A DNA stretch of 64,000 bases from the NCBI RefSeq assembly GCF_904846415.1, contig NZ_CAJHAR010000014.1, forward strand, positions 27,584-91,583. Reading direction: 5' to 3'. The notes under the pieces were generated by a model, which saw only the letters and a program-made list of their open reading frames with translations, was not told the DNA's origin and ran no database searches. Below, one piece after another: positions 1 to 64,000 of this stretch. Origin of the DNA: Psychrobacter piscatorii. Its GTDB lineage: Bacteria; Pseudomonadota; Gammaproteobacteria; Pseudomonadales; Moraxellaceae. Each line of letters opens with the position of its first letter. The first letter of the stretch is position 1. The translations under genes and the position numbers were made by a program.

Positions 1-850
1 TTGGTATAAAGTGAGGCTTGATGACTTTATCAAGCTGGCTATACGGAATGCTCAATACCGGCATACCGTAGGCGTATGGACCGATAGAATAGTGCTGATA
101 ACGAATGTTAATCCCTGTCTCTGTCAAGGTCACATTGTCGCTCAGCATAAACGGCCAGCTTTTCTCATAGCTACTGACATCATCAGCGACCGTTTTAACC
201 CATGCTTTATACGCATCATGCGCGAGTGCTTCAAAACGAGGCTTTTTGCCTTTGATTAGCATGTCATCAAGGGTGACTTGTTTTTTGGTAGTCAGATCAA
301 ACGTCAGATACTCGCTATAAGGCATGCCGTGTGCACCACCAGTAAAGACGTAGGAGTTGATTTCAAACAGCTCAAAGTTATTAACGTGACCCAAGTAATC
401 AGGCGTCACCATCAAGCTATAAGACCATGAAACCTCTTCAGGCATATCTTGAAACTGCGATGTCGCAAAGTCATTAATCGCAGCAGTTACGTCTGCCTGA
501 CTGCTTTTTGTCTTAATAGGTGCTGATTCAGTTGGCTTGCTATTCACCACCAAATTATCGATACGTGCATTGACTGTCTTATTTATCCAGCCATGATTGG
601 TCTTAAGATATTTAATCTCAATTTCTGGGCAATTATCACGCTCAGTACACATCTTTTGAATTTTTTCTGGTAACTGATAATCGAGATATTCTGTTGAGCT
701 GATCAGGCTACCTGCATTTGCGGACAGACTAGCGGCACCCATCAGTAAACCGCTTGCTAAGAGACCAATTCGCCGTATACGCCCTACTCTGCCTGAAGAA
801 ATATGCGTCAGCGTGAACCTATTAAGATGAGATTGAACCATAGCTTTCAT
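1..850 (-). CDS. Exported DUF3298/RsiV-like protein, partial at its C-terminus
   Basis: The reading frame opens at ATG 850 and runs off the left edge, so only the first 283 codons are present. The N-terminus has an unusually long basic leader (about 30 residues, rich in H, R and S) and then a hydrophobic stretch ending in LSANAG, a plausible Sec signal peptidase site. The mature part contains VFTGGAHGMPY and YLTFDLTTKKQVTLDDML, typical of the DUF3298/DUF4163 (RsiV-type) fold, so I read it as a secreted or periplasmic protein. In Bacillus, RsiV binds lysozyme, but no sigma-factor gene is in view and no such role is claimed here. The Met4 codon (850-9=841) is an alternative start. The function of this branch is unknown. 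Confidence 0.7.
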   Translation of the reverse strand, partial: MKAMVQSHLNRFTLTHISSGRVGRIRRIGLLASGLLMGAASLSANAGSLISSTEYLDYQLPEKIQKMCTERDNCPEIEIKYLKTNHGWINKTVNARIDNLVVNSKPTESAPIKTKSSQADVTAAINDFATSQFQDMPEEVSWSYSLMVTPDYLGHVNNFELFEINSYVFTGGAHGMPYSEYLTFDLTTKKQVTLDDMLIKGKKPRFEALAHDAYKAWVKTVADDVSSYEKSWPFMLSDNVTLTETGINIRYQHYSIGPYAYGMPVLSIPYSQLDKVIKPHFIP

Positions 851-996
851 ACATCCCTTTTTATAAATATAAAGTGTTGCATAACATTCTACCGTAACAA
901 TGACGCTGTATTGTAGGAACACTGTTTGTGTTTTTGAAGTGTTGCTAATCACTCAAAACCTCTCTTGACTCATTTGTCGCATAGATAACGGACAAT

Positions 997-1020
997 AAAA
1001 AAGACACGGCTAGCGTGTCT
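997..1020 (-). terminator. Intrinsic terminator downstream of prfC
   Basis: A 7-bp stem (1002-1008 with 1014-1020) has a 5-nt loop. On the reverse strand it is followed by a run of T (the A-tract at 997-1002). It lies about 50 nt past the prfC stop. Confidence 0.75.
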
Positions 1021-1067
1021 TAATCAATGAACAATACAGTGATACGGCTGATTTGATAACAGTCGTT

Positions 1068-2663
1068 TTAATGCTCACGCGTGCTGCTAAAGGTGATTTC
1101 GGGATAACGATCTTGCATCAACTGTAAGTTGACACGTGATGGCGCAAGGTAAGTCAGATAACCGCCACCATCTAATGATAATTGGTCATGGGCTTTTTTC
1201 TTGAACTTCGCCAATGCCACTTCATCATCACAGTGAATCCAGCGCACGGTGGCAATCGATACCGGCTCAAAGGTACATTGTACTTTGTACTCTTCTTTGA
1301 GACGATGCGCGACCACTTCAAACTGTAGCACACCAACCGCGCCCAATACCAAATCGTTATTAATCTGCGGCATAAATACCTGCGTGGCACCCTCTTCGCT
1401 TAACTGCTGTAGCCCTTTTTGCAATGCTTTTGATTTAAGCGGATCTTTTAGCACCACACGGCGGAACAATTCAGGGGCAAAATGAGGAATACCGGTAAAG
1501 CTCAACTCCTCGCCTTCAGTGAAGCTATCGCCAATAGAGATGGTTCCGTGGTTGTGCAAACCAATAATATCGCCCGGATAGGCTTCTTCTAGCGCCTCGC
1601 GGTCGCCTGCCAAAAAGGTCAGCGCATCAGCAATACGGACGTCTTTACCCAGACGCACGTGCTTCATTTTCATACCCTTCTCGTACTTGCCAGAGCACAC
1701 GCGCAAGAAAGCGATGCGGTCACGGTGACGCGGATCCATATTTGCCTGAATCTTAAAAACAAAACCTGTGAAATCGGTCTCTGTTGCTGATACTTTACGC
1801 TCAGTCGTTGGATGGGCCTTTGGTGGCGGCGCGTATTTGACCAAGGTATCAAGTACCATGTTGACACCGAAGTTACCCAATGCCGTGCCAAACAATACTG
1901 GCGTCATCTCGCCCGCTAAAAACGCGTCAACACTGAACTCTTCTAGCGCCATCTGTACCAGCTCAAGTGACTCCTCAAAGGCATCAAACATCAACTGCCC
2001 TAGTCGCTCGCGGATATCAGGATAATCATAACCCTCACGAGTTTCAGAAACGGTCATCTTGCCGCCGTTGCCTTTCTCGTATAAGTAGGTTTTGTTTTCT
2101 GCAAGGTGATATACCCCAACAAAATCCTGCCCCATACCAATCGGCCATGTGACTGGCACGCATTTAATCTTTAGTACCGCTTCGATTTCACTCAGTAGCT
2201 CAAGCGGCTCACGAATCTGGCGATCGAGCTTATTAACGAACGAAATAATTGGCGTATCGCGCATGCGACAAACTTCCATCAGCTTGATGGTTCGTTCTTC
2301 GACACCTTTTGCGCCATCCACCATCATCAATGCGCTATCTACTGCGGTCAAGGTACGATAAGTATCTTCACTAAAGTCGGCGTGACCTGGGGTGTCTAAT
2401 AGGTTGACCATGTGGTCTTTGTACGGGAACTGCATGACAGACGTGGTGATTGAGATACCACGCTCTTGCTCCATACTCATCCAGTCCGAAGTGGCATGAC
2501 GATCGGTCTTACGGCCTTTGACTTCGCCCACTACCTGAATCGCTTGTCCCCATAACAGCAGCTTTTCGGTCATGGTGGTCTTACCAGCATCGGGATGCGA
2601 GATAATGGCAAAGGTGCGGCGCTTGGCCACTTCTTTGGTTAGTTTTTTTGGATCTACGCTCAT
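1068..2663 (-). CDS. prfC: Peptide chain release factor 3 (RF3)
   Basis: This translational GTPase recycles RF1 and RF2 off the ribosome after termination. The classical G motifs are intact: HPDAGKTT (P-loop), DTPGHADF (G3) and NKLD (G4), followed by EF-Tu-like domain II and the RF3 C-terminal domain. Starting at ATG 2663 (MSVDPKKL) gives 531 residues, matching the E. coli protein of about 529. The frame also has an ATG at 2690 that would add nine residues (MTQLLKLKI), but it has no ribosome-binding site, while ATG 2663 has a weak GAAG upstream. It is transcribed alone, with its own terminator. Confidence 0.95.
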
Positions 2664-2770
2664 AATTTTCAGCTTCAACAGTTGTGTCATTTAGAAGTTA
2701 ATCTAAATAAATAGAATCAATAATGAGCGTATTGTAGCCGATTTAGCGTTAGGGTGCAGAGTTAGCGTAT

Positions 2771-2806
2771 AAAAAAACACGCTCTATCAGTCAGACAAAG
2801 CGTGTT
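2771..2806 (-). terminator. Intrinsic terminator after the 2846-3748 lipoprotein gene
   Basis: An 8-bp stem (2777-2784 with 2799-2806) is followed on the reverse strand by seven T (the A-run 2771-2777). It lies 40 nt past the gene's stop and upstream of prfC, so the two genes are separate units. Confidence 0.75.
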
Positions 2807-2845
2807 AACAAAATTTTTAACCGTCAGCGTAGGGCTTGCTTGATT

Positions 2846-3748
2846 TTAATAGTAGCGCTTGATTTGCTCAGCTAAGAAGTCTCCTGCGACCTCATTAACA
2901 AGCGTACAATCTACCACGCCAAAGCGGCTATCTATATTCGGATTGGTGCTACCCTTGGCAACATAATTTGCCTCATAGATATCCTTTCCATACTCAACGC
3001 CACTATATTCATAGGCAGGTTGATTTTTATATTCAAAGAACATCACCTGCGCTGCTTTTTGCTTATTTGCTATACCAACACCAAACTGAGAGGTTCTATG
3101 ATCTCTGTCGTCACTAAAGCGTTGTTTGGCAGCGTCGATCCATTTTTCCAATGACGAATAGCCTGTCTTGTTTTTGTCGTTGAAAGCCAAGAATGAGCGC
3201 TCGCTTGTCACCACTGGAATATAACAAACGGAGCCTTCTGGAAACGCAACATTAGAGGGGATATTAGAGTAATTACTCAAATCGGTGAGAATACCTCGGC
3301 GGTCTTCGATATTCGTGCCAGCACTATAACTGCGGGTCGTTAGACCTGATAAGTTGAGTGTTTGGTAGGTGGTTTCGTAGCCTAGTTTGTTATTACTGTT
3401 TTTTTCATAAATAGGACGTTTGACCGTGCGCCCATTGACCTCGATGTCTTTGTTTTCGAGTCGACCTTCGAAATCATCTGCCAGTACCGTTCTGTCTAAA
3501 TCATTCAGGCTCTGATTGCTATAACTGTTGATGAGATTGGTAGTTTTGATGTTGCGTGCACCTGTGCGATAAGTCTCATCGATGCGCGCAATGGCAGTAT
3601 CGTTGGCCTTACTATCGTAACTATTGGCAAAGCTCGTCAGCGTAATATTGTCGCTATCAGAACCATAACTGCCGTCATCTACTTCGCAGCCTATCAAAGC
3701 AAGCATTGACCAGAAGAAAACACCAGATATCGCAACCACTCTATTCAT
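2846..3748 (-). CDS. Lipoprotein of unknown function
   Basis: The 300-residue protein begins with a short basic n-region and a hydrophobic core ending in the lipobox LIGC (Cys21), so it should be a membrane-anchored lipoprotein. The residues after the Cys (EVDDGS) are acidic; in E. coli an Asp at +2 retains lipoproteins in the inner membrane, but here +2 is Glu, so sorting is unclear. The rest is soluble and polar with no motif I recognise. An AAGGA ribosome-binding site lies 9 nt before the ATG. It is monocistronic with its own terminator. Confidence 0.7.
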   Translation of the reverse strand: MNRVVAISGVFFWSMLALIGCEVDDGSYGSDSDNITLTSFANSYDSKANDTAIARIDETYRTGARNIKTTNLINSYSNQSLNDLDRTVLADDFEGRLENKDIEVNGRTVKRPIYEKNSNNKLGYETTYQTLNLSGLTTRSYSAGTNIEDRRGILTDLSNYSNIPSNVAFPEGSVCYIPVVTSERSFLAFNDKNKTGYSSLEKWIDAAKQRFSDDRDHRTSQFGVGIANKQKAAQVMFFEYKNQPAYEYSGVEYGKDIYEANYVAKGSTNPNIDSRFGVVDCTLVNEVAGDFLAEQIKRYY

Positions 3749-4006
3749 CGAACAATGTCCTTATGATTTAGATTTTTTATCACCCAATTTGATGATATTA
3801 GTATGACCAACCACATGGCTGGCTTCGGTCATTCTGTTTATGAGTACCAGCATCTACTGTTATTGTAGATGGCTCTGAAAGTCATATTTACAAACTTGTC
3901 GTAAATATTTACTACCGACTTACTGAGCTGGGCTGATGATTTGTTATCCTAAGCTGCATATTTAGATTCACTATTCAAACCCAAAAACCACAACAAAGGA
4001 TGTGTT

Positions 4007-4420
4007 ATGAAAACTTTATATTCTACTAAATCTACTGTTACTGGCGGTCGTATGGGTACGGCAACCTTGAGCGATAGCGACCTTGAGATCAACATGACAC
4101 CACCAGGTGGCAATCAAAAAGGCAATAATCCTGAGCAATTGCTAGCTATGGGCTACGGTGCTTGCTTTGATGGCGCGCTTGGCGTGGTCAAAAAGATGGA
4201 AAACGCACGCTTTGGTTCCACAACTGAAACGTCTGTTGATTTGTTACAAGGTGACAACCACGAGTACAAACTCTCAGTAAAGATCCATGTAATCGCCGAC
4301 AACACTGATCTGTCAGCTGATGAGATCCAAAAACTGGTTGAAAAGGCGCATGACGTCTGCCCATATTCTAAAGCCACACGCGGTAATATCGATGTTGAAG
4401 TCTCTTCAGAAGTAAAATAA
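4007..4420 (+). CDS. ohr: Organic hydroperoxide resistance protein, OsmC/Ohr family
   Basis: This is a small cytoplasmic peroxidase that reduces organic (fatty-acid) hydroperoxides, with lipoyl proteins as the usual reductant. At 137 residues it has the normal Ohr length. The two catalytic cysteines are present: Cys53 in GACFDGAL and Cys118 in VCPYSKATRGNIDV, the latter motif separating Ohr from OsmC. The conserved active-site Arg lies near residue 15 (GGRMG). The ribosome-binding site is AAAGGA. No ohrR-type regulator is adjacent, so control by a distant OhrR is only a guess. Confidence 0.92.
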   Translation: MKTLYSTKSTVTGGRMGTATLSDSDLEINMTPPGGNQKGNNPEQLLAMGYGACFDGALGVVKKMENARFGSTTETSVDLLQGDNHEYKLSVKIHVIADNTDLSADEIQKLVEKAHDVCPYSKATRGNIDVEVSSEVK

Positions 4421-4472
4421 CGTATTATGAGACTCATTATCAATGATTAATTAAGAATATATTAATTATAGA

Positions 4473-4503
4473 AGAACTCAGCTGGTCTGGGTTCTTTTTT
4501 TGT
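4473..4503 (+). terminator. Intrinsic terminator after ohr
   Basis: A 9-bp stem (4473-4481 with 4487-4495, one G-T pair) has a 5-nt loop and is followed by a T-run. Confidence 0.75.
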
Positions 4504-4627
4504 TTGAAATTTTGGTGAAAAAATAAAACTGCTAGAACATCTCGTAACGGTTAAGCAGTTCGGCACGCACTGTTTTTATCGTTATAATAAGGGCATATTT
4601 TTATCTAATAGCTGATAAGTGACTTTT

Positions 4628-7606
4628 ATGACTGATAACATAGCTGACAATACCGCCGATAACGACCACAACTCCCATCAAGCACTCGATCCTAAAACCT
4701 TACCGAATTTTGACGACATGCCTAACGTCGCACTGATGGATACCAGTCACGTAGACAAAGATCAGCCCCCGTTTATCTTGGTTGACGGCTCTTATTATTT
4801 GTTTCGCACCTATCATGCCCTCCCAAAAACCATGCAAAACTCGCAGGGCCTGATTACCAATGCGATACGCGGCACATTGAACGCATTACTCAAACTCATG
4901 CGTCGTTATCACCCTACTCATATGGCCGTCTGCTTTGATACCAAGTCGCCGACTTTTCGCCATCATATGTCGTCTGACTATAAAGCAGCTCGTCCGCCCA
5001 TCGATATAGAACTGGTAGAGCAAATTCCTTATATTCATCGTTTGGTTAGCGCCTTGGGTATTCCGCTATTACGTATTGAGGGTGCAGAGGCCGATGATAT
5101 CATCGGTACACTTGCCCATCGTGCGGTCGAGCAAGGTCATCATGTCGTCATCTCAACCGGCGATAAAGACATGATGCAGCTGGTCAATGATTGCGTCATC
5201 CTAGAAGACAGCTTTACTGGTAAAGTCACGGATACACCAGCGGTTATCGATAAGTTCGGTATTAATCCAAACCAAATGATTGATTTTTTGACGCTCATGG
5301 GCGATGCCTCTGACGGTATCAAAGGTGTACCGGGCATTGGTAAAAAAACCGCCAAAGACTTGCTGGTTGAGTACGGTGATATCGAAAACATGCTCAAGCA
5401 TATTGGCTTTATCAAAGGTCGCGGGGCTAAAGGCTTGATCGAGCACGCCGATGATATTCCTTTTAATAGAAAGCTCGCTACCATCGTAACGAATTTGGAA
5501 ATCGGCCAAGACTGGAATGATTTAAAAATCAATACCGATCCTTGTGCACATATAGATGAGCTGCGCGAATTGTACAATGAGCTTGAGTTCAAAAATGAGC
5601 TGGCGTCGCTTGATCACCCAAACCATCCTGCAAATGGCTCACAAAGCGTTGCTGATAGCCAAGCCAATGCTGAGTCACAAGCGCAAGTTGCCAAATCGCT
5701 GCAATCTGCCAATATTGATAATATGACGGGCAGTAACCATGAAGATAAAGCGTGGCATACTGTACTCGACAAGCCTGCGTTTGATAGCTTGGTCAAATTA
5801 TTAGAAGCGGCTCCGCACTTTGTCATTGATACTGAAACCACCAGCGTCCATTGGCGTGACGCACAAATCGTCGGGCTGTCTTTTGCTGTGCAAGCGCATG
5901 AAGCCTATTATATTCCGCTCACCCATAGCTTAGAAGGTGATGAGCTGACAGCAAAACAACTCGACCGCGATACGGTATTGGCGCGCTTAAAGCCTGTGTT
6001 AGAGAATCCAAACATCGGTAAAATCGGACAGCATCTGAAATATGACGCGCACATCCTCGCTCACTATGATATTGACTTAGTTGGCGCCATACATGAGCAG
6101 CCAAATAACTGGGCGATGGATACCATGCTTGCCAGCTACGTCATCAATGCGGCAGCGACTCGCCACGGTATGGACGACTTAGCGCGCCATTATCTACAAA
6201 CGCAAACCATCAGCTTTGAGGAAGTCGCGGGCAAAGGGGCTAAGCAAGTCACCTTTGACCAAGTAGCTATCGATATCGCGAGCGACTACGCCTGTGAAGA
6301 TGCTGATATTACTTATCAGTTATTTGACGTGTTCAGCGTTGAGTTGGCTAACGATGCCAATAATGCCAAATTACTACACGAGCTAGAAATTCCAACGGCA
6401 GAGATACTTTGCCAAATGGAAGCACATGGTATTCTCATCAAACGCTCTTTCTTAAACGAGTTATCAAAGCGCTTTGATGAAGAAATCATCGCCCTAGAAA
6501 AACGTGCTTATGAAGTGGCAGGTGAAGAGTTTAACTTAGGATCACCTAAGCAGCTTGGTGAGATGCTGTTTGACAAGCTTGGCGTGCCGGGTGGCAAAAA
6601 AACCAAGTCTGGTCAATACTCGACTGGTGAAGCGGTCTTATCAAAAATCGATCACCCCTTGGTCGATATTACCTTAGAGTATCGCGGGCTGTCTAAGCTA
6701 AAAAGCACTTATACCGATGCACTCGATAATGTCGCAGATGCTGAGACCGACCGCGTGCACACCAGCTATCATCAGGCACTCACCAGTACTGGCCGTCTGT
6801 CATCAACCGATCCTAACTTACAAAATATTCCAATTCGTACTGCGACTGGTCGCCTGATTCGTCAAGCCTTTATTGCCCCAGAAGGTCGCGTGATCTTGGC
6901 CGCGGATTATTCACAAATAGAACTTCGTCTCATGGCGCATTTTTCAGGCGATAAGAACTTGACGCATGCCTTTAATGAAGGCCTAGATATTCATGCTGCG
7001 ACTGCCGCTGAAGTACTTGGCAAGGATGTTGCGGACGTAACCTCAACTGAGCGCCGTAATGCCAAAGCGATTAATTTTGGTCTGCTATACGGGATGAGTG
7101 CCTTTGGACTTGCCAAGCAATTACAAATGAGTCGCGGTGAAGCACAAGACTATATCGATATGTACTTTGAGCGCTATCCAGGCGTCAAGAACTATATGAT
7201 CAACACGCGTGCTAGCGCGTACGAGCAAGGCTATGTCGAGACGATATTAGGCCGTAAACTCTATACACCTGATATTAATCATAGCAATCGTATGGTCAAG
7301 CAAGGCGCTGAGCGTGCGGCGATTAACGCGCCACTACAAGGCTCTGCTGCTGATTTGATCAAACTTGCCATGATTGCCGTTGATAAGGTATTGCCAAAAG
7401 ATCAAGCTAAAATGCTGCTACAAGTTCATGATGAACTGGTGTTTGAAGTGGATGCCGATAAAGTAGACGCGGTTAGCCAATTGATTACCGATGCCATGCA
7501 AGATGTCTTGACGACTACGGCCGTAGATAAAGGCTGGCATGTCGACTTTGCTGTACCGTTACTAGTTGAGACTGATAGCGGTCAAAACTGGGATGAGGCG
7601 CATTAA
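4628..7606 (+). CDS. polA: DNA polymerase I
   Basis: This is the replication and repair polymerase that removes RNA primers and fills gaps. Numbering is from the upstream GTG at 4619, which gives 995 residues. A hydrophilic N-terminal extension of about 45 residues precedes the 5' nuclease domain (about 50-320). A low-complexity linker rich in S, Q, A and N follows. The 3'-5' exonuclease domain retains DTET (D404, E406) and YACEDADIT, but its second motif reads GQHLKYD where E. coli has GQNLKYD. The polymerase domain has motif A DYSQIELR (D763), motif B around NAKAINFGLLYG and motif C VHDEL (D938). ATG 4628 and GTG 4619 are both possible starts, and neither has a clear ribosome-binding site. 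Confidence 0.96.
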   Translation: MTDNIADNTADNDHNSHQALDPKTLPNFDDMPNVALMDTSHVDKDQPPFILVDGSYYLFRTYHALPKTMQNSQGLITNAIRGTLNALLKLMRRYHPTHMAVCFDTKSPTFRHHMSSDYKAARPPIDIELVEQIPYIHRLVSALGIPLLRIEGAEADDIIGTLAHRAVEQGHHVVISTGDKDMMQLVNDCVILEDSFTGKVTDTPAVIDKFGINPNQMIDFLTLMGDASDGIKGVPGIGKKTAKDLLVEYGDIENMLKHIGFIKGRGAKGLIEHADDIPFNRKLATIVTNLEIGQDWNDLKINTDPCAHIDELRELYNELEFKNELASLDHPNHPANGSQSVADSQANAESQAQVAKSLQSANIDNMTGSNHEDKAWHTVLDKPAFDSLVKLLEAAPHFVIDTETTSVHWRDAQIVGLSFAVQAHEAYYIPLTHSLEGDELTAKQLDRDTVLARLKPVLENPNIGKIGQHLKYDAHILAHYDIDLVGAIHEQPNNWAMDTMLASYVINAAATRHGMDDLARHYLQTQTISFEEVAGKGAKQVTFDQVAIDIASDYACEDADITYQLFDVFSVELANDANNAKLLHELEIPTAEILCQMEAHGILIKRSFLNELSKRFDEEIIALEKRAYEVAGEEFNLGSPKQLGEMLFDKLGVPGGKKTKSGQYSTGEAVLSKIDHPLVDITLEYRGLSKLKSTYTDALDNVADAETDRVHTSYHQALTSTGRLSSTDPNLQNIPIRTATGRLIRQAFIAPEGRVILAADYSQIELRLMAHFSGDKNLTHAFNEGLDIHAATAAEVLGKDVADVTSTERRNAKAINFGLLYGMSAFGLAKQLQMSRGEAQDYIDMYFERYPGVKNYMINTRASAYEQGYVETILGRKLYTPDINHSNRMVKQGAERAAINAPLQGSAADLIKLAMIAVDKVLPKDQAKMLLQVHDELVFEVDADKVDAVSQLITDAMQDVLTTTAVDKGWHVDFAVPLLVETDSGQNWDEAH

Positions 7607-7742
7607 TCATTGTTTTGGTCAACTTAGAACGCTAGCGAGCTTAAAGATATGATGGGTTTTGAAACCCACTGTATCGTCTATATAAACAACCACTTATGAC
7701 TACTTGGTTATATTCTATGACGTCGTTATTACCATATTGGGT

Positions 7743-7748
7743 TATAAT
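7743..7748 (+). promoter_or_regulatory. Candidate -10 box upstream of the 7845 gene
   Basis: A perfect TATAAT sits about 50 nt before the hairpin terminator at 7797 and about 95 nt before the next ORF. No good -35 element lies at the right distance, so this is a weak call. Confidence 0.3.
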
Positions 7749-7796
7749 AGCGTCATAGTAGATTATGCATATTTCGTTAGATATTTTTCGGTTTAG

Positions 7797-7821
7797 AGTG
7801 AGCCTGCGGGCTCACTTTTTT
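7797..7821 (+). terminator. Hairpin with T-run before the 7845 ORF
   Basis: An 8-bp G/C-rich stem (7797-7804 with 7809-7816) is followed by six T. It lies 190 nt past polA and only about 25 nt before the next ORF. It may end polA transcripts, or it may close a short transcript started from the TATAAT at 7743. Confidence 0.7.
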
Positions 7822-7844
7822 GTTTTTGACACATTCTTTTTGAT

Positions 7845-8288
7845 ATGCAGGAGCCAGTTATTTTGAGTTCAGATGGCATTATTGAAGCCCCCGGTATTAT
7901 CCTATTATTCATCTGCTTGCTACGCTGCACGCAATATTTTATAAAAAGTCACATCAAACAAGTTCAGTCCTTTTGGTTGGCTTCTGTACTTATATTTGTC
8001 GCTGTCATTCGTCGGGAGCTAAACTATCTACCAGATTTGTTGGTTCCGAGCGATTTCTCGTTTTTAAATCAATCTTATGATTGGTGGGAAGACAGTGTAC
8101 TGACCGTTATCTATCTCGTCGCGCTTGGCCTATTGGCCTATTCGAGGCACTACCTTTGGGCAGTATTAAAGAATGTGCCGGTCTCGCTCTACCTCATCGT
8201 TACCGCGCTGGCAATCATTCAATATATGGGAGAAAACGCCATTATGTTCCCGCATACATTTGGTGAAATTGTCGAAGAGTTGGCTTAG
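7845..8288 (+). CDS. Membrane protein, probably truncated by an in-frame TAG
   Basis: This 147-residue, strongly hydrophobic protein has three to four likely membrane segments (around residues 15-28, 42-55, 85-100 and 108-125). I do not recognise the family. A strong AGGAG at 7849-7853 lies 9 nt before an in-frame TTG at 7863, so TTG 7863 may be the real start rather than ATG 7845, which has no ribosome-binding site. The frame stops at TAG 8286-8288, but the same frame continues open for 36 more codons of membrane-protein-like sequence (next entry). The intact gene was therefore probably about 184 codons. Confidence 0.6.
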   Translation: MQEPVILSSDGIIEAPGIILLFICLLRCTQYFIKSHIKQVQSFWLASVLIFVAVIRRELNYLPDLLVPSDFSFLNQSYDWWEDSVLTVIYLVALGLLAYSRHYLWAVLKNVPVSLYLIVTALAIIQYMGENAIMFPHTFGEIVEELA

Positions 8289-8399
8289 ACTGTCATCTAT
8301 GGTATTGCCTTGACGTATTTATGGCGATTCAAACTGGCTGATTATGAATCATGTCTTGTGCAGAAATTAAACTATGAGCTCAAACACGCTGATAATTGA
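8289..8399 (+). pseudogene. C-terminal remnant of the 7845 membrane protein after the amber codon
   Basis: In the same frame as the ORF ending at 8288, codons continue TVIYGIALTYLWRFKLADYE and on to TGA 8397-8399. The segment is a hydrophobic helix followed by a polar tail, as expected for the missing end of the protein, and a terminator follows at 8466. I infer a point mutation to TAG, or less likely read-through. Confidence 0.55.
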
Positions 8400-8465
8400 A
8401 ATTATAGTCACGATACTATTAATGACGTAGTAACAAAGATCTTTTAAGCAATTTTATGAAAACTC

Positions 8466-8500
8466 ACGGCTGCTCAATATGAGTAGCCGTTTTGCATTTT
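8466..8500 (+). terminator. Intrinsic terminator after the interrupted membrane gene
   Basis: A 10-bp stem (8466-8475 with 8481-8490, one G-T pair) has a 5-nt loop and is followed by TTTTGCATTTT. Confidence 0.7.
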
Positions 8501-8664
8501 GGCAATTGCCTTACATTTTTTGAACATCCTGTCACACCTTACTACTAGTGAAAATCCCAATAACCGTACAAACTTATGGACAGATTATCAATGTCGCTAT
8601 AAGCAGCGCTTTTATAAGCCCTTACAATGACTTTACTGCTAATAATTACAATAAGGAATGACTT

Positions 8665-9015
8665 ATGGAAAACACAAAGAACCCACTACCAGAAGAGATG
8701 GATCATATCGATGGCAATCGCCGCGACAATAATGACAGCACTGACAATCAAGACAACCAGTTGGTCGATTTAGACAATCCGATGCTGCATACGATCGACA
8801 ACGATGATGTGATTGATAACAGTGCAGGGTTTGATAATTCAGAAGTCGGTAGTGCTGCTACGCAAGGATTAACACCTATGCATCGTCAAAACCTTGATGA
8901 ATCACGTGTGGATGAAGTTTTGGTTCAGGACAATCTTGATGATAATGATTATCCAGATACAATGGATATTGCTGATAGAGATGCCGCAGAGCGTAGTAAT
9001 GACGATGATTTTTAG
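8665..9015 (+). CDS. Small, highly acidic protein of unknown function
   Basis: The 116-residue protein is dominated by Asp, Asn and Glu and has no hydrophobic segment and no Cys or Trp, so it is probably soluble and disordered. The ribosome-binding site AAGGAATGACTT directly precedes the ATG. The gene stands alone between terminators. I recognise no domain. Its composition resembles small cytoplasmic stress or ribosome-associated proteins, but no function can be assigned. Confidence 0.65.
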   Translation: MENTKNPLPEEMDHIDGNRRDNNDSTDNQDNQLVDLDNPMLHTIDNDDVIDNSAGFDNSEVGSAATQGLTPMHRQNLDESRVDEVLVQDNLDDNDYPDTMDIADRDAAERSNDDDF

Positions 9016-9050
9016 AAATTAGCACCGCGGTTGATATAACCCTTTAGAGC

Positions 9051-9087
9051 AAAAAAGCACGCTTAATATCGTTAAGCGTGCTTTTTT
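9051..9087. terminator. Bidirectional terminator between convergent genes
   Basis: An 11-bp stem (9056-9066 with 9072-9082) is flanked by an A-run on the left and a T-run on the right, so it can act on both strands. It separates the acidic-protein gene from the reverse-strand membrane gene. Confidence 0.85.
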
Positions 9088-9148
9088 ATACCTAATAACT
9101 CTGTTTTCGTTCAAATTTTTGAGCCATACCATTCAAACTATTGATCAT

Positions 9149-10093
9149 TCAAACTATTGATAATGGTTGATCAGTCAGGACATCACGGTAGCTAATATAA
9201 CAATTCATCATTACCCATGGTACGGCTATGATAACTCCTAAACCTAATGTGATTTTTAGAAAAAATGGCAACACAATAATAAGACCCAGCCCATAAGCAA
9301 TCATTGGTAATATATTAGCTAAGTACCCTTTAAGACTGAGCTTCATTGCGCTTTTTGGGTCTAAACCATGCAATACAATCAATGCTGGAGCAAACCACAT
9401 TGCCATTGATAACAGTAAAAATAATACCAATGAGACTAAAATACTAAACACAAAAGGAGTCATTGGGAAGTCACTTATTTTTATCGCTTCAATATCCAAC
9501 AGGAGCGTTAAAGATATACCGCTAAAGAAAATTAATACAGGTATGAATACAACAGCTAGTCCAATTAAAAACAGAATATTCAGAATAATGATAGATCTTA
9601 AGTTTGTTTTGAGCTTAACCCAAAGCTGATGGAGGTCAAGATTTTCATTCTGGAACTGTGCTGAACAAATAAGTATGATAATAGCCGCTGCTATGATGCT
9701 TGTAGCTCCAAAGATATAATCAATTATAGGAACATAAGAACCTATGATTGAAATGGCAAACAATATGACACTGACGGCTAACCATGTTAAAAAGTTACCT
9801 TTAAACATTTCAAAAGGCTGAATTATCCACTTTATCCCCCATGATACTTTACAAAATCTTGGCTCATCCAATAATTGCGGTAAAAGATTACCATATTCGT
9901 CCATTGGCGGAAGGCTTGAAGGTTGGCCATTGGGTTTCTGTACTGATATATATGGTTCCGAACTACTAACGTTAGATATATTGATCCTCAAAAATAAAAT
10001 CTCACAAATACAAATCAAAAAATCATATAAAACGAAATCTGTTTGGACTATTTTACATATCGAATAGTATAAAACCCAACTTTTATTTATCAA
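9149..10093 (-). CDS. BPSS1780-like multi-pass membrane protein
   Basis: The C-terminal two-thirds carries about six hydrophobic helices. The layout (GIKWIIQPFEMFKGN followed by paired helices, then a cytoplasmic loop with HQLWVKLKTNLR) resembles BPSS1780-family inner-membrane proteins, which have no known function. The first about 35 residues of the open frame (MINKSWVLYYSIC onward) look unlike the family, so translation probably starts later, near a GAGG at about 9988-9991 or at Met64 (MDEYGNLL). No convincing start codon follows the GAGG, so the start is left at the longest frame. The gene is more AT-rich than its neighbours. Confidence 0.6.
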   Translation of the reverse strand: MINKSWVLYYSICKIVQTDFVLYDFLICICEILFLRINISNVSSSEPYISVQKPNGQPSSLPPMDEYGNLLPQLLDEPRFCKVSWGIKWIIQPFEMFKGNFLTWLAVSVILFAISIIGSYVPIIDYIFGATSIIAAAIIILICSAQFQNENLDLHQLWVKLKTNLRSIIILNILFLIGLAVVFIPVLIFFSGISLTLLLDIEAIKISDFPMTPFVFSILVSLVLFLLLSMAMWFAPALIVLHGLDPKSAMKLSLKGYLANILPMIAYGLGLIIVLPFFLKITLGLGVIIAVPWVMMNCYISYRDVLTDQPLSIV

Positions 10094-10102
10094 ATAGTCA
10101 AG

Positions 10103-10134
10103 ACAAAAAAATACCGAACGTTATATCCGGTATT
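10103..10134 (-). terminator. Intrinsic terminator after hemH
   Basis: A 7-bp stem (10110-10116 with 10128-10134) is followed on the reverse strand by eight T. It lies 43 nt past the hemH stop. Confidence 0.75.
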
Positions 10135-10176
10135 TCTTATAATTATTTTTTCATAGCAACTGTTACATTTAGCCGA

Positions 10177-11196
10177 TTAAACCCAACCATCCAACGTGCC
10201 AGCCCAACCTTTCACGAGAGGCAAACTCAATGCTTCAAGCAACTCAATATGCGTCTCATCAAGGTTAAGTGCTGGGATGTAGTGATACTCTTGCCCGCCC
10301 GCGTTAAGGAAATTATCACGGTTCTCAATGGCTAACTCTTCTAGCGTCTCGAGACAATCCGCTGAGAATGCAGGACTAATCACTTGTACCGAGCGCACAC
10401 CAGATTTGCCCCAATCTTCCAGTACCACATCAGTATACGGCTTTACCCACTCTTGCTTACCAAAGCGTGACTGGAAGCTGATGATCCACTCGTCGTCTTT
10501 TAGACCAAGAGCATGTGCCACTTGCGCAGCGGTACATTTACAACGCTTAGGATAGGGATCGCCTTTATCAGCATAGGGCTGCGGGATACCGTGAAAGCTA
10601 AACATCAGCTTTTCGGGCTTACCATGCTTCTCTTGAAAACGGCGTATCGAGTTAGCCAATGCCTGAATATATAGTGGATGCGCAAAGTAGTCTTTGACAA
10701 TGGTATAGTTTGGCAAGTTACGTTGCTTAAGTGTCCATTTTGTCAACGCATCATATACCGCGCCCCCTGAAGAGGCTGAATACTGGGGGAATAACGGCAA
10801 AATGACAAAGTGATCCACCCCTTCACCGCGCAAAGCATCCATGACATCAGGCAATCCAGGATTACCATAGCTCATCGCAGGATGCACAGAGACGCGAAAT
10901 GGTGCCACACTATTCGCCAGACGCGGCTCTAATAGCTCAACTTGGCTTTTTAATATCTTACGAATCGGCGAATCACCTTCCCAGATACTGGCGTAAGCTT
11001 CTGCCACGCGCTTAGGACGGCTCGGCAGGACAAACAAATTCAAGATAATGGCCCACAAAAACTTGGGAATCTCGATCACTCGCGGATCTGACAAAAACTG
11101 TTTGAGATAGCGGCGTACGGCAGGTGCCGTTGGTTCATCTGGCGTACCAAGGTTGACTAACAGGACAGCAATACGTGGAGGCAATTCAGGTTTCAT
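10177..11196 (-). CDS. hemH: Ferrochelatase
   Basis: This enzyme inserts Fe2+ into protoporphyrin IX, the last step of protoheme synthesis. At 339 residues it has the normal length. The metal-binding His lies in [17 protein letters not shown], and the second signature [15 protein letters not shown], with the catalytic Glu, is present. N-terminal [10 protein letters not shown] is the usual family opening. It is single-gene with its own terminator, and no other heme gene is adjacent. Confidence 0.96.
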
Positions 11197-11566
11197 AGCA
11201 GCACTATTTATCAGCAGTAAGTTATTATAAGCGATGTCACAACATGAGGTGCAGTATAAGATGCAGGATTGTTAAGACATCATTGAATAAACACCGCATT
11301 AGTGTAGCATTTTATCCATGAATCACGCATGGCAAAAGCGTACTTGTACAATTTGATACGCAGTTGCCAGTCGCCTACTATCTCACCTTTGATATTTGGG
11401 TCTATAAAAACGGCGTTTAAAAGACCTGCTCGGCGGTTGTACTCCTACGCGCATCACCATACAATAGGCAAGCCCAGTTTATAAAAACGGTGTAGGCAAA
11501 GTAGTCTGTCAACACTTTCCTATTTTGCTCTTATTTTATTGATGATTGTTGTCTTGCGAGGTAGCT
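11197..11566. other. Spacer between hemH and metX
   Basis: This is the shared upstream region of two divergent genes. Two similar words, TATAAAAACGGCGT (about 11403) and TATAAAAACGGTGT (about 11480), occur about 75 nt apart and could be regulator sites. I recognise no riboswitch. Confidence 0.4.
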
Positions 11567-13033
11567 TTGAACGCACGCTCTGATAATACCAGTGACCAGT
11601 CCCCTAATTCTCAAACTCACGTAAACAGCTCAGCCAATACTGCTGCTGGATCTGTGGGTGTGGTTACGCCACAAAAATTCCATTTTGCTGAGCCATTGAC
11701 CTTAGAATGTAACCGTACTCTGCCCTCGTTTGACTTGATGGTAGAGACTTACGGCACGCTCAATAGCGATAAATCAAATGCGATTTTGATTTGTCATGCG
11801 TTATCGGGCAACCATCACGCGGCAGGGTTTCATAGCGTTGATGACAAAAAAGCGGGCTGGTGGGACAATATGATTGGTCCCAACAAAGCCATCGATACCA
11901 ATCGCTTTTACGTGGTGTGCGTTAATAATATCGGTAGCTGTTTTGGCTCCACGGGGCCTACAACTGTTAATCCCGATAGCATTAGTTCGGATGACAGTAT
12001 CGATTCAAGCGATAGTAGTGCAAATAACAGTAATGAGCCGCAAGTTTATGGCCCTGACTTTCCGCTTATCACGATTAAAGACTGGGTAAAAACCCAAGCC
12101 ATGCTCTCAGATCGTCTTGGTATCGATGTTTGGCATGCCATCGTTGGTGGCTCGATGGGCGGTATGCAAGCGCTGCAATGGTCTGTTGATTATCCAGATA
12201 GGCTAAAACGCTGTGTGGTGATTGCCAGTACGCCGAAGCTGTCTGCGCAAAATATTGCTTTTAACGAAGTCGCACGCCAGTCTATATTGTCTGATCCTGA
12301 TTTTAAGGATGGACGCTATATACAAGCAGGCACGTACCCTCGCCGCGGCCTTATCTTGGCTCGTATGGTTGGTCATATTACGTATTTGACTGATGATGCG
12401 ATGAAAGCCAAGTTTGGTCGTGACTTAAAATCTGGCAAGTTTATGTATGGCTATGATGTTGAATTCCAAGTCGAGAGCTATCTGCGCTATCAAGGTGAGC
12501 GCTTCAGCGAAAATTTCGATGCCAATACTTATCTACTCATGACCAAGGCGCTAGATTATTTCGACCCGACGCGTGACTACTCATCAGCGGTAGCAAAAGA
12601 TAATACAGAGTCAGCCGTACAACTAGAAAATTCTATCGCAGCGTCAGTCGAGTCTAGCAAAGCCAATGCACAGAATGAGTTAGAAGACGCGGTAGCAACG
12701 ATTGAAGATATTGAGTCTGATCGTCAGCAAGAGCTTTCTGCGCTCAAAGCTGCATTCGCCCATACACAATGCCAATATTTGGTCGTGTCATTCACCACCG
12801 ATTGGCGCTTTGCACCAGAACGCTCGCAAGAAATTGTCGATGCACTGATGGCTACTGGCAAACCTGTTAGCTATATCAATATTGATGCGCCGCATGGACA
12901 TGATTCGTTCTTATTTGATATTCCTCGCTATATGGGCGCTGTCAAAGGGTTCTTAACCGCGCCCTTTATCACCGACAGCCACTCAAAAAATAGTCGCTAT
13001 AACCATCAGCAACCAACAGGAGAGCGCTCATGA
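11567..13033 (+). CDS. metX: Homoserine O-acyltransferase MetX
   Basis: This enzyme activates homoserine with acetyl-CoA (or succinyl-CoA in some gammaproteobacteria) at the first committed step of methionine synthesis. It has an alpha/beta-hydrolase fold with nucleophile Ser in [10 protein letters not shown], Asp in DWRFAPERS and His in APHGHDSF. The start is TTG 11567: GCGAGG ends 5 nt before it, while the longer frame from TTG 11546 has no ribosome-binding site. At 488 residues it is about 100 longer than usual. The excess is two low-complexity insertions, one Ser/Asp-rich after NPDSIS (about 145-166 of the long frame) and one Ala/Glu/Ser-rich (about 350-400) before the Asp motif. It overlaps metW. 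Confidence 0.92.
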
Positions 13034-13647
13034 GAATGGATCACCAGTTAGCAGAGCGTTGGATTGCACCGCAAGCACATGTACTGGATTTGGGCTGCGG
13101 TAATGGCGAGCTACTTGCGCACTTACAGCAGAAGTTAGGCGTCACCGGATACGGGCTTGAGATTGACGAAGACAAAATCAACGAGGCCATTGGCAATGGC
13201 TTGTCGATTGTTGAACAAGACCTCAACGATGGCTTGGCACGCTTCGCTGATAACAGCTTCGATACCGTCGTCATGGCACGCGCGCTACAAGCAGTAAAAT
13301 CGCCTGATGTGCTGCTGCTCGATATGCTGCGCGTCGCCCGAGAGGCGATCATCACCTTCCCTAACTTTGCCCATTGGCAAAACCGTCTTCATTTAGGGCT
13401 CAAAGGGATGATGCCTGTATCTGAGGCACTGCCTTATGAATGGTACAACACCCCCAATATTCATCTATGTACCTTTAAAGACTTTGAGCAACTGTGTGCG
13501 CAGCATGATATTCATATCGTCAATCGCTTTGCGGTAAGCGACTCTGATAAAGGTCATTCCCCACTAATGACAGCATTGATTAGACAGGCACCCAATTTAC
13601 TCGCAGATGTCGCTATCTATCGAGTGACAAAGAAAAAAACGAAGTAA
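13030..13647 (+). CDS. metW: MetW, methyltransferase-like partner of MetX
   Basis: The 205-residue protein has a class I SAM-binding fold with motif [13 protein letters not shown] near the N-terminus. MetW forms an operon, and in some bacteria a complex, with MetX, and is thought to stimulate acyl transfer in methionine synthesis. The ATGA overlap (ATG 13030, metX stop 13031-13033) indicates translational coupling. The upstream ribosome-binding site AGGAGAGC lies inside the metX end. Confidence 0.93.
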
Positions 13648-14047
13648 TGTCAGATATTTGATTTTTGCTTAAAAGGACAAAATGACCGTTATTGACGAAC
13701 CATTTATCTTAGCAAATTGTTAACTAATGATTGTCTTATAGTAACTCTATGATTTTACTGGGGACAATCAGGTATAAGCAGCGATTAAATCTTGTAATTA
13801 GTATTTGAGTTTCGTAAGTTTGGGTGTTAAGCTAGCAAAATGTTGTCAGTTACCCCACTATTACGACCATTTGTCTAATCAGTTAGGGCCAAATCGATAA
13901 TACAAAATTAAAAACTCTATTGCTGATGATTAGGTAAGTTCATATCGCAAGATGTCACCTAATTGTTATCGCCGTCTAACTGTCTTTAGCGAGACAATGC
14001 TTAGCGGTACAATTTTTGCTTATTAACTGCCTAATTTTGGAGCTGCT
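13648..14047. other. Spacer between metW and the Sel1-repeat gene
   Basis: Four hundred AT-rich bases without an ORF. I see no terminator after metW and no clear promoter. The only solid signal is the GGAGCTGCT ribosome-binding site at its right end. Confidence 0.4.
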
Positions 14048-14629
14048 ATGAAATTATTAAAAGCTGCGTTGTTTACTGCATTATTTTCTTGTGCTGGTTT
14101 GGCCAATGCTGAGTTAATATCAAACGTACCGCTTGATACCTCACGTTTTGAGCTGATGCCTGTGAGCGAGCTGTCTAGTCGCGCTGCCCAAGGTAACGAT
14201 CATGCTCAGTTTTATCTAGCCAAGCGCTTGCAAAAAGGCGAAGGTATCGCTCAAAATACTCAACAAGCCATCCAGTGGTACACCAAAGCCGCTCAACAAG
14301 GGGTTGCTCCTGCTCAGTTGAACCTTGCTATCATGTACTTACGCGGTGAAGGCGTACAGCCTAACTTGCAACAAGCGCGTCTTTGGCTAGAAAAAGCCGC
14401 GATGCGTGGCGACAACCGTGCCAGCTATACACTTGCATTGTTAGATGAAAAACAAAAAAATCTGGTAGATGCCTATAAATGGTATGACTTAGCTGCCCGT
14501 GATGGCATGCTCGATGAAAAAGTTCGTAACAAGGCGCGTGGTAAAATCGGCCAATTGGCATTGAACTTATCTAGTGCAGATATCGCTAGTGCCCGCAACA
14601 AAGCAGATACTTGGTTCCAGAGTAAATAA
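14048..14629 (+). CDS. Exported Sel1-repeat (TPR-like) protein
   Basis: The protein has 193 residues. A signal peptide of about 21 residues ends in GLANA. Sel1-type repeats follow: AAQGNDHAQFYLAKRLQKGEG, a second copy AAQQGVAPAQLNLAIMYLRGEG, a third AAMRGDNRASYTLALL, and a degenerate fourth with DAYKWYDLAARDG. Such solenoids mediate protein-protein contacts, often in the cell envelope; no partner is evident here. GGAG lies 6-7 nt before the ATG. It is monocistronic with a terminator. Confidence 0.85.
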   Translation: MKLLKAALFTALFSCAGLANAELISNVPLDTSRFELMPVSELSSRAAQGNDHAQFYLAKRLQKGEGIAQNTQQAIQWYTKAAQQGVAPAQLNLAIMYLRGEGVQPNLQQARLWLEKAAMRGDNRASYTLALLDEKQKNLVDAYKWYDLAARDGMLDEKVRNKARGKIGQLALNLSSADIASARNKADTWFQSK

Positions 14630-14659
14630 ACTCTAACTAGATATTTAGCGTATAGTAAA

Positions 14660-14685
14660 AATCCAGCCTTTGAGCTGGATTTTTT
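14660..14685 (+). terminator. Intrinsic terminator after the Sel1-repeat gene
   Basis: An 8-bp stem (14660-14667 with 14674-14681) has a 6-nt loop and is followed by T-rich sequence. Confidence 0.8.
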
Positions 14686-14775
14686 GTGTACGAAAGCAAA
14701 AAATTTATATAAAGTGAAATCAGTTTAATCATATACGCCTAATAAACTTGTAGCCTCCTAAGTCGAAGGAATGTT

Positions 14776-15903
14776 ATGCAAACAGTTACCCCAATAACAA
14801 ATCCATACCTCTTTGAAAAACAGTACGATGCTTTTATAAGGTTTGTAGAAGAAAAGTCAAATATACCTTTTGTGTCTTTTGCTTCACATCCTTATACAGA
14901 TCAACAAGAAGGATATAAGTATCAGATTTACAGAGTTGCTCGCAATAAGCTTTCGTTTCATACATGGAAAAATCATGACATTGGAAGTGGGAAAATTATA
15001 TTGGCAACCATTGAGGCCATTGAGTTTCCAGATAATAATTTAGTTCCATGGCAAAATCGCTATGGCGAACAAAATCGACCACATCAACCACTTTTTGAAG
15101 CAATTGGTAACCCTGTTAAGACAGAGGAAATTGAGAGCGTTTTATTTAATCTTTACTATTCATCAAATGACGAACAAATATTTGATGAGTTGATTAAAAT
15201 TTTTGGAAGGAATTATTCTCTTTTAGCTTATCTTTATTTTATTAAAGATAACTCAAAATACTTACCTATCGCACCTACTTATTTTGATAGAGCATTCTCA
15301 TTATTAGGAATAGAGTTCAAAACTAGTCAACGTTGTTCTTGGGAAAATTACTTTGTTTATTTACAACTTATTAGTACTATCAAAATAATGCTAATTGAAG
15401 AACTAAAAAATGAGGTTAGCTTGTTAGATGCTCACTCGTTTGCTTGGATGCTTTCTGCACAAATGGAAAAAGAAGATAAGCTTGCTGATGTTAGTGAGTA
15501 TTTAAGTTGTAGTAGTACAGAAAGAGACTCAATTGTAAAATCACGTATTGGTCAAGGTCAGTTTAGACAAAGTCTTATCGAATATTGGTCTGCTTGTGCT
15601 GTCACTGGATGTAAGGAACTTAAACTATTAAGAGCATCTCATATCAAACCTTGGTCTGAATGCGGAGACATAGAACGTCTTAGCCTTTACAACGGCTTAC
15701 TTCTATCACCAAATTTGGATGTGTGTTTTGATGCAGGTTTTATAAGTTTCGATGATTTAGGTCACATACTAATCTCAAATAAAATCAGTGCCAATGACCT
15801 TCAAGCCTTATCTATCAATAAAGAGATGAAGCTATCAAATATTTCGTCTGAGCATAAGAAGTATTTAAAATATCATAGAAAATCTATCTATAAACAAGGC
15901 TGA
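14776..15903 (+). CDS. HNH nuclease-domain protein, possible restriction or defence enzyme
   Basis: The protein has 375 residues. The C-terminal third is an HNH_2-type nuclease domain: CAVTGCKELKLLRASHIKPW carries the first His and the metal-site region, and NGLLLSPNLDVCFDAGF is the second half of the motif. The N-terminal 250 residues match nothing I recognise and may recognise DNA or regulate cutting. HNH_2 proteins of this size are often restriction endonucleases or phage-defence effectors. No methyltransferase, specificity subunit or immunity gene is adjacent. The gene is visibly more AT-rich than both flanks (13 of 60 bases are G or C in 15181-15240), suggesting acquisition. Confidence 0.75.
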   Translation: MQTVTPITNPYLFEKQYDAFIRFVEEKSNIPFVSFASHPYTDQQEGYKYQIYRVARNKLSFHTWKNHDIGSGKIILATIEAIEFPDNNLVPWQNRYGEQNRPHQPLFEAIGNPVKTEEIESVLFNLYYSSNDEQIFDELIKIFGRNYSLLAYLYFIKDNSKYLPIAPTYFDRAFSLLGIEFKTSQRCSWENYFVYLQLISTIKIMLIEELKNEVSLLDAHSFAWMLSAQMEKEDKLADVSEYLSCSSTERDSIVKSRIGQGQFRQSLIEYWSACAVTGCKELKLLRASHIKPWSECGDIERLSLYNGLLLSPNLDVCFDAGFISFDDLGHILISNKISANDLQALSINKEMKLSNISSEHKKYLKYHRKSIYKQG

Positions 15904-16061
15904 AAAATACTAAATTTTTCATATAATGTTTTCTATAACATCAAGCCAAGCACTACAAACTATTCAAAACCCTGCCAAAATTTGCTACACTACGCGCGCA
16001 TTCATCAATCCCACAATTTTGTTAATGCTTTAAACTGAAAAGATACTTTAAACCCAACGCA

Positions 16062-16078
16062 CTAGGTTTGCGACCTAG
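16062..16078 (+). promoter_or_regulatory. Small hairpin just upstream of the trhO ribosome-binding site
   Basis: A perfect 6-bp inverted repeat CTAGGT/ACCTAG with a 5-nt loop ends 6 nt before AGGAG (16084-16088). It could modulate initiation, but it may be chance. Confidence 0.3.
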
Positions 16079-16094
16079 CCAGCAGGAGAAAGAC

Positions 16095-17168
16095 ATGAGC
16101 ACCACTCAAGATAGTAATATCAAAGAAGCCTCGATAACTGACAATCAATCAGCCCCCGCCTACGACAGTGAAACCAATAATATCGTCGTCGCCGCACTTT
16201 ATAAATTCACACGCTTTACTGACTTTGAGCAGTATCGTGAGCCGATTTTAAATGCGATGTTAGATAACGATGTCAAAGGCACCTTGTTGCTTGCAAGCGA
16301 AGGCATTAACGGTACGATTTCTGGCACGCGTCAAGGCATCGACACTATCCTTGATTACCTACGCAGTATTGGAGCCATTGGTACCTTTACCTTTAAAGAG
16401 TCTTATACCAATGCACAGCCGTTCTATCGCACCAAAGTAAAGCTAAAAAAAGAAATCGTCACTATGGGCGTAGAAAACATCGATCCATTACAATCGGTCG
16501 GTCGCTATGTAAAGCCTAGCGAGTGGAACGCATTGATCTCAGATCCTGAAGTGACCCTGATTGATACACGTAATGATTACGAGGTGCAAATCGGTACATT
16601 CCAAAATGCCGTCAATCCAAACACTGAGACCTTTCGCGAGTTTCCAGAATACGTATCAAAAGAGCTGGATCCAACCAAGCATAAAAAAGTCGCCATGTTC
16701 TGTACGGGTGGTATCCGCTGCGAGAAGTCGACTGCCTATCTACGCGAGCAAGGATTTGAAGAAGTTTACCATTTAGAAGGTGGCATCCTAAAATACCTAG
16801 AAGAAGTCCCAGCCAGTGACTCTATGTGGCAAGGTGACTGCTTTGTGTTTGATAACCGTGTATCAGTCAATCATAACTTAGAAAAAGGCAACTATGAGCA
16901 GTGTTTTGCTTGCCGTATGCCAATCACTAGCGATGACATGCAAAGCCCAGCCTATGTCAAAGGCGAATCCTGCCCACACTGTATCGACAAAGCAACCGAT
17001 GAGCAAAAAGCAAGATTCCGTGAGCGTGAGCATCAAATGCAGCTAGCGAAAAAGCGCGGTGAAGCTCATATTGGTAGTGACGTGATGGATGTCATAGAAA
17101 AACGCAAAGCTGCTAAGACGGAAGCTCGTCTACAAGCAGAAGCTGCAAACAACGCTAAAGCCCATTAA
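16095..17168 (+). CDS. trhO: tRNA uridine(34) hydroxylase TrhO (rhodanese family)
   Basis: This enzyme adds the oxygen for 5-hydroxyuridine at the wobble position of tRNA, the precursor of cmo5U/mo5U, using O2. The N-terminal domain ([11 protein letters not shown]... [16 protein letters not shown]) is followed by a rhodanese domain ([13 protein letters not shown]) with active-site Cys in [10 protein letters not shown], then a Cys-rich tail (CFACRM, CPHC). Start ATG 16095 follows AGGAG by 6 nt and gives 357 residues. The longer frame opens at TTG 16068 and has no ribosome-binding site. Confidence 0.93.
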
Positions 17169-17200
17169 ACTTAGCATTAGTACAATAAAAAAGAAGTAAA

Positions 17201-17237
17201 AAAAGAGAGGCTCTAATGAATAGAGCCTCTCTTTTTT
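17201..17237. terminator. Bidirectional terminator between trhO and serA
   Basis: A perfect 15-bp stem (17201-17215 with 17221-17235) has a 5-nt loop and A- and T-rich ends, and lies between convergent genes. Confidence 0.9.
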
Positions 17238-17257
17238 ATATCAGCTATTCGTACCAA

Positions 17258-18484
17258 TTAAAATAAGATACGTACGCGGATAGTCTCTTCTACATCTTTT
17301 AATTGATCGAGTGCAGCGGTCGAATCATTGTAATCGACATCCATCACTAGATACCCAACATCACCTTCTGTCATCAGGCTCTGCGCTAGGATGTTAATGC
17401 CAGCTTCGGCAAACAGACGGTTGATCTGAGATAGTACGCCTGGCACGTTTTTGTGAATGTGTAGCAGACGATGCGAGTTTTCTTTGAACGGAATAGAAAC
17501 TTCTGGGAAGTTAACCGCAGTCGCCGTATCACCTTGGTCAGAGTATCTGACGAACTTATCTGCTACTTCAAGGCCAATATTCGCTTGCGCTTCTTGCGTT
17601 GATCCACCGATATGCGGCGTCAAAATCACATTATCAAACTTACGCAGTGGTGACTCAAACTCTTCGTCAGCTGATTTTGGCTCTTTCGGGAACACATCAA
17701 CCGCCGCGCCCAAGATTTTACCAGACTCAAGCGCATCCGCCAGATCGTCAATCTCGACACACGTACCGCGAGCCGCATTGATAAAGTAGCTGCCTTCTTT
17801 CATTTGAGCGAACTGCTCAGCTTTCATCATATAGCGGGTGCTTGGCACATCAGGTACATGCAAGGTCACGATATCAGCGGTTGATAGTAACTCTTCTAGA
17901 CTGCCAACTTGTACCGCATTACCTAGTGGCAATTTGGTCACGGCATCATGATAGATGACTTTCATACCGAAGCTTTCTGCTAGCACAGACAACTGCGAGC
18001 CGATAGAACCATAACCGACGATACCGATGGTCTTGCCGCGCACTTCATGTGAGTTAGTCGCAGACTTACCCCAGCCGCCGCGATGTACAGTTGCGTTCTT
18101 TTCAGGGATACCGCGGTATAGCATGATGGCTTCAGCTAATACCAGCTCAGCCACTGAACGGGTGTTCGAGAATGGCGCGTTAAAGACAGGAATACCCAAG
18201 TCACGAGCGGCATCTAGATCGACTTGGTTGGTACCAATACAAAAGCAACCAATGCCGATAAGTTTGTTTGCATGCTCAAGTACATCGCGCGTCAATTGAG
18301 TACGCGAACGAATACCGATAAAGTGAGCATCTTTGATCTTTTCGATCAGCTCTTCTTTATCTAACGCATGACTGATATTCTCGATGTTGTGATAACCAGC
18401 GCCTTCCAATACTTTTAGGGCATTGTCATGTAGACCTTCAAGCAATAAAAACCGGATTTTGTCTTTTTGTAGTGATAACGCCAT
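17258..18484 (-). CDS. serA: D-3-phosphoglycerate dehydrogenase with ACT domain
   Basis: This NAD-dependent enzyme catalyses the first step of serine synthesis and also reduces 2-oxoglutarate to D-2-hydroxyglutarate. The length, 408 residues, matches the E. coli type. The Rossmann motif GIVGYGSIGSQ, the catalytic region AARGTCVEIDDL and TPHIGGSTQEA with the active-site His are present. The C-terminal ACT domain (HIHKNVPGVLSQINRLFAEAGINI) is the serine-feedback module. It is transcribed divergently from a probable D-2-hydroxyglutarate dehydrogenase, which fits its side reaction. Confidence 0.95.
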   Translation of the reverse strand: MALSLQKDKIRFLLLEGLHDNALKVLEGAGYHNIENISHALDKEELIEKIKDAHFIGIRSRTQLTRDVLEHANKLIGIGCFCIGTNQVDLDAARDLGIPVFNAPFSNTRSVAELVLAEAIMLYRGIPEKNATVHRGGWGKSATNSHEVRGKTIGIVGYGSIGSQLSVLAESFGMKVIYHDAVTKLPLGNAVQVGSLEELLSTADIVTLHVPDVPSTRYMMKAEQFAQMKEGSYFINAARGTCVEIDDLADALESGKILGAAVDVFPKEPKSADEEFESPLRKFDNVILTPHIGGSTQEAQANIGLEVADKFVRYSDQGDTATAVNFPEVSIPFKENSHRLLHIHKNVPGVLSQINRLFAEAGINILAQSLMTEGDVGYLVMDVDYNDSTAALDQLKDVEETIRVRILF

Positions 18485-18818
18485 ATGAGAACTGTCCTAT
18501 AATTGTTTTATAAGATTACCTGTTGGATAATCTGTGATGGATGAAACGAAAACAGTCCCGATATCTTACACAAAATTTGACGCCGATGTTAGCAGATTAG
18601 ATGAATTATTGATTATCAAGCCTGAAAAATTTTTATGCTATAGTGAATCATTCGGTTTGAAATCAAACAAACCACTTTTATTATTTGTCTCATTTTTTAT
18701 TTAAAAACTATCACCCACTTATTACCATCACGAGCCGACTCCTCACTGAATTTATAGTCATTTCGCTATATAATAAACAGTCCCAACATCGTGCTTACGC
18801 TAATATTGAGATTTGACC
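18485..18818. other. Divergent promoter region of serA and the FAD dehydrogenase gene
   Basis: AT-rich spacer. A TATAGT at 18639-18644 is a possible forward -10, and GTTTGA-AA-TCAAAC (18655-18668) is a perfect inverted repeat that could be an operator. Neither is proven. Confidence 0.35.
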
Positions 18819-20261
18819 ATGACGCTAACTACCGAACAGTCCACCTCCCAAGCCCATACCAATGCTGTGCAAACGATCCTAAGCACGCTGACTGACACTC
18901 ATCAATTTGACCCGACCCAAATCAAAACCGACGCAGAGAGCTTAGAGCACTGGGGTAAAGACTGGACCAAACATTTCGCCCCAGCCGCCGCTGCCATCGT
19001 CTTTCCAAAGACCACCGAACAAGTCCAAGCGATTGTCCTGCTTGCTAATGAACACAACGTCGTCCTAACCCCAAGCGGTGGTCGTACTGGACTCTCTGCA
19101 GGCGCCGTTGCCGCCAATGGCGAGATCGTCGTCAGCATGGATAAAATGAATCATATTGGCCAGTTCTATCCAGCCGACCGCATCGTCGAGATTGAAGCCG
19201 GCGTCATTACCGAACAGCTGCAACAGTTTGCCGAATCAAAAGACCTCTACTATCCTGTCGACTTTGCTTCTGCAGGCTCTAGTCAAATGGGTGGCAATAT
19301 TGGTACCAATGCCGGCGGCATCAAAGTCATCCGTTATGGCATGACCCGTCAATGGATCATGGGACTGACGGTCGTTACTGGTAAAGGTGACATCTTGCAT
19401 CTCAACCGCGGCATGGTCAAGAACGCCACGGGTTATGACTTACGTCAACTCTTTATCGGTGCTGAAGGTACCCTTGGTCTTGTCACTCACGCGCAAATCA
19501 AACTTGAGCGTCAGCCGCAAGACTTAAACGTCATGGTACTGGGTATGGACAGCTTTAGTGACGTCATGAATGTGCTCTCTGCCTTTCAAGCCCAGATTGA
19601 TTTGACTGCCTTTGAATTCTTTGATGAGGTGGCGATTGATAAGCTGATGGCCCATGGTCAAGTACAAGAGCCGTTTGAGTCACGTACCAAGTTTTATACC
19701 TTATTAGAGTTTGAAGCACCATACGAGCCAATCATGGAAAAAGCCATGGCCATCTTTGAGCAGTGTATGGAAGAGGGCTGGGTTGTTGATGGGGTGATGA
19801 GTCAAAGCTTATCGCAAGCAGCTGAGCTGTGGAAACTACGCGAGTACATCTCAGAGACCATCTCGGTATTTACCCCTTATAAGAATGATGTGTCCGTGCT
19901 GATCAGTCATGTGCCCGATTTTATCGCAGAGATTGATGCGATTGTGAGCAGTAACTATCCTGACTTTGAGGTGTGCTGGTTTGGTCACATTGGTGATGGT
20001 AATTTGCATTTGAATATCTTGAAGCCTGAAAACATGAGCAAGGATGAGTTCTTTAGCGAGTGTCAGGTGGTGAATAAGCATGTGTTTGAGACGGTGCAGC
20101 GCTATGGTGGGTCGGTGTCTGCTGAACATGGGGTGGGTATGACGAAGAAGCCGTATCTGCAATACAGCCGTAGTGAGACGGAGATTGAGTATTTGCGTGA
20201 GGTCAAAAAGGTGTTTGATCCAAACAACATTATGAATCGTGGCAAGATTTTTGATATGTGA
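18819..20261 (+). CDS. FAD-binding oxidoreductase, probable D-2-hydroxyglutarate dehydrogenase
   Basis: This is a 480-residue flavoprotein of the GlcD/D2HGDH (FAD_binding_4 plus FAD-oxidase_C) family. FAD-binding motifs are PSGGRTGLSAGAV and GGNIGTNAGGIKVIRYG. The C-terminal domain has GHIGDGNLHLNI (metal and substrate site) and SAEHGVGMTKKPYL. The divergent neighbour serA suggests the substrate: in Pseudomonas, D2HGDH re-oxidises the D-2-hydroxyglutarate made by SerA and pulls serine synthesis forward. D-lactate or glycolate oxidation is the alternative, but no GlcE or GlcF partner is present. ATG 18819 is preferred over TTG 18813. Confidence 0.82.
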   Translation: MTLTTEQSTSQAHTNAVQTILSTLTDTHQFDPTQIKTDAESLEHWGKDWTKHFAPAAAAIVFPKTTEQVQAIVLLANEHNVVLTPSGGRTGLSAGAVAANGEIVVSMDKMNHIGQFYPADRIVEIEAGVITEQLQQFAESKDLYYPVDFASAGSSQMGGNIGTNAGGIKVIRYGMTRQWIMGLTVVTGKGDILHLNRGMVKNATGYDLRQLFIGAEGTLGLVTHAQIKLERQPQDLNVMVLGMDSFSDVMNVLSAFQAQIDLTAFEFFDEVAIDKLMAHGQVQEPFESRTKFYTLLEFEAPYEPIMEKAMAIFEQCMEEGWVVDGVMSQSLSQAAELWKLREYISETISVFTPYKNDVSVLISHVPDFIAEIDAIVSSNYPDFEVCWFGHIGDGNLHLNILKPENMSKDEFFSECQVVNKHVFETVQRYGGSVSAEHGVGMTKKPYLQYSRSETEIEYLREVKKVFDPNNIMNRGKIFDM

Positions 20262-20285
20262 TTGGTAGGCTAACGATTTATCTCA

Positions 20286-20323
20286 AAAAAAAGACGCTAA
20301 ACCTAAAGGCTAGCGTCTTTTTT
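20286..20323. terminator. Bidirectional terminator
   Basis: A 9-bp stem (20291-20299 with 20311-20319) lies between A- and T-runs and separates two convergent genes. Confidence 0.85.
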
Positions 20324-20377
20324 ATGTTTGCAACTTTATATTTGGAAAACCCAAATTTACGTTTAAAAAAACATGAT

Positions 20378-21007
20378 TTATAGATATAACAGTACCAGCG
20401 CCACAACTAGCAAGACACTCAAAAACCCTTGAATAATCAAAAATGCTTGATGCGGTGCCGCTATATGGCGGAACATATTGCCTAGCGCATTGTAAGTAAT
20501 GCCCGCTGCTTTGATATGTGGCGGGGTGTCGAAATTTTTGATAATTTGCAAAAACTGCTCAGTACGATCAGGTGACCAGCCGTGCGGTGCAAATGGTAAA
20601 AATGGTGAAAGCTGCGCCGCTTGCTCTTTGGTTGCAGGTGACCATAGCCAGCGCTCCAAAAACAGCAGACGCATACGCCAGTCTGAGAAGCTGCGATGAT
20701 CAATCTCTTGCAATAATAATACTTCAACGTTTTTGTGACGATTATCAGCAAAAATGCGTTTTTGTAGCGCAAATACATGTTTCTGTTCGCCTTCGATGCA
20801 CTGCAAAAACTGACCATTGCCATAACATAATGTACCGGTAATGCCGTGCTGCTCATTATAATCGCGAGCATGGGCCTCTACATCCTCAAATATAGAGGTG
20901 TTTAGACGTGACGCAATGGTCAACGTACTGACATAGACCAGCTGAACCAATGATGACTCTTCTATTTCATCCCATTGCTTGATTCTATTGCTACGAGTTA
21001 AGGGCAT
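20378..21007 (-). CDS. BLUF-domain blue-light receptor with C-terminal membrane anchor
   Basis: The protein has 209 residues. The BLUF core spans about residues 20-115 and keeps the photocycle and flavin residues: Tyr25 (LVYVS), Asn51 (YNEQHGITG), Gln69 (FLQCIEGE), Trp110 and Met112 (SDWRM). BLUF domains bind FAD and switch hydrogen bonding in blue light. Instead of an EAL or cyclase output, the chain continues through about 70 residues without a recognised output domain and ends in one hydrophobic helix (about 188-209), which should tether it to the inner membrane with the light sensor in the cytoplasm. Acinetobacter has short BLUF regulators (BlsA), a possible functional parallel. Confidence 0.88.
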   Translation of the reverse strand: MPLTRSNRIKQWDEIEESSLVQLVYVSTLTIASRLNTSIFEDVEAHARDYNEQHGITGTLCYGNGQFLQCIEGEQKHVFALQKRIFADNRHKNVEVLLLQEIDHRSFSDWRMRLLFLERWLWSPATKEQAAQLSPFLPFAPHGWSPDRTEQFLQIIKNFDTPPHIKAAGITYNALGNMFRHIAAPHQAFLIIQGFLSVLLVVALVLLYL

Positions 21008-21372
21008 AATAAAATAATCCTACGGCCGAACACATACGGCTAAATATGACAAGCAAAACGATACTATGCCTGAAGTAAATGAAGATATTGACTCACAAAA
21101 ACGTAGCAAATATTTACTACCTGAGACTATTATTACTCATACAGCTTGCTATGATAATAAACAAACTAAAGGGCGCTGACAGTATATAAGGTCGATACAA
21201 GAAAATATAAGGTTAATCTAACTTAATATATGAGGAACCGCTTATTCAGCTCTTCCAAGTAACTCAATAAGTGTTAGCATTATATCGATCACGATGACGG
21301 TTTTTAATACATTAACTTTTCATCAATTGAGAACTGCTTCAACCGTGATAAACATCAAAACTCGTATTCGAA

Positions 21373-21389
21373 ATGAGATAGAATCTCAT
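21373..21389. repeat. Inverted repeat, candidate operator
   Basis: Perfect 7-bp arms ATGAGAT and ATCTCAT lie around AGA, in the shared upstream region of two divergent genes, 21 nt from a second palindrome. The binding protein is unknown. Confidence 0.35.
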
Positions 21390-21409
21390 CGTAACCTATT
21401 GTAAACACG

Positions 21410-21423
21410 ACAATAATTATTGT
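21410..21423. repeat. 14-bp palindrome, candidate operator
   Basis: ACAATAATTATTGT is perfectly self-complementary and lies 127 nt upstream of the 21550 gene. Confidence 0.35.
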
Positions 21424-21549
21424 AACGGCAATATTCTTCTATTGGAATGTTTTTATTGCTTTTTTATGCAAAAACTTGCGTCACTCGCCCCTTTAATACT
21501 GTCATATCAAATATCATCACATTTAGTAGAGATTTAACACAGGAATATT

Positions 21550-23187
21550 ATGAGCAAAATTGAAAAATTAGACGACCTTCACCTGACGATCGCTGAGATC
21601 AAGAAAAAAGACTACCCACAACTAAAAGAACTGATGGACCGCGTCTATGCAAACCTAGGTGGTGCTTGGTCTAAGACGACCATTCATACTTTGATTGATG
21701 CGTTTCCTGAAGGTCAGATTGCAATGTTTGACCATGATCAATTGATTGGTATTGTACTGTCCATGCGTGTCGATTATGCAAAGTTTTCCAACCCGCATAC
21801 CTATGATGATTTGATCGGGCAAAAAGAAATTATCCGCGACAATCCTGAAGGCGACGCCATTTATGGTCTAGACGCACTGATTGATCCTGAATATCGTGGC
21901 TATCGCCTTGGTCGTCGCCTTTATGACGCCCGAAAAGAGCTGTGTCGTCAGTTAAACTACCGCGCTATTTTGGCTGGTGGCCGCATCCCTAACTATCATA
22001 ACCACCAAGACTTGAGCCCAGGCGAGTATATTGATGCCGTTGAGAGCCGCGAAATTCACGACTCTGCATTGTCTTTTCAGTTGTCAAACGGGTTTATCGT
22101 CAAGCGTATCTTGACCGCTTACCTACCAGATGACAAACAATCTAAAGGGTTTGCTACCTTGCTTGAGTGGTCAAATATCTACTATGAGCCAAAAGACTAT
22201 AAGCCCAACACACGCAAATCTGAGGTGCGTATTGGTGGTATTCAGTGGCAAATGCGCGAAGTCGAGTCACCTGAAGAGCTACTACAACAGGTCGAGTTTT
22301 TCGTTGATATCATGGCTGATTACAACTCAGACTTTGCTTGTTTACCAGAGTTCTTTAACGCACCGTTGATGGGTCTATGCGAAGAAACCGATCAAAATAT
22401 CGCCATTCGCTTTTTGGCAGGTTATACCGAATGGTTCAAAAATGAGATTTCGCATTTGGCCGTCAGTTATAACGTCAACGTCATTACAGGCTCTATGCCA
22501 TTCTTAGACGAAGACGATACCTTATACAATGTCAGCTACTTGTGTCGCCGTGATGGTACGGTTGAAGAGCAACGTAAAATCCATATCACGCCGCATGAGC
22601 GTAGCGCTTGGGTCATCGAAGGTGGTGACGAGGTCAAAGTATTTGATACTGATGCTGGTCGTATCGGTATCTTGGTCTGTTATGACGTTGAGTTCCCTGA
22701 ACTTGCACGCCTATTAGCACTTGATGACATGGATATTTTGTTCGTGCCTTTCTGGACAGATACCAAAAACGGCTATTTGCGTGTGCGTCACTGTGCTCAA
22801 GCACGTGCGATTGAAAACGAATGCTATGTAATGATCTGCGGCTCGGTAGGCAACTTGCCACAAGTCGAAAGTTTAGATATTCAGTACGCACAGTCGTCGA
22901 TTTTTTCACCGTCAGATTTTGCATTCCCACATGATGCGATTATGGCAGAAACCACCGCCAATACCGAAATGGTATTTTTCTCAGATGTGAACTTAGACAA
23001 GCTGACTCACGTTCGTCACGAAGGCTCAGTACATAACTTGATTGACCGCCGTGATGACTTATTTAGCTTAAAATGGAAACGTAAATCTAAAATTCCTGCA
23101 AGCAAATTAAGTGACGAAGAACGCCGTGAAAACTCAGGCAGTGTGCTTATCGGTGATCCATTACAGAATCGTGCGCAAAAGCCATAG
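21550..23187 (+). CDS. GNAT acetyltransferase fused to a nitrilase-family amidohydrolase
   Basis: The protein has 545 residues. The N-terminal half (about 10-200) is a GNAT domain with the acetyl-CoA loop region EYRGYRLGRRLYDARKEL. The C-terminal half (about 225-510) is a carbon-nitrogen hydrolase with an intact triad: Glu267 (LPEFF), Lys343 (RKIHITPHE) and Cys377 (VCYDVEFPE). Both modules therefore look catalytic. The substrate is unknown. This fusion exists in other bacteria, where it is usually annotated only by its domains. It is monocistronic with a terminator. Confidence 0.88.
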   Translation: MSKIEKLDDLHLTIAEIKKKDYPQLKELMDRVYANLGGAWSKTTIHTLIDAFPEGQIAMFDHDQLIGIVLSMRVDYAKFSNPHTYDDLIGQKEIIRDNPEGDAIYGLDALIDPEYRGYRLGRRLYDARKELCRQLNYRAILAGGRIPNYHNHQDLSPGEYIDAVESREIHDSALSFQLSNGFIVKRILTAYLPDDKQSKGFATLLEWSNIYYEPKDYKPNTRKSEVRIGGIQWQMREVESPEELLQQVEFFVDIMADYNSDFACLPEFFNAPLMGLCEETDQNIAIRFLAGYTEWFKNEISHLAVSYNVNVITGSMPFLDEDDTLYNVSYLCRRDGTVEEQRKIHITPHERSAWVIEGGDEVKVFDTDAGRIGILVCYDVEFPELARLLALDDMDILFVPFWTDTKNGYLRVRHCAQARAIENECYVMICGSVGNLPQVESLDIQYAQSSIFSPSDFAFPHDAIMAETTANTEMVFFSDVNLDKLTHVRHEGSVHNLIDRRDDLFSLKWKRKSKIPASKLSDEERRENSGSVLIGDPLQNRAQKP

Positions 23188-23236
23188 TTGGTTGTGTGCG
23201 CTTGACATAATGACTTAAGAGTAAACTTCATAAATA

Positions 23237-23265
23237 AAACGGCTGAATCTCAGCCGTTTATTTTT
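23237..23265 (+). terminator. Intrinsic terminator after the GNAT-nitrilase gene
   Basis: A 10-bp stem (23237-23246 with 23250-23259) has a 3-nt loop and is followed by a T-rich tail. Confidence 0.85.
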
Positions 23266-23323
23266 ATCTGATACCTGTTAAATTTTTGCTCAATAAAAAT
23301 ATCTAAACTAAAAAGCCAACGCC

Positions 23324-23872
23324 ATGACGACTGATCTGGATCAAAAAGACATCAAATCAAAAAAGCAGCTAAAGCAGAAAGTAATTTCGCTAATTAAAAC
23401 GGTTGCGCTATACGCTTTGATGTTTGTCGTAATCTATAGCGCGGTCAATTGGTGGCGACAGCCTATCATGCCTGCCAGCCCTCAGCTACAACTGACCGAT
23501 TACCAAGGGCAAACTATCGACTTGGCAGCGATGAGTCATGAGCAGCCGACGCTGGTATACTTCTGGGGTACGTGGTGTTCCGTCTGTAGCTTTACCTCGC
23601 CCACCATCAATAAACTAGCAGCAGATAACTATCCCGTTGTCACTATCGCCGTACAGTCAGGCTCAAACCAAGAGCTACGCAGCTACCTCGATCAGCATCA
23701 GTTTGACTTCACCGCGATAAATGACCAAGAAGGTGATATCTTTGCAGATTGGCAAGGACAAGTCACACCATCTTATGTGGTATTAGAGAATGGTAAGATG
23801 ACACAAGGATTGACAGGCATTCAACCACTTTGGTCATTAAAGCTGCGACTTTGGCTATCTTCTGTTTTTTAG
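23324..23872 (+). CDS. Membrane-anchored thioredoxin-like protein (TlpA/ScsD type)
   Basis: The protein has 182 residues. A basic N-terminus (KSKKQLKQK) and one membrane helix (about 22-44) place the thioredoxin domain in the periplasm. The active site is WCSVC (Cys85, Cys88), and a Thr-Pro in VTPSYVV gives the cis-proline. The layout matches ScsD/TlpA-like disulfide oxidoreductases rather than CcmG, whose cytochrome-assembly neighbours are absent. It probably reduces or shuffles disulfides in envelope proteins; its electron donor is not in view. Confidence 0.82.
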   Translation: MTTDLDQKDIKSKKQLKQKVISLIKTVALYALMFVVIYSAVNWWRQPIMPASPQLQLTDYQGQTIDLAAMSHEQPTLVYFWGTWCSVCSFTSPTINKLAADNYPVVTIAVQSGSNQELRSYLDQHQFDFTAINDQEGDIFADWQGQVTPSYVVLENGKMTQGLTGIQPLWSLKLRLWLSSVF

Positions 23873-24320
23873 TCATTAACTGATGTCTTATATTCAATAA
23901 ATAAACACTTATAAGCAACCAGCATATGATTTAATAGATGACCTTGTATGTAGATAAAAGCGCGACCTTAGACAAAATAAGTCCGATACTGCACAGCTCT
24001 TTTTACCCTACCCTTTTTGTCATATAATAGCTGCCGATCTAAATATTTTCTTGAATTATTTTTACTAGCATATTTTCTGTTGCAATCGTCTCGTTACCAT
24101 TTATTATTGACGTAACTATTTGCGGACTAATGAGCGACAATGAGTATTTATTGACATGACGGTTGATAAACCGACTATCATGAGCAATATACCTACTATT
24201 AGTAATTAAGCATTATCAACACAGCGTAACCCTCAGTACTATATTGAAATACATTGAACATCGAGCCTTGTAGCCGGTTTTAACCGACACACAAACCTAC
24301 CTTTTAAAAAGATACCTTCT
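23873..24320. other. Spacer upstream of ileS
   Basis: No ORF. A perfect TATAAT at 24023-24028 with a poor -35 would give a leader of about 290 nt before ileS. ribF, which precedes ileS in many gammaproteobacteria, is not here. Confidence 0.4.
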
Positions 24321-27182
24321 ATGACTGATAAAAGCACTGACACACCAAGCCAAGATTACAAAGACACGCTGAATCTTGCGGATACACCATTTGCAATGCG
24401 CGCAAACCTTGCCAAACGCGAGCCAGATTGGTTGGCTGCTTGGGAAGCGGATGACGTGTACGGTAAAATTCGTCAGGCGCGTGCTGGTGCGACTAAGTAT
24501 ATTTTGCACGATGGCCCTCCATACGCCAACGGTCAGATTCACTTGGGTCACGCAGTCAATAAAGTACTAAAAGACATTATTGTAAAATCAAAAACCTTGT
24601 CAGGATTTGATGCGCCTTATGTCCCTGGTTGGGACTGTCATGGTCTGCCAATCGAACAAAAAGTCGAAGCCAAGGTCGGTAAAGTGGGTCAAAAAGTGTC
24701 TGCTACCGAATTTCGCGGTCTATGCCGTGAATATGCGAGCACGCAGATTGAACTGCAAAAAGCAGACTTTAAGCGTCTAGGCGTATTTGGCGATTGGGAC
24801 AACCCTTATCTGACCATGAACTTCCATCAAGAAGCCAACATCGTACGCGCGCTTGCCAAGATCTATGACAATGGTCATGTGACTCGCGGTATGAAGCCAG
24901 TTAACTGGTGCTTGGACTGTAGCTCTGCTCTCGCAGAAGCTGAAGTCGAATACCAAGACAAAGTCTCTGACGCCATCTATGTCAGCTTTGATGTGCTCGG
25001 TACGGACAAAGTGACCGCATTGGCAGATATCGCAGACAACATCGCTGCGGTTATCTGGACGACCACGCCGTGGACACTGCCTGCTAACCAAGCCATCTCA
25101 GTACATCCTGAGCATGACTATAGCGTGGTTGCGACCGAAAAAGGCAACCTGCTACTAGCAGCTGATCTTGTAGAAACTGCGTTGAGTGAGCTGAAATTAG
25201 AAAATAATGGCATCTTAGCGACCGTATCAGGCAGTGAGCTTGAAGGATTGAGCGCTCAGCATCCACTGATTGAAGACCGTCAAGTACCACTCATCTTGGG
25301 CGATCACGTGACCACCGATAGTGGTACTGGTCTGGTACATACTGCACCCGGTCATGGTCTTGACGATTATATCGTGGGTCTAAAATACAACTTACCAGTG
25401 GAAAACCCAGTGAGCGGTACGGGCGTTTATTTAGACAGTGCTGCGGTATTTGCTGGTGAACACATCTATAAAGCCAATCCAAAAATCATCGCTGCCTTAC
25501 ATGAGAACGGCCATTTAATCAGCCATACCAAAATTGAACATAGCTATCCGCATTGCTGGCGTCACAAGTCGCCGATTATTTTCCGTGCGACCCCGCAGTG
25601 GTTTATCAATATGGAAACCAAAGGCTTACGTGCTCGTGCGCTTGCTGATATCCCTACAGTCAACTGGACACCAGCATGGGGACAAAACCGCATCGAAGCC
25701 ATGATGACGGGTCGCCCTGACTGGTGTATCTCACGTCAACGTACGTGGGGCGTGCCCATCACTTTCTTTACGCACAAAGAAACGGGCGAGCTGCATCCAA
25801 ACACGCTTGAGCTGATGGAAACTGCCGCGCAAAAAATCAATGAGGGCGGTGTTGAAGCGTGGTTTGATGCTAGCTGCGAGGATTTCTTAGGTAGTGAAGC
25901 AGCTGATTACGACAAAGCAACGGACACATTGGACGTTTGGTTTGACTCAGGCACAACGCATTTCGCCGTACTTGAGCAACGCGATGAATTGACCAACCCA
26001 GCTGACATGTATTTAGAAGGCTCTGATCAGCATCGTGGCTGGTTCCAGACGTCATTACTGACGTCGGAAGCCATGTATGAGCGCCCACCGTTTAAGCAAG
26101 TATTGACCCATGGTTTTGTGGTCGATGAAAACGGTCGCAAAATGAGTAAGTCACTGGGCAATATCATCACACCGCAAGAAGAGATCAACAAAACGGGCGC
26201 GGATATGCTACGCCTATGGATTGCATCTAGCGATTATCGCTATGAGATGAGCGCCGGTAAAGCATCATTTAAAGGGGCAATAGATCAATATCGCCGTATC
26301 CGTAACACACTACGCTTCTTACTTGCCAATACCGATGACTTTGATCCAGCGACTGACAGCATTGATATCAATGAATTGGTCAGCCTTGATAAATTCATCA
26401 TTGAGCGCGCGCAAACCGTGCAAGCACAAATCATGAGCGCTTATGATGCGATGGACTTTCACCAAGTCACCCAGCATGTGACGGCGTTCTGTTCGCAGGA
26501 CTTGGGTAGCTTCTATTTAGATATCATTAAAGATCGTCAGTACACCACGCAGGCAAATGGACAGCCGCGTCGCTCTGCACAGACGGCCATCTATCACATC
26601 ACTCATGCACTGATTCGCTGGATCACACCGATCTTATCATTCACGGCTCAAGAGGCTTGGGAAGTGCTGAACCAACGTGAGGCTGATAAAGGTGGCTACG
26701 TGTTTACTCAAGAGTGGTACGAGTTCCCAGCATTTGAGCTAAGCGCCATCAGCAATCATGACTGGCAGCGTATTATGTTTGCCAAAGACATGGTAAACAA
26801 GCATATCGAAACCGCACGTGGCGAAAAAATCATCAATGCCAACTTATCTGCCGATGTGAGCCTATACGCTGACGGTGCAATGTATGAAAGTCTAGCCAAG
26901 CTTGATGAAGAACTGCGCTTTGTACTCATCACTAGTAACGCAGAACTAAAGCCAATGAGCGAAGCACCTACTGATAGCACCGTACAAGCAGATGAAGCGA
27001 CCAAAACGAATACAGAAGAGGCTGTAGACCTAGTGGTACAAGTTAGCGCTGCCACTGGTACTAAGTGTGTACGCTGCTGGCATATCCGTGATGATATCGG
27101 CACGGATAGCGCCCATCCTGAGCTATGCGCGCGCTGCATGACTAATGTCAGTGGCGATGGCGAGGTGCGTCACTATGCCTAA
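24321..27182 (+). CDS. ileS: Isoleucyl-tRNA synthetase
   Basis: This class I synthetase charges tRNA-Ile. Its 953 residues include the HIGH motif HLGH (74-77) in [13 protein letters not shown], the editing (CP1) domain with [11 protein letters not shown], the KMSKS loop (607-611), and a C-terminal zinc knuckle starting CVRCWH (Cys916, Cys919) and closing with CARC. A Thr/Glu-rich insertion precedes the zinc domain. It is translationally coupled to lspA, whose ATG lies within the last codons. Confidence 0.97.
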
Positions 27183-27819
27183 CCCAACAGACTCATCTGA
27201 CAGCCAGCACAATAAGCCGTCGCAAGCTGAAGTCGATAAATCGCCTCAGCCTGCTCATGCGACTACAGGTAGCTCGACCACACCTAGAAGTCGATTGACC
27301 AAGACACCAAAGATGGCAGCTAACGGTAGTCGTGCTTTTATGTGGTATGCGCTGGCGCTGATTATCATTGTCATTGACCAGTGGACGAAGTGGCTGGCTG
27401 AAACCAAGCTGACCTTTCATGATCCAGTGCCAGTGATCGAGCCATTTCTCAACTGGACACTCGCTTATAATTACGGCGCAGCATTTAGCTTTTTGGCAGA
27501 TGCTGGCGGTTGGCAGAAGTGGTTTTTTTCAGGGCTCGCATTACTCATGTCGCTATTTTTGATTATCTATTTACTCAAAGCGCCTCGCAAAGCCACGCTA
27601 CTCTCGCTTGGACTTGCCATGGTATTGGGCGGTGCGCTTGGTAATTTGATCGATCGCTTGCTACATGGTCATGTGATTGACTTTATTCATGTGCATTATG
27701 CTGATGTTTGGCATTATCCGATTTTTAATATCGCAGATATTGGGATTTCTCTCGGGGTTGTACTGATTGTCATCGATATGCTGTTTTTGGAAAAGAAGCG
27801 TGAAATGCCACAATCATAA
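27175..27819 (+). CDS. lspA: Lipoprotein signal peptidase (signal peptidase II)
   Basis: This aspartyl protease in the inner membrane removes signal peptides from diacylglyceryl-prolipoproteins. The catalytic Asp pair lies in [17 protein letters not shown] and [11 protein letters not shown]. Conserved [10 protein letters not shown] and four membrane helices are present. The start is ATG 27175, with GAGG at 27162-27165, overlapping the ileS stop; an ATG at 27145 in the same frame lies inside ileS and has no such site. At 214 residues it is about 50 longer than usual: a polar, Ser/Pro/Lys-rich N-terminal extension sits before the first helix. fkpB, the usual next gene, lies about 1.6 kb further on. 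Confidence 0.93.
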
Positions 27820-27845
27820 TTCTAAATAGTATTATTACTTATAAA

Positions 27846-27884
27846 TAAAAAGGTGGGTTACGCAGTCGTAACCCACCTTTTTTT
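27846..27884. terminator. Bidirectional terminator after lspA
   Basis: An 11-bp G/C-rich stem (27852-27862 with 27867-27877) has a 4-nt loop and is flanked by A- and T-runs. It lies between convergent genes. Confidence 0.9.
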
Positions 27885-27961
27885 GTCTTCTATTTTATTT
27901 ATTTTTATATACGTCGATGCTACTAATCATTGCGGTATCTGTATCGTTCTTATAGCAAAAA

Positions 27962-28621
27962 TCATAATAAGTTTGTCACAGTCTCTAGTCCGCCACCTGC
28001 CAATAAAAATAGCAAGCCTGCCATATTAATGACAACGGTCAAATAATAAGTGACACGAAACTCAGGCTTTTGTGATTTGTGCCGCAGATACGTCTGAGCC
28101 AATAGCGCCCCTACCCAACCGCCAAGCGCGCTTAGTATATGCAATGTAGACTCAGGTGTACGCCAGTCGCCACTTTGGGCAGCAGCTTTGTCTTTGGCAT
28201 AAATCCCATAAGTGATAATTCCTAATACTATATACCAACCGATCACTAGCCAACTCAGTTTATCTGTTACTACTAATAAAATTAAGACACCATAAAAAGC
28301 CAGTCCAAGGAACGAACGTTTCTTTTGTCCTGCTTCAAACTCCGCTTGATGGCTACGTCTTTGGTTGCGCTGACGGATTTGCTGATTTTTTTGTGCCATT
28401 TTTTGCTTTACAAAACCAAGTTCTTGTACTTGCGTGGCTCGTCTGCGCCCTTCTGCATCTTGTCCAATACTAAAGACGACTTGCTCGCCAACATCAGGAC
28501 GGCGCTGCGCTCTAAACTCACTCACATGAAAGAAAACAGACTCACCCGCTTCAGTTTCAATAAAGCCAAACCCTTTATCGTCCTGCCATTTTTTGACAGT
28601 GCCCTGCTGCCGATTATCCAT
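27962..28621 (-). CDS. Cold-shock domain fused to DUF1294 membrane domain
   Basis: The protein has 219 residues from ATG 28621, which follows GAAGGTAGGT; the longer frame from 28666 lacks such a site. The N-terminus is a cold-shock (OB-fold) domain with RNP1 KGFGFIE and RNP2 VFFHVS, which binds single-stranded nucleic acid. A basic, Gln/Arg-rich linker leads to a DUF1294 domain with about four helices. The fusion is known in gammaproteobacteria; its role is not established. It suggests membrane-located RNA binding. Confidence 0.85.
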   Translation of the reverse strand: MDNRQQGTVKKWQDDKGFGFIETEAGESVFFHVSEFRAQRRPDVGEQVVFSIGQDAEGRRRATQVQELGFVKQKMAQKNQQIRQRNQRRSHQAEFEAGQKKRSFLGLAFYGVLILLVVTDKLSWLVIGWYIVLGIITYGIYAKDKAAAQSGDWRTPESTLHILSALGGWVGALLAQTYLRHKSQKPEFRVTYYLTVVINMAGLLFLLAGGGLETVTNLL

Positions 28622-28732
28622 ACCTACCTTCTCATAATCATTTTGAAATAAAACAAATATAGTCATAACATAATCGTACTCAGGTGAGTAGCTGATTCAA
28701 TAGTATCGATTATAAAGGATTACTTTTACCAT

Positions 28733-28766
28733 AAAAAAAGCTGAGAAAATATTCTCAGCTTTTTTA
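28733..28766 (-). terminator. Intrinsic terminator after the 28798 lipoprotein gene
   Basis: A 12-bp stem (28735-28746 with 28753-28764) has T-rich sequence on the reverse-strand 3' side. Confidence 0.8.
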
Positions 28767-28797
28767 TCCTACTACTTGTTATATTTTTGACATAACA

Positions 28798-29115
28798 TTA
28801 GCTACATTTTTTCTGCTCATAAAGTTTATTTAAGTTCTCACGGCGTTCTTTGGCTGCTTCAATCGCCTCTTCCGTATTAGAGTAAGTGCCGATCAATGCA
28901 GGCCAGAATAATACGGCAGCAGCTACATTTTTACCAGTCACTTTACGTTCAGCACGTGCTTCTTTTTCAAACTGTTCAGCTTCTTCAATTTCGCCAAGAA
29001 TTTGTTGGCATGATAAATTAACATCACTTACTTTCTTAGTCTGTACGACATGTGGAGTCGCACAACCTTGTGCTAATAATGCAAATACACCAATTACCAA
29101 AATAGCTTTTTTCAT
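28798..29115 (-). CDS. Small lipoprotein of unknown function
   Basis: About 105 residues. A signal peptide ends in the lipobox AQGC (Cys18 from the chosen Met). The middle is a charged, helical, Glu/Arg-rich segment, followed by a short hydrophobic stretch (VAAAVLFWPALIG) and another charged helix, so it may span or lie on a membrane. ATG 29115 is favoured over ATG 29121, because GAG sits 7 nt before the former. I do not recognise the family. Confidence 0.7.
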   Translation of the reverse strand: MKKAILVIGVFALLAQGCATPHVVQTKKVSDVNLSCQQILGEIEEAEQFEKEARAERKVTGKNVAAAVLFWPALIGTYSNTEEAIEAAKERRENLNKLYEQKKCS

Positions 29116-29398
29116 AGTCATCTCAAAGTTGTTAAATTAAATACAATTAGATATAAATGGCTTGTTAACGAAGAGTAAACATTTATATACATTTTAGAAA
29201 CTTAAGTCAACTTAAATTTACCTTTTGACAGAAAAAATTGAATTTTAGTCGGTTTTTGAGATTTTCCTATCTACGTTTTTATACTACTCTCTGATATAAC
29301 AGCATGTAATATAGTGACTATGCTAGACTATTTGTCTACTAAAAATACAGCTGCAAATACTAACGTATCAACTATAATTTATAAAAGAAATAGCCATT

Positions 29399-29896
29399 AT
29401 GACCCAATCTCAATTTATTAATCCAAACGAAGACACGCGTATCACTCACGGTAGCCTTGTTAAGCTACACTTCGAAGTCTCACTAGAAAACGGTACCATC
29501 ATCGACTCGACCTTTAATCGTGATGCGCCTGTATCATTGACTATCGGTGATGAGAGTTTGTTACCTGGTTTTGAGCAAGTACTGATGAACCTACGCGCCG
29601 GTGACACTCGTACTGCGCACCTTGAACCAGAGCAAGCATTTGGTGAGTGGAATCCTGAAAACATCCAACACTTTAGTCGTACTCAGTTTGCACTCGTCGC
29701 TGACAACCCAGAGATTGGTATGATGGTTGAGTTCGAAGACAAAGGCAAAAACACCCTGCCCGGTACGATCAGCGCCATCGATGAGGACCAAGTCGAAGTA
29801 GACTTCAACCATCCACTGGCAGGACAAGACGTGCTATTCAAAGTAAAAGTCTTTAAGGTCACACCGCCTGGTGTTACTGGTATCCAATTGATGTAA
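29399..29896 (+). CDS. fkpB: FKBP-type peptidyl-prolyl isomerase, SlpA/FkpB type
   Basis: A 165-residue cytoplasmic FKBP with an inserted flap domain. ITHGSLVKLHFEVSLENG opens the FKBP fold, LLPGFEQVLMNLRAGD is the isomerase core, and the IF domain follows (EPEQAFGEWNPE, MMVEFEDKG). It catalyses proline cis-trans isomerisation and acts as a chaperone. In E. coli it lies directly after lspA; here two reverse-strand genes intervene. A 64-nt gap to the next gene allows co-transcription. Confidence 0.88.
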   Translation: MTQSQFINPNEDTRITHGSLVKLHFEVSLENGTIIDSTFNRDAPVSLTIGDESLLPGFEQVLMNLRAGDTRTAHLEPEQAFGEWNPENIQHFSRTQFALVADNPEIGMMVEFEDKGKNTLPGTISAIDEDQVEVDFNHPLAGQDVLFKVKVFKVTPPGVTGIQLM

Positions 29897-29960
29897 ATAT
29901 CAATAAGTACAACCCTTCTAAAAATAAATATCGATAAAAACAGTCAAAAAGGAGACTTGC

Positions 29961-31001
29961 ATGCAGTATCAAAATTTACCGCAACTCGATGAAAAAGTAT
30001 CTAAGATCTGTCTAGGTACGATGACTTGGGGTCAGCAAAACAATGAAGCTGAGGCTCATGAGCAAATGGACATGGCACTCTCTGAAGGTGTGAACTTTTG
30101 GGATACTGCCGAAATGTATCCGTCACCACCAGACAAAGATAAACAGGGTGATACCGAACGATTCATGGGTACTTGGTTTGATAAAACCAAACAGCGTGAC
30201 AAAGTGATCCTTGCTAGTAAAATATCACCAATGGACTTTTTGCGTGATGGTCAAACACGCTTTAACGCGCAGCATATCAGCAGCGCTATTGACGGCAACC
30301 TTGAGCGTCTACAAACTGATTATATTGATATTTATCAGCTGCATTGGCCTGAGCGTAAAACAAACTTTTTTGGTCAGCGCGGCTATACAGAAGACATGGC
30401 AGCGCAGTCAGTAGATGACTTAACGCCATTTCTAGAGACCATTCAGGCTCTGAACGACGAGATCAAAAAAGGTCGCATTCGTGCTTATGGCTTATCAAAC
30501 GATACCGCATGGGGTCTCATGCGCTACTTATGGGAAGCGGATAAAAACGGCTTGATCGCGCCTATCACGGTACAGAACCCATATAGTCTGTTGAATCGCT
30601 TATACGAAGTTGGTATGGCTGAGATAGCACATCGCGAAAACGTCGGGCTACTTGCTTACTCGCCACTTGGTTTTGGCGTATTGTCTGGTAAATACCTCGA
30701 TGGCAAGCGTCCAGATGGCGCACGCTTGACGATGTATGATCGCTTCGCCCGTTACACCAATGAGCAAGCGGTATCAGCGACCGAGCAATATGCAAAGATC
30801 GCCGCTGATGCTGGGTTAGATATGGCGCAAATGTCATTGGCTTTTGTCAATTCGCGTCATTTTGTCACCAGCAATATCATTGGCGCGACGACAACCGAAC
30901 AGCTCAAATCGAACATTGATAGTGTCAATGTGGAGCTAACGACAGATGTATTGGAAGCGATTGAAGCGGTACACGCGCAGCACCCTAACCCATCCCCTTA
31001 G
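29961..31001 (+). CDS. Aldo/keto reductase, Tas-like
   Basis: A 346-residue NADPH-dependent TIM-barrel reductase. The active-site set is visible: Asp and Tyr in NFWDTAEMYP, Lys in LASKIS and His in YQLHWPER. The long loop after the catalytic His and the NNEAEAHEQMD opening resemble E. coli Tas. The physiological substrate is unknown. GGAG lies 7 nt before the ATG. Confidence 0.88.
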   Translation: MQYQNLPQLDEKVSKICLGTMTWGQQNNEAEAHEQMDMALSEGVNFWDTAEMYPSPPDKDKQGDTERFMGTWFDKTKQRDKVILASKISPMDFLRDGQTRFNAQHISSAIDGNLERLQTDYIDIYQLHWPERKTNFFGQRGYTEDMAAQSVDDLTPFLETIQALNDEIKKGRIRAYGLSNDTAWGLMRYLWEADKNGLIAPITVQNPYSLLNRLYEVGMAEIAHRENVGLLAYSPLGFGVLSGKYLDGKRPDGARLTMYDRFARYTNEQAVSATEQYAKIAADAGLDMAQMSLAFVNSRHFVTSNIIGATTTEQLKSNIDSVNVELTTDVLEAIEAVHAQHPNPSP

Positions 31002-31052
31002 TTAGTTCTAGATCAGCTGTCTATAAATTGATGCACTCGCACTTGTTATAGA

Positions 31053-31103
31053 CAAAAAAAAGGCGCAAATCGCAGTCATATAACTCGCGATTTGCGCCTT
31101 TTT
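31053..31103. terminator. Bidirectional terminator
   Basis: A 14-bp stem (31060-31073 with 31087-31100) has a 13-nt loop and A- and T-runs outside, and separates convergent genes. Confidence 0.88.
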
Positions 31104-31136
31104 ATTAACTAAGCTGGCTTAACTATATATAACCAA

Positions 31137-31937
31137 TCAATCTTCAACGGGTACACGAAGTACTCGTGAATGTAACTCTGCTAACCCTTCTTGCATACGT
31201 GCTTGCAACAAATTAGTCAGCTCGCTTTTGGTACAGCCTTTCGGATCTAGCGGCGCCAGTGGCAATACATAAGCGGTGACATCTTTGCTATCGAGCACTT
31301 TTTTCATGCTGTCTTTCATTGTCATCTTGCCATAATATGGCAGCGCGTCACTGAGCGTGCCATCTTTATCGACATAGGCGATGACAATGGGTCTAACAGG
31401 CACATCAGCATCTATCGCTGACTGGAGCAGTGTCCCATGAATACGCTTGATTTTTTTGCCACTGGTGGTGGTCGCCTCAGGGAAGAAAATCACCGAAAAA
31501 CCTTTGGCTAAGAAATCAGCTATTTGTGAGGATACGGAACCTGCATCACCGGAGCCGCGCTCGATGAACAGCGTGCCTGCCGCATGCGCGAGCTTACCAA
31601 ATACAGGCCACTCACCAATCTCAGCTTTGGATAAAAAGAACGCTGGACTCACGGTGCCAACGACAGGAATATCCATCCATGACACATGGTTTGACACCCA
31701 CAAGCCGTGATGTTGCTCTACGGGTTCGACTTCAACGACCTTTACCCCAAATGAGCCTGCCATCTTGCGACAAAACGTCTGAATATAGCGTGGCAGTTTT
31801 TCGCGCGGTGGCTGTTTGAATGCACCGATACGCTTTGCCGCGCGTATACCGCCGACCATGGTCGTGGTCATACCAGCGATTTGCTTGCCGCGTCCTAGCT
31901 GCTGTCTGAGTGAAAAGCTTGATTTAGCTTGGCTCAT
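31137..31937 (-). CDS. 1-acyl-glycerol-3-phosphate acyltransferase family protein (PlsC-like)
   Basis: A 266-residue lysophospholipid acyltransferase. Motif I is NHVSWMDI (HX4D), motif III is FFPEATTTSG and motif IV is VPVRPIVIAY. One hydrophobic segment near the N-terminus may bind the membrane. The start is ATG 31937, 6 nt after GAGG; ATG 31949 lies upstream of that site. It may be the housekeeping PlsC or a paralogue that remodels lyso-lipids or ornithine lipids (OlsA type). Confidence 0.85.
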   Translation of the reverse strand: MSQAKSSFSLRQQLGRGKQIAGMTTTMVGGIRAAKRIGAFKQPPREKLPRYIQTFCRKMAGSFGVKVVEVEPVEQHHGLWVSNHVSWMDIPVVGTVSPAFFLSKAEIGEWPVFGKLAHAAGTLFIERGSGDAGSVSSQIADFLAKGFSVIFFPEATTTSGKKIKRIHGTLLQSAIDADVPVRPIVIAYVDKDGTLSDALPYYGKMTMKDSMKKVLDSKDVTAYVLPLAPLDPKGCTKSELTNLLQARMQEGLAELHSRVLRVPVED

Positions 31938-32243
31938 CTTCGCCCTCATGATTAAATAACGGGTGTTTAATAGTCAAAAAACGAGCCCAGTATAACAAAG
32001 TTCACACGCTCAGTGATAGGGTGTTCACTCAGTGAGTGCTGACTTTTATACAAACGGGCAATAAAGCAGATTTATAAAAAATTAATCTCAGTCAGCGCTG
32101 TAACATAAATCCATCGCTAATTATGCTCATACCCTTTAATATCAAGTGATAAGCCCACATATAAACACTCATATGAACGCTATATCAAAGTATACTGAAC
32201 TGATAATAGCGATATATTTACTTTATTAAATAGGTGATACTCT

Positions 32244-33677
32244 TTGGATTATTTTGAAAGACATGAAGGTGGCGAGCGCGCCATTATTGTACATTTAGAC
32301 ATTCGCCAAATTCAAGATCCTGACGATCTAGGCGAGTTTGAACTATTGGCAGATTCAGCAGGTGCTGATCGTTTGGCATTAGTCACAGGCTCACGTGCAC
32401 GCCCTGATGCCAGATATTTCGTTGGTAGTGGCAAGGCAGAAGAAATTGCAGAACTGGTGCGCGAGCATGATGCGGATATCGTACTGTTCAACCACAATTT
32501 ATCGCCATCACAAGAGCGTAACATCGAAGCGCTCGTGAAGTGCCGTGTACTGGATCGTACTGGTTTGATTTTAGACATTTTCGCGCAGCGTGCTCGTACT
32601 TACGAAGGTAAGCTACAAGTAGAGCTGGCTCAGCTGAACCATTTATCGACACGTTTGGTCCGTGGTTGGACGCATTTGGAGCGTCAAAAAGGGGGTATTG
32701 GTCTACGTGGACCCGGTGAAACCCAGCTTGAGACTGATCGTCGCTTGCTACAAGTGCGCGTCATGCAGCTCAAAAGTAGAATTGAGAAGGTCAGACAGAC
32801 TCGTGCGCAAGGTCGAGCCCGTCGCCAAAAATCAGACGTACCAACCATCTCACTAGTTGGTTATACCAATGCGGGCAAGTCCACTTTATTCAATCGCTTG
32901 GTGGATGAAAACATCTACGCAGCTGATAAGCTATTTGCGACACTCGATCCAACGCTACGCCGCTTAGATTGGCAAGGTGTAGGCCGTGTAGTCTTGGTTG
33001 ATACCGTAGGTTTCGTCCGTCATTTGCCGCATGAATTGGTTGAATCCTTTCATGCAACGCTAGAAGAGACGCTAGAGGCGGACTTATTATTACACGTCAT
33101 CGATTCTTCTAGTGAAGACATGCACGAGCAAATTCAGGCGGTCAAAGAGGTACTTGCTGAGATTGATAACGATGTGCCGGTACTCAATGTTTATAATAAG
33201 ATTGATTTGACTGATGAGCCTGCACGTATTGGCTATGCTAGCGAAGGTCAACCTAACCGCGTCTATGTGTCTTCTAGAGAGAACTTAGGCATAGAAGAGT
33301 TGTCATTAGCCGTGCAGCAATTACTGACTGGCACATTGACCACTTTTGATTTGACGCTACCTTACCATGCGGGACAGTTAAAAAATACTTTGTACGAGCT
33401 CGGTGTTATTGAAGAAGAAAGCTATGATGATAGCGGACATGAGTGCTTAACGATCCGCTTGCCAAGCGATAGACTAAGACAACTACTCGGACAAGCCAAT
33501 CTCAAGCCTACCGATGTGTTACCGCTTGCACAAGCAACATTGCTGATGCCTGTACTTGAGGAGTTTGAGCAGCCTGACGAACATGAGGTTGAAGAGCCGA
33601 CGATGACGGCAGAAGAAGAAAGGGCATTTGACGAATTTAATGCGCTCAATTCACAAACCGCTGATTCTGAAAAATAG
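32244..33677 (+). CDS. hflX: Ribosome-associated GTPase HflX
   Basis: A 477-residue GTPase that splits stalled or heat-damaged 70S ribosomes. The HflX N-terminal domain includes LVTGSRARPDARYFVGSGK and the LQVELAQLNHLSTRLVRGW segment. The G domain has VGYTNAGKSTLFN, DTVGFVRHLP and NVYNKID. It ends in a Glu-rich tail. The start codon is TTG, with AGGTG 7 nt upstream. hfq, the usual upstream partner, is absent; the gene is single with a terminator. Confidence 0.94.
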   Translation: MDYFERHEGGERAIIVHLDIRQIQDPDDLGEFELLADSAGADRLALVTGSRARPDARYFVGSGKAEEIAELVREHDADIVLFNHNLSPSQERNIEALVKCRVLDRTGLILDIFAQRARTYEGKLQVELAQLNHLSTRLVRGWTHLERQKGGIGLRGPGETQLETDRRLLQVRVMQLKSRIEKVRQTRAQGRARRQKSDVPTISLVGYTNAGKSTLFNRLVDENIYAADKLFATLDPTLRRLDWQGVGRVVLVDTVGFVRHLPHELVESFHATLEETLEADLLLHVIDSSSEDMHEQIQAVKEVLAEIDNDVPVLNVYNKIDLTDEPARIGYASEGQPNRVYVSSRENLGIEELSLAVQQLLTGTLTTFDLTLPYHAGQLKNTLYELGVIEEESYDDSGHECLTIRLPSDRLRQLLGQANLKPTDVLPLAQATLLMPVLEEFEQPDEHEVEEPTMTAEEERAFDEFNALNSQTADSEK

Positions 33678-33772
33678 TCGCTGCTAAAAAACGATTGTTT
33701 GCGTCAATAGATAAGTAAACGTTTGATTCATATTGTTAGACAGCAATCTTTTATACAGTAGGTTAAAATAGC

Positions 33773-33806
33773 ATAGACGGTATCAATCGATATCGTCTAT
33801 TTTTTT
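33773..33806 (+). terminator. Intrinsic terminator after hflX
   Basis: A 12-bp stem (33773-33784 with 33789-33800, one G-T pair) has a 4-nt loop and seven T. Confidence 0.85.
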
Positions 33807-33903
33807 GGATGTGTCTACAAGCTTTATTAGTAAGCTTACTCTCTATATAATCAACGGTTATACATTCAACAAATATTGATAGGTAATACTCGCCACTCAA
33901 AAG

Positions 33904-34461
33904 TTGAAATGTCACTACTGTCTATTATCAGCGTCCATAATATTATTTTTCACGTCATATTATGGATGCTATCGCCCACTCGTTTTTATAAACTCATCAC
34001 CTATATCTGACTTGGCCACACTGCTTATGAAGTCTGTTCACTCCTCCCATCTCCCACTATGGATTTCGTTAATTTTAACGTTGACCATGGTTATCGTTGT
34101 CCGAGAGACGGCTGTGGTTCTTTGTCAGTTGGCAGGTATCGAAAAAGCCGCCAATATTGTCGGCTTGGTGGCGATGTTTGTTATCTTGATGATATGGCGA
34201 TTGCTCAAAGGGTTGCCTAACTGGCTCACTCAAGCCAGTAACACCCTGCTCGTCGATAGTGGTTTTGCATTTCTGCCCGTATCAGCGGGTGCAGGCTTAC
34301 TGCTATTTGCGCTAGGAGATGAGCTGTTGGGCGTGATGGTCACAATGATAGTAAGTACGCTCATACCGATGTGGGGGCTTGCGCTACTGGCCAATCGCTG
34401 GTTGAATCAAGATACCAATGCCGACAGCGGCACGACCAATCAGCAAAAGGAACAGCCGTGA
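33904..34461 (+). CDS. lrgA: LrgA/CidA-family holin-like membrane protein
   Basis: The frame gives 185 residues from TTG 33904. The core (from about residue 50) has four hydrophobic helices with the LrgA order: LAGIEKAANIVGL, SGFAFLPVSAGAGLLLF, then ELLGVMVTMIVSTLIPMWG. The first 40 residues are atypical and the TTG has only a weak ribosome-binding site, so ATG 34027 (145 residues, usual LrgA length) is an alternative start. LrgA pairs with LrgB; the pair is linked to murein hydrolase control, or to export of pyruvate or glycolate in some bacteria. The lrgB start lies 16 nt past the stop. Confidence 0.72.
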   Translation: MKCHYCLLSASIILFFTSYYGCYRPLVFINSSPISDLATLLMKSVHSSHLPLWISLILTLTMVIVVRETAVVLCQLAGIEKAANIVGLVAMFVILMIWRLLKGLPNWLTQASNTLLVDSGFAFLPVSAGAGLLLFALGDELLGVMVTMIVSTLIPMWGLALLANRWLNQDTNADSGTTNQQKEQP

Positions 34462-34477
34462 GCTGCGGAGAGATATT

Positions 34478-35167
34478 ATGACTTTTGACAGCGTATTTAC
34501 GGCGACCTTAGCAGCCGTACTCCTAACCTTAGCAGCACACGTCATTGCACGCGTGTTAGCGCGAAAGCTGTCATGGTTGCCGATGGTAATTACTGCGCTC
34601 GTTTTGGTACTGGTCTTCTTATTTTTATTGCAATGGGATTACGACAACTACTACAGCGCAGCCAAGCCTGTATTCGATCATCTATTAGGATATGTCACAG
34701 TGCTTTTGGCGGTACCGCTGGCAGCAATGAACTTCAAAGGACTGCCTGTCAAAAAGCTCTCTTTGATCGTTGCTATTGCTAGTGTCATTGGTGCCCTATT
34801 ACCCATGTCCTTGGCTTATCTATTTTCATTGAGTCACGACACCATACTGGCCTTTGCCACTCGTTCTGTGACTACTCCCATTGGCCTCAGTGTCGCAGAC
34901 TTAATCAAAGCACCATTGGCGATGGCTAACCTGATTATTATCGTTTCAGGTCTCATCGGTGGTACTTTAGCACGATTTTTGTTTTGTGGTATCGATGATG
35001 ATCGGGCTAAAGGTCTCGCGCTAGGGCTGGCTGCTCACGCATTTGGTACAGTAGAAGCTTGGCAAATCAGCCATACAGCAGGACGATATGCGGCATTTGG
35101 ACTGGCAGTCAATGGTTTAGTGACTGCCGTTTGGGTACCTGTATTTATCAGTGCGTTAGGCATCTAG
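34478..35167 (+). CDS. lrgB: LrgB-family membrane protein
   Basis: A 229-residue multi-pass protein with the LrgB signatures RSVTTPIGLSVA and GLAAHAFGTVEAWQI. It is the partner of the preceding LrgA-like gene. ATG 34478 follows GGAG by 7 nt; the longer frame from 34418 overlaps lrgA and has no such site. In other bacteria LrgA/LrgB affect autolysis or export of small organic acids. No LytSR-type regulator is adjacent. I see no terminator after it. Confidence 0.88.
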   Translation: MTFDSVFTATLAAVLLTLAAHVIARVLARKLSWLPMVITALVLVLVFLFLLQWDYDNYYSAAKPVFDHLLGYVTVLLAVPLAAMNFKGLPVKKLSLIVAIASVIGALLPMSLAYLFSLSHDTILAFATRSVTTPIGLSVADLIKAPLAMANLIIIVSGLIGGTLARFLFCGIDDDRAKGLALGLAAHAFGTVEAWQISHTAGRYAAFGLAVNGLVTAVWVPVFISALGI

Positions 35168-35676
35168 ATTGATTTTGCTTACCACTCTGATAGATGACTG
35201 AGCACTGTTTCATCATTCCAATCATTACTTTTATTGTTATTGCTTACTTAGTTAGTAAGAAGATTAATTGACATGACATTTTGCTCATCCGAGCGTTGTC
35301 ATCACCTTTGCATTTTAGAGAATTAAAATAAGGTATGCATCAAAAAAGTGCTTGCCTATCATCCGACATAAACAGGTAGTTGATAGTCTCCAAATATATA
35401 GCGCTTTGATTTATTTGAGTTTGTTTAACGATAAAAATTTGATTTTACAACTTATTTTGTCAATCTGATACGGCAAAAAGTTATTATATGTTATAGTAAG
35501 CAACTATTATTTTTTGTATCTATTGCAAGTGGTTCTTGTTAGACGTGGTATTTGCTAGGTCGCTATATCGATGACGAGCTATAAAATCCTGCAACCCCGA
35601 TGACCGCTCAAGCGCGTGAAATGACGCGTCTATAGGCAAAACAATTTGCTATTATTCGATAAAAAGTGATAACACT
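35168..35676. other. Spacer upstream of the lytic transglycosylase
   Basis: About 510 AT-rich bases without an ORF. TTGTCA (about 35458) and TATTAT spaced 19 nt apart form a weak promoter candidate. Nothing else is recognised. Confidence 0.35.
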
Positions 35677-36486
35677 ATGATAAATACTGCTACTTTGATT
35701 ACTCGCTGTTTGTCTCCTATTTTATTAAGTGCGATTGCCCTCTCTACTTTTTCTACTGCTGCCAACGCTGGCAATATGTATATCTATAAAGACAAAGGTG
35801 GACAAGTACTACTGACCAACGTCAATCCTAGTGGCAATTTTGATAAATTCACTAAAAAAGTTAAAGTCACTTATTATAAAGACTCTAAAATGTATGACGG
35901 CAGTAATAGTAGCAATGACTATGGTAGCAGTGCCGCTAGTAATAGTGGTAGCCGCAACGCTTACGACAGCTACATTCGTGCCTCTGCTGAACGTAATGGC
36001 GTAGATCCTGCTCTTATGAAAGCAATGATGCATACCGAATCCGCTTTTAATCCCAATGCTCGCTCACCAGTCGGTGCGCAAGGCCTCATGCAGCTAATGC
36101 CAGCGACGGCTCGTCGCTTTAATGTGAGTAACCCTTGGAACCCTGCAGACAATATTGAAGGCTCAGCCAAATATATCGCTTGGCTCATGCGCCGTTTCAA
36201 TAACAATGTAGAACATGCCGTAGCTGGCTACAATGCGGGTGAAGGTAATGTCGATAAATACGGCGGTATTCCTCCTTTTAAAGAAACCCGTAACTACGTA
36301 CAAAGAGTCATGAGCCGTTATCATAGCTTGTATAAGAATGATGCTGGGCTATTTGGCGCCAGTATGAGTGCCAGCAATCAAACAAGTAGCACCATTAACA
36401 GTGGATTGCGCAACGTCAGTTACGGTACTAGCAATAATGTGAATAGTGCCAGCTATGCTAACTCAGCTTATGATGCTTTACGCTAA
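35677..36486 (+). CDS. Lytic transglycosylase (SLT domain)
   Basis: The protein has 269 residues. A signal peptide ends in STAANAG. A short DUF4124-like segment (YIYKDKGGQVLLTNVNP) and a Ser/Asn-rich linker lead to the SLT domain (about 98-215), with catalytic Glu121 in MMHTESAFNP, then GAQGLMQLMPATA and AGYNAGEGNV. It cleaves peptidoglycan to 1,6-anhydro-muropeptides in the periplasm. It ends in a low-complexity Asn/Ser tail. The LrgAB pair upstream is also cell-wall related, but a shared transcript is unlikely across 509 nt. Confidence 0.9.
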   Translation: MINTATLITRCLSPILLSAIALSTFSTAANAGNMYIYKDKGGQVLLTNVNPSGNFDKFTKKVKVTYYKDSKMYDGSNSSNDYGSSAASNSGSRNAYDSYIRASAERNGVDPALMKAMMHTESAFNPNARSPVGAQGLMQLMPATARRFNVSNPWNPADNIEGSAKYIAWLMRRFNNNVEHAVAGYNAGEGNVDKYGGIPPFKETRNYVQRVMSRYHSLYKNDAGLFGASMSASNQTSSTINSGLRNVSYGTSNNVNSASYANSAYDALR

Positions 36487-36530
36487 GCCAGAGCTAAGCT
36501 AGAAATGAAATAGACCGGCGACCTAAAAAG

Positions 36531-36580
36531 CCAGACATAAAAAAGCCCGTTAATTTCTTAACGGGCTTTTTTATGTCTGG
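36531..36580. terminator. Very long perfect bidirectional terminator
   Basis: Perfect 23-bp arms (36531-36553 and 36558-36580) surround a 4-nt TTTC loop, with internal A6/T6 runs. It stands between the convergent transglycosylase and tsf genes. Confidence 0.92.
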
Positions 36581-36607
36581 ACGCTTTATATCGTGATAGG
36601 TCATCAG

Positions 36608-36648
36608 TAATAAAGACAAACTGTGAGTACTAAATTAGCACTCACAGT
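36608..36648 (-). terminator. Second hairpin downstream of tsf
   Basis: Perfect 9-bp arms (36620-36628 with 36640-36648) lie 34 nt past the tsf stop. On the reverse strand they are followed by TTTGTCTTTATT, a weak U-tract, so this may act in tandem with the strong terminator beyond it. Confidence 0.55.
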
Positions 36649-36681
36649 ATTTTCCAATATGACTTAGTTCTTACTTGGTGC

Positions 36682-37563
36682 TTACTTGTTAGCAGCCTGA
36701 GTTGCAGCAACTTCAGCAGCAAAGTCTTCTTGCTTCTTCTCAATGCCTTCACCAACTTCTAGACGTTTGAAACCAAGTACTTTTACGCCTTCAGCTTTTA
36801 GGACATCACCAACTTTTTTGTCGTTGTCCATAACGTATGGCTGACGTAGCAAAGTTACTTCGTCTAGGTACTTACGTAGGCCACCTTCGATCATTTTTTC
36901 AACGATGTTGTCAGGCTTGCCAGATTCTTTTGCTTTGGCTTCGATGATGTCTTTTTCGCGTGCTAATACATCAGCAGCCACGTCTTCGTCATCTACAGCA
37001 ACAGGGTTGAATGCTGCGATGTGCATGGCAAGGTTTTTGCCAGTGTCAGCGTCGCCGCCTTCATAAGAAACCACTACACCGATACGTAGACCATGACGGT
37101 ATGCAGCGATGTTAGCGCCTTCAAGTACTTCAACACGGCGAACCTGAATGTTCTCACCGATTTTTTGTACTAAAGATACGCGTGCTTCTTCAACAGTCTG
37201 ACCATCGCCATAAGGTAATTCAGAGATAGCAGCAACGTCAGTGACGTTGTTTTCTAGTGCAATGTTAGCCACTTTTTCTGCAAATGCAGTGAAGCTATCG
37301 TCTTTTGCAACAAAGTCAGTTTGGCAGTTAACTTCTAACAAGAATGCTTTGTTTTCGCCTTGAGCGATGATGATAGCGCCATCAGCTGCGATGTTACCCG
37401 CTTTTTTAGCTGCTTTTGCTTGACCAGATTTGCGTAGGTTATCAATGGCAACTTCAACATCACCGTTTGATTCTTCTAACGCTTTTTTACATTCCATCAT
37501 GCCAAGACCAGTACGGTCACGCAATTCTTTTACCATTTTGGCAGATACTTTTACTTCTGTCAT
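36682..37563 (-). CDS. tsf: Elongation factor Ts
   Basis: This is the guanine-nucleotide exchange factor for EF-Tu. It has 293 residues from ATG 37563, with AAGG about 8 nt upstream; the frame also opens at GTG 37572. The N-terminal UBA-like motif [19 protein letters not shown] and the exchange core with TDFVAKD are present. It lies downstream of rpsB across a 353-nt structured spacer, as expected of the rpsB-tsf operon. Confidence 0.97.
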
Positions 37564-37925
37564 AAGAGTCACCTTAGTATAGTTATGTATAAGAGGAATT
37601 AATATCTATTCGATATCTTAATGTTGCTTTAAATCTAGCAAGACAGCTCGTTTTGAGTCATTACTAATATAGCCATCAATGATGTCAAAAAGATAACATC
37701 TTAAAAACATAGCGCTATAGCCAGTACGAACGATAATACTCGCCCATTAGCTACTTAGTTATGTATAGCGGCCTCATTAATAATGCTCTATTCAATAACA
37801 AGGCATGACGAGTAAAACTACATCATGCCTATTATGAGCTTATACGCTGTTCACAACATTACATGGATGCTGATAGTCACACTATCAAGACATCCTTACA
37901 AAGTTAAACTTTTTAACTCAGCTAT
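37564..37925 (-). promoter_or_regulatory. Structured rpsB-tsf spacer
   Basis: Two hairpins lie downstream of the rpsB stop. One pairs GGATG/CATCC (37865-37869, 37891-37895) around TGATAG/CTATCA. The other pairs AGGCATGA/TCATGCCT (37801-37808, 37823-37830). Neither has a clean T-run, so they look like RNA processing or attenuation elements that would reduce tsf relative to rpsB. No ORF lies here. Confidence 0.5.
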
Positions 37926-38711
37926 TTACTCAGCTGGAGTTGCAGCTTCTTCTGCAGCTGGTGCTTCTTCAGTAGCAGGTGCTTGCTCAGCTTTGCCGCC
38001 AGCCTGAGTTTGTGCGTATTCTTTACCAGCGATGATAGCATCAGCCATAGAAGTTACGTACAAAGTCACAGCACGGATAGCATCATCGTTAGCTGGGATG
38101 ATGTAGTCAACGTTGTCTGGGCTAGAGTTAGTATCAACGATACCGATAACTGGGATACCTAGGTTTTTAGCTTCTTTAATAGCGATTGCTTCGTGATCTA
38201 CGTCTACAACGAAGATAGCATCAGGTAGGCCGCCCATGTCTTTGATACCGCCTAGTGAACGCTCAAGTTTTTCCATATCACGAGTACGCTCTAGCGCTTC
38301 ACGCTTAGTTAACTTCGCGAAAGTACCGTCTTCTGATTGCTTTTCGAGCTCTTTTAGACGGTTGATTGACTGGCGTAGTGTTTTCCAGTTAGTCAACATA
38401 CCACCTAACCAGCGATGGTCAACGTATGGCATACCAGCACGAGCCGCTTGCTCACGTACGATACCGCTTGCAGCACGTTTAGTACCAACAAATAATACTT
38501 TGTTTTTCTTAGCAGCTAGGCCGTTTACGTAAGTCAACGCTTCGTTGAATGCTTTTACGGTGTGCTCTAGGTTGATGATATGGATCTTGTTGCGTGCGCC
38601 AAAGATGTATGGACCCATTTTTGGGTTCCAAAAACGTGTTTGGTGACCAAAGTGAGCGCCAGCTTGTAGTAAGTCGCGCATTTCGATTTTGGTTGGATTC
38701 TTTGTAGCCAT
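37926..38711 (-). CDS. rpsB: 30S ribosomal protein S2
   Basis: A 261-residue small-subunit protein. The opening [20 protein letters not shown] and [14 protein letters not shown] are diagnostic, as is DALFVVD-like [11 protein letters not shown]. It ends in an Ala/Glu-rich tail typical of this group. It is the first gene of the rpsB-tsf operon. Confidence 0.97.
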
Positions 38712-39040
38712 GAGAATATATCCTATTGGTTGGGTTATGCCTCCACATCACAAAAACAGCCTATTTAGCGACACGCATCTGCTATCGGTTAGTTTTCATC
38801 AGTACAGCACTAACGGATCACAAATTAATCAAGTCGCCAAACACCCAGCAATTTTTTGCCATGATGTGTGTGTCATTGGTTGGTTTAAAAAAGAAGCTAT
38901 GGTCAGATTCAAAAAAATTTCAAATCTAAACTATAAAAATAGCTGCGCTGTATTTTATCACATAACGCCTTTGAATCTCCAGCAGTTTGTTGGTAGCGTA
39001 TCAATAAGATAGAAAGCAAAAGTTATGGATAGAAAGATAA
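38712..39040 (-). promoter_or_regulatory. rpsB leader region
   Basis: This is non-coding upstream sequence of rpsB. It contains a possible stem, ACTAAC/GTTAGT (38788-38793 with 38809-38814), and a GGAGGCATAACCCAA-like segment close to the gene, resembling the S2-binding leaders described for gammaproteobacterial rpsB. Autogenous control by S2 is inferred. ORFs in this stretch have no coding character. Confidence 0.4.
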
Positions 39041-39070
39041 AAAAAAGCGACACATTCGTATCGCTTTTTT
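39041..39070 (-). terminator. Terminator of the CheX operon
   Basis: A 10-bp stem (39041-39050 with 39061-39070) made of AAAAAAGCGA/TCGCTTTTTT lies 42 nt past the last gene. Confidence 0.8.
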
Positions 39071-39111
39071 ATTTCTGGCTTTAGACTTTATATGAATGGT
39101 TTCATATTAGA

Positions 39112-39561
39112 TTATGCAATACAGATACCAATCACAGCCTTGTAACCACGCCATGTGAATGGTGTGATATAGCTTTGGCGATCTCTAGGTAAGTAAGACA
39201 CACTTGGTGCGCTTTCAACGATCTGCGGCGGAGAGATAATGAATTCAGAACCAAATTCTGTACGCGCATTACCAGAGATGGTATTGGCCATTTCACCCAG
39301 CAAGTCTTTCATCATTGTGATCGAAGAGTCAGGCTCACCCATCACTTTTATCACTTCTCGCAACATTACGCTTGGTGCGCTGACATAGACGCAACCTTCA
39401 AGAGGCCCTGATATCTTAATGACACCACTATAATCAAAACCGATTGCCGTTTTATTGTTGTTCAAATAAGGGGTATCGATAGATACTTCTGAGCCATCGA
39501 TCTGCGCAAAAAATGCATTGATCGAGCTTAGAAACACACCCAACTTTTCTACTTTAAACAT
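39112..39561 (-). CDS. CheX-type phosphatase, copy A
   Basis: A 149-residue CheC/CheX-fold protein. The catalytic pair E-x-x-N is present as Glu90 and Asn93 in DLLGEMANTISGNA. CheX proteins dephosphorylate CheY-P. It is the last gene of a five-gene operon and follows a paralogue of the same length across 38 nt. Copies A and B share the layout but differ widely outside the motif, so they are old duplicates. The likely substrate is the CheY-like regulator two genes upstream. Confidence 0.85.
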   Translation of the reverse strand: MFKVEKLGVFLSSINAFFAQIDGSEVSIDTPYLNNNKTAIGFDYSGVIKISGPLEGCVYVSAPSVMLREVIKVMGEPDSSITMMKDLLGEMANTISGNARTEFGSEFIISPPQIVESAPSVSYLPRDRQSYITPFTWRGYKAVIGICIA

Positions 39562-39599
39562 AATATATTAATATCCATCTGTATTACGTGGCAGCAGCA

Positions 39600-40049
39600 T
39601 TAGTCCTGCAAACAAACCACAATCTCGCCAACTTGTGAGTGCCAAGTGATGGGAATGATAAAAGAACGCTCATCGTTTGGCAATACAATACTTTGCGGTG
39701 CGCCTTTGAATACGAAGGGTACAGAGATATGAAACTCTGCACCAAACTCTTTGCGCGCATTGCCCGCGATTGTATTGGCAACTTCACCAGCCAAGTCGAT
39801 GTAGTTTTCCTCACTCTTATCGGTTTCGCCCATGCTGTCCAATATTGAAGACAGTAACTCACGGGTCGCCGAAAAATACACAACGCCTTTCTGCGCGCCT
39901 GATATACCGATAACACCGGTATAATCGTGGACTTTTGGCTGTTTGTTTTCTAACAAGTAAGGCGTATCAGCAATTAGCTCTTCTCCACCAAACTGATTAA
40001 AATAGTTACTAATAATACTCAAAAAAATCTGTAGCTTTTGTTCTTTCAT
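39600..40049 (-). CDS. CheX-type phosphatase, copy B
   Basis: This is the second 149-residue CheX paralogue, with Glu89 and Asn92 in DLAGEVANTIAGNARKEFG. It has the same fold and active-site spacing as copy A. It lies 30 nt after the response regulator stop, so the three products are made from one transcript. Two copies may form a heterodimer (CheX acts as a dimer in Thermotoga) or act on different phosphoproteins. Confidence 0.87.
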   Translation of the reverse strand: MKEQKLQIFLSIISNYFNQFGGEELIADTPYLLENKQPKVHDYTGVIGISGAQKGVVYFSATRELLSSILDSMGETDKSEENYIDLAGEVANTIAGNARKEFGAEFHISVPFVFKGAPQSIVLPNDERSFIIPITWHSQVGEIVVCLQD

Positions 40050-40079
40050 AATGACATCTGCTTTAGTCGATGAATGGTA

Positions 40080-40442
40080 TTAGTCTTGCATCAGCTCATA
40101 TAAAGACTCTACGAGCTCTTCTTCTGAGAAGGGCTTGCATAAGAAACCGCTAGCACCCAATGATAAGGCTTCGATGCCAGTGGCTTTATCAGACAATGCC
40201 GACACCACCAAAATGCGTACATCAGGATCAATCGCAATGATTTTTTCGATACATTCAAGACCATCCATTTGTGGCATGGTCAAGTCCATCGTGATCACGT
40301 CAGGACGATGAATGTTGAACTTTTCAATGGCTTGAACGCCACTAGTTGCGGTAGCAACCAGCATGAACTTTCCTGAGTCATATGCGCGCTGAATACGGTT
40401 TCTAATAATATTCGAATCATCAACAATCATTAATTTATGCAT
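40080..40442 (-). CDS. Single-domain CheY-like response regulator
   Basis: A 120-residue receiver domain without an output domain. The acidic pair Asp8/Asp9, phosphoacceptor Asp53 (VITMDLTMPQMDG), Ser81 (VVSAL) and Lys103 (CKPF) are all present. It lies between the CheA-like kinase (62 nt upstream) and the CheX genes, so it is the obvious relay partner. With no flagellum genes in view, its target is unknown; a phosphorelay to another protein or a diffusible signal is possible. Confidence 0.9.
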   Translation of the reverse strand: MHKLMIVDDSNIIRNRIQRAYDSGKFMLVATATSGVQAIEKFNIHRPDVITMDLTMPQMDGLECIEKIIAIDPDVRILVVSALSDKATGIEALSLGASGFLCKPFSEEELVESLYELMQD

Positions 40443-40504
40443 AACTTATCTATTACCTTTAATGAAGTGCTTGTCGTCCCTGACAATATGTTTACTGTTT
40501 TTAA

Positions 40505-42712
40505 TTAAGCTTTTGGTAACGTAATGACGAACCGTGTCATCTGACCCAGCTCACTATTTACGTTCAGCTTGCCATTGTAGTCTTTTACTTGCGCTTTGAT
40601 AATATCAAGTCCAACGCCGCGTCCACCATCTTCATCTGCATGCTCTTTGGTTGAGAACCCAGAAGAAAATAACTGCTTGAGTAAATCGCCTTGACTGAGT
40701 TGACTTGCTTCTTCCTCACTAAAGCGACCTTCTGTGCTCAGTTTATTACGGATGCTGTCATAATCGATACCTTGACCATCATCTTGTACGACCAGTGTGA
40801 CATCTGAACCATTGTCTTGTACTTCTAAGTCAATCGTTCCAATTTCAGTCTTACCAGCAGAATGACGAACACTTGGTGCTTCGATACCATGCACGACAGC
40901 ATTTCGTAGTAACTGGATACTAATTTCTTTGATTGGCTTTGCAAGATGCGCCGGTATCTCCGTTTGCGTCAGCGTATTGCTTTTTAGCTGTACTTGTTTG
41001 CCTTGTCTAGCGGCAATCTCTTTTGCAAAATCGTTGTAAAAAGACAGTCGATCATCGTTTTCGTTATCTAGATCAATCTCTAGACCACCATCAGTGTCGA
41101 TGCTGTTTACTAGCTGATGGTTTGCAACCGCCGCTTTTGACACACTGCTGTTTAAGATATCATCACTAGACGCTATGGTTGTTTTTGCTGTCGCCGCTTT
41201 AGGTGGTGCTGAGCGGTTAATGCGTTCGCCTAAGGTTGCAATGGTATTTGATAGACTCAACAAGTCATCTAAGTGTACTGCCAACTGTAAGAAATCATTA
41301 CCCGATAGCTGACCTTGATTTTGCAAGGCATGCAGCTTATCTTCTGCCTCTGAGGCAATTTTGGTAAAGCTATGCAATTTCAATGCAGAAGCCTCACCTT
41401 TCAAGCTGTGCATTTCACGATAGATAGCTTTTAGCTTCCCTTCTAGCTCGTATTGTGAGCTACCAGGGTTTTTCAAGATGTTGTTCATACGCTCAATATG
41501 CGCTTGGGTATTGCTAATGAACTCATTAATGATTTTTGGATTTACATTCAAGATAGTGGTTAACATCTCAATCTGCATATCATTCTGCGAACGCTCTTTT
41601 TCTAAACGCTGCTCTAAGTAAACAGCATCTGACACATCATTGACGTTGACCAAAATACGAGCAATGTCTTTATTTTCATAAACACGTGAGAATTTAAAGT
41701 CTAAGAAACGATTATTAAGACCTTTATCATCAGAGCTGTTATGTAGCATCACTTTGTGCAAAGGATTTAGAGAATCTACCAATTTTTCTTTAACTCGAGG
41801 ATTATAGAGCTGCTCAATGAACTGCTGAGTGGTCTTAAGATCTTTGTCAGAAATACGACCACGCAAGACATTGGTAAAGTTCTCTCCTGCTAGCCTATCA
41901 GAACCGACAATACCGTTAAGCGCGCGCGAGTGCTGTTGACCAATATTTAGGTCTTTATCAAGTAGAAATAGACCTGTATTTACCGTTTCCATAATTTCTT
42001 GCGTTTCGCGACGAGCAGCAAATGCCTCAGCATCCGTCTCACGTAAGCGGCGTACAAAGAAGAATACGAAGATCAAGAAGTAGGCAAAAATCGCAACAAC
42101 CCCAAGTGCCTGAATCAAACGAATGGTATTGGCTTGGCGTTCTGCGTCATCAAACACTTCGTTGGTCAAATCATCTAATGATTCGTTCATTAGCAAACTT
42201 GAGGTTTTCGCCTGCTCTACCGCCTGAGTCAAGTCATCTGATGAATCGACCAATACGTTATCAGCATCTTTTAAGTAAGTTTCGATTCTAGGCTCAAGTA
42301 GTTGCCATTGCTGGTTTGCCGCTTGTACACTTTCTTGCGCACTGCCACTAACGCTCGGTAGTTTATACGTTTTACCATCAGCATCGTCGGTAATCGTGCC
42401 GCCTTGTCCGATAGCCGTCAACGTATTGTTAATCAGTGCTGTATTCTGTTCCAAACGCTCTAATACGCGCTGAATGTGTGGCGAGTTGGTATCTTCACCG
42501 TAACTGCTATCCAAATCGAACAAATCTTTAATTACCGACTGTGCGCTGTTTGCTACTTGGTTGGTCTGATCAATCAATACGGTATTTCTTTCAAGCAAGC
42601 TTGAGGTATAGAAAGTAAATGCAAGCAAAGCACCGATCAAAGACAAAAACAGTGCAATCGAAATAATCAAGCCGCGATAACGTTTGTTATCTCCATTATT
42701 TATTGTAGCCAT
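40505..42712 (-). CDS. Membrane-bound CheA-like histidine kinase
   Basis: The protein has 735 residues. TM1 (about 14-34) and TM2 (about 200-220) enclose a periplasmic sensor of about 165 residues, predicted helical. A PAS-like domain follows (about 240-365; GLFLLDKDLNIGQQHSRALNGIVG). Then comes a coil and an Hpt domain with phospho-His435 (REMHSLKGEASALKL), a low-complexity linker, and a CheA-type ATPase domain: N box LLRNAVVHGIE (Asn604), G1 DDGQGID, and GGRGVGLDIIK. The chain ends right after the ATPase, so the CheW-like P5 domain is absent. It lies 12 nt after the solute-binding gene. Confidence 0.88.
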   Translation of the reverse strand: MATINNGDNKRYRGLIISIALFLSLIGALLAFTFYTSSLLERNTVLIDQTNQVANSAQSVIKDLFDLDSSYGEDTNSPHIQRVLERLEQNTALINNTLTAIGQGGTITDDADGKTYKLPSVSGSAQESVQAANQQWQLLEPRIETYLKDADNVLVDSSDDLTQAVEQAKTSSLLMNESLDDLTNEVFDDAERQANTIRLIQALGVVAIFAYFLIFVFFFVRRLRETDAEAFAARRETQEIMETVNTGLFLLDKDLNIGQQHSRALNGIVGSDRLAGENFTNVLRGRISDKDLKTTQQFIEQLYNPRVKEKLVDSLNPLHKVMLHNSSDDKGLNNRFLDFKFSRVYENKDIARILVNVNDVSDAVYLEQRLEKERSQNDMQIEMLTTILNVNPKIINEFISNTQAHIERMNNILKNPGSSQYELEGKLKAIYREMHSLKGEASALKLHSFTKIASEAEDKLHALQNQGQLSGNDFLQLAVHLDDLLSLSNTIATLGERINRSAPPKAATAKTTIASSDDILNSSVSKAAVANHQLVNSIDTDGGLEIDLDNENDDRLSFYNDFAKEIAARQGKQVQLKSNTLTQTEIPAHLAKPIKEISIQLLRNAVVHGIEAPSVRHSAGKTEIGTIDLEVQDNGSDVTLVVQDDGQGIDYDSIRNKLSTEGRFSEEEASQLSQGDLLKQLFSSGFSTKEHADEDGGRGVGLDIIKAQVKDYNGKLNVNSELGQMTRFVITLPKA

Positions 42713-42724
42713 ATCAATCGTCCC

Positions 42725-43597
42725 TTAGTTTGCTTGTTCAGTGGTGGCAGAAGTACTGGTACTGGCTGTTGGATTTGCTGTCTCACCAAGCCAGCGAGCT
42801 TCGATTTCTTTAAACTTACCTTCCGCCTTTAGCTTGGTAATACCGTCATTGATTTTGTTAATGAGCTCAGTATTACCTTTTGCCATCAAAATAACCTGCT
42901 GTGCTGATGGGTTGTCTTGCCCTTCATAAGGAACGATGGTTACTTTTTGCTCAGGATGGTTTTTTGCCGTATATTGCAAGATAGGTAGATCATGCAAAAT
43001 CGCATCTACTTTGCCTTGCATTAAATCTTCATACAATAAAAAGGCAGTCGTTCTGGTCGAGAAATTGTTGTACTTACCCATTTGCTGTGCTTGATCAACT
43101 TGCTTAGAGCCTTCCATCGCAGAGATATTTTTGCCTTGCAAATCATCTAAATTATTGATATTTAGTTCTGGTTTTGCATACATGATAGCGGCAGGGTTAA
43201 AGAAATAAGGCTGAGATAATCCATACTTAGCGTCACGCTCATCCTTATAAGAGATGCCTGAAATCGCCAAATCGCGACTACCCGACTCTACTGTGTCGAA
43301 CATGTTTTGCCAGGTTTCTTTATAAAACTCAACTTTGAACCCTTCTTCTTCGCCAAGCGCGCGAATAGAGTCAATGTCAATGCCCTGCATATTGCCATAG
43401 TCATCTTGGAACGAGAATGGAGGCATCGTACCTGTTGTCGCCACTTTCAGAGTTGGCGCCGTATCAGGCAATTTACTAACAAAACTGTCCTTGTTTTCTG
43501 TTACTGGTGCACTAGTATTTTCCTGAGTGGAAGAATCACCACAGCCAAATAGGCCAATACTCATGACCACTGGTAACACTCGATATAACTGCATCAT
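42725..43597 (-). CDS. Solute-binding lipoprotein (SBP_bac_3 family)
   Basis: The protein has 290 residues. A lipobox GLFGC (Cys19) and an acidic/Thr-rich linker precede a periplasmic amino-acid-binding fold: LKVATTGTMPPFSFQDDYGNMQGIDID, then DLAISGISYKDERDAKY and YFFNPAAIMYAK. No ABC permease or ATPase gene accompanies it. It is the first gene of the operon, directly upstream of the sensor kinase. I infer it delivers a ligand (probably an amino acid) to the kinase's periplasmic domain rather than to a transporter. Confidence 0.85.
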   Translation of the reverse strand: MMQLYRVLPVVMSIGLFGCGDSSTQENTSAPVTENKDSFVSKLPDTAPTLKVATTGTMPPFSFQDDYGNMQGIDIDSIRALGEEEGFKVEFYKETWQNMFDTVESGSRDLAISGISYKDERDAKYGLSQPYFFNPAAIMYAKPELNINNLDDLQGKNISAMEGSKQVDQAQQMGKYNNFSTRTTAFLLYEDLMQGKVDAILHDLPILQYTAKNHPEQKVTIVPYEGQDNPSAQQVILMAKGNTELINKINDGITKLKAEGKFKEIEARWLGETANPTASTSTSATTEQAN

Positions 43598-43700
43598 AAT
43601 CTACCCTTAGAGCTTAACGTTGTTGTACATTTTAATGAATGACAATCTAGAAAGGTTAGGCAATATCCCTATAATATTTACTTACATAACGTTACGTCAG

Positions 43701-43729
43701 ATAATACTTACCTAACTTTACATTTGCAA
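43701..43729 (-). promoter_or_regulatory. Candidate promoter of the five-gene operon
   Basis: On the reverse strand TTGCAA (43724-43729) and TATTAT (43701-43706) are 17 nt apart, about 100 nt before the first ATG. A palindrome AAAACATATGTTTT (43792-43805) lies further upstream. Confidence 0.35.
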
Positions 43730-43871
43730 TAATAATGTTTGACAATTATGTACGGTAAGTTATATGTAGAATAAGACATATTTGAATATACAAAACATAT
43801 GTTTTCTACTTAGCATAAAGAAAAATTACTTTTAAAATGAAAACCTTATGTAAAAGATAAAAATACCCACA

Positions 43872-43910
43872 AAAAAGCACCCATATATCTAGAATATATG
43901 GGTGCTTTTT
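43872..43910 (-). terminator. Terminator after the MFS transporter gene
   Basis: A perfect 17-bp stem (43872-43888 with 43894-43910) has a 5-nt loop and A5/T5 ends. It insulates the transporter gene from the next operon. Confidence 0.9.
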
Positions 43911-43942
43911 ATAAGTACGTAATTTACGATAAGACCTTGTAT

Positions 43943-45202
43943 TTATTCTGCATCGTCAAGATTTAAGTTACGATCTATCTGCCAAATCAAAAAGGTACCA
44001 ATACTCATCAGCGCAAACATCGCAATACCAATTTTGAGCACTGGGTTGACGGGGAATAGATTCAATAAAAGTCCACCAAAAATACCGACTGAAAACATAA
44101 GCGATCCTTGCAATGCACTTGCCATGCCCGCGCGGCGTTTCTGAAAAGCTAGTGCAATTGCCGATGCATTAGGCTGACTCAGACCCAAACCTGCAATACA
44201 GAAGAAAATACAAGCCAGTACCAGTGGTAACCAAGCATCGGTACCCAAAAACAGACCTATCACAAACAGCACGCCTGCAGAGATAACCTGCATCATCGCA
44301 CCAAACCGCAGAATGCTTAAAATACGAAAGCGATTGGTCAGCCATTGGTTCAATTGAGTCAAACCTACAAAGCCCGCCGCATTCATCCCAAATAACCAGC
44401 CAAAGTGTGTCGCCGATACACCATAGGTATCCATGATCAGCTCAGAGGCTGAGCTGATATAGACGAACATCGCACCCATCAATAACCCACCACCAATCGC
44501 TGGATAATTAAAGGTTGGATCTTTTAATAAATCCCAATACTGACTAAGCACCTCTTTTGCAGGACGCACATTACGGTTTTCTTCGGTCAATGTCTCAAAA
44601 AAGAAAAACTTGGTAAGCAATAGATTGAGAGCACCAAAAGCAGCTAAAAACCAAAAAATGGAATGCCAATCAAAAAACTGTAAAAACAGTGCACCAAGCG
44701 ACGGCGCTAATATGGGTGCTAAGCCCATAACCAAAATCATAATCGAAAACGCTTTTGCGGTTTGCTTGGCTGTTAGGCGATCTCGAATAGCAGCTCGGGT
44801 CACCACTGCTCCCACACAAGCGCCCAATGCCTGCATCGTTCGCCCTACAAATAATACATACTCATTGTCAGTGGTCGCACAAATAATGGACGCAATCACA
44901 TACAGTGTCATACCTATATATAAAGGCTTAACACGGCCGACACGGTCACTAAAAGGGCCATAAAATAACTGCCCGAATACCAAACCCAAAAAATACGCTG
45001 GTACAGAGTTGGCCATAAATGCCGTAGACACGCCAAAATCATCTGCCATTGACGGTAACGCAGGCAGATACATATCAATGGATAATGGTCCTACCGCAAC
45101 CATTAACCCTAGCATCATAATCCATGCAACAGGCAGATCAGCAGAGCGTACTCGTTCGGAGGCGATAGGTTTATTTGGGAGAGAGGATTTTGGGGCAGAC
45201 AT
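43943..45202 (-). CDS. Bcr/CflA-family drug efflux MFS transporter
   Basis: A 419-residue transporter with 12 predicted helices. The N-terminal motifs DMYLPALPSMADDF and GQLFYGPFSDRVGRVKPLYIG (motif A) and LGACVGAVVTRAAIRD are those of Bcr/CflA proton-driven multidrug exporters. Substrates cannot be read from sequence; bicyclomycin, sulfonamides and Cys export are known for relatives. It is single with its own terminator. Confidence 0.88.
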   Translation of the reverse strand: MSAPKSSLPNKPIASERVRSADLPVAWIMMLGLMVAVGPLSIDMYLPALPSMADDFGVSTAFMANSVPAYFLGLVFGQLFYGPFSDRVGRVKPLYIGMTLYVIASIICATTDNEYVLFVGRTMQALGACVGAVVTRAAIRDRLTAKQTAKAFSIMILVMGLAPILAPSLGALFLQFFDWHSIFWFLAAFGALNLLLTKFFFFETLTEENRNVRPAKEVLSQYWDLLKDPTFNYPAIGGGLLMGAMFVYISSASELIMDTYGVSATHFGWLFGMNAAGFVGLTQLNQWLTNRFRILSILRFGAMMQVISAGVLFVIGLFLGTDAWLPLVLACIFFCIAGLGLSQPNASAIALAFQKRRAGMASALQGSLMFSVGIFGGLLLNLFPVNPVLKIGIAMFALMSIGTFLIWQIDRNLNLDDAE

Positions 45203-45511
45203 AGTTAGACCATTTATATAGTGATGATTACTTAAGCGCTTTTAAGATGCATAGAGTAGATATTTTTAACGACAATAGTGCATCTTTATCTAAATCTGTG
45301 CAAGCGGACAGTGTTATATCGTGCTGTCCACTCGTATTTCAATAGCCATAAGGGACTAATGAAACAAGCCATAACAACTAAAAACAATCAACGTAATTTG
45401 TCAAAATATGTTTGGTATATTTTTGATCCAAATACGGCTGTAAAAGTGACTAAAATTAAAGATGTTGAGAGCAGATCGTTCTAAATAAACCCTTTAACCT
45501 ATAGCTTAAAT
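45203..45511. other. Spacer between the MFS and lipoprotein genes
   Basis: No convincing gene. A 68-codon forward ORF (45278-45484) lacks a ribosome-binding site and family features. A GGACAG/CTGTCC inverted repeat (45306-45311, 45324-45329) is present. Confidence 0.35.
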
Positions 45512-46321
45512 TTACTTTTCTGAATTATTAATTTCGTCAAATTCTGCTTGAGTCATTATCTGTCTATGGTCTTTAAAAAAATTAATAACGCGCTCATTAT
45601 TATCAACAAACCCTTGGATAATCTCTGGATGCTCTAATATACGGCCATCAACTGCTATTACATCTTTAAACGCCTGCGCAAATTGTGTATCGTAGCCGCT
45701 CAGATTAAATCTTTGGTTATAAGCATCATTCATTATTCTAACTTTGTACTGTAGTAAAAAATCCTTATCCAATATGGTATACAGATCATAATAATTATGA
45801 AAAGGACCAAGTTTTTCATTAGGATACTTAGCAAATATCAGTTGTAATGGACTGGTCTGATTTGACATACCATCTATCACTAGCATTTCTTGACTAGAAT
45901 CAGCATAAAATTGCTCGATGTTTGACGTTTTTTCTAGTAGCGACTCTGGAGGAAAAGTATAGTAAAAATATTCCTTACCAGTGACAATTTTGCCATTAAG
46001 TTCATACAAGGGATCTACTTCTACTCTAAACACCTTCCCTAAGTCCTCAGAGGGACAATGAAACTCACCGGATGAGTTTCCTGATAAAGTCTCAGCTTGA
46101 AAGTTTAATACCAAGCTTTTCGTTGAGAACTCATCCAAATCGTCAGCATCATTATAGTTACATCTAGGAAAAGTAGTGACATACACTTTGTCTGATATTT
46201 CTGCTGGTATGTAAGCGGTAACTGGCTCATCTAGATCTTTTGGCTCTGTACATCCGATTACTAAGATTCCTATAGTATTTAAAATAAAAATGCCTATGAA
46301 CCTTAGCATCGTCATAATCAT
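45512..46321 (-). CDS. Lipoprotein of unknown function
   Basis: The protein has 269 residues. A long hydrophobic leader ends in the lipobox VIGC (Cys24). The mature part is polar and acidic with three Cys including the lipid-bearing one, and many aromatic residues. No known domain is visible. The gene is AT-rich relative to neighbours. Met3 or Met5 are alternative starts. It is not similar by eye to the lipoprotein at 2846. Confidence 0.65.
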   Translation of the reverse strand: MIMTMLRFIGIFILNTIGILVIGCTEPKDLDEPVTAYIPAEISDKVYVTTFPRCNYNDADDLDEFSTKSLVLNFQAETLSGNSSGEFHCPSEDLGKVFRVEVDPLYELNGKIVTGKEYFYYTFPPESLLEKTSNIEQFYADSSQEMLVIDGMSNQTSPLQLIFAKYPNEKLGPFHNYYDLYTILDKDFLLQYKVRIMNDAYNQRFNLSGYDTQFAQAFKDVIAVDGRILEHPEIIQGFVDNNERVINFFKDHRQIMTQAEFDEINNSEK

Positions 46322-46386
46322 CCTAGTTCATATAGTTAAGTCTTATTAATTTCTGAATAGAGTATACTTCTAGCACCAAAAGAATG

Positions 46387-47199
46387 TTAGCGGAACTGAC
46401 GTTTACTAAATACGGTGCTGGCTTGCTTTGCTTTTCTCAGAGCAAGTTTGCGATTGCGTCCAAGCATCATCTTAATCTGCCAGATTTTTTCTTTATATAA
46501 GGTAGTCGCAGGCTGCTCATACATCGCATTGATCACGCGTTTACTCGCTAGTACCGCATCAGGAGAGCGCTCAGCAAACTCAGCCGCCAGCTGTTGTGCT
46601 TGCTCAAGCGGCGTCTCACTACAATGACTGATTAATCCTAATTCTTTGCCGTCATTGGCATTGATGATGCGTGCAGTCATGGCAAGCTCTTTGAGAACGT
46701 CTTCTCGTACCACCCCAAATGCTGATTGTGTCAATCCCATGTCCGGTACCAAACCCCATTTGGCTTCCATAATAGACAGCTGGCAATCCGGATGGCTAAT
46801 ACGCACATCACAGGCCAATGCCAATTGTAGCCCAGCGCCAATACAGTAGCCTTCTAGTACCGCGATGACAGGTACTGGTAGATCACGCCACACCAAGCAG
46901 ACACGTTGGAATGAGCTTTGCCAAGGCTTAATCAGCTCCCAAATGGCAAAAGCTTGGTTTTTTGGATGGTTTAAATCTCCTAAATCAATACCTGCACAAA
47001 ATGTGCCTTCTGCACCATTTAAAATAACCGCGCGTATCGTTTTGTCTTTGCCAATGCGCTCTGCCACGCTAATCAGCTCATCTATGACTTGAAAGCTCAT
47101 GGCATTTTTTTTGTTTGGACGATTTAAGGTGACTGTTAATATATTGTCTACGACACGCACTTGTAATGTTTCATACTGGTAACTGGCGACCACGTTCAT
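46387..47199 (-). CDS. Crotonase-family enzyme (annotated type: enoyl-CoA hydratase/isomerase)
   Basis: A 270-residue crotonase fold. The oxyanion-hole segments are CAGIDL and GYCIGAGLQLALACD. Rat crotonase uses two Glu; here the first (Glu144 position, in GAGLQL) is Gln, the second (Glu164) is kept as MEAKWGL, and an Asp follows in VPDMG, where dienoyl-CoA isomerases also have Asp. True hydratase activity is therefore uncertain; isomerase or another CoA reaction is as likely. AAGGA precedes the ATG. No beta-oxidation partner is adjacent. Confidence 0.82.
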   Translation of the reverse strand: MNVVASYQYETLQVRVVDNILTVTLNRPNKKNAMSFQVIDELISVAERIGKDKTIRAVILNGAEGTFCAGIDLGDLNHPKNQAFAIWELIKPWQSSFQRVCLVWRDLPVPVIAVLEGYCIGAGLQLALACDVRISHPDCQLSIMEAKWGLVPDMGLTQSAFGVVREDVLKELAMTARIINANDGKELGLISHCSETPLEQAQQLAAEFAERSPDAVLASKRVINAMYEQPATTLYKEKIWQIKMMLGRNRKLALRKAKQASTVFSKRQFR

Positions 47200-47408
47200 A
47201 ATAATCCTTATTAATGAATAAAATAACTATAGTAATGATGGTCACAATATTAGCAGGCTTAACCCTACTCTACCGTAGCAATAACTGACTGCTACGATAC
47301 TGTATCAATCGCCTGCCTTTTAATATTCGCACATTATCTGGCTGCTAGGGACTGGTAACGCATGGAACTCACTTACCCCATTGCACAATAACGGTCCGAT
47401 TACGGGCC

Positions 47409-50400
47409 CTAAATCATTTTCCACGTCATGTCATTTTCGCTCAAACGATGATAATTTAGCTGAGGGTAAGCCGATAAATCCACGTTTTGTAAATTATTCA
47501 GTGCAGTAAGTAGTGCCTCATAATAAGGCTCAATCATCGCAAATTGTACTGGTGTTGTATGCTGTACATTCAATAAGCACTTGTCCTCTAAGTCTTGGCT
47601 AGCCTGACGTAGCTGCGGCACTCCTGTATAACGACTGCCGCCCAATATGCGATGAGCAATTTGTGCCAATAAGTTACGATCACGAGCTTCCCATGCTTGA
47701 GTCAGTGCTTGCTTTTCCTCGTTAATCGTATCGAGCATCATAATGATGAGCTTGGCGGCCAAATCAGGTTTGTTTGCTGAGCGAGTAAGCGCATCTTGCC
47801 AGTCTAAAACATCAGACGTATCCGTTGTACTGAGGTTTTTTTGATGAAGGTTGTGATCCGTTTGCTCATATAGCCTTTTATCCATATTCGCTGTTATGTC
47901 TTCAGCAGAATTATCTATCGGTTCTTTTGGTGGATGCAATAATGATTCTTGCCCTTGCTTATGTAAACGTAGGCTCTCATAGCGAGGCTGGTTCTCACGG
48001 GTGGTCTCTCGTCTATAATCGTCACGGGGCTGACTGTCACGCAAGTAGTCATCACGGATTTTTTTCAGTGATAATGGTCGAGTGACTTTTGGCGGTTCTG
48101 TGATTTCAGTCCTATTACGAACGCTTTCGTTGTCTTTGACCATCGGATAAATGGCGGTCTTTTGATCTGAAAGCGGCGTGGATTGTTCTGTGAGATTTAA
48201 ATTTTCAGAGTCAGTATTTTGTAAGTTAGAAGCTTGCAAATCAGTATCAGGCAACGCTGTTAGTTGCGGCGTGGTGCTTTTTCGGCCTAGCCACTTTTGT
48301 AGTACTTGCAATAACTGAGGTTGGCTGATTGGTTTGCCAACGTAGTCGTTGATACCACTGGCGATAAGTTTATCACGCTCATCAGCTAGGCCATGTGCTG
48401 TCAGGGCGATAATAGGAATACGACTGTCCGTAGCCTCAATATTGCGAATTTGCTTGGCTGCTTCATGACCTGACATGCGCGGCATTTGGATATCCATGAA
48501 TATCAAATCGATATGATTTTTGTCTTGGGCAGCGATTTTATCTTCGATCCCCATATCTTCAGCATAAAATGTATTGCTTGATTTTTTGTTGACCTCATCA
48601 CGTGTTTCGGCTTTTGAGAGTTGCGTTTTATTCGATAGACTCTGCTTATCGTTTTTAGCAGATTTGATGTTTTTGGTTTGTTGTTTGCTGATAATCTCTA
48701 TTGCATCAAAGCCACTGCTCGCTGTCATTACCTGAATGCCAAGCTCGCTCAGCAATGCATCGAGCACCAATAAGTTTGGCAGGTGATCATCAACGGCTAA
48801 TACGGTTACGCCTTTCCAGCGTGGTTCTTGTAGGCTCTTTGGCATACTACGGTTTTGTGTATCGAGCATCGCGTACAGCTGTCTTTTGTCCAATGGCTCA
48901 TACAAGATATTGGCTTGATAACGGTTTAGCAGCGCTTGGTCAGCCGCCACTTGATAGCCAAATACGGCAAGTTTGCCTTGATAATGTAGCCGTATCTGCT
49001 TGAGTAGCGCCATCATATCGTCTTGCGTGTCATCATCAACAATAACCCAATCCCAAAAGTTGCCATGCTCTTTGAGTGACTCGAGCACCCCTGGCAATGA
49101 ATTGGCTTGGGTAAGTTTAATCGGCAAGTACTGCAAGCTGGCCTTCAACACTTGTATTGAGGCGGTATGACTGATCCAAACCAATACGTTAAATTCATCA
49201 GTCTCGCTCGCAAGCGGTGCCAATATCGGTAGCTCGATAGTCTGACCAGTTGGTGCTTCTAACACATCGACATGTGCTGGCATGCGAAACCAAAACGTCG
49301 CGCCTTGATTGGCGATGTTCTCTTGAGCATTGTCATGAAAGCCGATATCACCGCCCATCAAACGCGTTAATTGCTTGGAGATAACCAGTCCCAATCCCGT
49401 ACCACCATATTGGCGCGTGATTGACGGATCACCTTGGCTAAAGCTCTGAAACAGCATTTTTTGATCAGCAAGCGAAATACCTTTACCACTGTCTTGCACG
49501 CTAATCATCAAATAGTTATCACGATGATCGTCCAAGCTGACCCGTACGACCACATCGCCACTATCTGTGAACTTGATGGCATTCCCCACTATATTGGTCA
49601 ATACTTGCTTAAGGCGTAGCGCATCGCCATTGATACGCATGGGCACATCGTTATAGAACAATACGGCCATACGCAGACCTTTCTCCGCAGAGACAGGAGA
49701 AAGCATATCAACCACATCATAAATGGTGTCATACAAATCAAACTCATGACGATCAAGCACTAGCTTGCCCGCCTCAATCTTAGAAAAATCTAGAACGTCA
49801 TTGACCAAAGCAAGCAGGTGAGCTGAGGATTTGCGGATGGTCTGTACGTATAAATCCTGTTCAGGATTGAGCTCACCGTGACGCGCTAATAAGTTAATAA
49901 AGCCATCGATACTGTTCAACGGCGTGCGCAGTTCGTGACTGATATTGGCCAAAAATGCTGACTTGGCTTGGCTGGTCGAGATGGCGGCATCACGCGCATT
50001 TCGAATAGAGATATTTTGCATTTCCATCTCATCAAATGCCAAACGCAGATCGTCTTCGGTTTGCTCGGCATGGTCTTTAAGCTCTTGAAAACTTCTATGG
50101 AGGCGACGGAATGTCTTGACCAAATCTTGCTGTAATAAATTAAGCTCACCGTCCGACTCTACTGGTACAGGCTGATATAAGTTATCGACATGGGTACGTT
50201 GTAATTGCAAACGCAGCTCATAGATAGGTGCAATCCAACGTTTTGAGTAAATATTTAAGCTGAGTAGTAAGATTAAAATAGTGAACAAGCCGGTAATGAC
50301 CAGCGCCATCGCAATACGATAACGGGCGATATAGAGAGGTTCATTATCCATATCGACCAGCAGCCACAACGTCTGCCCTTCAAACTCACCCAATACGCTG

Positions 50401-50861
50401 CCATATGCCGTGCCTACAGGCGTTGGTTTTTGCGATAAAAACTTTGCTGAATCACTGATTAGCGGCCATTTCTCGTTCAGACCATAGCCTACAGTGGCCA
50501 GTACTTGATTGCCCTCATTGATAATAGCAATACGCTGTACGTGTTGCTCAGACTGCATACGCCCGAGTTTATCTTGTATGCTTTCGAGCGTCGTCATCGC
50601 CGTTTGCGACGCATCCGCCGCGCCACTACCTATTTGCTGACGCTCTTGCTCTAATAAATCAGGAATCAGCTCTGCAATGGCAGGTGTGTAACGAATCAGC
50701 ACCGCTTCAGCCAACACTTCTTGCTCAGAATCGCTCGCTCGCATGGTTTCGTGAAATACCAAAATACCGCCCACCGCAGCCAACACGCAGATGGGTAAAA
50801 ACACCAGTATAATCAGCTGCCCATAGGCACTGCTGGTATTGAAACGTTTTTTATATGCCAT
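47409..50861 (-). CDS. gacS: Hybrid sensor histidine kinase GacS/BarA
   Basis: The protein has 1150 residues: TM1 (about 13-35), a periplasmic domain, TM2 (about 183-203), HAMP, HisKA with His309 (ANISHELRTPLN), HATPase with NIVGNAIKF and GGTGLGL, a degenerate receiver (about 555-670), a true receiver with Asp790 (DLIFMDIQMPRMSG), a linker and C-terminal Hpt His1070 (AHRILGGSRYTG). It phosphorylates GacA and controls the small RNAs of the Rsm/Csr system. The receiver carries a roughly 50-residue polar insertion (about 727-780) between helix 2 and strand 3. Position opposite cysM-rlmD-relA matches Pseudomonas. Confidence 0.92.
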   Translation of the reverse strand: MAYKKRFNTSSAYGQLIILVFLPICVLAAVGGILVFHETMRASDSEQEVLAEAVLIRYTPAIAELIPDLLEQERQQIGSGAADASQTAMTTLESIQDKLGRMQSEQHVQRIAIINEGNQVLATVGYGLNEKWPLISDSAKFLSQKPTPVGTAYGSVLGEFEGQTLWLLVDMDNEPLYIARYRIAMALVITGLFTILILLLSLNIYSKRWIAPIYELRLQLQRTHVDNLYQPVPVESDGELNLLQQDLVKTFRRLHRSFQELKDHAEQTEDDLRLAFDEMEMQNISIRNARDAAISTSQAKSAFLANISHELRTPLNSIDGFINLLARHGELNPEQDLYVQTIRKSSAHLLALVNDVLDFSKIEAGKLVLDRHEFDLYDTIYDVVDMLSPVSAEKGLRMAVLFYNDVPMRINGDALRLKQVLTNIVGNAIKFTDSGDVVVRVSLDDHRDNYLMISVQDSGKGISLADQKMLFQSFSQGDPSITRQYGGTGLGLVISKQLTRLMGGDIGFHDNAQENIANQGATFWFRMPAHVDVLEAPTGQTIELPILAPLASETDEFNVLVWISHTASIQVLKASLQYLPIKLTQANSLPGVLESLKEHGNFWDWVIVDDDTQDDMMALLKQIRLHYQGKLAVFGYQVAADQALLNRYQANILYEPLDKRQLYAMLDTQNRSMPKSLQEPRWKGVTVLAVDDHLPNLLVLDALLSELGIQVMTASSGFDAIEIISKQQTKNIKSAKNDKQSLSNKTQLSKAETRDEVNKKSSNTFYAEDMGIEDKIAAQDKNHIDLIFMDIQMPRMSGHEAAKQIRNIEATDSRIPIIALTAHGLADERDKLIASGINDYVGKPISQPQLLQVLQKWLGRKSTTPQLTALPDTDLQASNLQNTDSENLNLTEQSTPLSDQKTAIYPMVKDNESVRNRTEITEPPKVTRPLSLKKIRDDYLRDSQPRDDYRRETTRENQPRYESLRLHKQGQESLLHPPKEPIDNSAEDITANMDKRLYEQTDHNLHQKNLSTTDTSDVLDWQDALTRSANKPDLAAKLIIMMLDTINEEKQALTQAWEARDRNLLAQIAHRILGGSRYTGVPQLRQASQDLEDKCLLNVQHTTPVQFAMIEPYYEALLTALNNLQNVDLSAYPQLNYHRLSENDMTWKMI

Positions 50862-51439
50862 GCTCGCTCTACTCTCTACGAAAATGCTGTCTGTGAATTT
50901 TGTTACAGTCTCTACGCTACCATAAAAAATGCCTAGGCCTGCCAGCTTGTCTTTTAATGATACGCCTTTTATAGCTCAAGATTATCTTAACAGGATTCTA
51001 TAAATGGCGGTTAAACATTAGAGGTTGGTCAAATAGTCACTTTGACCAACAGACCCTTGATAAGACGTGCTAAATGTTGACTTGCTCTATCACAAACTGA
51101 CTTTATCAAAAAACAGCGTCGCCACACTACAATATACATTGATGCCTCATTCAAAAAATGACCAGTCGTAGGCTAATCCAGTGACCATTATTCTTTTATG
51201 CAGTAAGCGCAGCTAGCAACAAAATGATATAATGACGCAACTTTTTATTTGCCACAATAGACCGCTTACCCTCATGATGAATGAGAGCGTGCTCTAATGC
51301 CGCCAAGTTTTGGTTTGCTTCTCACCATAAACCAATATACAAAACGGCTGTCTCAAATTATGATCAAACAATAAAAAACAGTGATCCAATCAAAGCGATC
51401 ACCCAAGTACATATTTTAAAAAATCAATAAGGATACCTT
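50862..51439. other. Divergent spacer between gacS and cysM
   Basis: About 580 bases without an ORF. It contains a perfect 10-bp inverted repeat (51024-51033 with 51041-51050, arms GTTGGTCAAA/TTTGACCAAC) and TATAAT (51228-51233). Nothing resembling a GGA-rich Rsm RNA was seen. Confidence 0.4.
51024..51050. repeat. 27-nt inverted repeat between gacS and cysM
   Basis: Perfect 10-bp arms flank a 7-nt centre. No T-run follows, so it looks like an operator or RNA hairpin rather than a terminator. Confidence 0.45.
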
Positions 51440-52414
51440 ATGTCCGCGACGGCCATGTCAAATGCCAACTTTATCACTCAAGTGACCACGCTTGCCGATT
51501 GTGTCGGTCAAACGCCACTGGTTAAACTGCAGCGCCTACCTGAACAAGAGCATATCGAAAATGGCGCGACGTTATTGGCCAAATTAGAAGGCAATAACCC
51601 TGCTGGCTCTGTAAAAGATCGCCCTGCTTTTAATATGATCTATCAAGCAGAACAGCGCGGTGATATCAAACCCGGCGACACATTGATTGAAGCCACTAGC
51701 GGCAATACTGGCATTGCATTAGCCATGGTCGCGGCGATGCGCGGCTATCCGATGACATTACTGATGCCAACCAACTCTACTCAAGAGCGTAAAGATGCCA
51801 TGATTGCTTACGGCGCGACGTTGATCGAAGTCGATGAAGGCATGGAAGCGGCACGTGATTTGGCATTGCAGATGCAAGCCGATGGCAAAGGCATCGTACT
51901 GGATCAGTTTAATAATCCTGACAATAGCCAAGCACATTACCTGACTACAGGGCCTGAGCTGTGGGCGCAAACTGACGGTAAAATCACCCATTTTATTAGC
52001 TCCATGGGCACCACTGGTACCATCACTGGTGTCTCACGTTATTTGAAAGAACAAAATCCAGACGTTAAAATCATTGGTTTGCAACCTGATGAGGAAGCTT
52101 CCATTGCTGGCATTCGCCGTTGGCCTGCCGCTTATATGCCGGGTATTTTTGACGCAGATTTGGTCGATGAGATTATGGATGTCGATCAGCGTATCGCTGA
52201 AGTCTACATGCGCAAACTGGCAAAAACTGAAGGTATTTTTGCTGGAGTGTCCTCAGGTGCAGCGGCATGGGCAGCAACGCAAGTAGCCAAAAATAATCTT
52301 GATGCCGTCATTGCCTTTATTGTCTGTGATCGTGGAGACCGTTATTTATCGACAGGTTTATACAATGTTGATGACAGTCATATCGATAATGATTCAGATA
52401 ACGCAGCACAGTAA
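51440..52414 (+). CDS. cysM: Cysteine synthase B (O-acetylserine sulfhydrylase)
   Basis: A 324-residue PLP enzyme. The Schiff-base Lys lies in GSVKDRPAF. EATSGNTGIALAM is the substrate loop and SSMGTTGTITG the phosphate cradle. The CysM-type C-terminal RRWPAAYMPGIFD is present. It uses sulfide or thiosulfate with O-acetylserine. It lies first in a forward block with the exonuclease, rlmD and relA. Confidence 0.93.
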   Translation: MSATAMSNANFITQVTTLADCVGQTPLVKLQRLPEQEHIENGATLLAKLEGNNPAGSVKDRPAFNMIYQAEQRGDIKPGDTLIEATSGNTGIALAMVAAMRGYPMTLLMPTNSTQERKDAMIAYGATLIEVDEGMEAARDLALQMQADGKGIVLDQFNNPDNSQAHYLTTGPELWAQTDGKITHFISSMGTTGTITGVSRYLKEQNPDVKIIGLQPDEEASIAGIRRWPAAYMPGIFDADLVDEIMDVDQRIAEVYMRKLAKTEGIFAGVSSGAAAWAATQVAKNNLDAVIAFIVCDRGDRYLSTGLYNVDDSHIDNDSDNAAQ

Positions 52415-52438
52415 GCTTATAACAATGCAGGATTCTTT

Positions 52439-53263
52439 ATGTCACAAGCTCTACCGTCCGACCCTATACTAGTTTTTGATATTGAGACGGTCGCCGATAT
52501 CGATGCAGCTCGCCGTATCTATCCGCAATTGACCGATCTTAATGATGCAGATACGTTGAGCGCGCTGACGGCGATACGCACGCAAGAAGCAGGACACGAT
52601 TTTATGCGCTTGCCATTGCAGCGCATTGTCTGTATTTCCGCTTTATATATCAAAGATGGCAAGTTATCGCTATTTTCGTTGACCGCAGATAAGTTTAGCG
52701 AAAAAGACATTCTTGCCAAGTTTTTTCGGGCATTCAGTGATCTTGAAACCTTGCCACAGCTCATCAGTTGGAATGGTTCAGGCTTTGACATACCTGTACT
52801 GATATATCGCGCTATGCAATATGATTTGTCAGCGCCATGGCTGTTTGAAGAAGGCGAACGTATCAAAAATATGCGCTTTGATAACTACGTCAATCGCTTC
52901 CATACGCGTCATCTTGATTTAATGGACAGATTTAGTCAGTACGGTGCCAGTCGCCGCGAAGCCATGGATATCGTCGCCAGTTTATATGGATTACCGGGCA
53001 AAACTGACGTTGATGGTAGCATGGTGGGCGCGCTCGTCAGTAGTGGTGACTGGCAGACACTCTCCATCTATTGTGAGTCTGATGTGATGAACACTTGGCT
53101 CATCTATCTTCGCTGGCTACGTCTGACAGGAAAGTTATCCTCACCAGACTTTGATGCTTGGCAACAGCAGAGTTATGACTATCTAGCAAAATATACCCAA
53201 GCCGATGGTAGCCCAAGACATCAAGAGTTCATCGCTGACTGGTCATCGGCACCCAAATTATAG
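52439..53263 (+). CDS. PolB-like 3'-5' exonuclease domain protein
   Basis: A 274-residue DnaQ/RNase H-fold exonuclease of the PolB-related group. Exo I is VFDIETVAD (D-x-E), exo II is SWNGSGFDIPVL, and exo III contains YCESDVMNTW. These are the metal-binding acids, so it should be active. The role is unknown; repair or RNA turnover is plausible. The gene lies 24 nt after cysM and 62 nt before rlmD, so it is probably co-transcribed. Confidence 0.85.
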   Translation: MSQALPSDPILVFDIETVADIDAARRIYPQLTDLNDADTLSALTAIRTQEAGHDFMRLPLQRIVCISALYIKDGKLSLFSLTADKFSEKDILAKFFRAFSDLETLPQLISWNGSGFDIPVLIYRAMQYDLSAPWLFEEGERIKNMRFDNYVNRFHTRHLDLMDRFSQYGASRREAMDIVASLYGLPGKTDVDGSMVGALVSSGDWQTLSIYCESDVMNTWLIYLRWLRLTGKLSSPDFDAWQQQSYDYLAKYTQADGSPRHQEFIADWSSAPKL

Positions 53264-53325
53264 AAACCGTATTATTAGCAGTTTGTTATTCTCCTCTTAT
53301 AGTTATTTATTATTAAGGCAGGTTT

Positions 53326-54882
53326 ATGCAACCCACCGATTCCAAAACGTCGACAGCAACTGATGCAACATCGCAGAACAATGTTACTCAAACCAGTGAT
53401 ACCCAAAAGATTGCTATTCCGCCTAGCAAGAAAAAATCTAAGCCGTCATCAAAAACGCGTCGTCGTCTAAAAGATGCAGAGCCGATTCCTTTTACCGTTG
53501 ATAGATTGTCACATGACGGTCGCGGTGTTGCCATCTATGGCCATGGTTTTGGAGTTGATGACGGTCACGCTGAAGACAAGCATGGCAAAACAGTCTTTGT
53601 CAGTTTTGCGTTGCCAGGTGAAAGCGCATTGGTCAAAATAACCAATAGCCGTGCCAGTTTTGAGGAAGGCGATGCAATCAACATCACTGCCAATCCAAAT
53701 CCTGAACGTGCTGTGCCGCCTTGCCCACACTTTGGCGTCTGCGGCGGCTGCAACTTGCAGCACTGGGAGCCAGAGGCACAGATAAACTTTAAGCAGTCTG
53801 TACTTGCTGAGATGCTGATGCATCAAGCCAATGCAGAGCCTGATAATTGGCTCGCGCCTGTCATCGGCGATCGCCTCGGCTATCGTACTAAAGCACGATT
53901 GGGCGTGCGCTATGTGGTCAAAAAAGAAACCGCGCTTGTTGGCTTTCGTGAACGCTCAAGTAACTTTTTGGCAGAGCTCAATGAGTGTCATATCTTAGAC
54001 CCACGTATTGGTTTTGAGATCGAAAACTTAAAAACGCTTATCAGCACGCTAGAGAGCCGTGACAAGATTGCCCAGCTTGAGCTTGCGATGGGTGAGGAAT
54101 TACCAGAGCTTCCTGATGGCAACCAACCCGTTGCGCTTATCGTGCGTCACTTAGAACCATTATCAGATGCCGATATAGACAAATTAAAAAGTTTTTTTGC
54201 GGCGCGCAATTGGCAGCTATATCTACAGTCGAAAGGCGCTGATAGCATCCAGCGTATTGCACTAACAGATGCTGATGATTTAAGCGAGCAATTTGGTCGT
54301 TTGTATTATCAACTGCCAGAGTATGATTTGACGTTTGAGTTTATCCCTACTGACTTTACCCAAGTCAATCTGTCTGTCAACCGTCAAATGACCAAGCTGG
54401 CTTGTGACTTATTAGACTTAAAAGCAGGTGAGCGAGTATTGGATTTATTCAGCGGTCTGGGCAACTTTAGCTTGCCACTCGCACGCCTCGTTGGTGAGAC
54501 CGGCTCAGTAGTTGGGGTCGAAGGTAGCGAAGCCATGACCGAGCGTGCTGCTGACAATGCGCGCCGCAACAATATCGACAATACTGAGTTTTATAGCCAA
54601 GATTTGACAAAAGACTGTACGGACAAGCCATGGGCCAATCAAGGTTTTGACGCGCTATTAATCGATCCACCACGTTCTGGCGCTTGGGAGATTATGCAGT
54701 ATTTGCCAAAGTTCAATGCTGAGCGAATTGTGTATGTCTCCTGTAATCCAGCAACCCTCGCCCGTGATACAAAAGCATTGTTAGAGCAAGGCTATCGTCT
54801 GACTCATGCTGGCGTCATGGATATGTTCTGCCATACGGGTCATGTTGAATCTATCGCTCGCTTTGAAAAGGTCGCGGTTTAA
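53326..54882 (+). CDS. rlmD: 23S rRNA (uracil(1939)-C5)-methyltransferase RlmD
   Basis: The protein has 518 residues. A Lys/Ser-rich N-terminal extension (about 45 residues) precedes a TRAM domain ([15 protein letters not shown]). The iron-sulfur Cys set is [10 protein letters not shown] plus a later Cys. The SAM motif [22 protein letters not shown] and catalytic Cys in [11 protein letters not shown] are intact. It methylates U1939 of 23S rRNA. relA follows, as in Pseudomonas. Confidence 0.94.
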
Positions 54883-55263
54883 TTTTGACCCTTATGATGT
54901 AATTCATGAGAGCATCCAAAATAGCCGTTTCATAGCAGCATGGCTCAACCCAAAATGTGGATGAGTTTTTGCCAATAAGTCGCGGCTATTTCACGTAATT
55001 AACCATAGTCATTACAGAGCCTCGCTTGATTTGTCACTTCAAAGTGAGATAATACTAAACAATCTTTTTATATTTTAAATAAGGGTATAAGAAGTACTTG
55101 CACTCATAGCTTTATATATTTTACGCGCATTTTATAGCTGCTAAAAATCAGATTTTTAGCAGTTGTATTGGTTTATAGCTGGCACTTTATGAATCGTTCT
55201 TTCAGAGTGTGTGCATAGTAGATGAGGTTATAATCAATTCAAAATAGCTAAGAGGAGTCGGCT
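54883..55263. other. Structured spacer between rlmD and relA
   Basis: No ORF. It holds a perfect 11-bp hairpin (55138-55162) and a distant 9-bp pairing AAATAGCCG/CGGCTATTT (54919-54927, 54983-54991). TATAAT at 55229-55234 lacks a good -35. AGGAG at 55253-55257 serves relA. Confidence 0.4.
55138..55162 (+). terminator. Hairpin between rlmD and relA
   Basis: Arms CTGCTAAAAAT/ATTTTTAGCAG have a 3-nt loop. Only a modest T-rich tail (TTGTATTGGTTT) follows, so termination may be partial. Confidence 0.5.
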
Positions 55264-57801
55264 ATGGTAAAAATTCGTGAAGGATTACCGCTGGTGGATG
55301 GACAAACCACGCAGGCCGATAGTGCAGCACTTGCGGCGCAATTGGTGGCGAGCCAACGCTCCCACCAGTCTGCCAATAGTTACGCCCAAATTCCCCTCGA
55401 TATCAAATACCAGCTGTCAACTCACAAGCTACATACGACTTTTGATCGATCAGCGGCACATACTTATGATGGCCTCGACCCTGCGCTTGAAAACGAGTAT
55501 CTGGACAATACCTATACGCTCTCAGACGAAGAGCTCGAATCCATTGATTTAGATCAAGCCAATATTGATGTACCCACTTGGCTCGACAATGTGGCGAAGC
55601 GTATTGGACAAGAGTCTGTACCTCATCTGAGTGCTGCTTGTGAGTTTATCCGTAGTCACATGAATACTAGCGAGTCTGAGCGCTCAGGTGCTTACGTCAC
55701 TGGTATTGGCATGACAGACATATTGACCTATCTCTATCAAGATGAAGACGCGCTGGTTGCGGCCATGCTATATCGCAGTGCACGCAAATCCATCATCAGT
55801 CTCGCTGAAGTCGAGAAAAATTTTGGTGCGGATATCTTGACTCTTGTCAAAGACACTTTAGCAATGGGGAAACTCTCAGAGATTATTGAGAGCAATAAAC
55901 GCTTAGAAGATCATTTCGTCAATAATCAGCGTGACCAGCTATCAAATATTTATAGCATGCTCATCTCTGTTACTAACGACGTGCGGGTGGTACTCATCAA
56001 ATTGGCAGAGCGTACCTTTGCCATGCGTGAGTTGACGTTCTCTAGACCCGAGCGTCAAACTCGTGTCGCACGTGAGGTCATGACTATTTATGCCCCATTA
56101 GCGCATCGCCTAGGTATCGCGCAGCTTAAATGGGAGCTTGAGGATTTGGCGTTTCGCTATCTTGCGCCTGATAGGTACAAAGAGATTGCCAAGCTACTGT
56201 CCGAAAAACGTAGCGAACGAGAGTCTTATATTCAGCGTGTAGAAGACAAGCTCAATGAGGCATTAGCGAATGCCGGCATTGAGGGCGAAGTATCCGGACG
56301 TGTTAAGCACATCTACTCTATTTACCGCAAAATGAAGCTCAAAGGCTTATCCTTTGACCAGCTTTATGATATTCGTGCATTACGAGTATTGGTCAATAAT
56401 CCTTCAGACTGTTATCACGTCTTAGGCTTGGTACACGGTTTGTGGCGTTATATTCCTGAGCAATTTGACGATTATATTACCAACCCAAAGTCAAACGGCT
56501 ACCGCTCACTACATACCGCCGTCATTGCCGAAAACAAATCGCTTGAAGTACAGATTCGTACTCAAGAAATGCACTTTGAAGCAGAGCTTGGCATGTGCGC
56601 ACATGTCAATTACAAAGAAGGCCTGAAGAATAAAAAAGACAACTACTTAAATCAAAGAATCAGCTCGCTACGTCAGCTACTGTCTATTAACAACGAAACC
56701 CGTAATCAGCCGCGCTCAGCTGTCATGACAGGCGAAGAGCTAGATGACATGGAGTTTGACGAAGAAGAGCAACTCGTTGATTTTGATGAGCTCGAGCGTA
56801 TCTATATTTTCAGCCGTGACGGTGACATTACCGAGCTACCAAAAGGTGCAACCGTTCTCGACTTTGCCTATTATGTGCATACCCAAGTTGGTAACCGTGC
56901 GCAGGCAGCCCGAGTCAATCAGCGCTATGTGCCATTGACTTATCAGCTAAAAACAGGCGAACAAGTTGAGATCATCACCAAGGCATCGCGTGAGCCCAAT
57001 CGTGATTGGCTAGTTGCCTCACTGGGCTATATTCATACCAATCGCGCACGCTCAAAACTGCGTCAATGGTTCAACAAACAAGACCGTGATAAGAATATTG
57101 AGATAGGTCGTCAGATGCTCAGCAAAGAGCTTGAGCGCTTATCTGTGCATCCCAATAGCATCGACTTAAATGACTACATCCAGCATTTTCATGTCAATAC
57201 GACCGATGATATTATCGTGGGGCTTGTCACAGGTGATATTGGTCTCAACCAGCTCACCAGCCATATTTCTCGGCAGCTACATCTGGAGCCTGAGATACCA
57301 CCAGAAAACTTTGCACCGCATGTCGATACCAGAGATGCAAGCAAGCTCGATGCCTACAAAATCCGTATCGATGGTCTGGATAATATTGAAATCAACTTAG
57401 CAGGCTGCTGCCACCCTGTACATGGTGAACCAATTGCCGGATACATTACCTTATCGCGAGGTGTCAGCGTTCATAACCGCGGTTGCCCTGAGTATCTGCG
57501 TTTGGTCGAGCGTGATCCTGAGCGCAAAATAGAGGCAGCTTGGCAAGTACAATCTGGTCGCTATCAGCCAGTTGATATCCATGTAGAAGCATACGATAGA
57601 CGCGGCCTGTTGCGTGATTTGACACAGATTATTGATAAAGAAAACGTCAATATCCGCAAAGTTGAAACGCTTAGTAACGATGACAATATCGCCTTTTTGA
57701 AATTTCATATTGAAGTTTCAGGGTTGGCGCATCTCTCTAAGCTACTCGCCAAACTAGAACAACAGCATGGTATCTTGCATGCTCGTCGCGCTGTGGCTTA
57801 G
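55264..57801 (+). CDS. relA: GTP pyrophosphokinase RelA
   Basis: The protein has 845 residues. The pseudo-hydrolase domain (about 115-260) lacks the HD residues of SpoT (AMLYRSARKS where an HD would lie), so it is a synthetase-only RelA. The synthetase core has GRVKHIYSIYRKM, LYDIRALRVLV, YRSLHTAVI and EVQIRTQEMH. A TGS domain (LPKGATVLDFAYYVHTQVG), a zinc-finger/helical region with CCHPVHG, and a C-terminal ACT domain (GLLRDLTQIIDKENVNI) follow. It makes (p)ppGpp on stalled ribosomes. Confidence 0.96.
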   Translation: MVKIREGLPLVDGQTTQADSAALAAQLVASQRSHQSANSYAQIPLDIKYQLSTHKLHTTFDRSAAHTYDGLDPALENEYLDNTYTLSDEELESIDLDQANIDVPTWLDNVAKRIGQESVPHLSAACEFIRSHMNTSESERSGAYVTGIGMTDILTYLYQDEDALVAAMLYRSARKSIISLAEVEKNFGADILTLVKDTLAMGKLSEIIESNKRLEDHFVNNQRDQLSNIYSMLISVTNDVRVVLIKLAERTFAMRELTFSRPERQTRVAREVMTIYAPLAHRLGIAQLKWELEDLAFRYLAPDRYKEIAKLLSEKRSERESYIQRVEDKLNEALANAGIEGEVSGRVKHIYSIYRKMKLKGLSFDQLYDIRALRVLVNNPSDCYHVLGLVHGLWRYIPEQFDDYITNPKSNGYRSLHTAVIAENKSLEVQIRTQEMHFEAELGMCAHVNYKEGLKNKKDNYLNQRISSLRQLLSINNETRNQPRSAVMTGEELDDMEFDEEEQLVDFDELERIYIFSRDGDITELPKGATVLDFAYYVHTQVGNRAQAARVNQRYVPLTYQLKTGEQVEIITKASREPNRDWLVASLGYIHTNRARSKLRQWFNKQDRDKNIEIGRQMLSKELERLSVHPNSIDLNDYIQHFHVNTTDDIIVGLVTGDIGLNQLTSHISRQLHLEPEIPPENFAPHVDTRDASKLDAYKIRIDGLDNIEINLAGCCHPVHGEPIAGYITLSRGVSVHNRGCPEYLRLVERDPERKIEAAWQVQSGRYQPVDIHVEAYDRRGLLRDLTQIIDKENVNIRKVETLSNDDNIAFLKFHIEVSGLAHLSKLLAKLEQQHGILHARRAVA

Positions 57802-57856
57802 TTGAAATGCTAAGCTATCAATTATTCACTCAAAAATAGAGTTGTCATAAAACATC

Positions 57857-58786
57857 ATGCCCGAATTGCCAGAAGTAGAAACCACCAAGACTAGCCTTGC
57901 ACCATTGTTAGGACAACAGGTGATTGACATAAAAGTCTTTCAACCAAAGCTACGTTGGGCGATGCCAGATGACTTAAGTAGTCTGGTTGATTACACGTTA
58001 GATGGCGTTGAACGCCGAGCAAAATATCTTATTCTTAACTTTTTGCCCATAACGCCTAATGATAATGGTGCCACCGTAGCACCACTTAAGCTTTTGATCC
58101 ATTTAGGTATGTCAGGTAGTTTACAGCAGCACAGTTATGGCACTGACAAACGTAAACATGATCATCTAATAGTAGTATTTAGGGATTCTGAAAATGCAAA
58201 GTCTCAGCTACATTATTACGATCCAAGACGATTTGGCTCAGTATTATGGTATAAAGATTACGGTAGCAAATTACTGGACCACTTAGGCCCTGAGCCACTC
58301 TCAGAAGATTTTACCGCAGAGTATCTGTATAACGTTATTCAACGTAATAACTTATCCGATAAAGGTCATAATGATACAAGTTCGAATAAAAGCTCCACGA
58401 CCAAACGAGCACAGTCCATCGCACGAGCTATCAAATCTGTCATTATGGAACAAAAAGTCGTGGTAGGTGTCGGTAATATTTATGCGACGGAAAGCCTCTA
58501 TCTATCAGGTATTCACCCTGCTACCCCAGCCAATCAGCTATCACTTGAGCAGCTGATAGTTTTAGTTGATCATATTAAAGATATATTAAAAAAGGCTATC
58601 AAGCTTGGTGGCTCAACGCTACGAGATTTCACAGTAGCTAGTGGTCAAACCGGTTATTTTCAGCAAACCTTGAATGTCTATGGTAGACAAGGAGAGCGTT
58701 GTCCACACTGCGATACCATACTAGAGAATATCAAGCTCAACGGTAGAGCCAGTGTTTACTGTCCAAATTGTCAGCCGCTATCTTGA
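57857..58786 (+). CDS. mutM: Formamidopyrimidine-DNA glycosylase
   Basis: A 309-residue bifunctional glycosylase/AP lyase that removes 8-oxoguanine. The catalytic N-terminal Pro and Glu are in MPELPEVETTK. HLGMSGSL, GVGNIYATESL and the C-terminal zinc finger CPHCDTILENIKLNGRAS...CPNC are present. A Ser/Asn/Lys-rich insert (about 170-190) makes it roughly 35 residues longer than usual. It lies 55 nt after relA. Confidence 0.94.
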   Translation: MPELPEVETTKTSLAPLLGQQVIDIKVFQPKLRWAMPDDLSSLVDYTLDGVERRAKYLILNFLPITPNDNGATVAPLKLLIHLGMSGSLQQHSYGTDKRKHDHLIVVFRDSENAKSQLHYYDPRRFGSVLWYKDYGSKLLDHLGPEPLSEDFTAEYLYNVIQRNNLSDKGHNDTSSNKSSTTKRAQSIARAIKSVIMEQKVVVGVGNIYATESLYLSGIHPATPANQLSLEQLIVLVDHIKDILKKAIKLGGSTLRDFTVASGQTGYFQQTLNVYGRQGERCPHCDTILENIKLNGRASVYCPNCQPLS

Positions 58787-59074
58787 GTTTAACTATCAGT
58801 CATATGCAATGTTGTCTTAAATAAAGACAAGTCCGCCACTATCTCAAAATAAATACAATCTACTTTGATATATTTTTTACTCACATAATAATCTCCCATG
58901 TATTCTTGTTGCTTATTGGTCCACATCTTGCTTTAATAGTGCTAGCGCTTACACAAATAGTGCGCACTATTTATTCTTCTGTAATACTTACCTTACCTGT
59001 CGTTGCCGCGATATTCCTATGTGGAAACAGCAGCAGCCATTAATCATACTCATTGTGAATTTTAGGATATCGTT

Positions 59075-59515
59075 ATGACGGTTAAAGCCAAAAACAAACG
59101 CGCAGTTAAGCAGAAGTTGTTCCCTGTCTTTACTTCCTTAGCGTTAATGGCTGCTAGTATGCAACCTACTTTTGCAGCCATAGAAATAGACGAAACTGAC
59201 TTTGGCCCTTCGTATGAGACGATGGTAGTAGATACGATTGTTGGTAAACCATTACAACTGGTCAATGCTGTGGCTGGTACCGCCGCCTATATCGTGAGCC
59301 TGCCCTTCTCTCTTATCGGTGGAAATGCCGATCAAGCGCAGCAAAAATTATTTGTTGAGCCTTGGGATGCTATGGGAAGATGTTTAGGCTGTACAGTTGC
59401 AGAAGACAACTATTATAAATCACAAGTTATTAACAATAATACTGTACGTATTGTCGTTGACCAACCATCAGAGATTTTGATCAATACTAACGATTACGTG
59501 GTTGTCACGCCATAA
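59075..59515 (+). CDS. Small exported protein of unknown function
   Basis: The protein has 146 residues. A basic N-terminus and hydrophobic core end in PTFAA, a signal peptide. The mature part has a short hydrophobic segment (LVNAVAGTAAYIVSLPFSLIGG) followed by a Gln/Ala helix and RCLGCTV. The core (TIVGKPLQLVNAVAGTAAY) resembles a small-protein family found in Pseudomonas and Acinetobacter, annotated only as hypothetical. AGGA lies 8 nt before the ATG. Confidence 0.75.
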   Translation: MTVKAKNKRAVKQKLFPVFTSLALMAASMQPTFAAIEIDETDFGPSYETMVVDTIVGKPLQLVNAVAGTAAYIVSLPFSLIGGNADQAQQKLFVEPWDAMGRCLGCTVAEDNYYKSQVINNNTVRIVVDQPSEILINTNDYVVVTP

Positions 59516-59573
59516 GCGACTGTGTTTAATGGTTTTTAGCACAAATCAAAAACTATAACTTTATGAATAGACA

Positions 59574-59608
59574 ACAAAAAAGGCTAACTTTATGTTAGCC
59601 TTTTTTGT
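59574..59608. terminator. Bidirectional terminator between the exported protein and typA
   Basis: A 15-bp stem (59574-59588 with 59594-59608) with A6/T6 segments lies between convergent genes. Confidence 0.9.
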
Positions 59609-59634
59609 TACGTCATTTTAGTTAAACTAAAATA

Positions 59635-61485
59635 TTATGCATTTTTCTTACTACGGCCGTGACGCTTACGCTCACTTTCAGTCAGATAGCGTTTACGGAT
59701 ACGTACTGCTTTTGGTGTTACTTCAACTAGCTCGTCATCTTGAATAAATTCAAGCGCTTGCTCAAGCGTAAACTTAACTGCTGGCGTCAAAGTCAACGCT
59801 TCATCAGTACCACTAGCACGTACGTTAGTAAGCTGCTTACCGGTTGTTGGGTTAACCGTCATATCATCGTTACGAGAGTTAAGACCAATGATCATACCTT
59901 CATACACTTCAAGCTGTGGCTCAGCAAACAACTTACCACGTTTTTGTAGGTTAAACAGTGCAAAGCCTAGGCAAGTACCGTTTGCCATAGAAACCAATAC
60001 GCCGTTTGAACGACCACCCACATCACCGATCTTTTGTGGACCATAATGCGAGAAGCTTGACGTCATGATACCACTACCTGAGGTCAGTGTTAAAAACTCA
60101 GAACGGAAACCGATCAAACCACGAGCTGGTACTGTTGCTTCAATACGCATACGACCTTTGCCATCAAGCTCCATATTGGTCATTTCGCCTTTGCGTAGAC
60201 CAACCTGCTCCATGATAGAACCCTGATGCTCTTCTTCGATATCGAAGACAACATTTTCATACGGCTCTTGTAGCTTGCCATCAACTTCTTTTACGATAAC
60301 TTCTGGGCCTGAAACACCCATCTCGAAGCCTTCACGGCGCATGTTTTCAATAAGTACAGATAGATGAAGCTCACCACGACCTGATACTTTGAATTTATCT
60401 GGAGATTCAGTGTCTTCTACACGTAGTGCAACGTTATGAATCAATTCACGCTCAAGACGCTCACGAATATTACGTGACGTGACAAACTTACCATCACGAC
60501 CAGCAAATGGTGAATTATTGACTTGGAAATTCATTGATACGGTAGGCTGATCAACCGTTAATGCTGGTAATGCTTCAACATTATTAGGATCACAAATCGT
60601 ATCTGAGATATTAAGTGCATCGATACCCGTGATACAAACGATATCACCAGCCTGTGCATCTTCGACATCAATACGATCAAGGCCATGGTAGCCCATGATT
60701 TTTAGGATACGACCGTTACGTGTCTTACCATGCTTATCAATGACAGTAACTGGTGTATTAACTTTCACTTTACCGCGCTGGATACGACCAATACCGATAA
60801 CACCAACGAAGCTGTTGTAATCAAGGCTTGATATTTGCATACGGAATGGTGCGTCTGCATCAACTTGCGGCGCCTGTACAACATCAACGATAGTTTTAAA
60901 TAGTGGCGTCATGTCATCAGCTAAATCGTCTGCTTCCAAACCTGCAATACCATTTAACGCTGATGCATAAACCACTGGAAAATCAAGCTGCTCATCAGTT
61001 GCACCTAGATTATCGAACAAATCAAAAATTTGATCCATTACCCAATCAGGGCGTGAGCCAGGACGGTCAATTTTATTGATAACAACAATCGGCTTTAGAC
61101 CTTGTTCAAATGCTTTTTGCGTTACAAAACGAGTCTGAGGCATCGGACCATCAACAGCATCAACAACCAAAAGTACGCAATCAACCATTGACATTACACG
61201 CTCAACTTCACCACCGAAATCAGCGTGACCTGGGGTATCAACAATATTAATACGGTATTCAGTTTCTGAAGTCTGATCTGTCCAACGAATGGCTGTATTT
61301 TTAGCCAAAATAGTAATACCACGTTCTTGCTCAATATCACCTGAATCCATTGCACGTTCAGCAATGTTTGCACGATCGCCAAAAGTACCAGATTGATGTA
61401 ATAATTTATCAACCAAAGTTGTTTTACCGTGGTCAACGTGGGCAATAATTGCAATGTTACGCAGGTGTTTGATATCGTTCGCCAT
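59635..61485 (-). CDS. typA: Ribosome-associated GTPase TypA/BipA
   Basis: A 616-residue translational GTPase that helps 50S assembly and growth in the cold or under stress. [18 protein letters not shown] and [10 protein letters not shown] are intact; the EF-G-like domains and the BipA-specific C-terminus follow. The start is ATG 61485 ([10 protein letters not shown]), giving normal family length; the frame's ATG 61524 adds 13 atypical residues. No strong ribosome-binding site is seen. Confidence 0.96.
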
Positions 61486-61833
61486 ATAAAATGCTCGTGT
61501 CGTCTTAAAAAAATGCAGTAGCAATAAGCGCCGCTGGATAAACTCTTATCATCAATCAGATAGATATTGAATTCTAGATGATACACAATAAATGCTATCG
61601 CTCAGAAAATCTCAATATAATCAAATATCTATGCCGATAAATTCATCGTACAGATAGCTATGCTAATGTACATTCTGTCAATTTACAGAATGTTTGGGTG
61701 GCTAGTATAACATTATTGATTCATAAATTTATGAAATAACTTACTTTTCTCAATACATAAATAGAAAAAGCCACCCAATTGGGTGGCTTTTTTTGTAACC
61801 ATATATCTAACTATACGATTAATTATCTAATAC
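61486..61833. other. Spacer between typA and the OmpA-family gene
   Basis: It contains the OmpA-gene terminator and a perfect 9-bp inverted repeat ACATTCTGT/ACAGAATGT (61670-61678, 61685-61693) about 190 nt upstream of typA, a possible operator. Confidence 0.4.
61765..61794 (-). terminator. Terminator after the OmpA-family gene
   Basis: An 11-bp stem (61766-61776 with 61781-61791) has a 4-nt AATT loop. T-rich sequence follows on either strand. Confidence 0.85.
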
Positions 61834-63138
61834 TTACTGAACAACCATATCTTTAGTTTGTTCAACAGTCATGGTTTTGTCACCAGTGATGATGGCATAA
61901 ACACGACGGTTCATAGCACGACCTTCTTCAGTATCGTTTGATGCGATTGGTTGGTCATAACCATAACCAACAGTTGATAGACGGTTTGGAGCAATACCGA
62001 ATTCGTTAGTTAGCATAGATTTAACAGCAACGGCACGAGCTTCAGATAGACGTTGGTTGTAACGTGCTGAAGGACCAGTTTTAGATGCATGGCCTTCTAC
62101 ACGAGCTGTAGAGTTTGGATACTCACGCATTTTTTCTGCTACTTTAGCGATTTCTGGCTTATATTGGTTTTTGATAGCTGATTTATCGTTATCAAAGAAT
62201 ACACGTAGTTCCATTTTCAGCTCATCAGTAATATCTACTGGTACTGGGCAACCGCGCTCATCAACCACTACATTCATTGGAGTGCCTGGGCATGCATCCA
62301 TGCTATCAGGTACGCCATCGCCGTCTGAATCAAGGTCAGCTTCAACAACAACTACTGGAGTGTTGTCAACCATTGGCTCTTCCATTGGCGGTACAGCTAC
62401 TGTAGGTGCTAAATGGCCACCAAGTACAACTTCTAGACCGGCCAAAGCCATGCCTTCCCACCAGTTATTATCAAAGTTATGAATGGCACGAGCTTCACCA
62501 CGTAGGCTTAGTGCATCGTTGATACGATACATAGCACCTAGACCTAGGTTACCGATGGTGTCTTTAGAGTTAGATACTTCAGTACCAGCTTCAACTACAC
62601 CTACAGAAGAGCCTTCAGCAGGACCATAAGTTTCTTGGTTTTCTACTTTGATCTTAGATTGACCAGCACCGATTAGTACATATGGCTTAAGTGCATTATC
62701 AGTGTAACCAGTAAACTCTTCAGTACCGATCAAGAAGTTACCAGAGATCATAGTTTGTTCGATATCGAAACGGTTAATACCTGCATCAGCAGAATCTTCA
62801 GAAGCTTCGCCGTTTGCATCAGATACACCATACTCTACTTGGAACTGAGTAGAAGGAGTCAGCTCGATACCTAAAGCTGCACCAGTGTATAGGCTGCTTT
62901 CTTTAGCTACGCCACCGTTAGGGTTACCACGAGTACCATCGCCAATAACGTTACCATCAGCATTGACGTACAAGTCTTTACCAGTAGTCAACACTTCACG
63001 CTGTTTATCAGACGTATCACCGAACTCTTCAGTCATGTGATAACCTAATAGTAACGGGCTGATAGTAACACCAGCGTTAGCTGCCATAGGCGCTGCTGTT
63101 ACAGCTACTAGAGCTAGAGCTATTTTATTCAATTTCAT
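61834..63138 (-). CDS. OmpA-family outer-membrane porin
   Basis: The protein has 434 residues. A signal peptide ends in APMAANAG. An N-terminal beta-barrel (about 23-245) is followed by a Pro/Val hinge, a calcium-binding type 3 repeat (DSDGDGVPDSMDACPGTP) and an OmpA peptidoglycan-binding domain (about 305-420; EGHASKTGPSARYNQRLSEARA). It links outer membrane to wall and is likely an abundant porin, as OmpA/Omp38 is in Acinetobacter. A strong GGAGGAAGTCC site precedes the ATG, in keeping with high expression. Confidence 0.92.
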   Translation of the reverse strand: MKLNKIALALVAVTAAPMAANAGVTISPLLLGYHMTEEFGDTSDKQREVLTTGKDLYVNADGNVIGDGTRGNPNGGVAKESSLYTGAALGIELTPSTQFQVEYGVSDANGEASEDSADAGINRFDIEQTMISGNFLIGTEEFTGYTDNALKPYVLIGAGQSKIKVENQETYGPAEGSSVGVVEAGTEVSNSKDTIGNLGLGAMYRINDALSLRGEARAIHNFDNNWWEGMALAGLEVVLGGHLAPTVAVPPMEEPMVDNTPVVVVEADLDSDGDGVPDSMDACPGTPMNVVVDERGCPVPVDITDELKMELRVFFDNDKSAIKNQYKPEIAKVAEKMREYPNSTARVEGHASKTGPSARYNQRLSEARAVAVKSMLTNEFGIAPNRLSTVGYGYDQPIASNDTEEGRAMNRRVYAIITGDKTMTVEQTKDMVVQ

Positions 63139-63880
63139 GGACTTCCTCCAAAGGATAATTTTAGTGATGCGTTAAGCAAAACCGATTCTCAAGACGCTCT
63201 AAATTAGACATCTTTTACACATTTTGAGTTACAAAGCGAAACTAATTAAGACGTAGCTTAGCGATTATTAATTCAGTTTACAACTTTTTTCGTTAGCGAG
63301 CTACACATTATTACACGATAATGTTGTAACTAAAACACAATAGCCATTCTAATTTACCTAGAACTAACACACCTTACGCTTTTTATCTTTTGTATGTCAG
63401 TTCACGATAGACAGTGGAACAAATATTGCCTATCACTTACACATATTTTATTACAATTAATTATTTTTCTCTATTGCTAATATGAATTATTCACTAATTG
63501 AAACATTTTTTGACACTAGACATATATTCTGTTTATATTACAATAGTCAACATTATTTCATATTAGAAATAATTTATAGATAAGTAATAATTTTGTATAT
63601 TGCCAACAAGCCAAAACACTAGTCTTTATCAAGTATTTCTCTTTACACAATGGGCCAGCTAGCTGTTGCAAATAAGCGCGATTATTTTATTTAGAAAATC
63701 TGAAGCTATAGGATGTAGCAACCTATGAAATCGCTTTATAAGACATCATCAAATTATCACAGATTACTAATAGTGTTTTTACCTGTATTTACTTCGGTGA
63801 AAGGAATAATTAATCATGGTAGGCTGATATTTCGAATCTTAGATTAACACACCAAGTGCAACGCTAATTAATACTTAGAT
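63139..63880. other. AT-rich region upstream of the OmpA-family gene, with a possible truncated gene
   Basis: No complete gene. An 8-bp inverted repeat ATTATTTC/GAAATAAT (63552-63573) is present. A short forward ORF with a signal-peptide-like start (63725-63847) stops within the first bases of the putative insertion-sequence end. Confidence 0.35.
63725..63847 (+). pseudogene. Possible 5' fragment of an exported-protein gene cut by the IS
   Basis: Forty codons begin MKSLYKTSSNYHRLLIVFLP, basic then hydrophobic like a signal peptide, with AGGA 11 nt upstream. The frame stops at TAA 63845-63847, within the likely IS terminus. It could equally be chance. Confidence 0.2.
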
Positions 63881-64000
63881 TCAACATTGAAGTGCAACGC
63901 ACCCGAAGCTAGATTTTACCTCAAGCGGTGTTCTAAACCCTAGCACCTTTCTTGGTCGATTATTTAAACTGTCTTCAATCGACTGAACTAAGTGCCTGCA
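63842..64000 (-). mobile_element. End of an IS30-family insertion sequence, partial
   Basis: The segment ends with the transposase tail (next entry) and about 40 nt of terminal sequence. AGTGCAACGC occurs twice (about 63855 and 63890), the outer copy probably within the terminal inverted repeat. The other end lies beyond the window, so target duplication cannot be checked. Confidence 0.65.
63881..64000 (-). CDS. IS30-family transposase, C-terminal 39 residues
   Basis: Translation of the reverse strand gives SIEDSLNNRPRKVLGFRTPL followed by EVKSSFGCVALQ and a stop at 63881-63883. The LNNRPRK-LGF-TP and VALQ endings are the C-terminal hallmark of IS30 transposases (DDE type). The catalytic part is outside the window. 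Confidence 0.8.
   Translation of the reverse strand, partial: CRHLVQSIEDSLNNRPRKVLGFRTPLEVKSSFGCVALQC

Follow-up and report, generated by a model that had tools for sequence, protein, structure and literature searches.

Our analysis indicates that a five-gene unit of Psychrobacter piscatorii likely encodes a membrane-bound, CheA-like receptor-kinase, which would read an amino acid through a separate solute-binding lipoprotein (SBP) and pass phosphate on to the CheY encoded with it, a route that probably needs neither CheW nor chemoreceptors. ORF coordinates and Pfam matches placed the unit on the minus strand of the 64,000-nucleotide stretch of DNA analysed (hereafter the window), in the order SBP, kinase, CheY, CheX1 and CheX2, with intergenic gaps of 12, 62, 30 and 38 nt. 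The SBP ORF (43597-42725), the kinase ORF (42712-40505) and the 12 nt between them agree with an earlier sequence-only reading of this DNA. Terminator-like hairpins flank the unit on the minus strand: one separating the SBP from the MFS gene upstream (43872..43915; −23.1 kcal/mol, z −8.3), revealed by folding energy and not flagged by a pattern scan, and one with a T run after CheX2 (39036..39078; −15.3 kcal/mol, z −5.5), found by both. The three folded internal gaps (62, 30 and 38 nt) displayed no excess structure. Together with the flanking hairpins, this makes it likely that the five genes share one transcript. Pattern matches occurred at chance level, both promoter-like (13 found, 14.1 expected) and terminator-like (4 found, 3.7 expected); the scan gave one 10-of-12 promoter-like match inside CheX1, upstream of CheX2, and two weak terminator-like matches inside CheX1. 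Near the unit lies a large hybrid kinase gene (47409-50861, minus strand; 1150 aa) with receiver and Hpt-like parts recognised by eye.

The kinase (minus strand, 40505..42712; 735 aa) was delineated by Pfam, structure matches and an AlphaFold2 model. Its segments, all on the minus strand, are a predicted TM1 with a type-A periplasmic four-helix bundle (aa 9-197; 42122..42688), a PAS-like domain (aa 247-359; 41636..41974), an Hpt domain (aa 389-501; 41210..41548; Pfam Hpt aa 394-483, E 5.8e-08) carrying His435 (codon 41408-41410), and a CheA-type P4 ATPase running to the protein end (aa 553-735; 40508..41056; Pfam HATPase_c 600-734, E 9.5e-17). In the model, each predicted TM helix makes up one end of a long helix (9-69 and 158-243, respectively), and aa 247-359 were modelled as a PAS-like alpha/beta unit (pLDDT 77, pTM 0.34, a score at which the model does not give the domain arrangement). 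Pfam found no PAS domain in the window kinase; a relative (L201) displayed weak PAS matches, best E 0.003. The C-terminal 171 residues correspond to CheA P4 of solved structures up to the last strand (1i58, E 1.4e-29), with nothing after it, and P4 is 36% identical to that of T. maritima. Pfam matched neither a CheW domain nor a P3 dimerisation domain in the kinase, and aa 503-551 are a low-confidence linker in the model; according to the available part of a CheA survey (PMC10542144), HMMER often misses P3. The sequence-only reading had proposed a two-TM sensor with a PAS-like domain, an Hpt with His435 and a CheA-type ATPase ending before P5/CheW, and these features were borne out, respectively, by the model, by Pfam together with the invariance of His435 in readable aligned relatives, and by the P4 match and the lack of a Pfam CheW match. 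Public names of the homologues include ‘ATP-binding protein’, ‘Hpt domain-containing protein’ and ‘chemotaxis protein CheA’.

At the CheA N-box, Gln600 replaces His and Val607 replaces Asp, so kinase activity is not to be assumed. A catalytically dead or decaying kinase would be compatible with these substitutions, and also with one copy that carries stop codons (L090, genome G030) and another that is split by ~1.9 kb of intervening DNA (L091, G002). We nevertheless regard this explanation as very improbable: no readable row (75-76 from Psychrobacter and 20 others) departs from Gln600, Asn604, His435, the DDG or the glycines, which indicates purifying selection. Downstream, a single-domain CheY-like receiver (minus strand, 40080..40442; 120 aa) has its Asp53 (codon 40284-40286) where the earlier reading put it, and D8, D9, D53, S81 and K103 are invariant in 76/76 Psychrobacter and 20/20 other rows. 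It is followed on the same strand by two CheX-family phosphatases of 149 aa that share 47% identity, CheX1 (39600..40049; PF13690 E 3e-21; motif E89..N92) and CheX2 (39112..39561; PF13690 E 6e-19; motif E90..N93). The E and N of this motif, which we take to be the phosphatase motif of CheX, are kept in 78/78 Psychrobacter and 18/18 other rows, a single-CheX locus being counted for both genes. Kinase, CheY and CheX thus keep their catalytic residues without exception in Psychrobacter, Moraxella, Cellvibrionaceae-type, Neisseriaceae and Cardiobacteriales relatives.

CheX was detected in 84 of 105 Psychrobacter genomes (83 above the curated cut-off), with two copies in 81, and the locus was read in 79 of the 84. 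All 53 wide loci, meaning those read for 4 kb or more beyond the kinase on its upstream side, contain CheY, the kinase and both CheX genes. In 51 of them rpsB and the MFS gene form the flanks; the two others, L071 and L072, have neither. Gene order, which the earlier reading had named as a check, is therefore conserved. Across the order, the kinase segment was matched at E 1e-10 or better in 27/293 sampled genomes and strongly (>200 bits) in 15/293, five of them from the window's genus. Named hosts are Psychrobacter, Moraxella, Cellvibrio, Rappaport (Cardiobacteriales), Alysiella (Neisseriaceae) and Conchiformibius, with further kinase-family proteins in Aestuariirhabdus and Cellvibrionaceae. 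At 20 non-Psychrobacter loci, CheY was present in 20/20, CheX in 18/20 and the kinase-CheY-CheX core in 18/20; L185 has CheX on the other strand. Separately, a Treponema MAG contig (L190) ends in a kinase-segment match with CheY upstream, a possible transfer or binning error.

These partners bear on whether the kinase is instead an accessory of a Pil-Chp array, linked indirectly through CheW/PilJ and feeding mainly PilG/PilH. In the window genome, a single MCP and two CheW domains lie together in another, Pil-Chp-like cluster, which comprises the MCP, a stand-alone CheW and a ChpA-like protein of 2305 aa; almost all hosts also have pilus genes. Both points favour such an arrangement. However, the kinase has no P5 for CheW binding, and the loci outside Psychrobacter bring their own CheY and CheX at the frequencies given above; we consider an accessory role unlikely. 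The same facts (the missing P5, the MCP and CheW in a separate cluster and the recurrent core) fit the standalone status proposed in the sequence-only reading. Its description of Psychrobacter as non-motile also fits: no FliM was found in the window genome, and PMC4754876, in its available part, describes the genus as generally non-motile. That source reports cheY and cheX in 16 Psychrobacter strains and, in the same part, other chemotaxis and flagellar genes as absent, except cheR in four. A self-contained kinase system, if confirmed, would explain this cheY/cheX pair without other chemotaxis genes.

The SBP (SBP_bac_3; minus strand, 42725..43597; 290 aa; Pfam E 2.3e-34) has a lipobox Cys19, assigned by eye, and a predicted amino-acid clamp formed by the conserved Arg121 (minus strand, codon 43235-43237) and Asp203 (codon 42989-42991). 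Both residues are kept in 73/73 aligned rows of at least 250 aa (72 ORFs, with the window SBP entered a second time), and positions beside the clamp, Ser62 and His202, vary in this alignment. The equivalents of Arg121 and Asp203 in GlnBP, HisJ and LAO clamp the alpha-carboxyl and alpha-amino groups of the ligand. By this analogy, the kept pair beside variable positions suggests that the SBP likely binds an alpha-amino acid, with a variable choice of side chain. Two or three tandem SBPs occur in 7/43 wide A-like loci with SBP, and in L036 and L080 some of them belong to the other subtype.

Alternatively, the SBP might be a relic or belong to an amino-acid importer, lying upstream by chance of a kinase that senses alone. 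The SBP of L060 is 69% identical to that of the window (42725-43597) beside a 99% identical kinase periplasmic domain, so SBP alleles can change alone; type C kinases (see below) and some Moraxella kinases, if functional, also do without an adjacent SBP. Against this alternative, no permease or ATPase matches were found in 9/9 stretches of 5-8 kb around unlinked SBP copies or at three operon loci (window, L036 and L080), using one permease and one ATPase query that both matched at a control ABC locus. Judged by neighbouring genes in the stretches searched, the SBPs do not look like parts of an ABC importer; a transporter encoded elsewhere in the genome could still serve them. Even where the two are unlinked, the SBP family goes with A-like periplasmic domains, and in relatives binding proteins of other families fill the slot. 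We judge a chance neighbour improbable, if a shade less so than the accessory role. Several scattered amino-acid-type SBP lipoproteins per genome, with no transporter genes seen adjoining, were also observed in Moraxella genomes and one Psychrobacter genome (L209-L213, L217-L219).

Reading through a dedicated SBP, our preferred explanation, agrees with what occupies the outer-domain slot. Among the 79 loci, 59 combine a type A outer domain with an SBP and six a diverged A form (~50% identity) with an SBP; another A-like form occurs once with and once without SBP, nine loci have type C without SBP, and three are cut off or lack the kinase. An SBP, counting fragments found by tblastn, adjoins the kinase in 66/67 A-like loci versus 0/9 type C loci. 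The SBP is thus not obligatory for the kinase: 9/79 loci lack it and have the other outer domain instead. BLAST finds no match between types C and A, whose identity in global alignment is 16-19%; type C was modelled as a bundle like that of type A, with a hairpin. Nor does an SBP adjoin the Moraxella lacunata-type kinases or that of L072. Upstream of other related kinases (L132, L195 and, as two ORFs, L185) lie sugar-type Peripla_BP_4 lipoproteins, and still others contain a dCache (L085) or PilJ domain (L196). In L132, from a Moraxella MAG, the sugar-type lipoprotein precedes two tandem kinases (3697-6090 and 7228-9534).

SBP distances correlated with periplasmic-domain distances (raw r 0.90) far more than with cytoplasmic ones (0.35; 62 loci). 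Controlling for the cytoplasmic part, r was 0.88 (62 loci), 0.82 after dereplication (42) and 0.39 within type A alone (38), with 0/2000 permutations reaching each value; linkage confounds these figures, since SBP and periplasmic domain adjoin and one recombination tract may carry both without functional reason. Exchange breakpoints sit where homology resumes. Copies that are not adjacent to the kinase are free of this confound. Four genomes with an A-like kinase (45-50% identical to A) but no SBP beside it were tested, and all four carry orphan SBP copies elsewhere (170-244 bits); the L125 genome, also of this kind, lay outside the four. The best unlinked copies scored 244 bits in G108, 173 in M. 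lacunata (G390), 170 in M. caprae (G391) and, for kinase copy 1 of G296, 202; this last SBP copy has an internal stop, and a second in that genome (194 bits) has none. Genome-wide best SBP matches were 66-79 bits in 9/9 type C genomes, no higher than the background of 58-92 bits in 18/18 genomes without the system, of which eight were tested for kinase absence and ten for CheX absence alone; the next-best SBP of the window genome scored 77 bits. The cut is not sharp, as the adjacent SBP of G107 scores 97 bits, near the background of 92, and an unlinked SBP in the same genome scores 262. Locus presence, distances, the core tree, genome-wide matches and strain exchange all point to a binding protein that is dedicated to the sensor domain, being encoded with it or evolving with it. 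At the level of sequence, SBP and periplasmic domain are evolutionarily coupled. The sensing through a binding protein that had been proposed from sequence alone gains support from their joint exchange, from SBP presence and absence genome-wide and from the other binding-protein families in the slot.

In some close strains, most of the difference lies in one DNA block that spans the SBP and the outer part of the kinase. P. immobilis 1617 (L160) and Psychrobacter sp. 1044 (L157) have flanks that are 96-98% identical (2608/2707 upstream, 3343/3396 downstream), and their kinases match at 1497/1531 positions from aa 221 to the end. Between these parts, the SBP after the signal peptide is identical at 453/810 positions (55.9%) and kinase aa 1-197 at 344/591 (58.2%). 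Identity drops ~48 codons into the SBP and returns near kinase aa 199, where TM2 starts by eye; a second dip, to ~75%, covers ~100 nt around the SBP start. The main block recurs in L142/L143, with 426/795 in the SBP and 349/591 in kinase aa 1-197, beside conserved upstream (2557/2722), kinase aa 221-end (1470/1531) and downstream (3267/3396) parts. L145/L157 has the same block, but its kinase cytoplasmic part matches at only 1295/1531 (84.6%), so other tracts vary too. These alignments indicate that SBP and outer kinase part are exchanged as a DNA block between some close strains. A quick-method core tree (72 loci, 863 columns) requires 13 changes of the sensor label, and its starred branches force at least three changes for type C and at least four for the diverged A form. 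L045 shares an identical core with L008 and L043 and carries the other sensor subtype. Sister pairs with 100% SH-aLRT join type A with SBP to type C without (L074/L075 and L037/L089). A sign test on independent pairs gave p 0.25, and cannot reach significance with only three starred pairs; a few of 200 pairings lose one pair.

In the mechanism that we propose, ligand-loaded SBP would dock on the periplasmic four-helix bundle, and the signal would run from the bundle through TM2 and the PAS-like domain. P4 would then phosphorylate His435 of the Hpt domain, from which phosphate would pass to Asp53 of CheY, and both CheX proteins would strip it off again. Since CheY has no DNA-binding domain, the target of CheY-P is likely a protein that it binds. 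Of 21 genomes with the kinase, six have FliM and 20 have PilP; the one without PilP carries a PilT-family ATPase. The flagellar switch therefore cannot serve as the target in general. (The draft genome G191 has two family kinases, no PilP match and PilT-family ATPases.) Type IV pili would be the likeliest single target, one that we regard as possible and fall somewhat short of favouring outright; the link is weak, because genomes without the kinase also carry pilus genes (PilP in 5/6 tested Psychrobacter genomes). With the same front end, CheY-P could instead serve a non-motility output, for example a surface polysaccharide or cyclic-di-GMP enzyme. The single-domain CheY, an operon without an obvious target gene and pilus genes that do not distinguish kinase-bearing from kinase-free genomes all suit this option; no conserved neighbour in the loci read points to such a target, and we hold it to be conceivable though rather doubtful. 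Equally tentative is a broader idea: flagella-less bacteria might steer type IV pili by this receptor-kinase, trading SBP and docking domain between strains as a cassette and so retuning one kinase-CheY-CheX engine to new nutrients, with several SBPs per kinase in some species. The strain-to-strain cassettes are natural domain swaps for studying how binding protein and sensor domain communicate.

Compared with CheA of the F, ACF and Tfp classes, the kinase shares the P4 ATPase, a P1-type Hpt and CheY and CheX partners; it differs in its predicted TM sensor, PAS-like domain, mid-protein Hpt, lack of P5/CheW, lack of a recognised P3 and Gln in place of the N-box His. A CheW domain occurs in 100% of the CheA proteins in the survey, as given in its available part (PMC10542144). 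The definition published there would accept the CheA-type HATPase and the Hpt domain with conserved His; it also asks that there be no sensor domain, and the model has two long helices and a periplasmic bundle. With no CheW/P5 and its own predicted sensor domain, the protein was accordingly rejected as a CheA. It would rather work like a CheA fused to its receptor.

LuxP-LuxQ, TorT-TorS and XylFII-LytS use ordinary histidine kinases and phosphorelays with transcriptional outputs. Like them, the present system encodes a binding protein with the kinase, and the periplasmic part is modelled as a helical bundle; among the best 50 matches of this modelled part, the sole bundle was LytS-N of the XylFII complex. 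Unlike them, it has CheA-type catalysis, CheY and CheX, an amino-acid-type SBP, tandem SBPs and cassette exchange. As these three are described as kinases activated by binding proteins in the available part of PMC6321045, the present system would be grouped with them by function if docking were proved. The chemoreceptor pairs Tar-MBP and CtpL-PstS, covered in the same part of that source, likewise read a binding protein with a helical ligand domain and use chemotaxis-type kinase chemistry, whereas here receptor and kinase are one protein and Pfam finds no CheW, CheR or CheB among the five genes. The CheX proteins share PF13690 and the E..N motif with Thermotoga CheX and related structures; they differ in that two diverged copies stand beside one CheY. 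If our reading is correct, a chemotaxis-type pathway has been cut down to one membrane kinase, an SBP, a CheY and phosphatases, with no receptor array. SBP-dependent sensors and CheA chemistry are each known separately, and their joining here is likely a new combination.
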